From: Diabrotica undecimpunctata
Lineage: Eukaryota; Arthropoda; Insecta; Coleoptera; Chrysomelidae
Assembly: GCF_040954645.1 (NCBI RefSeq)
Contig: NC_092804.1
Span: forward strand, 143,787,108-143,851,107
DNA length: 64,000 nt
Direction: 5' to 3'
The translations under genes and the position numbers were made by a program. The notes beneath the pieces were generated by a model. That model worked only from the letters and a program-made list of their open reading frames with translations, was not told where the DNA came from and made no database searches. This document shows, piece after piece, positions 1 through 64,000 of the stretch; position 1 is the stretch's first letter; each line of letters opens with the position of its first letter.

Positions 1-2463
1 TGAGCCGCCAGATCTCTTAATTACATTTATCACTACTCACAGTCGAATTGTCATAGTCTTAGCTAATGTGTGTTTATTAATATTTTACATACCAACAATC
101 TTAACTACTTGGGTATTTTGATATCTCATCCAATATTAACAAATGAAGGTTCAATCTACATTATAATGTATTTTTTGTTCGAGAAATTATTTTTGGTTTA
201 ATATTTTAATAACGTCACCTAATTTTTGGTGCAATTAATGTTTGACTCAAAGAATCAAAAATAACTCACAAATTAAAGCAATTAGGTGTAGGGAATGCGT
301 AAGAAATAATAAAGTAAAGTTTTGGGCTAATCCTGTATACAGAAATTAAATATTTCGCTATAGTAATCTATATTAAAAATAGTTTGATCATAAATAGATT
401 TATGATCAAACGATTGATAATGTGTTAATTTTGCTATTAATAAAAAAAACGTAATTATCTTTTAAACTACCTCGTATAACATTGCAAAAACTTGTATTGC
501 AAAAACGAAAACATAGAGAAGCGCCCCAAAACATAAAAATAATAAAGTAAAAATATACAAGATGTTCCATCCAAAAAGATATGTTTCATCATACAATGTT
601 TTTTGTATTTTTAAAATTTAAATGATATTTTTAAAATTGAATAAAGTAATTTTATAATCTTTTTATTATTTATATTTTAACCATTATATTAAAATATTTC
701 ATAACTTATTGTGTTTGCTCCTAACGCCACCAGCTAACGTATTAACAAGCACATGTTGTTGACTTCTGACATACCTGTCAAATTTGAACGAAATAATATA
801 ATAATATAATAAAATATAAATAAATATCATTTGTTAGTAAATTTAATTATTATATTAACTAAATAAGATGTTTAAAAATAATAATTGTATTTATATGAAA
901 TTATTTTAAAGCGAGAATTATTATAAAAATTTAAACAGATGATTCAATATTATTATTAATTGGATGACATTTATGACTTTTAAATTTTGACAATCGTTAC
1001 GAATCGAATCTTTTATTGACATAAGTATATTCTTTTAATTTTTCACTTCTCATTTAATGACTGTATTTTGTTAGTTATTTTACATGCAGTTTTTAATTTA
1101 AACCTGCATAGAGTAAATATATGATGACTAGAAGCGAATTGATCGAGAGTAGTGAATCGATCTGAAGAACCACTATTTCGTGACGCTACCCGTGACTCCG
1201 TCTCGTGGCGCTAGTTTCGTGACCATCGCCTTAAAATTTTACTATAGAGACAAAAGTAATACAACGCCAGTATAGAAGCTTCACTTAACAAACCTGGACC
1301 AAACAAAGGAAATTAAAAATTAGTCCCTGCTGGCAAGGATTGCGCCGTGATGTTTCAGAGTATCAATAAACCTTGAATAATATAAAAATAATGCGCCTTG
1401 TATATACCCTTTCACTTAAAATTCTTGTTTATTAATACAATATCACATATTTATACAGTATTTATTAATTGTAAATTGTTATTTTACATCTTATATATCT
1501 TGCATGTTTTATTACAACTGTTCAAGTTTATTCCCATAGCGCAGAAATGGCATAACGATATATGTAAGATATAAATATAAAAAACAAATTTAGGAATAGC
1601 ATTTTTTAATTCTAATAATTAAAATTTTTGAATGTTTTTATGTATAAGTAAACTTTGCATGATTAAATGGTAGAGGGTAGACTTAATTTATATTTTTACA
1701 TATATCATACGAAATTGTTATATTTAACATTGTATAGCTTTTAACATTAACTTTATTTGAGCTGTAATGTTAGGTAATCTACTACAAATTATTAGAAATT
1801 TACAACGGGTGTTCAATGGAAACACATATAGTAGCTTTAAGGTATACTCTATGCTAAAAAAAGTTGAAAATTATAATCCATTATAATTAAATGTATGAGA
1901 TGATATCCCCATTATTTAGTCAATCTATAAATTCCTGCTGATAAAGTATTTCCAGTAGTTTGTGGAACCAGATCTTAGTAGCAATTTCGAAGGTGTCTGA
2001 AAATTGCTCAGTATGTTAAGGTTATTTAAAGACCAAAATTAGTTCCTTCGATGCGGATATCATATTTTTTCTGCCGAAGATTTTGATATTTTTTGTTCCG
2101 TTGGGATTTTAGTTCGTATTGAAAATGCCAAGAGATCTCTGGAAATAATTAAGTAATTAAAAATTACCTCTTTGTTGATAGAAGTTCTTTTATTACTGGA
2201 AACCGTTCGTTCTACATCGGACGTACAGCAGCTAATAGGCTTACTGTACATCTATCGAGACTTCAGCCGATCTGCTATATATAAGCTCTCCACCAATATC
2301 CGATGTACCTTTTATTTGGTCCCGGTATGCTAAAGGCTCTTGTATTAAGGTGACGTTGAATTCTAGTACCCTGCTTGGTGGCCTCTCTGTTCGTTCCCAC
2401 TACATTTTTATTTATGGATTCAGAAAAGTCATTCTTGATCCTGTCCGTCCCTTTTGGGACGGA

Positions 2464-2517
2464 ATTACAGCATTTCATGCACTATCCATCTGCTGATAGT
2501 GCATCAAATGCTGTAAT
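2464..2517. repeat. 23-bp inverted repeat hairpin
   Basis: The left arm (2464-2486) and right arm (2495-2517) are complementary at 22 of 23 positions, around an 8-base loop. No transposase or target duplication was found. It could be a fold-back remnant or a structured RNA. The hairpin itself is seen directly; its role is unknown. Confidence 0.8.
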
Positions 2518-2861
2518 GAGAATGATGAACGCAAATTCTGTTTGTTAGTAAGCAGGAGGGAATCTAGAGGGCCTTAACTTTTTGGTAACCACAACTTTGT
2601 ATTATGGAACAGACAGTGACTACCCTAACATTTAATATCTCAGATACATTTTTCAACTTTGGTGTCAAGTATAAATAAAGGTACGCCCTACATTATATGC
2701 CATACTTGCAGAACTTCATCGCGGTTTTTCTGATATGAACGAGCCCTCCCGGCATAGCTTCGAATGCCGAAAGTTGGCTAAGAAAACCTGGGTGTCGTCT
2801 GATATCCTCTGTTGAGTAGTTCTTAGCTTTCACTCGGTCCGACTCACCTTTAATAATTAAC

Positions 2862-2909
2862 GACCATGACCGAGCGTGAAGAGCTCTTCCACCACCACAA
2901 GTTGTCACA
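2862..2909. repeat. Dispersed repeat segment (copy 1; copy 2 at 16428-16474)
   Basis: This segment aligns with 16428-16474 in the same orientation. Both read roughly GACCATaACCGAGyrTGAAG, then a variable CTTCCACC-like stretch, then CAAGkTGTCAC. Both sit in locally GC-richer sequence. They are probably pieces of one unidentified transposable element. On the - strand copy 1 lies in a 71-codon open frame (2693-2908) that I do not recognise. Confidence 0.5.
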
Positions 2910-3146
2910 GCTCACGAAGGGGAGAGGTTCACTTACTCACATTTTCATGTGATGCAACAACGCGTTAGCCAGAAAGGGCCACATAATTAGTTAATTATTT
3001 TCCTTGTCAAAATGGTCTGCGCCATTAAATCATTGCAGTTTACAATAACTAGTTATCATATTTATCTTTCATTCTGCTATTTATATCTATAATTGTTATA
3101 ATATGTACGTTGACTGACAACTATCAGATGCCAAAAACTGAAAACC

Positions 3147-3358
3147 GAGAAAGTGCAATTGTCCAGGGTTGGCTAGGATAATGCTCAATACATTTGGGTA
3201 TTATTAACTCGAGCCCTACGACGTAGAAGTATCACCAAAGGCCATAATGCACTTTGTAAAAGGCTGGGTGCAACTTTAAATTGACCTGTTAAGTCGAGCG
3301 GAAGGATGGTTAAGCACCCACTTATATTAAACGTAACCTAGCTGAAAACCAGCATGTC
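3147..3358 (+). mobile_element. 3' tail of a non-LTR retrotransposon (same family as 42060-42590)
   Basis: The segment resembles the end of the RNase H-bearing LINE copy at 42060-42590. Both contain a stretch like AAAGGCTGGG, then GGTGGTTAAGCAyCCAC, then an AACsTAACC-like end. The reading frame is destroyed. It is the 3' end of a heavily 5'-truncated copy in + orientation. The family assignment rests on that second copy. Confidence 0.55.
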
Positions 3359-4105
3359 CGTTAAAAATACTTAAAGAGAACCAAATGCTAAATTTATGTT
3401 AACTATTACTTTACACGAGTAAATAAAACATTCGAATAAATTGGATTGTTTTGAATACATAGCCCTTTTACCCTGATTACATAAGTTTCCATTGAACAAC
3501 CTTAGTAGAACTTGTGAATAGGTCTAGTTTTTAGTGATCTTTTATTCGCATCTGCCTTGTTGAATACTGATTTTTCAAGCATGTAAGCTTACATTTTCTT
3601 AAAGTAGAAGATTAGGAAAGATGAACATTTATTTTTTCCAAAAAATCGGAACAACTGTCAAATGTCAATTTGAAAAAGATAGAAACTTATATGCAAAGAA
3701 AAGAAAATCATTATGAACTTATCAAATTTAACGCGTGCCTTTCAATAAAACTATCTCCGTCAGAAAAAAAATAATTGGTTAAAGTATTAGGACAAACCTA
3801 CATGACATGATCTCGTGAATTTTGAGGTTTCATGTTACTGGGGAGTTCATAAACAAACTATATTTAAATTTAGGTGACATAGAAAATTTTCATTAGGTCC
3901 TTAAATTCGTTTAGAAACTGCAAGAATTTGATTGATTCGAACTTTAGTGGGGCATTCTTCTTTTCTTGCCTCTGTGCCAGTTTTGTCATTTGCCTCTATT
4001 CAGACCTTTTCTGAGTTCTTCATTTCGCTTGCGTTCATCGATATCATATCGTCCTCTATGCTATCTACCAACGCATTCCTCTCTTTAGTTTCCTGTCGAT
4101 TTCTA
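3359..4105. other. No recognisable feature
   Basis: A+T-rich sequence. The only open frame of note (3932-4114, + strand, 60 codons) is a low-complexity Ser/Phe/Leu reading with no family resemblance and no splice context. I treat it as chance. Confidence 0.5.
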
Positions 4106-4395
4106 AGTAGATAATAACCCACTTAAGCGCATTTTGACCTCCGCAGCTTGAACCTTACGCGCATCGATGTCACGTTTATGTCAAATGTCACGTCACGTTA
4201 CGTTCTAACGTGACATTTTTAGCTGAGCTGAGCACCATCAGAGACGAGCTGAACACTATCAGAGCGCTGACAATACGTGACATTTGACACAAAAAGTGAC
4301 ATAATACGTGACATCGGTCGCCAATGCACGAACCGGATGCGCGTAAGGTTCAAGCCGTGGAGGTCAAAGTGCGCTCAAGTGGCTTATTATCTACT
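4106..4395. mobile_element. MITE, 290 bp, TIRs and 6-bp target duplication TTTCTA
   Basis: The ends form a terminal inverted repeat: AGTAGATAATA at 4106 and TATTATCTACT ending at 4395. About 60 bp of each arm are complementary with roughly eight mismatches. Further complementarity runs inward through the GTCACGT and TGACATTTGACA repeats. The hexamer TTTCTA lies immediately outside both ends (4100-4105 and 4396-4401). There is no coding capacity, so this is a non-autonomous DNA transposon. Its superfamily is not assigned. Confidence 0.85.
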
Positions 4396-5044
4396 TTTCT
4401 ATTTTGACAAGTTTTCATTGTTAATATTTTTTTATACATATTTCTATCATCTCATTATACATCAATACTGCACCATATAATTTTGATTATCGTTGAGATT
4501 TTATATTCGTTTTGTGTGAAACTTAAACTTGTGCCTTAACACTTGTAATTCCATTAATACAGAATATTATCTGCATTCTACACCACATTCCTTAGGACGT
4601 AGTTTTAATATCCCATTTTCTGTGTTATAGAGTGAAAATGTTTACACGATGGTATAATCTTGGAATGTCCATCGGTCAATAAGATTAAATTTTTAGTAAA
4701 AAATTTGTATTTTTGTAAAATCATTTGATAATTATAATTTCAAAATATATTAGCATACCAACAGTTATAGGTGTGATGAAAAAGATTTTGTGAAAAAAGC
4801 ATAAGCTTATGTCTCTGTTTGTAATTATTTTATATTGTGAAACGTTGTTGAGTCGCCAGTATGTTTTTTTCCACACCACTGTTTTTCCACTTGTACATAT
4901 TTTCTTCTACCTTCGCATCAAAACAGCTATTTAAACACATGGTGTCGTACTGAGATGCTGTTAAATGCGCACTACCTCCCAATCCCGCTTAACATCTAAA
5001 ATACAATAATTTCTATATTTTAATCAGTTCTTTATTAACTTCAG

Positions 5045-5279
5045 TTGGATCAACCAAACAATATTTCTTACGTTGACCAGTCAACGGGTGCTCAACAAAC
5101 GACGCAGCCACACTCACCTTCGAACATACCAAATGCCAGCCCAAATAATAACATAGAAGTGAGTACGGACGCGGGTTATTATAGTACATCACCGCAACAA
5201 TTAGTATATCCGTCGCCCTCGCCTGGATTAAGAACAACGCCAAATACTCCTACAAGTCTGCCTGAAATCATACTCACAG
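5045..5279 (+). CDS. CRTC: CRTC, penultimate coding exon
   Basis: CREB-regulated transcription coactivators bind CREB in the nucleus and are held in the cytoplasm when phosphorylated by SIK/AMPK-type kinases. This exon follows an AG acceptor (5043-5044) and ends at ACAG|GTAATT. An in-frame TAA at 5036-5038 means the frame cannot extend upstream without splicing. It encodes a Ser/Pro/Asn/Gln-rich low-complexity stretch, typical of the middle and transactivation part of CRTCs. It closes with LPEIILT, matching the conserved motif just before the C-terminal region of the family. The donor is phase 1, so the split codon GAT (Asp) continues in the exon at 7761. The N-terminal CREB-binding domain is not visible and should lie upstream of the window or in exons I could not find. 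Confidence 0.85.
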
Positions 5280-7760
5280 GTAATTTATTTATTAATTAAA
5301 ATATTAATATGTTTTAGAGTTATTGTATTTTTATTGTTTAATATATTAATTAATGAATTGTACTGTTTATTATAATCGTTCAATAACAATGCACCAAAAA
5401 TTACTTATTTGATTTAAAATATACCGACCAGACAGCATACATAATAGATACATCGACACACGACATCGCTTTTCGGCAAGATGTTAACCTATAGTGTGAT
5501 TCTTAATGGTTGACAGCACTTTACTCTCATTATATACACTGCCGAGCACAAAATTAGGTTCACTCCGTATTTTGAATCTATTTTAGAAATTGTTATTCTT
5601 TTTTAACGTTTTTCGGTTGTAGCATAATTTACTAATGGGTTGATTAAAGAAAACAACGTTTTTGTCCTTCAAAGTTTATTGAAAGTAATGAGAATAAAAA
5701 ATGTTCTTTTGATGTAGAATTGATATTGAAAAGGGACAAGTTTAATTTGATTTGCTTTTTGTTGAAAAAGAAATTTTTCTTCTGGTAGTGATAATAGCTT
5801 GCAAACGACGCGAAGAGGCGTGTTTTGGATAAGATTTTGGATTACATTCTGCGGAAGATTGTTCCATTCGTTCAGCAATATGTCGCGAAGCTCTCTTAAA
5901 TTTCTGGGAGCCGGCACAAGACTCCTTAACGGCTCTTCATCTCATCATTTCATTTCTGGACTACAAGCAGGCCAAACAAATCGTGTGATTTGAACCTTGT
6001 CAAGATACTCCGTAACTATCCAAGCAATGTGGGCCGTACATTATCATGCATAATCGTTGCGTCGTCTCCAAGAATAATCTCCTTCTTCCAGAACATATGT
6101 CCTAAAGACCTAAAGATCTTCTAGAGCCTATGAAACTATGCGCAGTCAATGTCCCATTCTTGTTAAAGACTAACTCACACGTGCGAGCGTCAAACGATAT
6201 GCGTCCCTATGCCATAATTGACCCTCCACCAAATGGAAGTCGCTCGGCAGTACATGCTTGAACATATCTCTCGCCTGGACGTCGCCACACTCTTACACTT
6301 TTGTCTGTGTAAGGGAAATTTCGAAGGGAAACTGCGTGACCGCTCGGTTTCTCAAAGCACTAGAAACGACAAAGCGATCATCTCTAGCTGTTGTAATTCT
6401 GGCTTAATCTGAACCAGGTCTTCGAGTAAGCAGATCGGTCTCTTCGTACCGTGTAGCAACACAAGCGCTGGATATGTTTGAGGCACACAAAATGAATGAG
6501 GTTGCGTTGCTCAGAATCGGGAGAGATGTGGGTGTCGTTATTTAGATCATTCTTACTTGTTCAGAAACAAAAGAAAAACGGAAAAGAAGAAAAATTAGGT
6601 AGATAATAGCTTCTAGAGCTAAACCTGGGTAAAACATGGGTAAACAACGCAAAGAAAACAGGTTATCAGAAATTTGCCAAAAAGGAGAGAAAATAAGTTA
6701 TAAAAAAAATGGCAAAATGGAGGGCGCCATTTTGTCTTTTTTATGGGAAACAAAGAAACCTCAAAACCAATATACCTATATAAACAAATACAATAAACAA
6801 TAATTAAAATACATCATAGACAAATAAAAGATTTATCACACTTACCTCGTATGTTAGCTTAGCAAGCATGTTATCAAATATTTATTCGTGTTTCGAAAGA
6901 AAAGAAAATTGTTGAGAAATGAAAAACAATATAAAATTGTGCATTTTACTTTAAGTCTTACAAACATCAATGTCATCAACAAATCTTTGGACATCGTTAT
7001 ATAAAGTATAATAAAAACTTCTCACAATGACCTGGTAAACAGAAGATGTCAAAATTAAATGTTATTTTAAAAAAATTAAAATTGAAAATTTACCAGAACC
7101 ATTATTATATCATGATATATGTAGTTTTTAGTTCTTAATCTATATACAAAAATATAGTGTTGTATAAAAAAAATAAAACAATGATCAACAAATATTTACG
7201 GAATGTACCCCTTTAAAACACTATCACTGTACTAACACTATGACTTCATTTTTTCTAATTTACCATGTTTCGCCACATTGGGTTAATTAACACCTATTAA
7301 TGATAAAGAGGTTAATATAATAATAAAGAGGATAAGAGGTTTAAAACTTTCAATAAATTAACATTTTTCAAAAAATTGAGTTGATAAAGAAAGAAATATC
7401 ATTAATTTCAAAATATTATGTCGGGGTGTCTGTCTAATGATGTGCCACATATCATTATGATGTATATTAAGGGATTGTGGAACTTAAAGGAAGGGGATTG
7501 GAAAATGACAAAAGTCTGTGTCTTTTAGAATAAAAGTCGACGTGCTTCAGCGTTTTTAGAAATCTAATGAGTATTGCCAAATATTAGGGTGAACCGTTTT
7601 TAGAGGCAACTCTGTATAAACAATAGACTTACATTGCAATAACTTGACAATGATTATCTATTTTCTGCGTTCGTTATATATGAAATATTATTTATACTAT
7701 GAATTAGACCGTTAATTTTAAATGTTTGCTATAAATATTACATATTATCTTTGTTTTTAG
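5280..7760 (+). other. Last CRTC intron (about 2.5 kb)
   Basis: It is bounded by donor GTAATT at 5280 and acceptor TTTTTAG ending at 7760. The only feature recognised inside is the decayed, reverse-oriented Tc1 copy at 5537-6465. The remainder (about 6470-7740) is A+T-rich with no frames of interest. Confidence 0.75.
5537..6465 (-). mobile_element. Truncated Tc1-like transposon, inverted, inside a CRTC intron
   Basis: On the - strand this reads as the 3' two-thirds of the element at 30210-31728. It begins at one TIR (CACTGCCGAGC... at 5537, preceded by TA) and contains the C-terminal transposase frame (5669-5917, with the LRELRDILLNEWNNLPQNVIQ-like segment). It then runs through the catalytic-domain region, now full of stops and indels, to about 6465. 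The opposite TIR and the 5' coding end are missing. It is clearly dead, but it is useful as a reference for the indels in the 30-kb copy. Confidence 0.85.
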
Positions 7761-7933
7761 ATTTTTCAGGTGACGATGGATCTAGGCAGTTGCCGTCAGA
7801 CTTTTTCTCGGACGAATCGTTAAAAGAAGGTTTAGGAACGTTGGATTTTGATGAATTCCAGATACTAACAAACCCATCAATAGGCATATCTGAAATTGTC
7901 GAAGATAATTTTAGGTTAGACCATCGCTCATAA
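7761..7933 (+). CDS. CRTC: CRTC, last coding exon
   Basis: Acceptor TTTTTAG ends at 7760. The first two bases (AT) complete the Asp codon begun by the exon ending at 5279, giving ...IILTDFSGDD. The frame reads FFSDESLKEGLGTLDFDEF, then QILTNPS, then VEDNFRLDHRS and a TAA stop at 7931-7933. An acidic Leu/Phe-rich helix followed by a conserved (E/D)DxFRxDR end is how I know CRTC C termini; this region is the transactivation domain. The exact phase match across a 2.5-kb intron supports the joining. No clear AATAAA signal was picked out downstream. Confidence 0.88.
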
Positions 7934-8958
7934 TGTGAAAACGGTAAATATAAAAAATAGATGCGGAGAAGCTATGGCGGGTCAGATTGGAATGATAACT
8001 TTTACTTTTAACCAATAATGTGGTAATTACTTTCAAAAAAGTTGTGGGCATGACCATTATTATGGCATTAGAGTTTATTTATTTTCTTGATCATTCCATT
8101 ACGTTTGTGCTGAATTTTTCTAACTAAGAGCCCTGATTGTCGCTGTATGCTACGTTATGTGCCCTTCTAAAATCATTTCACCATAGATTATAAAAGATTT
8201 AAGGAAATAATTCTTGGGGTATTATATTCGATAATCAATAATTCATCACGAACTTTTCGTTGCACTGACACATAGTTGGGTTAATGTTGTTCCAATCCAC
8301 TGGCGCAAGTTACCAAGCTTTCTTTGTTCCTTATAATATGCCAAAGGTATTCCAACTTTCGACTTTTTCTTGTAGATAGTAGTTCGCGTTTACTATTCAT
8401 TCATCTGAAAACTTCCTATATATTATTACTATTAGTTGGTATTTCGATCCATATACGGATTTTGCGATTTCTTCTGCTTATGCATATTTCACTTGCTTGC
8501 ATTCTCTCCTTTATACTATCTGACATGATTCACGCCTCAACATCAGTAACATTGTAACTATAACATGGGACTAGGCATTTCTTACGTTGTAAACTTAGAT
8601 CTTTGCTACACATTAAATTCTTCATATTGAAAAATGGCGCTCTGGTTCTTTCTATTCTTCATTTTATTTTTTAATGACGTGCGACGTGCTTATAACCATT
8701 GCAATTTATGCAAAGGACTTCGTCCTTTTTATTTAACGTTAGTCCCGTGCTTTTCGATCACTTCTGTAATTTCGTTGTTTACACATGGTAGAAGAAGATG
8801 TAGGAAAGAAGGGAAAATGGTTAGATAGTACCAATATTCAGAAAAGAAGCAAAGAATTAAACCAAATCTACAGTGTTGTTAACCCTTTCACGGGCACGTC
8901 GGTTACGAACCTGAGCGCCTAAGAGTTTTCGTCGTGTGTGATCGACTTTCAGAACCAA
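7934..8958 (+). other. CRTC 3' flank / probable 3' UTR, nothing else seen
   Basis: The first part presumably holds the 3' untranslated region. The open frames at 8324-8557 and 8634-8828 are hydrophobic, low-complexity readings of T-rich sequence with no family resemblance. Confidence 0.45.
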
Positions 8959-9632
8959 TATTTTGTTTATATGGGATTAATCCACAAATGATTGTAATGA
9001 CAATTACGTTTTTAACTAACTAATGTTTGACGTTTCGATTTCCACTCCGGAAATCGATTTCAAAAAAGATTATTTTAAAAATTCTGCGAAAATGTGTAAC
9101 CTACTTAATGAAGAAAAATATATAGCTCAAAACTCATCAGCAGAATGTAGCAGGTTTTGGTTGCCAATACTAAAAGAAGAAGTCAATAACAAGAACATAC
9201 CAACAATAGCGGCTTAATAGGAAGTTAGAGAGACACCATCTACAATCTAAATATAATATGAAACACACAATACAAAAACATATAATCTACGTTAATACAC
9301 TTTACACAAACATATAATACAAAAAGCACACAGAACAGTCAGAATTTGATATTCCGAGGGTAGAAACACCACCCTCCATATTTTTCAACCACAAGCATGC
9401 TGTTGTCTACAAGATCGAGGCCAAGTAAGTCAACCATCAATTTTGAAAAACATAACCTACAAACGACAACCTGTTGGATATACATTTTCGCAGAATTTTT
9501 AAAAGAATCTTTTGTAGAAAACTATTTCCGGAGTGGAAATGTGGAAATCGAAACGTCAACCATTATTTAATTGAAAATATAATTTTGATTAGAATCAATT
9601 GTAGCTTCCCATCCCATATAAAGATAATATTT
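8959..9632. mobile_element. Long inverted-repeat element (arms about 140-170 bp), Penelope-like or fold-back
   Basis: The left arm (about 8959-9098) and right arm (about 9464-9632, reverse complement) share TTTATATGGGAT, TTGACGTTTCGATTTCCA, CTCCGGAAAT and AAAATTCTGCGAAAATGT blocks in the same order. They flank about 365 bp of unremarkable A+T-rich sequence. Inverted terminal repeats of this kind occur in Penelope-like retroelements as well as in fold-back DNA elements. The open frames inside (9023-9217 and 9474-9686) are products of the arms and not believable genes. The arms are directly visible; the class is an inference. Confidence 0.6.
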
Positions 9633-10051
9633 AATAACTGTGACGAACGTGCCACTGAACCTCTAAAAATCCTACGATCAAGCTGAATTTTGCCGAGTAT
9701 GTCAATTTTAAGACGCCAAAAAAATTGCAAAAAGTTTATCACTCTAAAAGCCCCCTCTTAGAGGGGGAAAATGAAAAAAAAATCAATTTGCCAAGAATCT
9801 ATCTATACACCATAGAAAAAAAGATAATTTTGAATCAAAATGTTAATTGTCATTTTTTGTGTAGAATGAACCGTTCGATCGGAAACAACGCTTGAAGATA
9901 TCGGCGATTTTAAATGTCAGTAACGCGCGCGAAATCAATGTTCAATGAAATTTGTACCAGCTCAACGTTAAAAATTCGATGTCTTTTGATCCGAGTTTCC
10001 TATCTACAAAAATCAAGATGCGTTTTAAAGGTAAAGAGTGCAGCTATCGTA
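9633..10051. other. No recognisable feature
   Basis: A+T-rich sequence with two short A/T runs and no believable frame. It ends at the target-site duplication of the next element. Confidence 0.5.
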
Positions 10052-10065
10052 TGCAACTTTTGTAT

Positions 10066-11108
10066 ACTTACTTACTTACTAGCCAACGCCCACCCTTGGC
10101 ATGTTAGCCATTTGGTGGCGCGCTGACCAGTATAGACGAGCCGTTTCTCGTAGGCGATCTTCATCCTCCTCGGGTGGGTCTGTTTTCAGGGCTGGGCACT
10201 CTGGAAGGTGAGCAGCATCCATCTGGGGCTGATCACATAGTGGACAGTTGTCATTTTCGCGGACGCCGATGCGATGTAGATGGGAGGCCAGGTAGTCATG
10301 CCTCGTAGTTGTTCTGAACACGGCTACACTAATGGGTCTCGGCAAGTTGCGAGGGATTGGTGACTCTATTAGGTGGGCCCAAGATTTTCCAGCACCGGCT
10401 TGTATTTGCTGCTCTTTTATCTTCGCTTTGATTCCTCTTCTAATGGTGGACTTTGCTGATGTGTACGATTGGATGCTAGGGGGCTGTGGAAGAGTAATCA
10501 GCCACCCTTTTTCCATCAAGTTCGATAGTTGGACGCGGCAAGATATTGTTTTGGCACAGTCGGTGTATCGATTTGTCGACAGGGCGAGGATTGCGCCTTG
10601 GCAGTCGATGAAAAAGGCAACTTTTTGGGGGTGTTGGAAATTCTCAAGATTTTTTGCAGCTTCGTGTATAGCAGCAATTTCGCCGTCGTAGTTGGTGAGA
10701 GGGGCACCCACAGCTATAGAGCCTTTGAAGAACGTTGAGACGTATCCTGCTCCTGTTCTTCCCGAGTCCGGCATCGAGGATCCATCGCAGTATATGTGGA
10801 TCCACTCATGTGCTGGGTACTTGGTGTGTATCGTCTCTAGGGCGGCTTTCCTTAGGGCAATGTCTGACGATAAGTGCTTCGGGTCGTTATGGTTTGCAAG
10901 CAGTAATTCTGTGTTTGGTAGACAGCGGGCCAGTGTGGTTTGCGCTGGGAAGGGGGCGGCTTCCGACAGGACAATGTGGTATTTTTCCATGATTTGGTTT
11001 GCTACTGTAAGCGGAGTGGTTTGTGTTTTAAGACGTGAGGCTGCTTGTCTATATTCGTCCCATTTTTGTGGAAGTATTTGTCTTTGCCTTTCCCAGAAGG
11101 TTAACGCG
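10066..11108 (-). mobile_element. 5'-truncated non-LTR retrotransposon with 14-bp target-site duplication
   Basis: The 14-mer TGCAACTTTTGTAT occurs at 10052-10065 and again at 11109-11122, directly flanking the segment. On the - strand the insert runs from 11108 to a (TAAG)n-type 3' tail next to 10066. It contains only the C-terminal RNase H and zinc-knuckle part of the polyprotein. A 5'-truncated body, simple-repeat tail and mid-length duplication are the hallmarks of target-primed reverse transcription by an I/Jockey-type LINE. Confidence 0.88.
10079..11108 (-). pseudogene. RNase H domain and zinc knuckle of an I/Jockey-type polyprotein (fragment)
   Basis: One long open frame, read continuously from 11179; the part above 11108 is host flank. 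RNase H acidic residues are visible: Asp in IYCDGSS, Glu in DGEIAAIHEA and Asp in FFIDCQGAI. The C terminus carries CPLC...HLPEC, the CCHC knuckle found at the end of many insect LINE ORF2 proteins. The usual W-P-x-H-x-G-I-x-G-N-E-x-A-D segment is absent: the frame goes from MEKGWLITLP straight to QPPSIQSYTSAK. This looks like an in-frame deletion of the fourth catalytic region. The reverse transcriptase is missing through 5' truncation, so this is not a functional gene. Confidence 0.85.
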
Positions 11109-11122
11109 TGCAACTTTTGTAT

Positions 11123-14100
11123 GCTGCCGCAAATAAACTCAGTTTTTTTAAAGGTGTTAAATAAATAAACGTGACTCAATTTTTGCCATTTTTTATGATT
11201 CTCATGAGATCAATACAACTGTTATTCACCGGCCACTATGGAGTTTCGATCACTAGAGCCTAATCTTCAAAACCAAAAGCATGAAATTTTAGTTTTAATT
11301 TTTTTAAACCAATGTGAGGCAGAGTTTTACTCTGCTAAAAGTTACTAGGGGGTCCTTTTTCTAATCCCAGGTCATTAAATATCATTTGACAATAGGAATT
11401 AAACTTAATACTTGAATAAGTCATAAGTTTGTTAATTTAAACGAATTAAAGGTTTTTCCCTAAAAAATATTTTTAAAAAGAATTAGTTTTCTTCATCTAA
11501 GGCATCTATAAGATAAGAAAATAATTTTTATGACAATCAATTTGTTCGAAAATCCTGATAAGTTTTTTATAATAATAACCGCAATCTTATGACTAGTCGA
11601 TTTTCTTTCTTCTCGCAAAGGTCTCTGTTTGTTACATTCAAAAAAATTAGTCACGCCCTGCAATTGTGATACTATGGTATAGAATGGACACGTCTACAAA
11701 TTTCCAGTTTGTGTCCAGAAGAAATCTTAAAAAGCAAAGTAAATAAAAACCAAGAGATGCACTGAAGAATGTTAGAAATTTTTGTAGAAATAAAAAATGT
11801 TTACATTTGGGGGATATAGTAGATGTATTAAATAGATGGACAAAAAAATATTTCAATACTTATAAAACGACAGAAAAAATAACAATATAAATACAATGAA
11901 TTCAGCAAAAACCACAACGAACCGAAAGAACAAGTGATAAGATATCCAACGAAAAAGATAAAATAAGTAATAAAGGAAGTAGAAAATAAACGCACAGAAT
12001 AAGGCAAATTGTCGGCAGAAATATTGAAAGAATAGTACTGCTCTAAGCCTGTAAGTTCCAAGCTACAATGATCAGTCAACGCTCTACACTGTCGGCGCAG
12101 AAAACCAGCGTTCATAATGGCCATATCCTACCCGCCGCTCGGAGTCAGACAGCTGTCCCGAGAATCTGAATTTGACTACCAGTCTTCATGTTGAATGTAC
12201 TTATATAGTACTTAGCTGTAATATATTGTAAAGTTTGTCCAGATCCTTTTTCGGTCTTAAAATAACTCGGCATCCTTACCAATTCTTATTCCTTTTTAAC
12301 ATATTTTGACATATTTTAATAATTTTAATTGTTTAAATAGATATATAAATAAATTTTTCCAAAATATGATTACTACACTTTAAATGCGAAATATTTTAAC
12401 CCTTTAAAAAGGAAATATACCTTAGGATATTAGCAGTTGGATGACAATATGAAGACTCGTCCACTCACAATTACAGTTTCTTATTCGAAAATCCGCAAGA
12501 TTAGATTTGTTAGATACTTAAGTGTAGTTAAAGGACAACCAATAAAATATCTGTACATAAAATATACGAACATACAATTTTTGTCGTTATTTAGTAGACT
12601 TATTAGAAAAAAATGGTTCAATATTATACAAAAAAGCAGTGAGAAAAACTCCCTGTACCACATTTAGCATATTTATGAACTTTCATTGCTACCTATATGG
12701 ATAAATGTTTAAATATATTTTTTTTATTTTAGGAATTCACTGCCGAGTTTCTATTAGCTGTTTGTGCTACGATAATTAGAGGATTTTTAAACGCCCAAAA
12801 CAATTTTCAATATATCTTTAAATGAACCATACTATGTGTGATCATTAGTTTTTTAGTGACTTTATAGTGTGGCCAACCAAAAAATATTCATGAGATGGAT
12901 ACATAAAGGTGATCATTGTTGATGCAAACGATTTTATATGGTTCGAGTATTTTGACATTATCCTAAATAATGCTTAAATGTTAAGATGTTACCTGGTGTA
13001 AAAATTAGATGTATTGGTTCAGAAATTGTCCTGCTGTAGTGACATCTCTTTTTGTTTACACGTCAAAGACAAGCATTTTATTACGATTTATTTATCAGCT
13101 TAGCTATATCAGCAAAATTAGATACTTGTTGGGATTCTGATTGTTCTTAACATATCTTAAAATAAAATGGATTGTTCAAAAAGAGTTAAGAGTGTTTGTA
13201 ATCTATTTTGCGTAATTAATTATGTCTACTTTTTACACCGAATCACAGAGGTCGTGTTTTGCTATCTTGTATGTGTCTGTTAGCTATAAATGTACCTATA
13301 TAGTAAATGAAGATTAATGATTTTCAAAGGCACTAATAGATGTCTAGCAGTCAGATAACGTAATAATGTAAATACAGGGTGTCCGCACTGTCCTCGCAAA
13401 AGAAAACCGAAAATTCTGAAGATGATCTTAGCCAAATTTATTATAGTTCTTTAGTATTCGTTTTATATAAGTATATTTAAGATTAATTATGTTAAAGTAT
13501 CAAAAAGCTGTACATTTATTTACATTATAAACAAAACTACCTAAAACGTATAAAAACTATCATCAATTTACATGATCTCATAAAAACATGTTATAAATAT
13601 ATATTTAATTTGCTCAGTATAGAGGATAGTAGGTACCCCTTTATATAGTAGATAACGCCCTTTCATACTGTACGTCTTTCCAAGATAAACGCACGTGCAT
13701 CAAAGATAATCCCATTACTTATATATATGAGAGAGTAGTAAAAGGAGTTTGCAGGATGCTTAAGTGTAAGTTGGAAAAAAATCCATAATTGCACCATTTT
13801 AACTCAAAATAATTTAGAGCTCAACTGTATAAAATGGTGCTTAGTATTGGAAATGAAATAACTCAAATGTAATAAATTATTTCAGTAGGCTTTAAGTAAT
13901 TAGGAGCATAGAAATTTCGTGTATTTGACGGCTATGCACATCAGATGGCAGATGACTTACCACGGCAATTTAAAGAGTTTCGATACCCTTTTCTACTTTA
14001 AATCTACAGTCTTCTACAAGACGAATCCTTTGTAAATAAAATTGACGGGGCCGCGATTCGATGTGGATACCGTGGAAAATAAATATTAGCTACACTCCGA

Positions 14101-16427
14101 TGGGTGAGGCAAAGATGATCTTCGCTCAATACCCAAAAAACAGTGGGACGACAACTGATCAATTCTAAACCTAGGTAAAGGGTGGATCGTTGTTGGTCGA
14201 TCAATGTTCGATCGCAACGGGGAACGGAAAGGTCGGTGGCCTCTCACCAAGAGTTAGAGTCGTTGGTGGTAGTGCGGGCATACAGAGAGGTGGCAAGTTA
14301 CCATCGTCTTAATCCATACTTTTATGTTCGGTCAGTTACTTCTATTTATTGAAATAAATAACTTTTATTAGTTTAATCAATTTAACTAGAAAAACTGCTA
14401 CAACTTATATCCAAAAGTATTAATTATTTATGAGTATTACTCTCTCATGCATAAATATATTATAAATAGATTATAAATTGTATATTGCACAATTATTAGT
14501 AAAAATACCACGATTGCGACGAAATACGATAAACACAATCAACAACAGATGTTCAGTATATCTGCTTCCCCTTACTATAAGTAAATTTGTTGATATAAAG
14601 ATTCTCTAATTTTTGAAAAATTTTCTATTATTCCCAAATTTGTCGCTAATATTAATTCTTGACCAAATTTAAATAAAAATAATATACATTTGGCATCCTT
14701 AGGATAAAGCATAATGCAGTATCGAGGTTCAAGGCAACGCGACTAAAACGCGAAGATACACATATAGCGAGACTCATTGTGCGATTTTTAAATGGAGACA
14801 AAACGATTAATAAAGAGAAGTAAAGTACAATTCGTACTTGTACTTCTAGTCTATGTCGGGTCTACCACCATCTTCAAAGAAATAAAAAAATTCTAATTCC
14901 TATTGTAAACACAAGTTTTTTCCATTCTTCATTTTGGAGTAGCGGTTGCTCTCACCATTAAAAATTTTACGACGAAGAAAAATTTATAGCTTGTCGAGCA
15001 AGGAACATATTATATTAAATCTAACATTGTCACTAACTTTGTCACTGTGCTACCTAAAAGTCGTTTCTCCTCTTTCTACGTATCAATTCAGATATATTGT
15101 CCTAACATTGGTCGCATTACTAGTCACAAATCTTGTCGCTGCACTATGTTTTTACCTTTATGGTGAGCGACAAGGAGGTGAAAAAAAATTAGATGTTTGG
15201 CATTTATAAATAAATCATTGAATGAAAATAAATGCACCCGAATAATTTTTTCTGACGCTCTCACATCAGCAGATGTTGTGAAATGCATCAAATTTAAAAA
15301 GTTACAGCATCCTTCGAAAAAATTAGTGTTAAAAAATTTAAATAAAACCTTTTTCAGTTTTCTCGTGTGTTGACAGTTTATGGACAAATGTTTATTGATG
15401 GATATTTAAGAAATGCAGGCTTGTTCATAATGTAAACTTAATACTTATATTTAAGGAGAAAACAGTTTTAATAACGGGTTTTAGATGAAAGTTTCCTGAA
15501 CATAGTGTAACTGTAGTACTAATTATTTTTTACTACGATAACTAATCAAGTTTTTAATTAAGTTTTTAGTTAAATGTAAAATACAAAAGTTTATAAACTA
15601 GACTGACAAAGTAAGGTGGGACAAATAGGGAATTTCTATTAAATAAACTCGAAATATGTTTTGATATCAATATTATTAGTCGAAAACGTCAACATTATTT
15701 CAAACATTAAGTATAGTCTATTTTAAGTTTTTGTTTTACTTAACACTTGAGTTAAAAAATTAGTAGTAAATTTTGAAATAAAGTTCCACAAGTCTGTAAA
15801 AAAAGAGTAAAGCTTTATTTTGAAATGAAATCTACGCTGTTTTGTTATTATCTCTCTTTTTATGGCGTCTAAGTCTTTATTTATTGCGTCACATCTATTT
15901 GATATTCACATTCATTCCTACAATTGACCTACATAATTTTATGATTCTCTTTATTTTGAATAGCCATATTTCTCCTATTTCACTGTATATTTCATCCATC
16001 GCTAATTTAATCAGTCACTCATTATCGTTAAACGAAATGGAATGGAAGGAACACAAATTGTGAGAAGCATATTTCCGTACACTACAGGGCTTGTGAACAA
16101 GGCAGAATGGTTCGGAGCGGAATACACGCTAAACACCCAAAGATTGGTTAGGTTATTCCCCGTATGATGCTTCAACCAACAAGTTGGTAAACCCTTTCCT
16201 GGCTGTGCTGCACTTGATTGTTTTTCAGTGGGACCTCTTTATTTTGTGATATACGCCTGTAACGGGATCGGTTCCATAGTTTCCAGATGATTTGGGTGTT
16301 TGGGCTTCTTTGTTTGCTTTGTTTGTTTCTGGTCCATTCTTGTAATACGGGACACTCCCGGCAGAGTCCAACCGAAGTTGAACCGTCGTTAGCTGCCTCT
16401 AGGTCGTGCTCACTTCACAGAATTAGA
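11123..16427. other. A+T-rich stretch, no gene recognised
   Basis: About 5.3 kb with no supported coding exon. Open frames at 11647-11856, 11828-12124, 14946-15209, 15124-15387 and 15842-16063 are short and A/T-driven, with no motif. A TACAGGGTGTCC sequence at 13374 resembles one end of insect mariner-like or MITE families, but I found no matching inverted end. A GC-richer patch at about 14040-14300 also lacks a clear frame. Confidence 0.5.
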
Positions 16428-16474
16428 GACCATAACCGAGTATGAAGATTCCTTTACCTCTACAAGGTGTCACG
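16428..16474. repeat. Dispersed repeat segment (copy 2; copy 1 at 2862-2909)
   Basis: It matches 2862-2909 in the same orientation, at GACCATAACCGAG and CAAGGTGTCAC. The surrounding GC-richer 16.1-16.5 kb probably belongs to the same unidentified element. No reading frame is preserved in both copies. Confidence 0.5.
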
Positions 16475-17437
16475 GATTTCAGAGCAGATATTTGATTAAT
16501 TGTAACTCTGGTCAATGGAGTCTGTCCATTATAGAAAATCATTTCTAGTAGAGCATTATTTCTTATGAAACAGTTAAAAACAGACATAAGTCTTTAAAGA
16601 CTTCAGAACTGATGTACAACCTAGTATGGTGAATGTCATTTATTGAAAAGAGATACATATATTCTTGGTTTAGCTTCAGAACCGAACAGGATTGCCTTTG
16701 TAAAAATATATACCTTAACCACTGTGTTTGTGGGCATTTTAACTATTAATTTCAAGTAAAAATCCGTCCTATCCTGTACGAACATGATAAAATAAATTGA
16801 CCAATACTAGAATAGATCGACTTCGAAATAAAATATTAGATTATTGAACAATTTAAATATTAAGAAAATTAATGTGAATCAAGATTTTGATTCATTACCT
16901 TTCTTTGTTTCATTTATTATTATTTATGGAAATCATTTTTTAAATCTAAACATTTTGACTGCGCATCTGCTTTTCCACACTTCCTCAAATATTAATATAT
17001 ACTGTATATGTATGTGAAATAGTATGCTGTAGAAGTTAGGATATGAAGGCAATGCGTGGTATCCACGATTTTGATAAATAAGTATTCGTCTTTTTCATAA
17101 CTTGCATTAGCTATTGTCATGTATACCACGCCCGGTAATCGTTCTCACACGATTTGGATTTTGCACAAGACGTTTGTTGCAAAATAATCGATAAAGGGAA
17201 TGGATAAATATCTCATTATTGTGCACGATGACAGATGGTTACATTCAATCGAAATTTTTCAGTAAATCTACAAACTCCAATTCAGACAATTCAAATAGCG
17301 TGTATAGAGATTCGGAGTTTCAGATATTTGATTTCTTATTTGCTCCAATGCTTCAATAATATTTTTAACATCTGTTAATAGTGCAGCTTAGGAGCCATGG
17401 CCCGTTATTCTTAGATTTTGATATATAATGAATTTAA

Positions 17438-17743
17438 GGGCCGATTGTTTGAACGCTAATCAAAACTTAATTGTAATCAAATATTTAATTAAAATCAAAT
17501 ACGTCACATTTTGAGGTTATGTTGACTGATTTATTTTATTCAGCTTTATTATTTTACGTTTTAATTTAAAATAAACCATAATTAAACTCTTTTTGATGTT
17601 AATTTCATGTTTTTATTTACAAATCAATAATAATAATAATAATAAGCAATTTTTAATCATTTTGACAGCTGCTGAGACGTAATTGATTGTAATTAAATAT
17701 TTGATTACAAGTAAGTTTTGATTAGAGTTCGAACAATCGGTCC
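17438..17743. mobile_element. MITE, 306 bp, PIF/Harbinger-like, TAA target duplication
   Basis: The ends GGGCCGATTGTTTGAAC (17438) and GTTCGAACAATCGGTCC (to 17743) are inverted copies. Complementarity continues for about 68 bp with a handful of mismatches. TAA lies directly outside each end (17435-17437 and 17744-17746). A 3-bp TWA duplication with GGG/GGC-starting ends is typical of PIF/Harbinger MITEs. The interior is A/T-rich with a short (AAT)n run and no ORF. Confidence 0.85.
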
Positions 17744-18214
17744 TAAGAGTAACAAAAACGGCTAGTGTCCAAAACGTCATGCCGACATGACACCTATGGA
17801 CATTTAAAAAATACCTCGATGATCCAAACCTTTTGATTAATAATATACGAAATACACGTATTGTGTCTGTAGACCGTTAGCATCCATGTATTCGTGACAT
17901 TTTTATTATTGCTGACATTGAATATCAAAGGTACAGCGTTTAATCACGGTACTATCTCTAACCCTGAAGAAACATGCTTGAAATTACTAACTCATAATAA
18001 TTGTTTAACACTTACAAGTTAATTGTAGTTATTTTCTTTTACAAATAAAGATAGGTAACCTGCTTTTTCAAATATTTAGTCTACATTAAACCAGTGATAA
18101 CTTTTTAATGTGTTTTTAAAGAAACAGATCAGAACTGTGATTATATTAAGTGTAATTTATTTAGTATGGCTAACAATATTGTAATGATACATTGTTTTCC
18201 AGATTATAGGCCAA

Positions 18215-18323
18215 GGTCTAGAATTATTTCTTCCTGTCCTTTCGTCTGGACGTTGGTAAATAATGTCAAAGTTGAAGCGGCAACGGTCGCAGACTAAATG
18301 TCACGAGGAAATAATTCCAGACC
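18215..18323. repeat. Short fold-back element, about 40-bp arms
   Basis: GGTCTAGAATTATTT at 18215 and AAATAATTCCAGACC ending at 18323 are inverted copies. The pairing carries on inward through TTCGTCTGGACGTTG and its partner with some mismatches, giving a 109-bp near-palindrome. No target duplication was identified. It could be a tiny MITE or a structured RNA. Confidence 0.65.
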
Positions 18324-19719
18324 ACAGATTATATACTCGGCAACAATGTATTACAAGATATCGGCCGTGAAAACCTACACTTTTACAAGATTGTTTACTG
18401 TACTGAACTTTTAGAATAGCACAATTTTTATATCTCACAACACATTTACGGGAAAGTTAATTTGTTATAGTGGATATGTGCAATAAAATAGTTTGGCAAA
18501 CAAATATATCTTTATTGATAAAGCTAGCGTTAATTATGGAGATTATTATAAGATATACCTAAAAAATATAATAAATATATCATTTTTTAATATTTATTAG
18601 TTTCGGTCTGGCATGTTTGTATCTATTTAAAGAGAATTAAAGTAATGGCACTAATTTTTATGTACATTACGCAAAGACTGCTTTTATCTTGCAATATAGT
18701 TTTATTGTCCATTGATATCTTCTAACGCGTAACACAGAAATTTGTTTCTGGTATCTCAAAATTTCGCGGTCTAGTAAACACACAATTATTTTGCCATCCA
18801 AGATAAATGGCGCCTACATACTCGTGGGAAATGAGGTTAAGAGTCATGTCTTTCTGTTTCCGAGTGTGTATTCCAACGATGCAATATACTCAGGATGGAA
18901 CCTAGGAACAAATACTTGCGTCCAAAGTAGCTAGTAACAAGGTCGATTCTTGTTTCTGAAATGTCAGTGGTGAACCGTAGTTGCACATCACCAATGGTTT
19001 GCACGTCAATGATGTGACTTTGAGATTAGAAAATGTTACGGCAACAAAAGTGTTATAAAAATATAATTCTTAATTTCTGACATATTCGTAATACTTACAA
19101 ATGAAAGGTAATCTTATCTTTTATTGTCTGTTGTGTTTTTGCTGTATTACATGCAGTACAACGAAACATTTTTAATGTTTTTTGTATTCAACTCGTATTC
19201 AATGCCTTCAACGACGATGAACTGCATATTAAAAATTTAACTAATTTATTGATTTAACAGAAAGAATACATTAAATTATTGACTTAACACATCATGTTAC
19301 CAGTTTAACATTAAAATATCGAGGATAACTATATTCACGTAAATCACCTGTCAAATTCACGTTGGACTTTGTAGCTAGTAATGTGACGTCAGTTTCGTCG
19401 TGTATCGGCTATATGTAAATTTATTCATAGGTTCTGCCCTGAGTATATTACATCGTTGGTGTATTCGATCTATAACTATTTCTGATGAGTATATGTATAT
19501 GACAGTATATGGCGAAATATTTCATAGTAGAATAGAAGGTTCAGAAGTAGAAGGTTTCAAACAGATAGGACAAAGCGTTCGTGCCTTGAAGCTCATAGAA
19601 TTATAGCTATATTAGCGTGTGTTAAATGGAAAAAATTACAATAATATAAAATGAGAAACTTTTAAAAAAGGTATGTTTTCTACAATTCTTTAATACCAAT
19701 ATGACCTTTATGGTTGTGT
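18324..19719. other. No recognisable feature
   Basis: A+T-rich. The frame at 19400-19606 (+) has no family resemblance. Confidence 0.5.
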
Positions 19720-20064
19720 TGCATATATCTTCTTCTTTGCGTGCCATACTTGTTTTCAAGCGTTGGCTATCGTCATATTAGCAAGTTGCTTCTCGGTCTG
19801 TAGCTAGATGACAATTCCTCGACCTGACCATTGTCTAATTTTAAGCAGCTAGGACAGTTGTTTTCTTTCAATCAAGCGTTTTCCTTCTATTTTGACCTGA
19901 ATGATCAAGCGGAGTAAGCGGCCTTCCTCATTTTGATGATCTTGACCAATTCTCGCTCTTGGATAGTTTCTAGCACAAGTTTGTTGGATATGTCTGATTT
20001 TGAGCATGCGACGGTACCACCACAATTCGAACGCTTCCAATCTATTTAGACTTTTGACTTTCAT
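19720..20064 (-). mobile_element. RTE-like LINE, 3' fragment
   Basis: The - strand reads LEAFELWWYRRMLKI, then degenerate sequence, then LIIQVKIEGKRLIERKQ. This corresponds to the segment downstream of the reverse transcriptase in the endonuclease-RT proteins common in insects (usual form: AFEMWxYRRxLKISW ... LQLIxQGKVEGKR). A TCTTCTTCTTT-type 3' end lies at 19720-19745. It is 5'-truncated, contains frameshifts, and abuts the AT microsatellite. Confidence 0.75.
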
Positions 20065-20066
20065 TG

Positions 20067-20068
<2 letters not shown>

Positions 20069-20128
<60 letters not shown>
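20069..20128. repeat. (AT)n microsatellite, about 60 bp
   Basis: An uninterrupted AT dinucleotide run, immediately beside the 5' end of the RTE fragment. Confidence 0.97.
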
Positions 20129-20133
<5 letters not shown>

Positions 20134-20724
20134 CACATTTTAAACATCACATTAATTATAACCAATAAATACAAAAATTACATCACGTGAATGTCTGTGT
20201 AAGTCAAAGTCCGTGTATGTCAAAGATACAACCAAGTTGGAGATTTGGTCTGCCTTGACAGACTGAGAAATCATTTGGAAGGACGTATGACTTGAGCATC
20301 TGCCTGTTTGGTTATTTTTACATAGAATATACACGAGGTTTACTATGTGACAGAAACCGTGTATTCACAAAATTCCCAAATCCGAATTTTGAAATTTTTT
20401 TCTATATTTGACTACTGTATTTCCCATATTTTGGGAAATTTTTCTATTTTGTATACATTTGAAACTATACTAACTTAACTAAAAAGGTATACGTGGTATT
20501 TCAGTAAAGAGCAGTAAGTAATTGCGGGTTGTGACCACATATTATGGGGACCAAAAACTTAATTACTATCTTCATAATTCTCGCAACCTTTATTTATGAT
20601 TAAGGGATATCGTGCAATATTTCACTTATGTATTTATGCTTAAATGTTTTGGTAATGTAATGATATGGAAAGCAAAATCTAAATTAAAGAACTAAAAATT
20701 AGGTTTATATTGTTATTAATAGAA

Positions 20725-20728
<4 letters not shown>

Positions 20729-20795
<67 letters not shown>
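20729..20795. repeat. (AT)n microsatellite, about 67 bp
   Basis: An AT run lying about 65 bp downstream (in - strand sense) of the hammerhead-like motif at 20861-20888. The same arrangement recurs near 35.4 and 59.3 kb. Confidence 0.97.
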
Positions 20796-20798
<3 letters not shown>

Positions 20799-20860
20799 AC
20801 AACTATTTGGGTATGCAGCCGAAGACAGGACAAAGAAGTACTCTTTTTAGTATACCAAGC

Positions 20861-20888
20861 TTTCGCAAATCTTTATTTACATCATCAG
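20861..20888 (-). ncRNA. Hammerhead-like ribozyme core (copy 1)
   Basis: The - strand reads CTGATGA, U, GUAAAU, a 4-nt loop, AUUUGC, GAAA. This has the layout of a hammerhead core with a 6-bp stem II (one G-U pair). The extra U after CUGAUGA departs from the canonical core. I could not establish stems I and III or a cleavage triplet with confidence. A flanking ...GAGTAC...CTGCATACCC stretch is shared with the copy at 59350-59377. Ribozyme activity is inferred, not shown. Confidence 0.5.
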
Positions 20889-22208
20889 GGTGCTATAATA
20901 AACAAAATTAGTACAAATTACAGAATAAAAATTATTTTGTATCTTACACTAATTGAGGTTAGTTGTCATGGTGTATTTTCTAGTACATGTAGTACTTTGT
21001 GAAGCTATTGCCTCAAAATTTAGTGTCATATATAACAAATTCCGGTTAGGGTTAATTTTGGTCGCGCAGGTTTTAAATAAACCCATTTTAGCTACATCGG
21101 TTAAGTAAATCGTGGCAAGTAGCAGATAACACTAACTTAATTAACAATAACTAACCTTAATTAGCAGTAACTAGCAGTTCACACATATGTTGTTTAAATT
21201 CAAATATGGTTGTGTAAATTAATCGATACATTTGTCCTCCCTGTATCCCTAAGATCCCTATAGTACCGCGCGGGGAATGCCTCTCGCGAACCACAAGAAC
21301 GTGATCGTCGACAAGAGGGACAGACGCAACTCGACAGTGAACCAATGCACCTATATTGAATTCGTTGTGTTCGTTGTTTCGTAAAGTAGTGTAAATCATG
21401 GTAATTAGTTTCAATTCCAGTAATTCTTACCTAGTTTTATCTGAACCTATAAATTGTTTTGATTGTTTATTGCAACCATTTAAAATTTGATGATTATTTG
21501 CACCTATGAGTTAAAGTTCATTAAGGAAATAAATATAATTGATGTTAATTTAATTATTATTAATTCTCGTAATAGTTCATTGTTTATTTAATTCGGTACA
21601 CATGTCTTAGAATGAATACCAAGGTTTCAACCTTAAACCGCGTTTGCTGTATCTCCGCATACCATTGCTTTTATTTCGTTAGTATATCCTTATCATTACA
21701 TATTTTGTTTTATTATCTTGCCACGTGAAGTGAAGTAAAAAACAAAGAATGTGTGGTGCATGAAGAACATAAAATGCTTTGTTTTTATTTTGTTACAACA
21801 GCTGTGTACACTTTAGTTGTAATTATTACTTTCCATATCAAATATTACTACAATGCTATAGTAACTCTCAAACAAAAGATTTACATAGATTTACACAGTT
21901 TGAAATAATTTGAATTTTTATTTTTATTGTATTATTTTACAATGATATAAATCACTTAAAAATGGTTTGAAAATGTTTATCCTTGCGTACCACATACAAG
22001 AAAGGTTTTTATATTTATTTATTTTAAATATTTTTGACCTTATAACTGTTGTTAGTATTTTATTGAGTTTATTTTTATATATTGGCTGTTTTTTAGAGGT
22101 TTATAACTTTAAATGAATTAAAATAAATATAAATTGTATTAATTGCAATGAAATTGAATTTATTTAAGATCATTTTTACCATTTCATTTATTTTTTACCT
22201 AATTGGAT
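20889..22208. other. No recognisable feature
   Basis: A+T-rich, with a GC-richer patch at 21230-21330 inside a - strand frame (21157-21414) that I do not recognise. No splice or family evidence. Confidence 0.45.
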
Positions 22209-22262
22209 CTACAAAATGGCTCTACATCCACACCTATGTGTGGATGTTGCGCCATTTTGTAG
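22209..22262. repeat. 25-bp hairpin with 4-base loop
   Basis: The arms 22209-22233 and 22238-22262 pair at 23 of 25 positions, and each outer end is CTACAAAATGGC. It lies next to the mariner remnant and may be a secondary fold-back within it. Confidence 0.8.
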
Positions 22263-22293
22263 AAACCACAGTTCGGATTTTTTTAATGTAACG

Positions 22294-22509
22294 CTATTTT
22301 AATAATAGCTTTAGAATTATTTTCATCCCAAATGCGACAGTTTTAATTATTGACTTACCATTCAACCAAAAATGAACTTTTTTGCTGAACCAATTTTGCT
22401 TGTGAAAATCGCTCAATGTACCCCGAGGTGAGTGGTCGTGGGGCTTCAATTCTTGCACAGCAGCAATAGCTCCTTTGGCATGCACGACACGACGTATCAA
22501 AGAATGCAT
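22294..22509 (-). pseudogene. Mariner/Tc1-family transposase fragment
   Basis: The 71-codon - strand frame contains LSDFHKQNWFSKKVHFWLNG. This is a decayed form of the FxxKIIFSDEAHFWLNG motif that carries the first catalytic Asp in a large insect transposase family. Here SDEAHF has become SKKVHF, so the catalytic residue is lost. No second half was found. It is a dead fragment. Confidence 0.65.
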
Positions 22510-23399
22510 ATGATCATTTACAGTAAACGTACTACAAAAAAGTTTTATTGTTAATCGAATTAATTGCTCTGATGTACGGCATTATGTCAACCTTAAACTG
22601 GCACAGTCCACGATGCGTTTCACAAAACGAACAATGTTTTTCGAAGTAAATATGCATGATTATACTAGCGTGGTTCATGAGTTAGTCTATTATGAGTAAA
22701 CGACCAACAATACTAAACGATAAGCTTTGAGATATCAAAATGTCTCTGCCACTGGAAAGAATGTTGCAAACTTCGAGTTATATGCTTCTAAAAAACATGT
22801 TACATAATTATGTTCAACACATGACAGTTATAGAATATAGCAGTTTTTTATTTAATTTTATTACATACTGTTTAATTTATCGAGCAACTCAAACCTTAAG
22901 TCAGTAATTATGTTGTTTTTTAAAAATTAAACATTGATGCAACCCAGATTATATAGTGATTTGTTAATTTTTACGTATTATATGCGAATTATTTAAGGAA
23001 TGGATAAAAAGGTACAAACAGTTTATATCATATTAGAAAGGTAGACGTAAGTTTATTTTCTCCAAATATTCCAAAGAATACTGTTTTGTTGGCCATTGGA
23101 AACAATATAATAATAAGTTTATAATAGGAAAATCGTGTGGCTTTTATTTGAATTATACCAGTACACTTTTTATTCTCTTCAACTTCTTCCAATAATGTCT
23201 GCAGTGGAACTGCAGATTATTCAAGACTACTTAGGACTAGAGTCCTAGTTCGTCTTCTCTTATTTCTCCATCGAATCATTTGCTGTGCCTTGTTTTGTTT
23301 TGTGCCGAAATTGTAAGTTCAATCTATGATTTGACACTAAATTAAATTCATTTTTATCGCCATTCGTATCTCTGAAGCAGTAAATACAGGGTTTTATTA
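22510..23399. other. No recognisable feature
   Basis: A+T-rich with no frames of interest. Confidence 0.5.
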
Positions 23400-25160
23400 C
23401 TTCCTTATTGCCCATAATGAATTCTATCACAACCGTTAGCCATTCTTCACTGCTGAATATAGGCCTCCTCCAACTTCTTTCACATATTCCGGTGTTGAGC
23501 TCTGTTTATCCAGCTGCGTGTTATCATGTTTATATCGTTACTCCATCTGGTTGGTCATCTACCTCTACTTGTTTTATCATCTCTAGGTCTCCATATTATT
23601 AGTCTTCTGATCCAACGGTTGTCAGTCATTCGAGCTCTGTAACCTGCCCATCTTCATTTTGACTGTGTGATATGTTGTAAAATATCAACTATTTTCGCGC
23701 TCTGTCTTATTATGGCGGTGTTCGGTATTCTGTCTTTTCTGCGTTCTGCTGTTATTTCTACTGCGTTCAATACAGTTAGTGTATTGAACGTTTTGTCAAG
23801 GTTAATGTTTCGGCACCGTATGTTGTCACAGGTCAAACACATTGCTATATTGCTCGTACGCTCTCCTTTTCAAATAAATAAGAATTTTCGACTTCAATAT
23901 GTCTCTCAGCTTCCCAAAAGCCGCCCAGTCCAGACGTATATGGCGATATATCTCGTAAGTTTGATTATCCTTATCAATTTTTACCTCATCGCCTAAGTAG
24001 TTGTTTATGGACTTGTTTTTCTTGTATTGTATTGTATCTTGTATTTCTTCTCCATCTATCCGTAAATTATTACTCGCTATCAGACTGGTCAAGAATTTTT
24101 AACATTAGTCGCAAAATTTTTTGTATCTAATCAGCATCATCTAGGTTATCAGTGATTAAGACAATATTATCAGCAAAGCCGAGGTGATTCAAGTATTCTC
24201 CATCAATATTCACACCAACTCTATCACACTTCTTCTTTATGTGCCGTCTTCTACCGAAGGTTGGCGACCATCAAACGATAGGTTTGTCTGTTTTGTGCCA
24301 CATGTATTATGTTCGCAGCTTCTGGTATTTGAAACCATTCTCTCAAGTTTCTCAGCCAGGATTTCTTCTTTCTGCCCAAACCTCTTCTACCTTCAATCTT
24401 GCCTTCCACGATAAGCTGTAGCAGACTATACTTATCATTACGGAACACATGGCCCAGGTATGACGCTTTCCTTCTTTTAACAGTTGTTAACAATTCCACC
24501 TCTTTACCCATTCATCTTAATACCTCTGTGTTGGTCACTCTTTCTGACCAAGGTATTCTCAGTATGCGTCGATACAGCCACATTTCTAGAGCCGCTAACT
24601 TCTTTATAGTTGCTGCTGTTAACGTCCACCCTTCAACTCCGTAAAGTAGCGTAGAGAGTACGTAGTACGACTAATCACACTTAAGATTTTAAAAGCGTAT
24701 TCTAACACTGCTTTAAATAATTTAGGAGATATTGTATCTCCTTGTCTAACTCCTTTTCGTATCTGATACTTATCTGTGTATTCGTGGAGTTTTACGTTTG
24801 CACATTTGTATATATATGTTCGATCGACCTGGCATATCTGTAGTCCACCCTGCTTTGATGTAATGATGCTAGTGTTGCCGGAAGCTCAATAGTATCAAAA
24901 GTTTTTGAAAGTCGGACTTTAGTACAATTGATCTATTATTTTCCACTGATCTCTCTATTAGAGTCTTAATTTTTTACAAATGATCGTTTGTCCCGAATCT
25001 ATTTCTAAAACCAGCCTGCTCGTTCGGTTGATAAAGTCTAATTTATTGTCCAGGTGTTTGATTATGATTTTAGTGAATAGTTTATAAAGAGGGGACAGAA
25101 GAGAAATTGGCCTATAGTTGCTGAGATATGTTATATCGCCTTTTATGTGCATAAGAATGG
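23400..25160 (-). mobile_element. RTE-like LINE (family A), degraded, interrupted by a nested LINE
   Basis: On the - strand, 5' to 3': YRPISLLSPLYKLFTKII (RT entry, about 25110), then RKGVRQGDTISPKLF (about 24760), then the interruption. It resumes with GVNIDGEYLNHLGFADN (a decayed FADDIVL, palm motif C, about 24200), LRDILKSKILIYLKRRAYEQ (about 23900) and a TRW/GRPP-type basic tail, ending about 23410. This is the standard order of insect endonuclease-RT proteins. Stops and frameshifts are many, and no endonuclease remains, so it is 5'-truncated. Confidence 0.82.
24235..24673 (-). mobile_element. Nested RTE-like LINE (family B), 5'-truncated, 9-bp target duplication
   Basis: The 9-mer ATCACACTT occurs at 24226-24234 and 24674-24682, flanking the insert. 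On the - strand it starts at YVLSTLLYGVEGWTL and continues through ALEMWLYRRILRI and LEYLGH-like VKRRKASYLGHVFRND, then LIVEGKIEGRRGLGRKK, to its 3' end at 24235. Removing it rejoins the family A coding order (RQGDTISPKLF... then GVNIDGEYLNHL), which confirms nesting. Family B must therefore have been active after family A inserted. Confidence 0.88.
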
Positions 25161-26359
25161 TAATTACATTATTGGGATTATAGGTGAATTCTATATATGA
25201 AATAAAACCGAAGAAGTAAATAATTATATGTTGGAATGTTTTTTAGTATTTATTTGAATTTTCATAAGAATTGGTTGATAAAGGAATAGATCTTATAACT
25301 TTTGGTCTTCTAGAAGCTTTCAAATATCATAAGATTTGATTATTGGTGGAATTTGCTAATCCAATATTGATGGTTTCAGTAACAAAAATATCTGTTTTTG
25401 ATCCTTATAGTTATAAACCCATATATTAGTGTAATAAACTTAATATATTGGTCCAGGAGATCCTGCAGCAATCATTAAAACAATTGTTTCAAAAAATAAT
25501 ATTTGTATTAATATTTATTATAATATTTTAGAACGAGAAAAAATGATGTTAGGAGAAAATAAACATTTACATAACGCTTAAGTAGAAATAAATTATTTAT
25601 TTATATACGTTACAACCAAATATCTTGATCATGTATTGTATGATACTTAAAAAGTACCTTATTGTCTTCACGCCGATTTAGCACAAAAGTATTTATATAC
25701 CTTATTTCAATTAGCCGTACAAGAAACGTAAACCAAACAGATAATAGATTGTCCTGCGACGATTAAAACATCTAGTTTCAGTAACTTTTGAGAATTACTA
25801 CCCATCATTGGTTGCATATTTACTTTATTTGTTCATTTGATTAGTGCTGCATTTGTATCCATTGGAATAAGGTATATAGATAACTCCATATTACAAACTA
25901 TTTTAAATTGTTATTTTATTGTTAGATTTTATATTCATATTTAAGTAACGTTGGGTACTACATAGTTTATAGAAAAATATATTTGTAAGTAATACTCCAA
26001 ACTTTTATATGTATCTTAACTCCATTGCTTTATTATGATACCGTGTATTCAACTGTAGCATAATTTGCAATACAATTTAATTATCAAAATTTATTATATT
26101 CCTGTTAAAATCCATATATTCGCATTACTAATTCTCTTTTGCCAGAAGATGTCACTTATAATTCAGAGACAATTATTGAAGAATTCGAAACTATAATTTG
26201 GATTTTGTTTATACTCTAAATTTTATCTTCGTATATGTTGGTGGTTTGAAAAGTCGGCTTGATAATAAAAACAACAATTTAGGCCTTCAAAAAAATTATA
26301 TTTTTTAAAATAATTTCTTATACTATTACATTTCATCTAACAGTGTTTTAGTACCGGTA
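25161..26359. other. No recognisable feature
   Basis: A+T-rich, no coding signal. Confidence 0.5.
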
Positions 26360-27640
26360 ACTGCGCTTTGTAGTATATCTCTAGTTATCCTTCTTCAAGT
26401 TCCGCTCCTATCGGAGACTGGAAATTATTCTGGCAATTATAATTTTGTTGGTTAAGCTCCTGAATAGTTCAATTGAACTGCATTCGCGTTTCACGTGATT
26501 TCGTAGTCACGAGATTTTACGTCTTCCTACGCTTCTTCTGCCTTTGATTTTGCCTTGCATTAGATTCCTTAATAGTTCGTATTTTTCACCTCACATGATG
26601 TGATAAGTATTCCAACTTGATTTTTACGGAATTTATAACTTCGCATTGTTTTCCTGGTTGTTCGAGAACTTGTGCATTTGTTTTGCGATTCATCCATGAT
26701 ATTTTCAGAATACGCCGGTAATACCACATTGCGAATGCTTCCCGGTTTTTAATGTTAAACTGTTTCAATGTCCAAGCCTCAGCCCCATACAAAAGTGTGG
26801 AGAAAATATAACATCGAAGCATTCTTATCCGGAGCGTTATATTGATATTGCGATTACAAAAAAATTTTTGTTATTCTGTTAAAAGTTGATCGTGCAATTT
26901 CAATGCGGCATCTTATTTCTTTTGTTTAATCAGTATCTTCTGTGGTACATGCTCCATGGTATTTGTATGAAGATATTTGTTCAATTTCTTTATTATCTAG
27001 TACTAGCTTAAGTTTGATGTTTTATGCTTTTGTAAATATCATGAACTTTGTTTTCTTCAAATTTATTTTTAGTCCATAATCGTTGCAATGTATATTTAGT
27101 TGTTGAGCAAGGTGTTGTAATTCTTCTAATGTTCCCGCCAGAAGGACGGTATCGTCAGCATATCTTATGTTATTAAGGCTCATCGTTTATTATGAGGCTC
27201 TCATTGACTTCGGCCAATACCAATTATGAGATGGCTTCACTATATACATTAAACAACAATGGTGATGAAATACACCCTTAGCACACCCCACGAATCTGGA
27301 TATCCTCAGTCAGTTCATTTTCAACTTTCACTTTCGCTGTTTGATTCCAATAGACGTTGCATAATGTCTCGACTGTCTATGTTTTTATTTAACAAAATTT
27401 CTTTGAGTCGTTTATGCTGAAAATATCTGTAAAATGCCTTCTCAATATCAATGAAACAGGCATATACTTCCTGATTCATATCTAGGCATCTCTGTGAAAG
27501 AACATTTACTGCAAACAGTGCATGCTGTGTTTGCAGACCTTTCCTAAATGGCCTGTAATGTACTTATTTATAGCCACAATGACTTCTTGACTGGACAATA
27601 AGCAATGACTAGCGAGGAAGATAAACAGTTTCGAGAATAG
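26360..27640 (-). mobile_element. RTE-like LINE fragment with RT palm motifs
   Basis: - strand order: FRKGLQTQHALFAVNVLSQR, EVYACFIDIEKAFYR (palm motif A, about 27450), TYADDTVLLAGTLEELQ (motif C, intact YADD, about 27160), KTKFMIF, then STLLYGAEAWTLKQFNIK and YYRRILKISW (about 26700). A basic GRRKISW tail follows. Most of the reverse transcriptase is present but frameshifted several times. It is related to, but distinct from, the copy at 24235-24673. Confidence 0.82.
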
Positions 27641-27840
27641 ATGAAAGTATGGGGAATATTTCCGATGTTTCATAGTACAGATTCCTCAATTTTCCATTGT
27701 CAAAATACTTTTGTTGACAGGTGCACCGTTTTTATTTAAGCGGGATCTCTTATGACGAATGCTTGCGTCTGGTTTCTATACGCTGAGTTCTCGAATTCTA
27801 TTCGAATCTTAAGTTTCTAGGACGATAAACTTTTATCCTT

Positions 27841-27868
27841 CCAATGAAAAGAAACTTCTTTTCATTGG
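27841..27868. repeat. 13-bp perfect hairpin, 2-base loop
   Basis: CCAATGAAAAGAA (27841-27853) and TTCTTTTCATTGG (27856-27868) are exact inverted copies. The spacer is too short for a normal RNA loop, so this is essentially a palindrome. Confidence 0.85.
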
Positions 27869-28576
27869 TGAATACTACCTTGGTCCAAAATTCCTCCCCG
27901 TAAATTAAGAATCAATTTGCAAATTCGACTCTCCTATGGTTATTTTGTGCAGATAAAAAATTTAGCGGGCAAAAGCGCAGATTTTTACGCCACCTTATTT
28001 TAAACGCATTTGAGCCGTTCTGAGAAGTCTTAGAATGTTTCTTCTCGTGTTTTCACAGCGGATGCAAAAGAAATTGTTGGATATATTGTACGAGAGCATT
28101 GTTTTTGTGTTTATTAGAAACCTTCCCTACACCTTTTTGAAAGATGTTTGCAATCTATGTTGTTCCTACCAGCATTTCGTAAGGGGCTAGAGTACACATT
28201 TTTATTACTTATTTGTCGGCCTTCCGCTACTTCTAGACTAGTTTGCCAAATTAAAATAAAAGGATCAAACCTCAAAACTAGTAAGTTACGTGAATCAAAG
28301 AACACAAATCCGGTTAATGAAATTGTTTTAAAAGTAATCTTTGGTCATTTTTGGACTTAAATAATAAAGTAATTATCAGTCTGAAAGACCAGCCTCGTAC
28401 GTTTACTACCTTAACTTGGCTAGATATCAGTTTTCTCGTTATACAATTACTTAAGCGACGGAGCGCTGTGCGGATGATTTACGATCTACATTACGTTTTG
28501 ATTTTTCTAAGTCAGTTGCTCTATCAATCTTATTTTGAACTTTAGCCGTTTGTTCACCAATAATTTTAACTTCTTT

Positions 28577-28623
28577 GAAACTAAACGCTTAACGTGGAAT
28601 ATGCACGTTAAGCGTTTAGTTTC
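28577..28623. repeat. 20-bp perfect inverted repeat, 7-base loop
   Basis: The arms 28577-28596 and 28604-28623 are exact reverse complements (each outer end GAAACTAAACGC) around GAATATG. In a background of decayed repeats, a mismatch-free 20-bp arm suggests either recent origin or selection on RNA structure. Confidence 0.93.
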
Positions 28624-30209
28624 TAACATCATTTTTATATACATTAGCGTAGCAGTCACTTCACTTAAAACCCAATTTATTCCAATGCTATCATTGTCCT
28701 TGACTTTTGAATAATTAATTAATCTGTACGAAGTAAAATTTGAGTTTACACTTACTCATTTGTTTTTATAATCACGTTCTTTGACTCTTAGAATAACGAT
28801 GTGATTCTAATATTTTTTATTAATATCTGTAACGGCACATATTAAGTTCTTTTCATATAACTATTGGTCTTGTAGCAGTTTTATAACTATTATTTTGTGA
28901 ATCTCATGTCTTTTTCATAGTCTTGACGAAATTCCTCAGATGCCAGGAAAAGTGTATACCTATTCTGCCATCGAGGCCTTAAATGTAATTACTCGTACGC
29001 TCATAATGTTTCCGACACAAAACTTTTGACTATGTTGCTAACATGAGTAGTTTATTTAAATTTGCATTCGTTTAATGAATCAAATTTTTGTATAATTTGA
29101 ATTATGCGCACAAGACTTATGAATTGTTGATGAATATAAAAATGTATATAAATTGTTTTTAAGATCAATAAAAGATATTTTAATGTTAAAAACATGAATC
29201 ATACACTCCAGATGTGTTTAGTTACTAGTAGTGTAATAGAGACGGTTATTTAAAAAGCAATGGAGTTGACAACACCAGGTTCTTGATTTTGACTGATTGG
29301 CTAAACATTTAATTCGTATTTGTGGCTGATAAATTATCGTTTCTTTTCAAAAAAGGAAACAAATCATTTACACAACCTTGTATCATCCACAGATATTGCC
29401 AATCGTATAAATCTCATCACCTGGGTACATGATGTATAGTGAAATTTACCAGATGCACAAAATAAAACTTTATATAATATTGCTGTGCTAGTGTAAATTC
29501 CCTGTCGTTTGCAATAACAATGATATGAACATACTTCAGAACAATTATATCCAAAGACTGACCCACAGTCTTCAGTTGACTGTTATAATAACGAATTTTT
29601 GGAAATTCCAAAAACTTATATTAAAATATTCATGTCAAATTGTTCATGTAGTTTTAAGTCTATATAGTTTAATTAAATATTTTATAACGACGATTTCTCG
29701 TAACCACTTTTTGTAAAATTTCAAATTTGGCGCTATAGATTTAGCATGAGGTGTTTGTAAATATAGTTGTGTATTTTTCTTTTTGATTTTTTTTCTTTTT
29801 AATAAGATAGCCGATAAGTTAAGGTTCTTTTTCAAAATAAACTTATATAAATGGTGGCCTGGTTGTTTAAATTTATTATTATCCCTTAATTAGGTATAAT
29901 GTAACAGAACATCACTTTCATTAGCGTTGATAAAAAGGATATTGTACACTACGTTTTTAGAAGTAAAAAACATAACCTAATCTCACCGTACTACTCCGAA
30001 GTAAAATATAAATAATATGATCAGAATATTTAGATATTCTCAAGTTAAGACTGATTTACCTCAAGCAAATGTAGAATAACTGAGATTGAGCCCCGCAAAG
30101 CGTCTTAGGTACGTCATGAAATGTGAGATTAATATAAAAATAATACAACTGAGTTGGGCATGTCTAAAAACGTTAAGAGAAGACAGAAAGTAACGTAGAG
30201 TAGCATATA

Positions 30210-31728
30210 CACTACCGAGCATAAAATTAGGGTCACCCCGTAATTTGAATTTATTTTAGAAATTATTATTCTGTTTTAACTATTTTCGGTTGTAACATAG
30301 TTTACTAATGGATTTCTTGAAAAAAAATTGTTGTCGTTGTTGTTTCGACAAGCGTTTGAGATAAAAAGGGCCCCTTTGCCTAATTACTAAAGACCGTTAT
30401 CAGCACAGTTTTTGTTTCTATGGTTTTAACGTCAATTGTAAATTGTTTGTGTATTGTTATCACTGTGAGTGTATTGCAATGAGCATAAATTCTGTTGTGG
30501 CGGCGTTAGAAGATGGCCACGGTCAGCGCGAAACTGCGAGAAACGTTGGTGTAAGTCTCTCGAGTGTGCAACGAGTATGGCAACGGTACGAAGAGACCGG
30601 TCTGCTTACTCGAAGACCTGGTTCAGATCGAGGCAGGATTACAACAGCTAGAGATGACCGTTTTGTAGTTTCTAGTGCTTTGAGAAACCGAACGGTCACG
30701 GCAGTTTCTCTTCGAAATCATCTGCAAGAAGTGAGAAATGTAAACATAAGTGAATGGACAGTTAGGAGACGACTTCATGCTGCTGGTTTATCTTCTCGAA
30801 CTAGAGTAACTGGACCGCCGGTTTCCCGTAAACACCGAATTGCCAGATTGAATTTTACACGAGAACACTTGGCTTGGACAATGCAGGATTGGAGTCGTGT
30901 ATTGTTTTCCGATGAATCGAGATTCTGTCTTACGGGCTCAGACAAACGTGTAAGAGTGTGGCGACGTCCAGCCGAGAGATATGCTCAAGCATGTGTTGCC
31001 GAGCGTCTTCCATTTGGTGGAGGGTCAGTTATGGCATGGGGAGGCATATCGTTTAATGCTTGCACGGAGTTAGTCTTTATCGAGAATGGGACATTGACAG
31101 CGCATAGGTACCTGACACAGATTCTGGAAGACCATGTTTTACCGTTTATGGCTATTCTTGGAGACGACGCAACATTTATGCATGATAATGCACGACCCCA
31201 CACTGCTAGGATAGTTACTGAGTATCGACGAGGTTCAAATCACACGATTTGTTTGGCCTGCTCCCAGTCCAGATATCAATCCCATAGAACATGTTTGGGA
31301 TGAGATGAAGAGACGTTTACGGAGTCATGTGCCGGCCCCCAGAAATTCGAGAGAGCTTCGCGACATATTGGCGCAAGAATGGAATAATCTTCCGCAGAAT
31401 GTGATCCAAAATCTGATCCAAAGCATGCCTCGTCGTTTGCAAGCTGTTATCACTGCCAGAGGGGGAATACTCGCTACTGAATTTCTTAAAATTTCTTTTT
31501 TTCAACAAAAAGCCCATCAAATTAAAATTGTCCCTTTTCAATATTTAGTATATCAAAGGAAAATTCTTCATTTCCATTATTTTTAATAAACTTTAAACGA
31601 CAAAAACGTTGTTTTCTTTAAGCAATCCGTTAGTAAACTATGTTACAACCGAAAATAATTAAAACAGAATAATAATTTCTAAAATAAATTCAAATTACGG
31701 GGTGACCCTAATTTTTTGATCGGTAGTG
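30210..31728 (+). mobile_element. Nearly full-length Tc1-like transposon with about 110-bp TIRs
   Basis: The left end CACTACCGAGC (30210) and right end CGGTAGTG (to 31728) are flanked by TA (30208-30209 and 31729-31730), the Tc1/mariner target duplication. The TIRs extend about 110 bp through ATTAGGGTCACCCCGTAA and CGGTTGTAACATAGTTTACTAA with few mismatches. The single gene between them is frameshifted (see 30479-31462). A decayed inverted copy sits at 5537-6465. Confidence 0.92.
30479..31462 (+). pseudogene. Tc1-type DD34E transposase, frameshifted
   Basis: The likely start is ATG at 30479 (MSINSVVAAL); a longer in-frame start at 30443 is less typical. It has an N-terminal bipartite helix-turn-helix region (VSLSSVQRVWQRYEETG; ISEWTVRRRLHAAGL). 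Catalytic residues are visible: Asp in LFSDESRF (codon about 30911), Asp in MHDNARPHTA (codon 31184) and Glu in INPIEHVWDE (codon 31287). The two last are 103 nt apart instead of 105. The copy at 5.5-6.5 kb has GAGTATCTTGAC where this one has GAGTATCGAC, pinpointing a 2-nt deletion at about 31225. A further 1-nt change near the 3' end (about 31460) removes the usual stop. The element is non-autonomous as it stands. Confidence 0.9.
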
Positions 31729-31794
31729 TAACAATATAATAGTGAGAAGAATATATTGCCGGTACACAAGCCGCAAACAAGTTAATTATTACAA

Positions 31795-32080
31795 ACTATC
31801 CAGAGTGGAAGAGTTGAAAACTAAATGTAGATCAGTAAAGAATACAAAAGCAGCCGGCCTTGGAAATATTAAATTTAAATTAATCAAATATGGCAGATAA
31901 CTAATATGGCATTTCGAGTAAATAGCATGATCACAGACGTATATATTACAGCGAAGTAAGGAGGTAAATTATTTATTGACTTTATTGTATGCCACAATTA
32001 ATTGACCACAATATAGATTATGAGAACTACATAATCAACTTAAAGAAGGCATGGCAGCTTTTCACAGGTGTAACTTTATA
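31795..32080 (+). mobile_element. Short RTE-like LINE fragment
   Basis: The + strand reads VKNTKAAGLGNIKFKLIKYG. This is a decayed form of the KNxKAxGxDxIxxELxKYG linker that joins endonuclease to reverse transcriptase in insect LINEs. The sequence after it is not recognisable. Confidence 0.5.
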
Positions 32081-35014
32081 TAGATATATCCACAGACGAT
32101 ATTCTCGAGGAAACAAAATATGGTTTGTAATCAAGATCTATATGTGATATATATCGACGGGAAAATGAAGATACATATGTATTCGCCTTAAAATGGTAAA
32201 CAGGAGCTTATATGATTTTTTCAATTAATAATCTTATAAAGGAATTCCAGTCCTATAATTCGCTTTGCAATTTATATCAATTTTTGATAACAAATGTATT
32301 AAGTAAATACATTATGAGTATATCAATTAAACGAATTGGTTGTGAGTATCTAATGAATGAATCAAAGTTTTGAATATTATCATTACAAAATATTAGTTTA
32401 TGAAATTAAACCTTAAAATCAAGTCCAAATTAACCATAACAAGTACATACTTTTCGGCACCTTTTGATCGTTTCTGGTTTTTGTGAAAACAAGCCATCTC
32501 GGGAATAATTTATTTAAAAAAAAAATAACGGTTAAAATTTTGGTGAAGTAGGAAGCAGGAACCACTTTTTGAAGTCTAAGTCGGTAGCAAAAAAGACACT
32601 GGCTTGTCGCTAGTATCGGCTTTTACTGTGGTTCTGATCGACTTCTTTTTGTAGTTACCAGCGGCGACAAAATGTACTCTGTACAAGCAGATTAATTATG
32701 AATTCGAACAAAGTAACATTGCTTTTGTTGCTCCTTCGAAAGTGTAGACAAAGAAGATGACGTAAATTTTGGCTACATCCCATTGTCAAAGACCGTTCAA
32801 AGTTTGGATTTTCAGTATTTTAGAATGTATGTGAGTTCTTTCGATTAAATATTACAAAATATTGAACCACATATTACAAAAACTGATACTATTACGAGGA
32901 AGTCAATATCAATATCAGCCAATATCAGAGGAAAGGTTTGCAATTGGTGTAAGGTAAATATTTTATTTATATTATTACATTTTTATATTATGTATAGTGA
33001 ACGCATTATGTGATTATTGCAGCTTAAGTATCCTGATTACCATTTTGGGTTATGTTAGAGTATGTTTCAACTGTAGTGGCGTTCCAAACAATACTTACGA
33101 TTTAAATCAAATTGTTAAAGATAGGTACACACAATTTATTAAACAATGATATTAGATTATATTTTTGGCAATATTGTACTACATTTTAATACATATTATT
33201 ATAATACATCACATATAGTATTTTTCATAAAAAAATGCGTTCACGTTATTCAATATTTACGACGTCAGAACCCCACAGCGTTGTCAAAACATAAGAATAG
33301 TTAATAAGTGATGAATTTTTAAACTGTCAACTATTTGTCAAACTATTATATTAACAGTAAATACACTTAGTTTTAAGATTACTGCAACACACTACATTAG
33401 AAAACATTTTAATACAAAATTGTATATTCTAAATTTTAAACTTACCTCTTTTAGAGCATTAATAGTAAAAACGTCCCGCCATTATTTCTTGTTCAAAATA
33501 ATCTATCTTATATGAAAGCTTATCAGCTTTCTACAGACTATTTATTTGTTTTGGCATAGCACAATCACAATATACAACAATAATTACTTTGAAAAATGGT
33601 ATAGTATATCATATTCAATTTTAAAGAAGGTATAATAACTACGATCTGAAAATTCAATTTATTTTTCTACCACTGAAGTAAATTTATTACTATGTTATGC
33701 TCAGTTCTAGCAGTAGATTTCCCAACGAAATTTCGTGTGTACTATATCATTGTATCGAAGCAGACCAAATCCATCGTGTATCCATTTAGGTCGGGATGTA
33801 TAATCTAGATGAAGGCTGACCATCTAGTTACAATATGTGGTTACAATCGAACAGATAATCAAGATAGAGTATATTCCGTCATTGTCAGTGTTTGCAAAAC
33901 CATCCTTTAAAGTTATGTTGAGTGTATTTATAATTTACTAATAAAACTACGGAAATAATGATTGTAATTGTAAATAACATACAAAAGTTTCTTTTTTATT
34001 TTATATTACAATTATTATTATAGAACATATAAATAAATAAAATATATACAAAGATTGAAGAGTATTTGATAAAAATTAGTCAACAAACAGTATAAAAATG
34101 TTAACATTACCAATTATATATTATTACTTAGTCGATTCAGTAATTCTTCTAATAATAATATGATTTCTACTAAAGATAACAATTTACAAGAGCTCTTTAA
34201 AAATAATAAGATAGTTAAGTATTTTTTATCGAAAATGAACTATTCCACAATATTTTTTATACTTATGTAACATTGACGATGTGAGCACCTGCTACAGTAA
34301 ATTATAATTTACCTACATCGAGGATGATAATGAAAAATAATTTAATATTACCATAAAATGTACTGAGATACACTCGAAAATGGAAGAAAATAAACCAAAC
34401 TCAAAATAAGAAGAAAAAATATGAATACATAATTTGAGTTAAATAAAATATAACAGATCTAACGCCCACAAGCGATGAAAAAGAGAAAGTTAGATGATTA
34501 TTGGACTAATAAACAGCAAAAGTAAAGTTACAAACAATCATAATATATCACAATATTACATTTCCAAAATAGCATTTAACCATTAAAAGCTATTAAAAAC
34601 ACTTTCATTATAGTTCATTTTTGGACAATAATACTTTAATTATCATTGTATGTTAAGAATATGTAAAAATAGTAACCTTTTGAATTCAGTTTTTAAACTA
34701 TAACCAAAAAACAAGCGCATTCTTTTCCTGTTACATATATTTGTGAGAGTTATATAGGTTCTGTTTAAAAACTGAAAATCATAAAAATTTGTAAGGTGTG
34801 TAACATATAACTGTCTCCAATAAGGTAAAATATGCTCTATTGATAGTCCGCCAATCGATAGAAAAGAACACAGGTATCACTTAAAAATGTGTTAAATATA
34901 CGTGGTTTTATTGTTACAATACGAATTTCATATTTTTAAAAATTATTTGTTACTCTGTCTGTGTGTGACTTTTATCGAAAAGGTTCCTATTGGTTCATTC
35001 AGGAGCAGCCTAAA
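32081..35014. other. Long A+T-rich stretch with nothing recognised
   Basis: About 2.9 kb with no open frame above background, no repeat pair and no splice-framed exon that I could support. Confidence 0.5.
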
Positions 35015-35112
35015 ATTTCTAATCTTCTGAATAATAATCAGTACGGTTTTGTACCAAGTCGCTCTGTGGAGTCAGCGCTACATCAATTAGTTTGGAGTCT
35101 AGTGAACAGGGT
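35015..35112 (+). mobile_element. Jockey/CR1-type reverse transcriptase scrap
   Basis: The frame reads LNNNQYGFVPSRSVESALHQLV. This corresponds to the conserved (N)QYGFRxGxSTexAl segment between RT motifs 0 and 1 of Jockey/CR1-type LINEs. Only about 30 residues are recognisable. Confidence 0.6.
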
Positions 35113-35319
35113 TCAGTTGCTTTAATAAAGTCCTCGTAGACATACCGTCTCAGGACTTGCAACTTAATGTAGAGTCATATGTCGCCATGTTACCAATCCA
35201 ACGGTAAGTTTACCATCTTAATTTTAAACTAGACATAATGTAAACTAAATTTCATTTAGTAATTTTTAAAGGGTTTTTACCCCCATATTTAGTGGCTATT
35301 TCCATGTATTAACCTGACA

Positions 35320-35355
35320 CTGATGATGGAATACTTATTCCGAAAACGTTTTGTC
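35320..35355 (+). ncRNA. Hammerhead-like ribozyme core (copy 2)
   Basis: CTGATGA (35320-35326), one U, GGAATA, a 2-nt loop, UAUUCC, GAAA (35342-35345), then ACGUUUUGUC. Stem II is a perfect 6 bp, and a GUC triplet, the usual cleavage site, follows. Stem III is poor and stem I is not clear, so activity is doubtful. The (TA)n tract at 35482-35551 lies about 125 bp downstream, the same order as the other two copies. Confidence 0.5.
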
Positions 35356-35477
35356 AATTTAACATAGCCCAAATGGGTTTTTTATAAAGGATTTTATTTT
35401 ATTTTATTTTATATTTATATTATTTTTTTTATTTTGTTTTCCTGTTTTGCGAAACATGCCATTACATTTTACATATG

Positions 35478-35481
<4 letters not shown>

Positions 35482-35551
<70 letters not shown>
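35482..35551. repeat. (TA)n microsatellite, about 70 bp
   Basis: An uninterrupted TA run downstream of hammerhead-like copy 2. Confidence 0.97.
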
Positions 35552-35555
<4 letters not shown>

Positions 35556-38046
35556 AGGAACAGGTTTGTCTAAGCTGCTCTAATAACTAATAAACTATTA
35601 ACGAGGGAGCACAATAGATCTTACAGGTGGTGTTCACTAAAAGCATGCAAGCTTTTAATTCACATGGCCAATAGATAATATTTAGTCAATGTAAAACCTG
35701 GACATTCGGAAAAGCTGAAATATCTGCAGGTAAGATGAAATTAAAAAATGTAAAGGTCACTTTACGGGACACAAAAGTCACGAAGAATAGGACGGTTAGA
35801 ACATGCAGAAAGAGGAATTAAAAGAATGCTAAATGGCTTGAGAAAATCATTAAAAAAAAAATAAGAAATGGGAAACTATGACAGAGATGGATAAATAATA
35901 TTGAATACGGCTTAAAAAGTAGAAAGGTATAAGATTTTAAGTATAAGTGTTAAAAAATGCCAGACAGAATTATGAATATAATAATATGTAAAAAAGGAAT
36001 AGAATACTGTGTAGTTGTGTAATTTATAAGATACATTTTGTTGATAGATTTTTTGTTTAGTTTGTCTTGCATAAATGAGGACTGCAATGTTTGAATCCTG
36101 GCCCCTGTTGAACTAAATAAAAACAAAATACAATAAAATATAAAAAATAACCTGCCGAGCTGTTAGTCGACTTTGAGATTATAGCCAATCAGAGGTTTAT
36201 ACTACGTACTGATATAAGAATAACGTATAGTATTAGTGTTTTATTAACTTTTAACAAGGTGAAAAGCACCTGCAAAATCAGCGATGTATAACACATAATC
36301 ACGTAAAATCATCCTTTTTTATAACGGACTATCAAAATGAGACATTTTCTATTATCAAAACTTTTGGACTTTCTTAGAATTGATTTGTTTGCATAAGATC
36401 ACAGAAAGGTTTAATATCCATTGTTAAAATAACATATTGCTTAGGTAACTATAAAAGTAATAATATTTTTTACAACGTATTGCTTGCACTTGTACAAAAA
36501 CTTGCATGATTGGTTTATTAGTATGTAGTACATAACATATTTTTTTACTAAGAAACTAATTAAAAATTTTCTGAAAATGTTTTCTTGTTGCATGTCTAAG
36601 TTAGTTTAACTTAAGAAACTGTTGTTGCATATTTACAATTTACATACGGTTAAGTTTTAGAAATACAACTAAATATACAGAATGTCCCAAAAGTAATGTG
36701 ATATATTGTTGTGGATGATTAGTCAGTTAAATTTTAAGACTATAAACACGTTGATAAGTTTCGTCGTAATTGAGATACAAGATATTGGATATTTTTGTAA
36801 TAAACAAGCCTAAAGGTATATGAACTTTATTGCTACCACCACTGGCATTCAAAATTAATAGAAAGAACTTCAAGTAGTGTACAGGATTTCGTTCTCGGTG
36901 TTTCAATATGGTATATTGTGTAACGTTATAAACGTCAAATCTTTGTAATTTTTCTTTAAATAATTATTTTATTTCAATTTCCTTTGATTTTATTCATCTA
37001 TTAGCTTTATCTATCATTTTCCTATTTTTATTTTAAAAATAGTTGGCGTTCAACTTTTCATTCAGCTCTTCAATCAACTAAATATCCTATTTAATCTTTA
37101 TTTTTTATTTTCAATGTTCATTTATGTCAATTCGTAATTTCTGTATTTGACTCAAGTCTGTTCTGTGTCAGAAATAGAACGTATAAATTATATGCCTAAC
37201 TTCAATAGACAGTACCTAACTTCAATTGTCATTTGACAACTCTACTCTATCATGTCATTTCAACTGTAGAGGTGAATTATATTAGTTTTTATATTGTCTT
37301 TTGCATATTTATGCTGGCATTTTATATATTAAATCTTTTCCTGGGTGTGAGTACTTACATTTTTAGTTAATCAATTTTTTTTTATATCTGTCTTTAGATA
37401 ATTTCATTTTTTATACAGATATAGCCTCCTCTGTATATGTTTCTTTTAAACTATAATTTGTCTCATATGCAGTTATTATCTTTAATATAATTTAAAATAT
37501 TTATTTAATAACAATTATATTTATTTTATCCTTGCAATCTGCTATTTGCTATTGAATGTTTTAATTATTTCCAATCCTCATAATGGCAAGGAAATATTTT
37601 AAACATATGCAGGTGCTAACACAAGGTTAATTTTTCTAGCTTTTTGGGCCTTATTAATTTTTATTGTCCACCTTTTGGTGAGACATATCGTAATCACATG
37701 GGACCATGTGGGACCTTCCACAGCACGTGGTCGATCATGCAATAACAACTCAATGGCCACCTGAAGATACCAGCAACTAACCACTACATTCTGCAATCCT
37801 GTCTAAACTACTTGAAGACAACATCAGAAGCCATAAGTATAATTTAAAAATCTTTTTATGTAAAGCTATATACAAGATTTGTTTGGTTTGATTTTGATTT
37901 AATAAGAAAATTTTAATTTTATATTTATTGATGCATAATAAATATGATCAGTTAATCTCTTGGTTTATTTATCCCAGCCAAACCCATTGTTCAGATTTAC
38001 TTCTAAGATAAGACGTTCACCTGAGAAACTGAAATAAACGAGTCCT
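35552..38046. other. No recognisable gene
   Basis: A+T-rich. TACAGAATGTCCC at 36676 resembles a mariner-like or MITE end, but no partner was found. The - strand frame 37599-37796 has no family resemblance. Confidence 0.5.
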
Positions 38047-38185
38047 AACAATTGGCTCCCAAAGAAAGTTTTGAGTTTTATTGTTCTACATTGGATCCCA
38101 ACTTTCGGGGGTAGTTATATTGTTACCAATTGGCACCTATCGTTTCTAATGGGTCATCCAAAGGTTACACATTGGCCCCCAATGC
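38047..38185 (+). repeat. Four spaced ATTGG(C/A)xCC motifs, possibly LTR-element leader
   Basis: CAATTGGCTCCCAAAG (38049), CATTGGATCCCAAC (about 38091), CAATTGGCACC (about 38130) and CATTGGCCCCCAATG (about 38168) recur at about 40-bp spacing. A TGG-CCC-A motif directly after a CA end is how tRNA primer-binding sites look in insect LTR retrotransposons. Four copies in a row are unusual. No LTR pair or gag/pol was seen. Confidence 0.3.
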
Positions 38186-38938
38186 CTAAAACCTAGACCT
38201 TAGAGGCTACGATTATTAGTGAAGTTTATGTGTCGAAGTCTGGAATTGTTTCTTTCTTGGTATTTTATATATGTAACTGAGGCATCAAGGGCAATCCGGA
38301 ATCAGGACTTAACCTCCTCTCGGTTACTGGCTCATCAGTACCACAACAATAACAATGTAATTGGAATTCTAATAATTAGTTGTTTAATATCGTTGTTGTT
38401 TAAGTCGTTTTTCCATTTTCATTTTTGTTCAGTTTTATATTCGCCAATGGTAATAGCTCTTAGGCTAGATAGATGCGCAGCGTTATTCAAATAATCGTTC
38501 ACCATATCTCAAAACACTACTAGATTGCATCTTTTGAACTTTTGCTAAATCAATTGAACGAATAGGAACGAAGATACGTAAGTAACAATCTTTTACAGCA
38601 TGTTGCTGTATTTGATTTTTCTGTGCCATTGTATTCTATTCAATAAATCCTTCAAAAGACGAATTGAAAAAGAAGATAAGGTCATAACTAAAGATTCTGA
38701 AACATCCTAAGTTACATGTAAGACAAGTAAGCAATTTTAGTTTCGCGGATAAGTCAGATGAAGATAACAGGAATAAAGCGACTAACGCTAGCCTGAATTT
38801 TAATCGGATAGGGTACCATGTTGGAGTTCTATTATCCATAAGTCCCACATGAAGAGCATTTGGGTGATAGTTGTGCCATCTCACATCAGAGTGATTCCTG
38901 TTTTTAACTCGAGTCAATACACCTCGCTCCAATGAATT
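38186..38938. other. No recognisable feature
   Basis: The frames at 38219-38494 (+) and 38636-38932 (-) are not recognised and have no splice or promoter context. Confidence 0.45.
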
Positions 38939-39492
38939 GTTACACCCGAACGTAATTCTTAGGAGTGAACATGTCTCATAGGCTGGGTTTAATTAAATTA
39001 CTTGCTTGCTTCAGAAAGGGGAGTTCCGTCAGAGTATTGATCTGATAACAACTCCACTGGCCCTAGGGTATTGACTGAAGGCCAACCGCTTCTGCTAGAG
39101 TATTGATCTGAGACAGATCTATTCTTTCCTGTGACTGAGTACTGATCAGTCACCGTCCGTTCCTCGCAGGGCCGAGTTTTAATTGACCCGTTCCATCTCT
39201 ATTCCATTGATCCGTCCCTTTCCGTCTGTATGTATTAACACACCGTAATTACCGTTTAGATTTTATGTCATTAATTGTATTTTATTTTTCGCAGATATAA
39301 AACAACGGGTCACATCGTCGTCGGTGCCAGAATTGACGTTTTAACTTTTTATTGTATATATGTATTACCTATGATCTAATTTTATTTTGTTATTTATTTA
39401 TTTCGAATATATTTTTATTTAAATTAAACCTATGTTTCACTGAGTCTGTTGTCTAAAAGAGCTACTCGTCACAGAGTTATTCCAACACAACA
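38939..39492 (+). mobile_element. Possible solo LTR
   Basis: A GC-richer segment starting TGTTACACCC, with internal repeats of AGAGTATTGATCTGA, a TATAAAA box at about 39296 and a possible end AACACAACA just before AATAAACC. This fits a solo LTR of a Gypsy/BEL-type element. However, no target duplication matches at those ends and no partner LTR is in the window, so this is a weak call. Confidence 0.25.
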
Positions 39493-42059
39493 AATAAACC
39501 GTCAAGTAACGGTCACGCTCCTGTTCTGTAAACAGAATACGTTCCAATAAAAAGATGATCGTTCATCGCATCGTCCTTCTGAGAGTACCAACAAAAACTG
39601 TAACAGTTTCGTGACGATTATTTCATTATTTGGGTAAATGAAAGTATTCGTTGGACTGGCTTGCGCACAACGGGATAAGGCACTTCGGAAGTGACCGAGG
39701 AGATGAAGCATAGCTTTCTTATCGTCTACGCACGAAGCGATTGTTTTTAATTTAATTCTAGTCTATTCATATTCTATTTATTTTAAATAAATTTAATTTA
39801 TACTATTTTATTTTAATTTTATTGTATTAAGAAACGCATGGGACTGCGTTTACTACTCCATGTAGTGCATGGGCGAGCGATCGTTACATTTTATCGTTTC
39901 AGTCGCTTTTATTCTGTTCATACCTCCGCTCCATCCGTAGATCGCGATAAGACTGCTTTGCTTCAAAAACTGCAATTTTCTTCAAAAAAAAAAAGAAGTT
40001 AGGTTTACATTTATTACGTGCTTATATGACTGACGATGTTATTTTATAGTATCATACAACAAATGACTCCGTGAAACAATTCACCAAATGGTGTCAGTTG
40101 TTAGATAATCGTTTTAACATTGGTTTTTGAATTATCGTAATCGGACGATACAAATCATGAACATGCGCGCAAGAACCGGTACAAGCAGTTTCGTGAATCT
40201 TTAAATAGCGTTTTTACAGATCGGCGGATAGAACGATGATCTCTACACCCATGCTCAAGGTCACCTTGAACACAATCTTCTGTATTTTAGTATTTCAGGA
40301 TATTTAAAATAGTTATTATTTACACTATCCTGATTGTCAACAGTGGTGGATACACGGGGTGAATGGGGACATCTCCCCACAACAAGGTCCAAAATTAAAG
40401 AACGGCTAGTTAGGAAAATTAAGTCAATTTAATGCATACAATATGTTATTTATGTCTTTTCTGTAGTTTGGGTTTATCTTTTTTATGTCTTTTGGTTCGT
40501 GTTTCATTGGAGTTGGTTGTCCCCCCTGGCAAATGTCTTGACCCACCACTGATTGTCAATTTCGAAAGTCGATCCCGAAAATTCTATAGTAAAAGGCTGG
40601 AATATAATTTGCAACTCTCCTGACTAATTCGAACGATTCGGCATTCCGTTAGACGTCGACTAGAAGGGAACATTTTTGACGTTTGATTTGAAATTTACTA
40701 GTTTTATGTCATAATTAATACATAAACATATTATTGTTTATTAATTTTGGAAGCCAGTGGCCTCACCAAAAATTTCACTTAAAGTTAGAACCCGTTTATC
40801 AAGAAACAAATCAGTATTTTTTTATTAATAACGACAAAACTTAGCACCTGATGTTTGTAGCTACTCTGAATGTCGTATCGCCATAACAATATTTTAGATT
40901 ACTTTGGAAACATCCTATATAACAGCTTAATTCCAATCGCATTAATTTTAGACTTAGTCCATGAGTGTTTTAGTATTGATTGACATTCAACATTCTGTTA
41001 TTTAAAGTACACCTTTATATTACTACGAACGTGTACGCAGAAACAACAGACTTTCTCATCCTACTGATTAAAAGATGAACAAATGAACAAAACCGAATTG
41101 TCGTTTAAATAAGTTTAAAATATTAGTCAATATACTAATAATCCATCCTGTACACATCTAAATAAATATGTAAATAACTTGTTAGGGTTAAGTAAGTAAG
41201 TAATTGATAGTTAATTGCACAATACACTTTCTGTTTGCAAAGTTAAAATTACCAATACACAATTATATTTGTATGCCAATATAAAATACGACTATTCAAA
41301 TTATATGAGCGAATAAAAATGTATTCATAAATGCGTAAAATAACAAAAAAGAGCAATGTATTTTATCCATGAGTTTGGATATTGAACGAAGCAGTTATTT
41401 TCAATTCATTATGTCATTTATAAAGATAAGGAGATGGCATTTATAATTTGTGTAAAACCTTCTCGATGTTAACATTGCGTTGGTGTGTTGCCTGAATACT
41501 CGATATTGGTCTTTGATTCAATAATGGTGATCGTGTTCTACATATTTTTCATGCTAGATCTGCGATCAAAAATTCTAAACTCTCTATTCTTGTTATGTGC
41601 TTTTATTGAAACTTATGGTCAATGTTTCCATGATCTTAAGTGTGATTAGTTGATGAATTTGATAGTAGGTTGATCGTTGTCTCTTGTTGTTTGTTGTGGT
41701 GTAAACACATGAATAAAAATAATGCATTATTTACATTATTTATGTTGCCCTTAAAGGCCCTACTTTCATGACCAATATAATGTATAGTTGTCGAAACTGA
41801 AATGTGAAAGCCAAAATTGAATAGTGCAATTTAGATTTTGCACCATACTTGTTTATTTCATACAAATTTGACAGCTAATAACAATTATTGTCAAATGAAC
41901 ACTTATCAATGCGCAGAATTAAAGTTCGAAAGATTCGAAATTCGAAAATTGATAGCAAAATTCGAAGATTAGTTATACTTAAATGAACTTTATTCTTAGT
42001 AAAAGCCTACGTTAATCACTCCATTATTTTCCAAGCAAAAATTTATATTATAGAGATGT
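39493..42059. other. No recognisable gene
   Basis: A+T-rich. The frames at 39502-39711 and 40432-40623 are not recognised. Confidence 0.5.
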
Positions 42060-42590
42060 ACCTGCAGGAACTAATAAAGAGGAACTGCATGGACAGATGT
42101 ATAAAAATTATATCCGATAGCCGCCAGGCGGCATTAAAGACACCGAAATCGAATTGACTCAAGTTAGTTTGGAACTACCTTCAGAATCTGATTCGGATCG
42201 GAAAATGTAAGAAAACAAGTTTATTCTGGGCGTTTGGACATACTGGTATTGAAGGGAACCAAAATGAGATCAAAAAATCTACTAGATATGAATAGGAATG
42301 ATCTGCGCATTGTCGTAGTTGTCCTAACAGGACACTGTCGCCTCAAGAGGACATGAATAAAATCGGACTGTGGAACACTTTCTGTGCAACTTTTCAGGAT
42401 TGGATAGGAAGGCTCAATACAATACGACTAGAAGTGTCATCAAAGATCATAATAGAATAGAATTTCTTTAAAAGGCTGGGCTAAAAGGACAACTTTAACT
42501 AAGGAATGAACCACAATAGACCCCTTAGGCTGACTAGAAAGGTGGTTAAGCATCCACATATGGAACTTAACCTAACCCGCTGAATTAAAT
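42060..42590 (+). mobile_element. Non-LTR retrotransposon 3' end with RNase H remnant
   Basis: The + strand reads IKIISDSRQAALK (RNase H motif around the third Asp), then about 120 bp later SLFWAFGHTGIEGNQNEI. The latter is a decayed WVPGHxGIxGNExAD, the His-bearing loop. The 3' region (AAAGGCTGGG ... GGTGGTTAAGCATCCAC ... AACCTAACCC) is shared with 3147-3358. Many stops are present. The RNase H loop missing from the 10-kb LINE is present here, so the two belong to different families or deletion states. Confidence 0.78.
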
Positions 42591-43839
42591 GTCAAAAAAG
42601 TTACATATTTTACGCTAATAAACGCTGTTAAAGTTTGCTACGATCTTTCCGACAAGGTTTACAAGGGCTGGTAATTAAACGACTTTGAAAATTTGCAGAG
42701 GGTTTACGCGGATGATTGGATGATTAGTAAAAACGTTTTAAAGAGGGGAGAGACGATTTAAGAGATGATGGGTGCTCCTTGTGGCTGTGACTTCAAAAAG
42801 TGACTTTTAATGAACGTTTTAAAAGTGAAGGAGATGGTTTGAAAAGACCGTCAATTAAGTATTAAGCCTATTTCTGTACATACGTACCTTAATAAACAAA
42901 TTGTGAGACAAATTTTTCATAGGGAACTAAACGTGAGGAAAGTGTGTGGCAAGCCTAACGGCGCAGCAATATGGTAAAGACATTTGTTCTGACACCCTCT
43001 GCAATGCATCAAAAAGAAATGAGGCTCAGTCAAGGGTAATGACTTGCGAAGAAACACGGATCTTTCAATATGACCTTAAAAACAAGAAGTAGCAATTCAT
43101 GCAGTGGAACACTCAAAACTTTTCGAGAGTAAAAAAAGGATATGAAGAATCCAAATTAAAGGCGATTTAGTTAATCAATATTATAATTCAGCGATTTTAC
43201 AAGAGATGTTTTACACATATTATTTTTTTTTGGTTAGCGACTTAAGTGACTGTTTTCGATTTTCACATGAGCCGGACACTAGCAAAATTAGGAGCTTTCA
43301 TTTGAAACAGATCTTGATCTTGAGTGAGGAGTATACTTATTATGTAGTAGTACTTGATTGTATAATATATTTTCCAACTGTTAATTATTTTACGCAGTTA
43401 CAGTTCTTTGCCATTCTCATAACGACATATGCATTGTATTGTTTACGGATGTTTTAACTTTGCATAAAAAATTATATTTAACAAATATTTACACTTTGAT
43501 AAAATAATTGAAATATCTATTAAACCAAGATGAATGAAACTAATAATAAAAACTATTTCACTTAAGATTTCTCTTACTCTCTTCACAAATGGTTCCAATA
43601 AATGCATAATAATATAAAAAATACTATGTGAATATATTTTGATAATAAATTATATATTACACATAAAGCGTTGCACTTTATTTCATATTTTATATGATTT
43701 CACAATTGATTTGTAAGTGCTAATATGTCTTTTGTGTAGGCCGTAATTTAACCTAACTGTTCCAAAGTTTCATAAAATATATTATACAAACCCACATCCA
43801 AATATTTCTAGCCTAAGCATGTGATCGATTTAGTGACTG
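42591..43839. other. No recognisable gene
   Basis: A+T-rich. The + frame 43206-43457 is hydrophobic and not recognised. Confidence 0.45.
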
Positions 43840-44470
43840 GAAAGAATGTTATACCAGAATTGAAGAAAACATTGGCAAATCTCAGTTTGGCTTCAAGAGT
43901 GGTTTTGGGTACAAGAGGCGTTATTTGGCATCTAGATTCTCATAAAGATATGTTGTGTAAATGTTAATGTACATGCCTGAGTTGTCGAGTTGTCTATTAC
44001 GAGAGGAGTTCGACAGGGATGAGTGCTCTCTCCGCTTTTGTTTAATTTATATACAGAAAAGATTTTCGGAGAAGTTGTTTCGGAGAAATAGTAAAGAGAG
44101 ACAATCATTGAGGCTTTCGAGATGTGGGCGCACTGCCAAATGTTAAGGATATCGTGGATGGACAGAGTGAGGAATGAAGCAGGATGACAGCGTCTAAACA
44201 AAGAAACAGATGTTCTGAATTCCATAAAAAGGATATTATTGGAGCCAAGTGATGAGAAATCCTAAATATGAAATACTATATGTAATAATTCAAGGAAAAT
44301 AGGAGGAAAACGTGGTTTTGGACGATAAAGAACATCCTGGTCCAATAACCTCCACCAGTGGTATGAAGTCAGCACCACGACACTAATTAGATCCGCTGAG
44401 GACAAAGAAAAGATCATGCGACTGGTCGTCAATATTCTTGGAGGACAAGGCACTTAAATAAATAGAAAGA
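43840..44470 (+). mobile_element. RTE-like LINE fragment, internally deleted
   Basis: The + strand reads IEENIGKSQFGFKSGFG (RT), VELSITRGVRQG.VLSPLLFNLY (RT motif B region, about 43980-44050), EAFEMWAHCQMLRISWMDRVRNEE (about 44110-44180), then MRNPKYEILYVIIQGK and GFGRxRTSW...LHQWYEVSTTTLIRSAEDKEK, ending about 44470. The YADD palm motif is missing, so the middle has been deleted. Frameshifts are frequent. Confidence 0.82.
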
Positions 44471-45759
44471 ATGTTAAATATGTGGAAGGACTAGGAGCGG
44501 TATAGATCATGTTGGATTTTTCAACGAATTGTCCATTATGATAGTCTTACTAAATGAATTTTGAACGAAAGCAGGCAGATATTATACTTTTTTAAATACT
44601 TGGACTGCGCACAGTAGATAGTTCATACAAAGAAATGGTTTTCTGTCGAAACAAATACAGATACTAGTTTTTATCATGCATTTTAAAAGAAAACAGATAA
44701 AAAAGGTTTGGTGGAACAAAATAACACATCAAAAAACAATAATCGAGTTGCAAAGGAATCGCGTGATCTTTTCGCGTGAACCTTTCTACATATACATAAG
44801 ACCCAGCGATCTAACTGAACATCTAGAGATTTTAAGGGTCAGAACAATGCAATTCATATACATGCTTGCTGTAAAACAAGATTTCGCACTCTTTTTTCGA
44901 ATTAAATGGCATCATATACAAGAGTTACACATAACACAAAACGAAATTGCTCAATTATCCGGATGAGACAAAACCACATGAATGAGTATTAATACTGTTT
45001 TATGCAGAATTATTGGCAATAAATTTTTGTGCCCGAGAGTGCATAAAACAACAAAATAATGATTGTCTATGAAAACTATACTACACTAAAGAATTTGTCG
45101 TTCATACCTGATGGTCCATAATAGCTTAGATCTGCAAATATTTTTTTAACAACTGACAAAGTACAATAAAGTATATTTGTTATGGGTGATAGAACAAAAA
45201 TGAGTTGCTGTTGTACTTGGTCCTGCGACTTTTTGCAAAGATCCATTATTACACTTATATCAATTATAGTCATGATATGAGAATTATGCTAGAATATTAA
45301 TTAGGGCTTAAGATATTTTCTCGTAATTAGCTTATAAATATCCACTTATCGCACGAAATAAAATTAAAATAATACAACCAGTTATAAATAAGAAAGCTAT
45401 CATTGCGGGAGAATTTGAAATTAGTCGAAGAAATGAGTGAATTTCTCGAATATATGGAAATTAATAAATACAGATATAACTCTGAATGACCAACTGGAGA
45501 TAAACAGCTCTTAACTCCTTAAATCATTCAGTTAAAGACTATAAAGTTTAGATGCATACTAAAAATACATCACTTGAAAATGGCACTCTGCCGAAATAGC
45601 TGTAGTGATAATAAATTATAATAAATATTGTGGAAGTGTTGAAAACAAAAGTTTTCTGTGTTTTATTGTTAAATAAAATGAACTTCCATCAAGTAACGGT
45701 TGAATCCATCACTTATCAAGAGGAATAATTAAAAGGTATAAAGCGCACTTTTAAATCAA
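44471..45759. other. No recognisable gene
   Basis: The + frame 44676-44966 (96 codons) is the longest here. It shows no motif I recognise and has no supporting splice sites. I regard it as chance or an unidentified repeat. Confidence 0.4.
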
Positions 45760-45839
45760 AAGGGATATAATCAACAAATCAGCAGGAAATCCAGTCATTA
45801 TACGACTCCGATAGACAAATCACCACAACAGATAAATCA

Positions 45840-46170
45840 AAAGCAGTTCCCCCTACATCAAATGAACCACAGACATAATTGGACGGCTACTACGTAAACA
45901 TGACTCCACTGCATACAACCCCTAAGAACAATCATATCTAAAAGACAAAATAGCTCTAGAAAATCAACGAGTTTATAGCATATCCTGTGGCACTTGTCAT
46001 TAAAAATACGTGGGACGGACCAACCGAAGAATATCCGGTCGACTACAAGAACACAGACTCAGTATAAGAAATCACATCGCTTATCAATTATAAATTCCAC
46101 GCCCAAAATATACTTTCAAGAATTTCCAACATTACATTATCGTATTACTAAAAGTGGATATAATTTAATG
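45840..46170 (+). mobile_element. Penelope-like element fragment with GIY-YIG endonuclease
   Basis: From about 45944 the frame reads DKIALENQRVYSISCGTCH, a TAA stop at 46001-46003, then KYVGRTNRRISGRLQEHRLS. This is the GIY-YIG layout (VYSI ... YVG, catalytic Arg in RTNRR, EH further on), with the cysteine-containing linker typical of Penelope-like retroelements. Only one stop interrupts the core. No RT domain was found upstream, so it is 5'-truncated. It may be related to the hammerhead-like motifs in the window, since PLE terminal repeats are known to carry such ribozymes. Confidence 0.72.
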
Positions 46171-46959
46171 TTGATTTAAAACATTCATAGGTTCAAAAAT
46201 TTCAAGAGTCTATCACAGTGATAATAAATATGTAACAGATAACTTCAATTGCCAATTTTTCATAATCAATCTGATACACAAATCCAAACAGTACGTAGAC
46301 CCAATCCAAATTGGGGTTCATAATTCGGATTGGGAAACAAAAAAAGTTTTTGCATAATTCCAAATAAATTATTTTGTCGTGTGGAGAACATAATATGTGG
46401 ATGTGATTTGTATTCCAATATATTTAAACTAAACGTATAAACTTACAAACTAATCTTTTTGTACCAACAAATGAAGTTTTATTATAAATATGCTTTAAGT
46501 TAAATTAAAAAAAATATATAAATGTCTAGAAAGTAATTGACGAAATAAATATTTGACTATAATTTACTTTTTTCTACCCGACAGTTTTACTTTATTTCAG
46601 AAATTCTATGATTACTTTAACTTCACTTAGTATGTGGTAAGTTTAGATAACTGGAACTATTTGATATTTTATGTTCTCTATTTTAAAGTACTCCTTACAT
46701 TTATCCGATTAATAAATATTTTGATACAAAACTTTAACCTTTCACTTAGATAATCCTCTAAGCAAGAGCATTCAATTTTAATTCAGGGTTGAAAGAAGTT
46801 TACTTTCTAAATGAAAATTATTCTTCAATATTGGGTTTGGTGGAAAAATACGGATAATTCAGTTGGATAAAAGTTACTGTTACAATTTAGTCGAAAGTTC
46901 TTATTGCTTCAACTCTGTCTCACATCTGCAAATCAGTTATTACCGGATCTATATCAATT
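46171..46959. other. No gene; contains a 13-bp inverted repeat
   Basis: CCCAATCCAAATT and AATTCGGATTGGG at about 46299-46333 form a near-perfect inverted repeat. Nothing else is recognised. Confidence 0.5.
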
Positions 46960-47440
46960 TTAAAAAAATCCCACCCCTCTCCATCGCAGGATATAACGAA
47001 TGAGGAGGCTTTTGTACTGAGCGTTACTTTGGATGTCCTGGGTAATAGGACATCCTCTGTTTTACTTTGTGTGGTTCGGCCACCTAATTTTAGGGGTAGC
47101 TAGACGAGTTTTTCTTCCTATGACTAATTGAATTTATTATTTGACTTGACTTTGGACTTGTGTTCCAAAAGTGTGTTCCGGACAGATGTCCAGATTTTTG
47201 TGTGCTCGGTCACTCAGCCGCCGAAACGGCAAAATAAATTTTGTTCCTCTCCGGGTGAGTGCCGGAAAGGTCTGGCCACCGAGCTCACGCTTGTCGCACG
47301 TGATTTCGATGCTCAGGTTTCGCGACTGTAGGTCCTTTGACCTGCCTGAGGGGCGTCTTTATGTTTGTGCCTCAGAATTCACTTTATGTGGTTGCATCTT
47401 TGGCATAACTGCTGTAACAGAGGGTTGTTAGTAAAGATTA
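46960..47440 (+). other. GC-richer segment, possible LINE 5' region, unidentified
   Basis: This segment stands out from its surroundings by higher G+C and many CpGs. It contains GATGTCCTGGGTAATAGGACATC, an inverted repeat, and two overlapping + frames (47128-47331 and 47171-47431) rich in Cys/Arg. Such CpG-rich blocks are often 5' regions of young LINEs or of LTR elements. I do not recognise the sequence. Confidence 0.3.
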
Positions 47441-47969
47441 AGATAAAATAATAATAGAAAGAAAGTAGCAAGACAATGGAGCATTTTTTCTTCGCAACTT
47501 ATCTCAATAGAAATCATAAGTCTACTAAGTTAGCACACATAACCTGTGATATTCTTCAAATATCCTTTAAAGAAAATAGTTCCATCATTGAACGAAACAA
47601 ATTTGGAAGAATTCCTTCATTATGATTCATTGTGTAAATCAAATGTGGTAGAAAAACCAATACAGACTTGTAGATTTAATACTTTTTAATAGAATAAATT
47701 TTTTTTTAATAAATAATTCAGAAATATTCAAGAATTAGAACTTACTTTTACTCACAATCGGATGTTGAACCTTAAAACATAATTCTCCGAGGTATACATA
47801 CCTCAATTCGTCCCCGAGCAGGTACTAGAAGTTAATCTTACCCTAAATTTCTACCGATGCTACCACTAAACTGGTCACCGAGCAGGGGATTATAATTTCT
47901 GGAAAAACCAACTTGAGTTTATGGAAGTTTTAATTTATTTTCACTTTCATTTTGTAATAACCAGCTGCA
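47441..47969. other. No recognisable feature
   Basis: A+T-rich. It may contain the 5' end of the MULE described next, but no inverted terminal repeat was confirmed. Confidence 0.4.
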
Positions 47970-49260
47970 AGCAAAACATTATGGAATGCTCTAAAAGTTT
48001 TAGTGAACGTGGAAAACCTGTATTAATAGTAGAATCTTAAAAATTTACACGACATAAAGAGTTAAAAAGTGGAGATGTGCGATTCGCTCCTGTAAAGTTA
48101 AAATTTATACTGTGGGTGCAGAAAACTTGATTATGGGCAGTGAACTAGAACATACCCATGAAAAAAAAATTTTTAAATTAAGTAGGCAGATAGTGAGTGT
48201 TGGTGTTAAACGTAAAGCAACCGATGACATTTGTGAGAAGCCTTGCAAAGTAATACATTCTTAAGAAAAAATCCTGCCCAATTAAGTACTTTAACAGTCA
48301 AAGACATTTACTATATTCGTAAGACTATTTATAGGAACAGAAGAAAAACTCATAACGGTTTTACCAAAAAGTAGAACAGATGCTATTGCGTTTATAAAAA
48401 CAATGACTATTAAGACAATAATAGATGAAAACTTTGTTCATTACCGACGATATTGAAGAAATTATCGTGTTTTCGTGTCTAACAAATGTTACCATTTCTT
48501 GCAGTTGTTCACACATATATTGGAAAATGGTTGTTTATATTCCACTTGCTTTTTGTTTACTACCAAATAAGAAGGAATGTTCTTTTTAAACTTTTGCAAA
48601 TTAAATGCTTAAGTTTGGGATTAAATCTGAACTCAGAAATTATTCTGGCAGACTTTGACATAGCCCTTCACGATGCAATAAGAACAGTGTTCCCAAATTC
48701 CAAGATAGTAGGCTGCAGGTTTCATTTGCATGGTTCCGCAAAATTCAAAATCTGGGTCTCGTTCCTAAATTCAGAAACGAAAAAAGTAAAATTGGAAAAT
48801 GACTACGATATATTATATTTGGTTTACCATTCTTGAATCCATCGAAAGTAGGAGACTGTTTTGCTTGTGATTTTTCGGAAATACAACCCGAAAATAAACG
48901 TCTACAATTGTTTACTGACTATTTGGTGGACAATTATATTTCCGAAGAAGCCGTATTTCAGACTTGTTTATGGGCTGAACTCACCAATAGTATAAATGCA
49001 TGTGAATCTTTCCTTGCCAAATTTAATGCCAGTTTCTATTCGGCACATCCGTCAATTTTTCACTTTATTGAAGTTTTAAAACGATTTCAGACACTTATAT
49101 AAAAATGCAAAGTTATTTGTATGAAAATTCAAGAATACGTGACCCAACTGTGCGAATACGTAAGGAGTGTATATTTAAAAAAATAGACGAATATAAAAAT
49201 GGATCTATTTCAAGATTTGATTTTGTAAAATGTATAACATATTTTTATAAACGTTAAAAT
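47970..49260 (+). pseudogene. MULE transposase with N-terminal FLYWCH zinc finger, degraded
   Basis: At about 48005-48155 the frame reads GKPVLIVES.KFTRHKELKSGDVRFA, then SELEHTHE. This is a FLYWCH finger with its terminal HxH, though the Cys pair looks lost. MULE transposase follows: LSTLTVKDIYYIRKTIYRNRRKTH (about 48290), FITDDIEEIIVFSCLTNVT (about 48440), IILADFDIALHDAIRTVFPNSKIVGCRFHLHGSAK (about 48640-48750, the conserved DFExA...GCxFH segment), FLNPSKVGDCFACDF (about 48835), NACESFLAKFNASFY (about 49000) and a C-terminal VKCITYFY-like end. At least four frame changes and stops break it. FLYWCH-MULE proteins are widespread in insects; this copy cannot be functional. Confidence 0.83.
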
Positions 49261-51049
49261 ACTCGTTGTATGTACATTATTAGTAATACAGTTAATATTT
49301 TTTGTATACTGTTGAGTATTTCTATTTTCTATATACTTTTCAACATAGAATTTATGAGTGTACTTGGTTTTGTAAAATATTAATGAATTAAAAGGTACCT
49401 ATACAAAATATACACATATACACATTTTAATTGTTATAACCAGAAGAACTCGTAGCAATACCACATAAGAGAAAAAATATTTTATTTCTGTACTAAAAAA
49501 ATCCCAACGCTGACATGATATGATACTTTCATACTGATTCATAATTTTACGGGGACGAGTTCATGAATCTATTTTTATTTACCTGCTATTCTCGGGAATA
49601 CGAGTTGATTATGTTTCTTCAGGTAGGAGATTAACCAAATTGGTAATTTTAATACCGGAGACGAGATAATGCAGCTCCCATACCTCCAGGTAACTGATTC
49701 CAGCTTAGTAGCGTCTGTAAACTTACAACTAACTTTACGATCGGCTGTAATAGGGTACTTCCCCGCTAGATATGTAATATACTATTAATTAAATAACAAC
49801 TCCAGCACACTTGGTGTTCAATTATAAACATTTAGATATGCGATAGAAAAGGAAAGACTAAGATCAGTGGAGTTTTTATTTTGATGTGTGTGACTTGTGT
49901 CCGCTTGTGGACCTTATTTATATTTTGACAGTTAAAAGAGTACCAGTTGTGTTATGGCTTTATAGAAATAAACGTTAATTTGTATTTTTGTAAAAAGATT
50001 TCAGGATTAGAATTGTTAGACAAATTCGTTGTTACTCGTTTTAAAGTTTTGTATCATAATAAATCGGAAAAATATAAAGGTAACATATAGATGCAACTAT
50101 CGATGAATTTATATCTGCAAGATGATCTTATTTTAAATTCGAGTTAGTACTGTAGTTTACCATTTAAAATAAATTTGGCACAATTAAAAATGTCGTGGAA
50201 TGTGACTAATGCTACAAAAACGTGAATGGTTCTAAATAACAAAGTATAATTTAACTGTGTTACCATGCAAATTCAGACTAGGATCGATATTTGGCAAGAT
50301 TGAAAAGACAAACGTCCAAAAATAATGTTAATTGTTCATGAAAGTTGATATAATTACTAAATTTATATAAAAAGTTTTTCGTTAAAGAGGAGAGCATTTT
50401 ACGATTTCAAATTAATTTTTGGTTGCTTTAAAGTTAACTTTATAAAATAAAACATATATGTAGATATCTACTAGTTTTAAATTTACTTTAGTTGGCGTTA
50501 CTTGTTTTTAAGTACTGTAAAAAAAACATAAAATATCTTTTATTATCTGCCTGTCCGTTTCGGTTCTTTGTATGTATTATGTACACTTTTTGTTATATTA
50601 CATGTAGATTAGATTGATTCTGTTATCTATGCCTTTCTCAAGTTCAATATGGGGAGATCCCTTATGCTTGCCTATACCTGTTTACGTAAAGAACGAATAT
50701 GAAAACGTAAAAACCTCTAAAATACCGACAATAACATTTTAAACTCCTCTGCTTTAAAATGTAAAATATGTGTATGAAGTGTAATTAATTATCTTAGAAA
50801 CAGAAGATTTTTTTTTATTTCCAAGTAACAGAATAATTTATTTAATTTTGAGAACGATTTTTGGTGGAAATAAAAAAATCAAACATAAAGTATTTTTAAC
50901 AAAAATTGTGCAAAATTCTCATTAAATAGTTAAATAATTAATATACAAATGCAACAAGAAACTAATATAGTAGTAGAAAAAAATTCCAAACAATGTGCAA
51001 TTACAAATAACAGCGGTGAAAACCCACACTCGCTGATCTTTGAGCTCAA
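49261..51049. other. No recognisable gene
   Basis: A+T-rich. Partial similarity between GTCCCCG-type motifs at about 47810 and 49550 hints at MULE ends, but an extended inverted repeat could not be aligned by eye. Confidence 0.4.
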
Positions 51050-51550
51050 TCTTATTTGCACTGTAGCAAATACTCAAAAAAGTTTATTTGGACACTGCAT
51101 CTAAGGAATCAATTAGGAAAAATAAGAGACTTGTTTAAAACAAATGTCTTAATCCATGTAAAAAGAAAAGCTTTCAACCAGTGTGTTCTACCAGTCCTGA
51201 CATACGTAGCAGAAACCTTATTGAAAAGGACACAACATCAAATAGTGAGACCAATGCTTGGAATAAGCTTAAGAAATACACTAAGAAGCGAGGAAGTTCG
51301 TACACGAATATAAGTGGAAGACATTATTAAACGTATTACCAGGCAAAAATGGAGATGTGTGGGACATACTGCAAGAATGAAAGACGGCAGGTGGACAAAA
51401 AATTTGAGTGGAGACCATGAGCAGACAAGCGAAACCGGGGAAGACTCCCAACGCGATGGACCAACGATTTCAAAAGAATTGCGACCAATTGGATAGCAGA
51501 GATACAGAACAGAAATAGATGGAATTATTGACAAATCACGGCTGATTGAT
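51050..51550 (+). mobile_element. RTE-like LINE 3' end (family A) with GATGAC-type tail
   Basis: The frame reads LGKIRDLFKTNVLIHVKRKAFNQCVLPVLTY, MLGISLRNTLRSEEVRTR, then EDIIKRITRQKWRCVGHTARMKDGRWTK. It ends in a short GATGATGACGACGATGATGG tail at about 51544-51562. It is the same family as the interrupted copy at 23.4-25.2 kb, in opposite orientation. Confidence 0.83.
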
Positions 51551-51589
51551 GACGACGATGATGGTATTGTCGTACCCTGATCATTGGTG

Positions 51590-52660
51590 AGTTCAATGCT
51601 AAGATTGGTAAACGTTTAAACCATGAAGAAATACAAACAGACCCTTTCGGAAATGGCGAATGACACAATAGAGGAGGAGAGAAAAGGAGAGGAAAGGAGG
51701 ACTGTTTGCAATTGATTTCTACAAGAAATTACAAGGAAAGTGGATATGGTAAGTCCCAATACAAACACGAAAAACGAGATAGACTTCCTTCTTTCGTCTC
51801 ACAAATATATCGTAAAATATGTAACAGTTCTTAACAAATTCACAACTGATAGTGACCACCGACTAGTTAGAGCTAAAATATATATCAATACAAGTTTGAC
51901 TACACAGAAGAAACTACAAGGTAACAAATTACATATGTTCGACACAGCGAAATTATGAGGAGGTTAAAAGAAGTACAAGGAAACCATTCAGAAAGAACTG
52001 AGCGCAATAGATACAGCACAAACATATATCAAAGAATTAATACCGTCTTAACAAATATTCTATTGCTCAAGAAAACTATATTTCTAATACAACAAAAATG
52101 TTAATGAAAAAATGAAGAAAACTTATGGTGATAAGCAAAATAGGAAGTGCAGGCATTACAAAACTGAATAAAAAGGTGACAAAATATCACTAAAGCTCTT
52201 TAAATACGCCCTAGAGGATGTGTGTAAGACTCTAAATTGGCAAAAGAAAGGAATAAGAATAAATGAGGAATATATTAGCCATCTACGATACGTCGATGAT
52301 GTCTTCTTGGTAGGAAGTGAAGAAGAGGAGTTAAAGAATATGCTTTTGACACTAATAGACAAGCACGAAAAATCAGTCTTAGAATGAACTATGGAAAAAA
52401 ATGAGTTTCAGAGAATATCACAATAGAAATACAACATAATAAGATAGAACAGGTGTCAAACTATATATTTAGGACAAATCATACAATTTATCACATCAGA
52501 CTGAAGATAAAAGTCGAATAAGATAAGCATAGAAACAAAAAAAGTCGAACAGCATTTGGAAAGCTAGCATTCAAATTAATAAATCATAAATATCCGCAAC
52601 AACTAATCGTGGGAACCGTAATTTTCAATAGAACATAACCCTAAGATAGTAAGTATATAA
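51590..52660 (+). mobile_element. RTE-like LINE with endonuclease and RT pieces
   Basis: It begins with VGEFNAKIGK-like sequence (APE-type endonuclease, GDFNAKIG; about 51595). Then come VDMVSPNTNTKNEIDFLLSSHKYIV and TTDSDHRLVRAKI (about 51740-51890; the SDH motif is the conserved catalytic end of APE endonucleases). After a large deletion the RT resumes with GDKISLKLFKYALEDVCKTLNWQ and HLRYVDDVFLVGS (palm motif C as YVDD, about 52290). Stops are frequent. Confidence 0.82.
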
Positions 52661-53300
52661 TTTGATCATAAAGATGTACATAAATATCCTGAATCTCTCC
52701 TGACGAGAAAAGGAGAAACCAAATAGACTATGTCCTTATTGAAAGAAACACAATAGACCAGTGACGGATTGTAGAAGCTACAGGAGAGCAGATGCGGACA
52801 GTTACCATATACTGTCAATAGTCACGCTTAAGCAAGAAAACCAAGAAAATGAAAAAAAAACGGAAAAAATACCAGGTATAGCAGCTCCAAGACAAAAAGG
52901 TAGCAAAGTAGACCAAGGGAAGTAGATTAGGAATGGAAATAAATACAAACAGCAATGATACAAGCGGCAGACCTTAGCATTGAGAAAGCAGAAAAAGAAA
53001 AGAGAGAACACTGGTTTGATGAGTACTGCAAAAAAAACCTAACGCAAAGGAATTACGCAAAAATGGAAAATATTAGAATTAATACAGAAAAAGGTAAAGA
53101 GTATTATACAACAAAAACGAGAGAAGCTAAACGATTATGCAGACAAAAGAAAAGAAAATAGGAGAATACCAGGGAACAACAACAATCGATCAAATTGTTA
53201 TGCTTGTTATTACAAAACAACAGTTATGAACAAATCGTAGTTTTGCATAATATATGCTCTTTATTGATTTTAAACAGGCGTACGACTCCATCTGAAGAAA
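52661..53300 (+). mobile_element. Second RTE-like LINE fragment (endonuclease end to RT motif A)
   Basis: The + strand reads NQIDYVLIE-like RNRLCPY (about 52710), ...CRSYRRADADSYH (a decayed RGADxxSDH), then KKREHWFDEYCKKNLTQRNYAKMENI (about 52985-53085) and KEYYTTKTREAKRLCRQKKRK. It ends at LYALFIDFKQAYDSI (RT motif A, about 53250). It overlaps in content with the element just upstream, so it is a separate copy. It is truncated at its 3' end. Confidence 0.78.
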
Positions 53301-53559
53301 CGGACTATTTATTGTCACTCACGGAACCTTTTTTGATTGAGCTACCAAGCTACAAGTTAAAAGTTATTTAAAAATTTAGGAAAATCATACCCATATACAT
53401 TGCAATTTTCAATGTGTCTTTAAGGGTTTAAGAAACGATTTAAATAGTGTCGGCTCAAACCATACGGTTTGTGAACAGATTAAGCACCTGAGCTTAATGA
53501 GTCTCTTAGCATATATCTAATAGAATCACTTACAGTTAGTTTCAATTTAGTAATTCAAA
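53301..53559. other. Spacer between LINE fragments
   Basis: No recognisable sequence. Confidence 0.4.
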
Positions 53560-53770
53560 TTACATCTTCTTCTTCTTAACATGCCATACACCAAAGTGCG
53601 TAGGCGACTATCTCATTACTAGAATTCTGTTCTTGGCGGCGTGACACAGCTCGCCTGTATTGTGTATTCCTGTCCATTCTTTAATATTCCTTAACCAGGA
53701 TAATTGTTTGCGGCCGGCTCCTCTCCTACCTTCGATCTTCCCTTGTAGGATTAACTGTGGTATTTCATAT
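53560..53770 (-). mobile_element. RTE-like LINE 3' end
   Basis: On the - strand it decodes to ...LILQGKIEGRRGAGRKQLSWLRNIKEW and ends in the TTCTTCTTCTTAACATGCC-type 3' tail also seen at 19720 and 53885 (- strand sense reversed). A short 5'-truncated copy. Confidence 0.75.
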
Positions 53771-53884
53771 TACATATTGTTTTGGTTATTATTTAGTAAT
53801 ATACTAGTAACAAGATTCAATATTGTGATACCATTTCAGACTGATAAAACATATGAATGATAAAATATGAAATGTTCATAATTA

Positions 53885-54180
53885 ATTGTAGAACAGGATT
53901 CTTTCTTCTTGATGTGCCTATCCGTTATGAATGTTGGCGATCATCATGGCAATCTTGATTGAACCAGATTCTGAGGTTCTTTAACCAAGATGTTCTTCTT
54001 CTTCCTGGACCTCGTTTTCCAAATATTTTTCCTTGCAGGATGGCTTGAAGGAGAGCATATCTGGATTCATTTCGTATAATATGTCCGAAGAACTGTAACT
54101 TTCGGGATTTGATGGTGGTCAGTACCTCTCGGTTGTTTAATCATTCTTCTGAGTACCTCCTCATTTGTGACTCGGTGCAA
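53885..54180 (-). mobile_element. RTE-like LINE 3' end (family B)
   Basis: The - strand decodes to HIIRNESRYALLQAILQGKIFGKRGPGRRRTSWLKNLRIWF-like sequence with a short TTCTTCTTGATGTGCC-type 3' end. It is close in content to the nested copy at 24235-24673. 5'-truncated. Confidence 0.78.
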
Positions 54181-54726
54181 ATTATGCAGAACAGGATGCA
54201 TAAGACATATTTAAGAAAAGTGAACAGGTAAGTTAAAAACAAATCGCGGATGGCGGATAACATAACATGATAATTAACAGATGACGATAGAGTATATATT
54301 TTCAAAGGATGCGTGGTTAACAGTACTATGAAGATTTGAATTGAATTGAAATTTTCTCATACTAAAACAACGTAAATTCAAATTAATTAATTATTTTTCT
54401 TTGAGAGTTGTTAGCGACACCGTTTTAGCTATTCAATTAGTGATTAGTATTGCGGTAGAAAATTCTAAACTTTTATTATAGAACAGTTAATACCTATACA
54501 AGTACACTTTTATTTATTTAGTTTCAAGGTGAACTCTCATCGATCAAACAAACAGAAATCAAGTTAAAAAATCGTAAAATACTTCCCCTCATTCAAATAT
54601 TATCCACAAACGGTCATATTGTTTCTATTAAAATATTTAAATAATATCTAAGACCATATTACCTCTCCTAAAATTTCTGAATTCCAGTGATGAAATTTTA
54701 TAACACTTTGAAAATTGTTTAAAACA
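54181..54726 (-). other. RIC1 3' UTR and downstream flank
   Basis: On the - strand this follows the RIC1 stop. AATAAA-like sequence (TAAATAAATAAAA, about 54507-54520) lies about 210 bp after the stop codon and is a plausible polyadenylation signal. No other feature. Confidence 0.5.
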
Positions 54727-55057
54727 TTAGGAAATGACACACCCTGTGCTCTTAGGTGCAGAATTAATATCTATCATTTCTTTATTTTCTATCTTATCTA
54801 CATTTCCTGAGCTGCTGTCATCTAAAACGTCATTCTGAAGATGATTGCCAGTAGGGATCACCTTTTCTTTTATCGTTGTTTGTAAATTACCCCCATCTTG
54901 ATTCGAACTGGATTTGCGGGAACGCACCGGTTTTGGCGTTGTTACATTATTAGAAGCTACACCCTGTTGTTGAACTTGTTGGACTTTTACTTCCAAAATT
55001 CTTGTAAGGACGGAAATTTGATTATGTATTGCCAACATGAATGTAGAATATCCCAAG
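54727..55057 (-). CDS. RIC1: RIC1, last coding exon
   Basis: RIC1 pairs with RGP1 to activate Rab6 at the Golgi. On the - strand the exon follows acceptor TTTTTTAG. Its first base C completes TG|C (Cys) from the exon ending at 62601, giving NSECLGYSTFMLAIHNQISVL; the human protein, as I recall it, has STDCPGYKPFLNIIKPQLQKL at this place. A Gln-rich and then Ser/Asn-rich disordered tail follows. The protein ends GCVIS, a CaaX-type tetrapeptide; the human C terminus, from memory, is CSVS. Stop codon TAA at 54727-54729. Confidence 0.9.
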
Positions 55058-55504
55058 CTAAAAAAACAGTTTTAGTGAATACTGAACTAAAAATTAAATG
55101 TTCATATCGATGGTATAGTGCACAAATGTGGTAAGTACAAATTTTTAAGAAAATGATTTAAGTACACATAGTACATTATTTTGAACCAAAGTTTATTGTG
55201 CACAAAAGTGGTAAGTAAATAATGAACCGTGTAAGAAATACAAGTTGACATAATGTGTTAACTGCTAAATATAAGAAAAATTAAATGAACCAAATGTTGT
55301 ATGTGCCCTTACCACAAATGGTTTCTCTTCACTGTTCTAACATGAATGCTCCAATGTGGTAAGTATGGACATACCACATTTTGAAACACAAATTGGGAAC
55401 GCGGCCTTACAGAGTGAACTTGCCACTAGTGTAAGTAACAACGTATTTGCTCCGTTCCATTTTAATAAAGTTTAATATTATTTGAAGTCTAAAATAAGTG
55501 AAAT

Positions 55505-56437
55505 ATGAATAGTAGAGCACATCGTCTAGTACAACTTGCGTGTGAACAACAAAAAACAGGTAAGTGAAACTTAAAAACTAAGACATGGATCTTCATAACC
55601 TCTAAATTCGAAATTATATTATTTTAGAATTAAAAATATATTTATAAATACTAACATTTTTATTTATCTAAACATTGCAAAACAGATTGTATTGTGTTTT
55701 TTTTTTTGTTTCTAGCAGAATTATTAGATTTGAAGCCAACTACTGAACCATCTAGTCATATGGAGATACAGATAGTGGTAGTGAAGTAATTGCAACGAAT
55801 GATCAATATTGGACATTTCAGATGATAGTTCCTTAAGTTATCATCCTGAAACTAGTGAAGAGGACTCCGAGGAGTCTGATCATAAAGAAGGGCTTCAAAA
55901 TATTTTTGGTAAAATATGAAATTATTCTATTGTTTATTTTACTTTACTGTTCACTGTTTACTTTATTTTTGCCCATATTTTAATGTTACAATTTATTTAT
56001 TTATTTTAATTAGATAATAATAAAAATAATGAGAACAATGATGCACCTTCAGTACCTAGAATGAAAAGGCAAAGAAAAGCTCAGCCAGAAAACTGGAAAC
56101 GTAACAAAGCCAAACAGAATCGTATAAGTGGCCAGGAATATGTAAATAGGTCAGGAAAAATTGTTCCTATGAAAGGTGTTAAGAACACCAATTGTAGTAA
56201 ATGCCGGTAAGTTTTGACTTTCTATTTATTTCTTTTGGGTACTGATGGGTACTTTCTTTTGGGGAATGAACCAGAAAAACATTAAGTAGTGTCCAATCAT
56301 TACATAATTGTTATTATTATTTTAGATATAAATGCAATGCTAATTTTAATGAAGATCAGAGAAAAGTGTTATGTCAAGAATATTGGGGTTTGAGTGACAG
56401 TTGTAAGCAAAAACAGTATCTAGCATCTTTATTATAG
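55505..56437 (+). pseudogene. DUF7869-type transposon gene, 5' exons 1-4 (broken)
   Basis: Exon 1 55505-55559 (ATG; MNSRAHRLVQLACEQQKT; donor GGTAAGTG). Exon 2 55719-55908 (ELLDLKPTTEPSSH, then an acidic DTDSGSEV...YHPETSEEDSEESD stretch; two frameshifts). Exon 3 56014-56206 (basic RKAQPENWKRNKAKQNRISGQEYVN, SGKIVPMK, ending NCSKCR). Exon 4 56326-56437 (YKCNANFNEDQRKVLCQEYW ... KQKQYLASLL, stop TAG). Every boundary has GT/AG, and phases join correctly (G|AA, G|AT, CG|A). The Cys cluster CSKC...CxC looks metal-binding. The order (acidic tail, basic ENWKRNK, cysteine motif, KQxYL) is typical of the N-terminal half of this insect family. Confidence 0.78.
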
Positions 56438-57186
56438 TACATCCACTAATAATTTTCCAACATAAACATGTCACATTCTGGTATTAAAGAGACCGCCTTT
56501 CAAATCAAGGTTGTCAGACATATTTCCTAAAATTCCTAAGGTTATATTTAAAAAATATTCTCTATTCTCTATTCGTTATTATTTAATTGCTAGTCAACGA
56601 ACGACACTCTTAAAAAATGATATGAACATATTCCCAAAAAATATATCTATAAATTAATTAACTAGGTACTAATATTTCCATGGACTCTTCACTAATGAAT
56701 TAAAGCAACCGTGAACGTTTATATATTACTTATGCTCTAAGTAATTTTCGAATATCGGCAACATTGTAGTCTGGAGAGAATTTGGACCTTCGATATATCT
56801 TGACGTTGCCATGTTGGTGAATTTAGCGGTAATACTCTTATAGACATAATGATCGACTTTTAAGAAATCAGACATCTTTTAAGAATCCAAGTTCTCAAAA
56901 ACGGTTACAAGAATTGTATTATTTTTTTCCAAATTTCATTGATTTTATACCTTACCTGGAAACATGAAAAATTGCAGATATATTAATATGTTATATTAAA
57001 GTTACATTCAGTAATTTTAAACTCATGCATTATGACAACAGCGCAGCGCAAAGCGATAAATCGTAATCAACACCTGTGTGTCTGGATATGTGACACTCTA
57101 AAATATTCCTTTTTGCAACCAGATAACACAGGCGGAGGTTTATAAGGTATAAGATATAATTATAAGTAATATTATATTTTTCTAGA
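56438..57186. other. Sequence between broken exon 4 and the nested transposase ORF
   Basis: It presumably holds remaining exon 4 sequence, host-transposon intron, and the 5' part of the nested element. ATGTGACAC at about 57092 is inverted relative to GTGTCACAT at 58628. This is the only hint of terminal repeats for the nested element. Confidence 0.35.
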
Positions 57187-58560
57187 ATGGCATTTTGGAG
57201 ACCGTTTGAAACGAATGATCAAGATGCATCAACTTCTGTGTTATCAATAAATAATGACAATTATTTTAATGACAGCCCGGAATTAAAAAATAAAGATTTG
57301 CACGTACAATCCCAAAGAATAATTTTAAATATGTATGAGTGTTTGAAAAAAGAAAATATTGGGATGGCTGATAATGCAATTGTTTCGAGAATTCATATAT
57401 TAACAAAAATCGGGTATAAGACGATATATACAATTATTAAATTAGGCACTGTTACAGATCATTCCTTAAAACGAATGCGACCAAATAAAAAATTGGGTAG
57501 GATTGACACTGCTGCAAAAGACGTTATTCAACGAACAGTTTACAATTTTTACAAAGAAAATAGAGTGCCTACTTTAGAACTGATTCGTGAAAAATTGAGA
57601 GATTTCCCTGAATATAATTATACATCTTTGGAAACACTGCGCGAGATTTTGATAAGTTGTGGATTTAAATATAAGAAATTAGATAATCGAATGGTAATAA
57701 TGGAATCTCGGCGTATTGTTGAACTTCGACGAGAATATTTGAGTAAAATAAAACAGTATCGTAATTCAAACAGAAACATAATCTATTTAGACGAAACCTG
57801 GTTCGATACGCATGATGTTGTCAAGTACGGCTGGGTTGACAACACAAACAAGTGTGCGTTAAATACACCGTGTTCACGAGGAAAACGTGTTATTATTCTT
57901 CATGCCGGAAGCAAAGATGGTTTTGTATTTAATGCATTGCTATTGTCGGCCAAAAATATAACAAAGTCTTTTGCCGATTATCACGAAGATATGACAGCCG
58001 ATTTATTTGAAAAGTGGTTTGTTGAACAACTCTTGCCCAATATTCCGCCGAATTCAGTGATTGTTATGGATAATGCGTCGTATCATTCCCGCATATTAAA
58101 TAAAATACCTAATAATAACACGAAAAAGGACGAAATTTTAAAATTTATGCAACTTAAAAACATCACTGTTCCTAAAAAGATTCCAGTAAAGAAAGAATTA
58201 ATTAGAATGATCAAAAGTCGGAATTTTAAAAACGAATACGTTATTGACACCATTTGCAGCAGGCACGGCCATACTCTTTTGCGATTACCCCCATACTATT
58301 GCATTTTTAATCCAATTGGAATGGTTTGGGGTACCGTAAAAAAACGATTGCGAACATATAATCAGTCACTAACATTAAGCGCAGTGGCCATTGAGAATAT
58401 TCGAGAAGTAATTAGTGGCATTAATAGCGATGTGTGGAAAAATTGCGAAGCTCATGTTTTAAAAATAGAAAACGAATATCCTGTTTTACCGGCAATAGCA
58501 CCAATAGTTATCCAACCTGGGAACGATTCGACTTCAGAAGACTCTGACGATCCTTTTTAG
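57187..58560 (+). CDS. IS630/Tc1-superfamily transposase, intact 457-codon ORF, DD82 spacing, catalytic Glu replaced
   Basis: The uninterrupted ORF has an N-terminal helix-turn-helix-like region (about residues 43-85; ending GYKTIYTIIKLG) and a second one at about 110-165 (TSLETLREILISCGFKYKK). The DDE_3-type catalytic core has Asp202 in IIYLDETWFDTH and Asp295 in VIVMDNASYHS. NPIGMVW sits where NPIE(L/M)VW is expected. The gap from Asp295 to that position is 82 residues, with a Lys-rich insertion (about 305-360), matching a DD82E group I know as Sailor-like. The third acidic residue is Gly378 (GGA instead of GAA/GAG), so it should be catalytically dead despite no stop or frameshift. The C terminus is acidic (TSEDSDDPF). 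It sits inside the larger 55-62.5 kb transposon, sense to that gene and antisense to RIC1. Confidence 0.88.
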   Translation: MAFWRPFETNDQDASTSVLSINNDNYFNDSPELKNKDLHVQSQRIILNMYECLKKENIGMADNAIVSRIHILTKIGYKTIYTIIKLGTVTDHSLKRMRPNKKLGRIDTAAKDVIQRTVYNFYKENRVPTLELIREKLRDFPEYNYTSLETLREILISCGFKYKKLDNRMVIMESRRIVELRREYLSKIKQYRNSNRNIIYLDETWFDTHDVVKYGWVDNTNKCALNTPCSRGKRVIILHAGSKDGFVFNALLLSAKNITKSFADYHEDMTADLFEKWFVEQLLPNIPPNSVIVMDNASYHSRILNKIPNNNTKKDEILKFMQLKNITVPKKIPVKKELIRMIKSRNFKNEYVIDTICSRHGHTLLRLPPYYCIFNPIGMVWGTVKKRLRTYNQSLTLSAVAIENIREVISGINSDVWKNCEAHVLKIENEYPVLPAIAPIVIQPGNDSTSEDSDDPF

Positions 58561-59204
58561 TCCTTCTAATTAATTTCTTTACAGCTATCGCGATGCATCT
58601 TGAACACTAGTATTCATTATTATACAGTGTGTCACATTTAAGATGAAAACACCTCTATATATCAGCTATCAAAATACATACAGATTTAAAATTTTGCACA
58701 GTCATACATGTTGATAGTGCACATTTTTTTAAGATAGTGATCTGAAATTTTAATTTTAAACGCGGCTTACTGCGAATCCACAAACAGGGTAAATTTTCGA
58801 TATTTTGCTTCGCGTTAGAGAAATCGGAAAAACTTATTTGGAAAAGTTGTTCCACTTATTGTAACCGCACATACCAAATTTCATGACAAAATTCGCAATT
58901 TTAGTTTTTCAGTATTATTTGTAATCTCGATCATAAATCTACAATTGATGCATCTCGGGACAGCCAACTGTCCGTTTTAGAATCCTGACTACAATTGAAG
59001 ATCTTATTTCCAAAGTGTCTTAAATCCATATAATGAAATCCATGAAATTACAGATTTTCATACAAATTTAACATACAAATTATACAATTTTCATATGCAC
59101 TTTTAAATAAATAAGAAGTTGTTTTGGTACATATAACTTTATTCTAGACTTTAGACTCTAAGAAGAAATCTATAAAGTTTAAAAAAAGAAAATTAAATCT
59201 TATC

Positions 59205-59208
<4 letters not shown>

Positions 59209-59278
<70 letters not shown>
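59209..59278. repeat. (AT)n microsatellite, about 70 bp
   Basis: An AT run about 70 bp downstream (in - sense) of hammerhead-like copy 3. Confidence 0.97.
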
Positions 59279-59282
<4 letters not shown>

Positions 59283-59349
59283 GGGTTGAGGTTAATTGGG
59301 TATACAGCTGATTAAAAGCCAAGTGTACTCTGTTTAACAATTCATTATA

Positions 59350-59377
59350 TTTCGCCAATTTTCATTGGCATCATCAG
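59350..59377 (-). ncRNA. Hammerhead-like ribozyme core (copy 3)
   Basis: The - strand reads CUGAUGA, U, GCCAAU, GAAA loop, AUUGGC, GAAA, with a perfect 6-bp stem II. The flank downstream (GAGTAC, then CTGTATACCCAA) is shared with copy 1 at 20861. As in the other copies there is one extra U before stem II, and stems I and III are uncertain. Confidence 0.55.
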
Positions 59378-60410
59378 ATGAGAGCTACAATTATTTAAAA
59401 CATGGTAAAATATAATTTAATAATAGTTTGTTGTTTATATACTTACTTAATTGAGGTTAATGGCAGTGCGATTTATTTTAATACCATCAAGTAAAAATTT
59501 TTTTGTTGGAATAATGTTGAATGTAGTTGATGTTGATTACAAATTAAAATATAGGAAACAAATACAATTCAAATTAAAAATAAAACAGACACAACGTTTA
59601 GTTCGGTAAATGTCATTAAGGTTAAGTACTAGAACTATCAAATATCGAATGTTATTAATTGACTTTTGTGAAGATGATTAGTTCCATGGTGTTGACGTAG
59701 TAGTTGTTTATTTGATTAATATTTACTGTAAGGTGTGTTATAGTTGAAAAAATTTTTGAAATTACATTATGTGTTGTATTAATTATTTGATAGTTATATG
59801 TGTCTATTTATAACATTATAAATAGACCTTTGAAGAGTCCTATTCAAAAATGCCCCGTTTAAACAAATCGAAGGTTGAAGGGTGCCGGACATTTATGCCG
59901 GAAACAATTCAAATTCAAAAGATCACCTTTTTCTGCTACGGAAAATATTGCCCCGATTTCTCACCAAAATCAATGTTGAGACTTTAGTTTAGATACTCTT
60001 GAATCTCAAAAATACTCATTTACATATTTTTCAAGCCTCGAAAATGCATATTAGGTATCGTATTTTTCGGATTTTAAATCGCCTATATCTCCAAAACTAT
60101 TAACTTTTGAGAAAAATGACATAGATCTTATTTAGAGTCACCCAAAAACCTAAAAAATATTTCTTGGAGCACAAAAGGTGATATTTTGAATTTGTTTAAA
60201 AAATTGTTTAAACAATTTCTGCCCAAAAATTGAGAAATTTTCCTGAATATAATTATGTAAAAATTAATAAAAATTATATAATTTTTCTTGAAATATGCGT
60301 TTGATGAACTGATCCCTTTTCTTAATTTCCACGCCAATGGTCGGCATTGACATCAAAGAATCTTAAAAGCCGACGCTTGGCAAATTGACATTGGAAAAAG
60401 TATAACATTT

Positions 60411-62187
60411 AGTGACGTTGTTCGCCGTAGATTAAATGTTAAAAACCCAAAACATATGTCCAAACAATATCATTTAAGGTCGCGTGGAGGAAAATTAATT
60501 AGAGTATGCATGAAGTTTCTTTGTAACACATTATCAATAAGTCACGGCATGTTAGATACTAGACTTTGTCAAATATGGGCAATTATTCTGGCACTGATAA
60601 AAAAATTGGTAACAGACCAGTGAATAATGCTACATCAGAGAAAAATAATGCACTTGTAAAATCTCACATAGACTCTTTTCCTAGGATGGAGTCTCATTAC
60701 TACAGGCGTGATAGTACAAAACTATATTTGGCATCTGATTTAAATATAAGTATAATGTACCGTTTATACAAAGAGTGTAGATGGACCTGTGTCATATTAC
60801 GTATATAAAAACATTTTTCACTCATATGATCCAGTATTAAGCTTTTATCAACCAAAAAAGGATCAATGTACCAAATGTAATACATACAATGCATCTTTAG
60901 ACAAAAGTGACTTGGAAAATGAGTGGTAAGCACACAAAAATAGAGAAAAGGAAGCAATGCAGATGAAACATTCTGACAAAATAAGAGCAGAAGAGGATCA
61001 AGGAAAACATTTAGATCTATTTCGTTTGATCTACAAAGCATTTTAACACTTCCATTTGCAGGTGACTCTGCAATATTTTATAAAAGAAAGTTAAATGCAT
61101 ACAATTTTACGATTTTTGATCCCCATTCAAAAAATGGTTTTTGTTACGTGTGGGATGAGTGCAATGGTCAGAAGGGAAGTACTGAAGTAGCTACATGCAT
61201 TTTAAAATATTTAGGTTCCTTACCTGATACTGTCAAGTATGTATCTAGTTTCTCTGACACATGTAGAGGTCAGAATCGAAATAAACACATCTCTGCTGCA
61301 ATGTTATATGCTGTAAATGTATCTAGCCATTTAAAAATAATAGATTTAAAGTACATGGAGAGTGGACATTCCTACTTAGAAGTAGAATCAATGCATGCCA
61401 CTATAGAAAGAGCAAGGAAGCATAAGAAAATTTACACTACCAGGGAATGGGCACTGCTAATCTCGACTGCCAGAATTAATCCAAGAAATTATGAAGTCAA
61501 TGTATTAAATAACCAAGATTTTCACGATTTTAAAGCGCTGACAACAGAAGTGTTACACAACACAACAAAAAACACCAACGGGGAGACGGTAAATTGGTTA
61601 AAAATTAAGTGGCTACGATTTTCTAAAGGGAAACCTAACCTTATTCTTTATAAGTACAATTTAAATGCTGAAGAGTTTATGAACATTAATATTAATCAGA
61701 AGAGGAATGCCAAGGTAAACTGTAAAGTATTGTATTATTTAACATTTTATTTTGACTAAGTTGGAAAATTGAAACCTTTAGCTTTTCATCAAAGTTAAAA
61801 ATGTGTTCACCATTATCACCAAAACTACTAAACACTAAACTTAACACTTGAACTAAATTAGCATCATCAGGAGACGACTAAGATAGTGGTGAACACACTT
61901 TTCAACTTTAATTTTGACTAGAGTAGCCTTCTTTCTTCTTTTTACTGCACTTTGTAAAGCAGTGAGAATGGATTACACCGATGTTTGTTATTTTGCAGGT
62001 AGCAGATTTGCAGCAAATAAATTTAAAGAAGGCTTTTCCCAATCTGCTTCCCATCAGTAAACAAAAAAAAAAGAAGGATTTGCTCAGTTTATTGGAAACT
62101 CACGTCATACCAAGAGAGTATGAAGCATTTTATAACACTTTACCAACAAGTAATAGAATAAGATATGATAATTCTGATGATGAATAA
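60411..62187 (+). pseudogene. DUF7869-type transposon gene, 3' exons (broken)
   Basis: Recognisable from about 60411: RRLNVKNPKHMSKQYHLRS, RVCMKFLCNTLSISH, a frameshift, KKIGNRPVNNATSEKNN and VKSHIDSFPRMESHYYRRDS. Then SFYQPKKDQCTKCNTYNASL (Cys pair), a stop in ENEW.AHKN, and another frameshift before SFDLQSILTLPFAG. The best preserved part is 61148-61714: WDECNGQKGSTEVATCILKYLG, FSDTCRGQNRN, ESGHSYLEVESMHATIE. The first two Asp are 33 residues apart, and an acidic third candidate (E78, E80 or E87 of this block) follows, an RNase-H-fold-like D-D-E pattern. It splices at AAG|GTAAAC (61714) to 61999 (TTTTGCAG|GTAGCAG), reading VADLQQINLKKAFPNLLPISK ... YEAFYNTLP, stop TAA 62185-62187 overlapping AATAAA. 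That the family is a transposase is inferred from this element's TIRs. Confidence 0.8.
61770..61925. repeat. Small inverted-repeat insertion in the last intron of the transposon gene
   Basis: AAGTTAAAAATGTGTTCACC (to about 61812) and its inverted partner GGTGAACACACTTTTCAACTT (from about 61887) form arms of at least 27 bp with few mismatches. They flank about 65 bp that includes CATCATCAGG. It looks like a very short MITE. Confidence 0.6.
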
Positions 62188-62600
62188 ATATTTGTATTCA
62201 TTCTTTTTGCGAATTAAACAATTTTTCCTTGATATTTTTTATTTAATTTCATTTAGAAACTTATAGTATATAACTGTCAAATGGGGTATGTACAATATAA
62301 GAAACTCCATGTGGTAAGTACATACCTATAAGTACAAAAATCTATATTTAAGTATTTAAAAGTAAGTAAACTTTTTTAAACTAATAACTATGTGACAGAT
62401 AACGGTTCTGTACTCAAGCTTACACAAAACTAAATTTATAGAAATTAAGACCTACACACGCTGTCTAACAGAACTTTCAAATGGCTGTACTGTAAAATGT
62501 TAGTTTTTGCACTTACCACAATTGTGCGCTATGCCATCGATATATTATATTTTGTACATAATATAAATCGTTGTTGGCAATAATAAAAGATTTATCTTAC

Positions 62601-62789
62601 CATTCACTATTAGTCCAATAATTAATGATGAGAAGACCTTGTCGTAACCTTGACACAGTTTCGACTGTCTGATCATGAGATTTCGCGGCATTTATAATAC
62701 GTAATACAGCCATAGCATCTCTCAACAGAATTGAAAAAACTAAAGACCACTCTAAACAATTTGCTTCCATAAACAATTGCAAAAGATAC
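62601..62789 (-). CDS. RIC1: RIC1, penultimate coding exon
   Basis: - strand exon: acceptor TTTTCAG before 62789, donor GAATG|GTAAGA after 62601. With the upstream exon it encodes SEVQLRYLLQLFMEANCLEW, continuing to LLRDAMAVLR and LRQGLLIINYWTNSEC. The human protein, as I recall, has SQVQLRYLLHIFMEAGCLDW and GLHAVDRWASTDC at the same place. It is a helical segment of the conserved RIC1 C-terminal domain. Split codons AG|G (Arg) and TG|C (Cys) join exactly on both sides. Confidence 0.92.
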
Positions 62790-63557
62790 CTGAAAACGAA
62801 AATAGATTTATTTGTTATTGAGTTTAGTGTACGCAAAAGAACAACTTTGCTCTAATACTAATACAACAATTACGGCATTGGTGCTATTCATCATCATCAT
62901 CAGTGGTGCTACAGCTCTAGTTGAGCCTTGACCTTCCCCAGTCTATTTCGCCAGTCGTTTCTGTTCATCGCCAATTTACCGCGCCGATTTTCCTTGCGTC
63001 CTCGTCCACACCGTCCCTCCATCTCAGTCGTGGTCTGCCTCTACTCCTATTTCCCACTGGGACCGATAATAGAGTTCGTCTGGGTGGGTAATTTTCATTT
63101 GCTCTTGACCATTGGTGCTATTAATAAGATTAAATTTTTTCCTGTTCCAACAGTTCAATTTCTAGTGGTGAAATTAGCATCGTATTTTAAAACCTGCTCT
63201 TTAAAATCCTACGTTATATTGATGCCATCTTATGTAATATAGAGGTCATTGCATGTGCAGAACGTAAACAGGCATTGTTGGGAATTGCAAAGACCTTATT
63301 TCAACAAATTTAGAGAAATATAATTTAGAAATGAGAAATTGATAATAAACAGGAACTTCCGGTTGGATAAAGCGTCTATTGACCGAAGAACAGAAAGCAG
63401 CTAGGTTGAATTAGTTTTTGTTTTATTATTATTATACAATGATATCGAGCCAAAGCAGAGTTCATGTGGCCCAAAGTACAAAATATTTGTAGGTACTAAA
63501 GTAAATAATAATAAATTTAAAATTATTATTATTATCACTTAAATCAGTAAAACTCAC
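62790..63557 (-). other. RIC1 intron, about 770 bp
   Basis: Donor GTGAGT at 63557 and acceptor TTTTCAG ending at 62790 (- strand). It contains the LINE 3' fragment at 62885-63105; the rest is A+T-rich with short ATT runs. Confidence 0.85.
62885..63105 (-). mobile_element. LINE 3' fragment with (GATGAT)n tail inside a RIC1 intron
   Basis: On the - strand: RSRGRPRLRWRDGVDEDARKIGAVNWR, then AGAGCTGTAGCACCACTGATGATGATG-type tail. The GRPxxRWxDxVxxDxxxxGxxxW pattern is the C-terminal end of insect RTE-like LINE proteins, and the run of GAT is their usual tail. 5'-truncated, same orientation as RIC1. Confidence 0.78.
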
Positions 63558-64000
63558 CTTAATTGTACTTCAGATCTTTGGGATCCTTTGTTATCAGAGT
63601 TAGATAACTGTTCTAATATCTTAGTGGACGGAACTTCCCAGTTATCGATACCAGGTAAGCCTAAATCTCTTTCATCTCCCCACATAGAGCTTACAGTGCT
63701 CATGAGAGACTCATCTATCGCAGAACTTAATACAGTAGACTTTAAGTTGAAACTTGTGCCAAAACTGTCGGTCATCTTCTTCTCAGAATGTTCAATAGAT
63801 TCGTTTTTATTTCTATCTACATGAGTACTACACATACTTTGTTCGTCTATATCTGTTTCGGCCATCTGACTAGTTTGATCGAGAGTATTAACAGGCGTCA
63901 CCAAACCCGTATACGGTAGACCTTGAAGTGACATGTAACCACTGTCCCCAATCCGACTAGAAGTGGCAGGATAATTAAAAACTTCTCCTTTTAACGATCG
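63558..64000 (-). CDS. RIC1: RIC1, internal coding exon, runs off the window
   Basis: The - strand is open from the window edge (RSLKGEVFNYPATSS...) to the donor AAG|GTGAGT after 63558. It is low-complexity Ser/Thr-rich (GDSGYMSLQGLPYTGLVTP, ESLMSTVSSMWGDERDLG, WEVPSTKILEQLSN), ending KGSQRSEVQLR. The position just before the conserved SEVQLRYLL block, and a TELSSMV...W-type stretch, match the disordered linker after the RIC1 domain as I recall it from human. The WD40 repeats and RIC1 domain must lie beyond 64000. Confidence 0.9.

Follow-up and report, generated by a model that had tools for sequence, protein, structure and literature searches.

A DUF7869 gene as the probable transposase of a decayed DNA transposon bounded by terminal inverted repeats in Diabrotica undecimpunctata

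DUF7869, a domain without an assigned function, is carried by many animal proteins named only as uncharacterized, and the locus described here raises the question of whether a gene of this type is the cargo of a mobile element or the enzyme that moves it. The window, meaning the whole stretch of 64,000 nucleotides that was analysed (contig NC_092804.1, positions 143,787,108 to 143,851,107, forward strand), contains such a gene between terminal inverted repeats (TIRs). An earlier note on this DNA had proposed that the gene belongs to a DNA transposon bounded by these TIRs and likely serves as its transposase, and this main idea is well supported by the occurrence of the TIRs near DUF7869 genes elsewhere, by empty sites and by a predicted RNase H fold. 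With high confidence, we read the window element as a decayed DNA transposon of the cut-and-paste kind that codes for the transposase by which it was moved.

The element spans positions 55108 to 62539, being 7,432 bp long with a nested insertion included. Its 34-bp TIRs, as claimed earlier, match at 30 of 34 positions when counted directly from the terminal CG, and an inverted-repeat scan independently recovers the pair as I8, with 89% over 38 nt. The ends are organized as follows:

55104..55107, no strand: left 4-bp target-site duplication, ATAT, its length set from other copies
55108..55141, plus strand: left TIR, CGATGGTATAGTGCACAAATGTGGTAAGTACAAA
55128..55364, plus strand: three copies of the 9-mer GTGGTAAGT at the left end, at 55128 (in the TIR), 55208 and 55356
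62311..62519, both strands: two copies of the same 9-mer at the right end, at 62311 (plus) and 62511 (minus, in the TIR)
62506..62539, minus strand: right TIR, CGATGGCATAGCGCACAATTGTGGTAAGTGCAAA
62540..62543, no strand: right 4-bp target-site duplication, ATAT

The 9-mer, which was selected only once the TIR had been seen, occurs five times in the element, always within 260 bp of an end, whereas 200 shuffles of the bases gave 0.03 occurrences on average; these copies are possible candidates for subterminal repeats bound by the transposase. A minus-strand host gene flanks the element, its Pfam matches all falling under the cut-offs and its PDB search giving no match.

Regarding the gene itself, the model comprises five exons and four GT-AG introns, and not the six or more exons that had been claimed:

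55505..55559, plus strand: exon 1 (MNSRAHRLVQLACEQQKT plus one base of the codon that follows), with a GT donor at its end
55719..55908, plus strand: exon 2, acidic stretch, frameshifted
56014..56206, plus strand: exon 3, basic stretch, with NCSKCR (first Cys pair) at its end
56326..56434, plus strand: exon 4, segment 5' of the nested insertion
56435..60402, no strand: nested insertion of 3,968 bp in exon 4, flanked by TA dinucleotides
57187..58560, plus strand: open IS630/Tc1-mariner-type transposase gene within the nested insertion
60403..61714, plus strand: exon 4, segment 3' of the insertion, holding the remaining transposase as far as the last intron; it is frameshifted and has a TAA at 60927-60929
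60977..61714, plus strand: DUF7869, the predicted RNase H-fold catalytic core
61999..62187, plus strand: exon 5, including the stop codon

The N-terminal half, with its Cys pairs and basic residues, probably serves DNA binding. The gene carries frameshifts in exons 2 and 4, the stop at 60927-60929 and the nested insertion, and the window copy, as read from its sequence, is dead and unable to move by itself; the related copies L009 and L010 are also damaged. The gene inside the nested insertion matches the DDE_3 profile PF13358 (E=5.5e-13) and reaches 51.4 bits with NF033545, below the cut-off of 100.

The wider genome (1.74 Gb searched) shows how far TIR and gene belong together. A 17-bp TIR pattern, allowing at most one mismatch, gave 55 matches compared with 7 for the reversed control, and the TIR is therefore more than a chance pattern. 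As the earlier proposal expected, the TIR accompanies DUF7869 genes elsewhere, 33 of the 55 matches lying within 8 kb of a DUF7869 match, a proximity that was scripted for 67 of 150 DUF7869 matches and checked by eye, with none added, for the other 83; some of the 22 TIR matches without one are termini of the short derivatives L011 (1,490 bp) and L012 (1,417 bp). The family is large and the counts are lower bounds, since all scored candidates passed in both genome searches, namely 150 of 21,288 first-look candidates by protein (all at E 1.6e-51 or better) and 150 of 8,786 by Pfam profile (all above the cut-off).

In a sister family, with 62% identity to the window copy in the core, a single frame of 668 codons covers the corresponding region; the protein has 647 aa, and the gene probably has one upstream exon. 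The element L049 of this family is 3,049 bp long, and the only frame above 155 codons in it is that of DUF7869. DUF7869 is the main open frame of TIR elements of about 3 kb that occur as near-identical copies. The presence of these open, near-identical copies indicates that the sister family moved recently. In addition, two distant DUF7869 families, each with its own TIRs, were read from two copies each: L063/L064, with a 682-aa frame, 98.7% identity over 3.37 kb and the TIR CGTGGGYATACTGCA (L063 being about 3.3 kb), and L065/L066, with a 619-aa frame, 99.7% identity over 2.76 kb and the TIR GAATCGCAAACTGCAG (L065 being 2,751 bp). Two protein searches gave 509 and 373 DUF7869 matches at E<=0.001, and the organisms named for such matches include Hydra, nemerteans, limpets and sea cucumbers as well as many insects. 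Among prokaryotes 55 stretches fit a pattern for relatives and none was confirmed.

The earlier note had placed a TA outside each end; however, the target-site duplication is 4 bp long, ATAT at the window copy. Seventeen insertions were read at both ends (the window, L009-L013, L018, nine sister-family copies and one C11 insertion, whose three copies with identical flanks were scored once), and in 15 of them the 4-bp flanks are identical: 12 ATAT, one ATAA, one AAAT and one ATTT. The two mismatches are C11:3851348 (TATT/AATA, within a TA microsatellite) and C4:161062042 (GCTT/ATAT). Single-end reads, among them L014, L025, L035, L039-L042 and L044-L047, were left out of this count, and several singly read ends differ from ATAT (for example L025, L035 and L046). 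A bare TA duplication is excluded because AAAT and ATTT copies exist. The L063/L064 and L065/L066 families have only ATAT at their ends, which by itself is compatible with 4 bp or with TA, and L064 sits in a TA repeat, so that its ends are uninformative.

Empty sites, in which the 4-bp target stands only once, likewise speak for the longer duplication, and were recovered by joining the flanks of three other insertions, C6:159655149, C7:71553863 and L066. For the C6:159655149 copy, joined with one ATTT, 40 of 1,151 candidates were scored, and all of these match through the join at 98-100%. For C7:71553863, 20 of the 40 scored matches (of 149 candidates) span the join, 15 of which cover 206 bases with equal length at 94-96%. 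Five relatives were read for the L066 site, four with a single ATAT and one with GTAT, whereas the L065 site gives no clean empty site because the three relatives read are all four bases short at the join. The empty sites found are other copies of repeats and not excision products. None was found in the assembly for the two window-family insertions tested: the flanks of the window copy are unique, as are those of L010 save for 15 short stretches that match over some 40 bases.

Concerning the protein, the presence of a DUF7869-type domain between the TIRs was borne out, the window fragment matching PF25273 with E=1e-5 and 25.7 bits, just below the cut-off of 26; the sister protein of L049 (26.1 bits) and the L065 family (64 bits) are above it. 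The catalytic layout of D-x33-D...E, with the first residue in WDE, did not hold. The D of WDE (D399) is an aspartate in just 39 of 75 homologues and is therefore unlikely to be the first catalytic residue, and E474 and E483 are non-acidic in the second clade, save for one D at 474; that triad was ruled out. Instead, the conserved acidic triad of the homologues is D-x75-D-x42-D, made up of D357, D433 and D476, its first aspartate lying in FDLQ; 74 of 75 homologues, and 118 of 118 in a second set, have D at the third position. In the window copy the two aspartates are encoded at 61028 (the D of FDLQ) and 61256, and the third position, at 61385, is GAA (E).

Two structure models came out in favour of the RNase H fold of integrases and transposases, predicting the aspartates on the first and fourth strands and the acidic residue on the next helix, with Mos1 and SETMAR among the structural matches. 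Taken alone, the Foldseek evidence from these models is weak, as the full model has a single match below 1e-3 (TnsB, 3.9e-4) and the window core has none, its best being 2.1e-3 with mixed top rows (NurA, Tdp2, terminase, Argonaute). A sequence search of solved structures in the PDB gave no match for the DUF7869 protein. Overall, DUF7869 is very probably the transposase of the element, and the domain is its probable catalytic core.

From these features a mode of action can be proposed. The transposase would presumably recognize the TIR and the adjacent GTGGTAAGT repeats and then pair the element ends, after which the D-D-D active site, in its predicted RNase H fold, would cut the element out. 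Joining to the target with a 4-bp stagger, at the A/T-only sites ATAT, AAAT, ATTT and ATAA, would then produce the 4-bp duplication.

Other readings of the locus have to be weighed against this one. The DUF7869 gene could be a passenger or host gene in an element moved by another transposase, such as the nested IS630/mariner-type gene, and the TIRs do enclose an open DDE_3 gene; however, its insertion is missing from L009 and L010, both of the sister copies compared, which rules it out as the mover of the element, and L049 holds in its 3.05 kb no frame above 155 codons other than DUF7869. Moreover, Tc1/mariner elements duplicate TA, according to the relevant passages of PMC10741241, and not the 4 bp seen here, so that a passenger role is very improbable. 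A Tc1/mariner-type element with TA duplications is what the TA of the earlier note would suggest. ATAT contains TA and the fold matches include Mos1 and SETMAR, but the AAAT/AAAT, ATTT/ATTT and ATAA/ATAA insertions and the empty sites, where one 4-bp target is present, do not fit, the AAAT and ATTT insertions being enough to rule this type out, and neither DDE_3 nor a related Pfam match was obtained in the DUF7869 proteins scanned; the chance of such an origin is close to nil. As for CACTA/Mirage/Chapaev, for which PMC3985635 names the Transposase_21, DUF1258 and DUF1280 profiles, it was ruled against by the absence of these profiles from the Pfam scans of DUF7869 proteins, which went to E=1 for the window copy and L049 and to 0.1 for L065 and P0139.

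With the DUF7869 gene taken as the transposase of its own element, there is still its affiliation to consider. The element was filed as probably Sola2-type because a DDD transposase and AWWT duplications are described for Sola and Sola2, and membership in this group seems likely, as a placement set by published descriptions and not by protein alignment. The earlier suggestion of an unnamed or poorly described family is thus probably wrong. A new DDD superfamily, unrelated by descent to Sola2 despite the similar duplication and triad, would agree with the finding that Pfam (DUF7869 aside), NCBIfam and the PDB link no named transposase to it by sequence, with the literature searched, where no paper containing DUF7869 or PF25273 was found, and with the ATAA duplication, which falls outside AWWT. 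Against it, the pattern found here is the one given for Sola (DDD and 4 bp) and for Sola2 of social amoebae (AWWT, as ATAT, AAAT and ATTT) in PMC10741241 and PMC3627910; in addition, Sola2 is listed in a 2015 Repbase table and insect MITEs are assigned to it. The places examined in PMC8982398 do not mention a Sola transposon. We consider such a separate descent unlikely. In its broader form, it is doubtful that DUF7869 constitutes a superfamily separate from Sola2, comprising two or more deep clades that share a DDD triad and 4-bp A/T-only duplications and range from Hydra to insects, where its genes might be some of the commonest transposase genes still unrecognised.

As the domain is a probable transposase core, genes carrying it should be treated as transposons in masking and kept out of counts of host gene families. 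A transposase role would explain what many animal proteins without annotation do, most likely within an already named transposon group, and the claim can be tested directly on the near-identical copies that are still open in this genome.

Among the known systems compared, PF25273 has a Pfam description that gives no function; the relatives match this profile, as does the window protein, though at a score slightly below the cut-off. The catalytic cores of Tc1/mariner transposases and retroviral integrases share the predicted RNase H fold, with aspartates on strands 1 and 4 and an acidic residue on the following helix; they differ in having DDE and not DDD, in the spacing of the first two aspartates, which is 75 here, and in lacking a sequence match, and Tc1/mariner also in its TA duplication. 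Regarding Sola2, the accounts available for social amoebae give TIRs of 12-21 bp, compared with about 34 bp here, one transposase of 888 aa, compared with 647 aa for the sister protein, and described elements that carry Fanzor1. The likenesses are a DDD transposase, TIRs, a size of 2-9 kb, which PMC10741241 gives, where it treats Sola, for most of its elements, and 4-bp AT-rich duplications of the AWWT type, which for the social-amoeba elements are ATAT, AAAT and ATTT in the part of PMC3627910 that describes them. Here, L049, L063, L065 and the window element all have TIRs and lie within this size range, 15 of 17 insertions have matching 4-bp AT-rich flanks, one of them ATAA and the others AWWT, and residue conservation (74/75 and 118/118) gives DDD, with E in the decayed window copy.

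The decayed transposon of the window is flanked by two open frames of the minus strand, with splice-like junctions on either side:

54730-55071, minus strand, open frame
62600-62851, minus strand, open frame

Because such frames and junctions occur on both sides, the sequence suggests that the element lies inside a short intron of a minus-strand host gene, and that this intron would measure about 100 bp without it. Searches for a name for this gene gave Pfam matches below the cut-offs only and no PDB sequence match.

The element itself carries a nested insertion in exon 4, whose gene was typed by profile matches:

56435-60402, insertion holding an open IS630/Tc1-mariner-type gene of 457 aa

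Where transposases of this type have their third acidic residue, this copy reads NPIG; a 32-bp segment of the gene is found again at 60225.

Elsewhere in the genome, two short derivatives of 1.4-1.5 kb are bounded by the same type of terminal inverted repeats, with ATAT duplications:

L011:8134-9623, short derivative
L012:281-1697, short derivative

Neither had a DUF7869 match among the best 150 of 21,288 candidates of the genome-wide protein search, and both presumably moved in trans. Regarding L065, a member of another DUF7869 element family, the repeat hosting its insertion (L065:985-1000 and 3740-3760) is assumed, from its motifs, to be a Harbinger-like gene. Three relatives of this insertion site lack four bases at the join; they may represent a different allele or bear the mark of a previous insertion.

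Among the 120 protein relatives listed, five (P0139, P0160, P0162, P0174 and P0180) bear an OTU-type cysteine protease domain (PF02338) in precomputed annotation, and a profile scan confirmed the DUF7869-OTU fusion in P0139, with a DUF7869 score below the cut-off. In the DUF7869 protein P0079, Glu400, just after WD, is outside the proposed triad and is kept in 75/75 and 116/118 homologues of the two sets.

When exons 2-5 were compared within the same genome, introns 2-4 were present in the window family, whereas the sister family, represented by L049, has one frame there; the difference between both families is an intron gain or loss inside a transposase gene.
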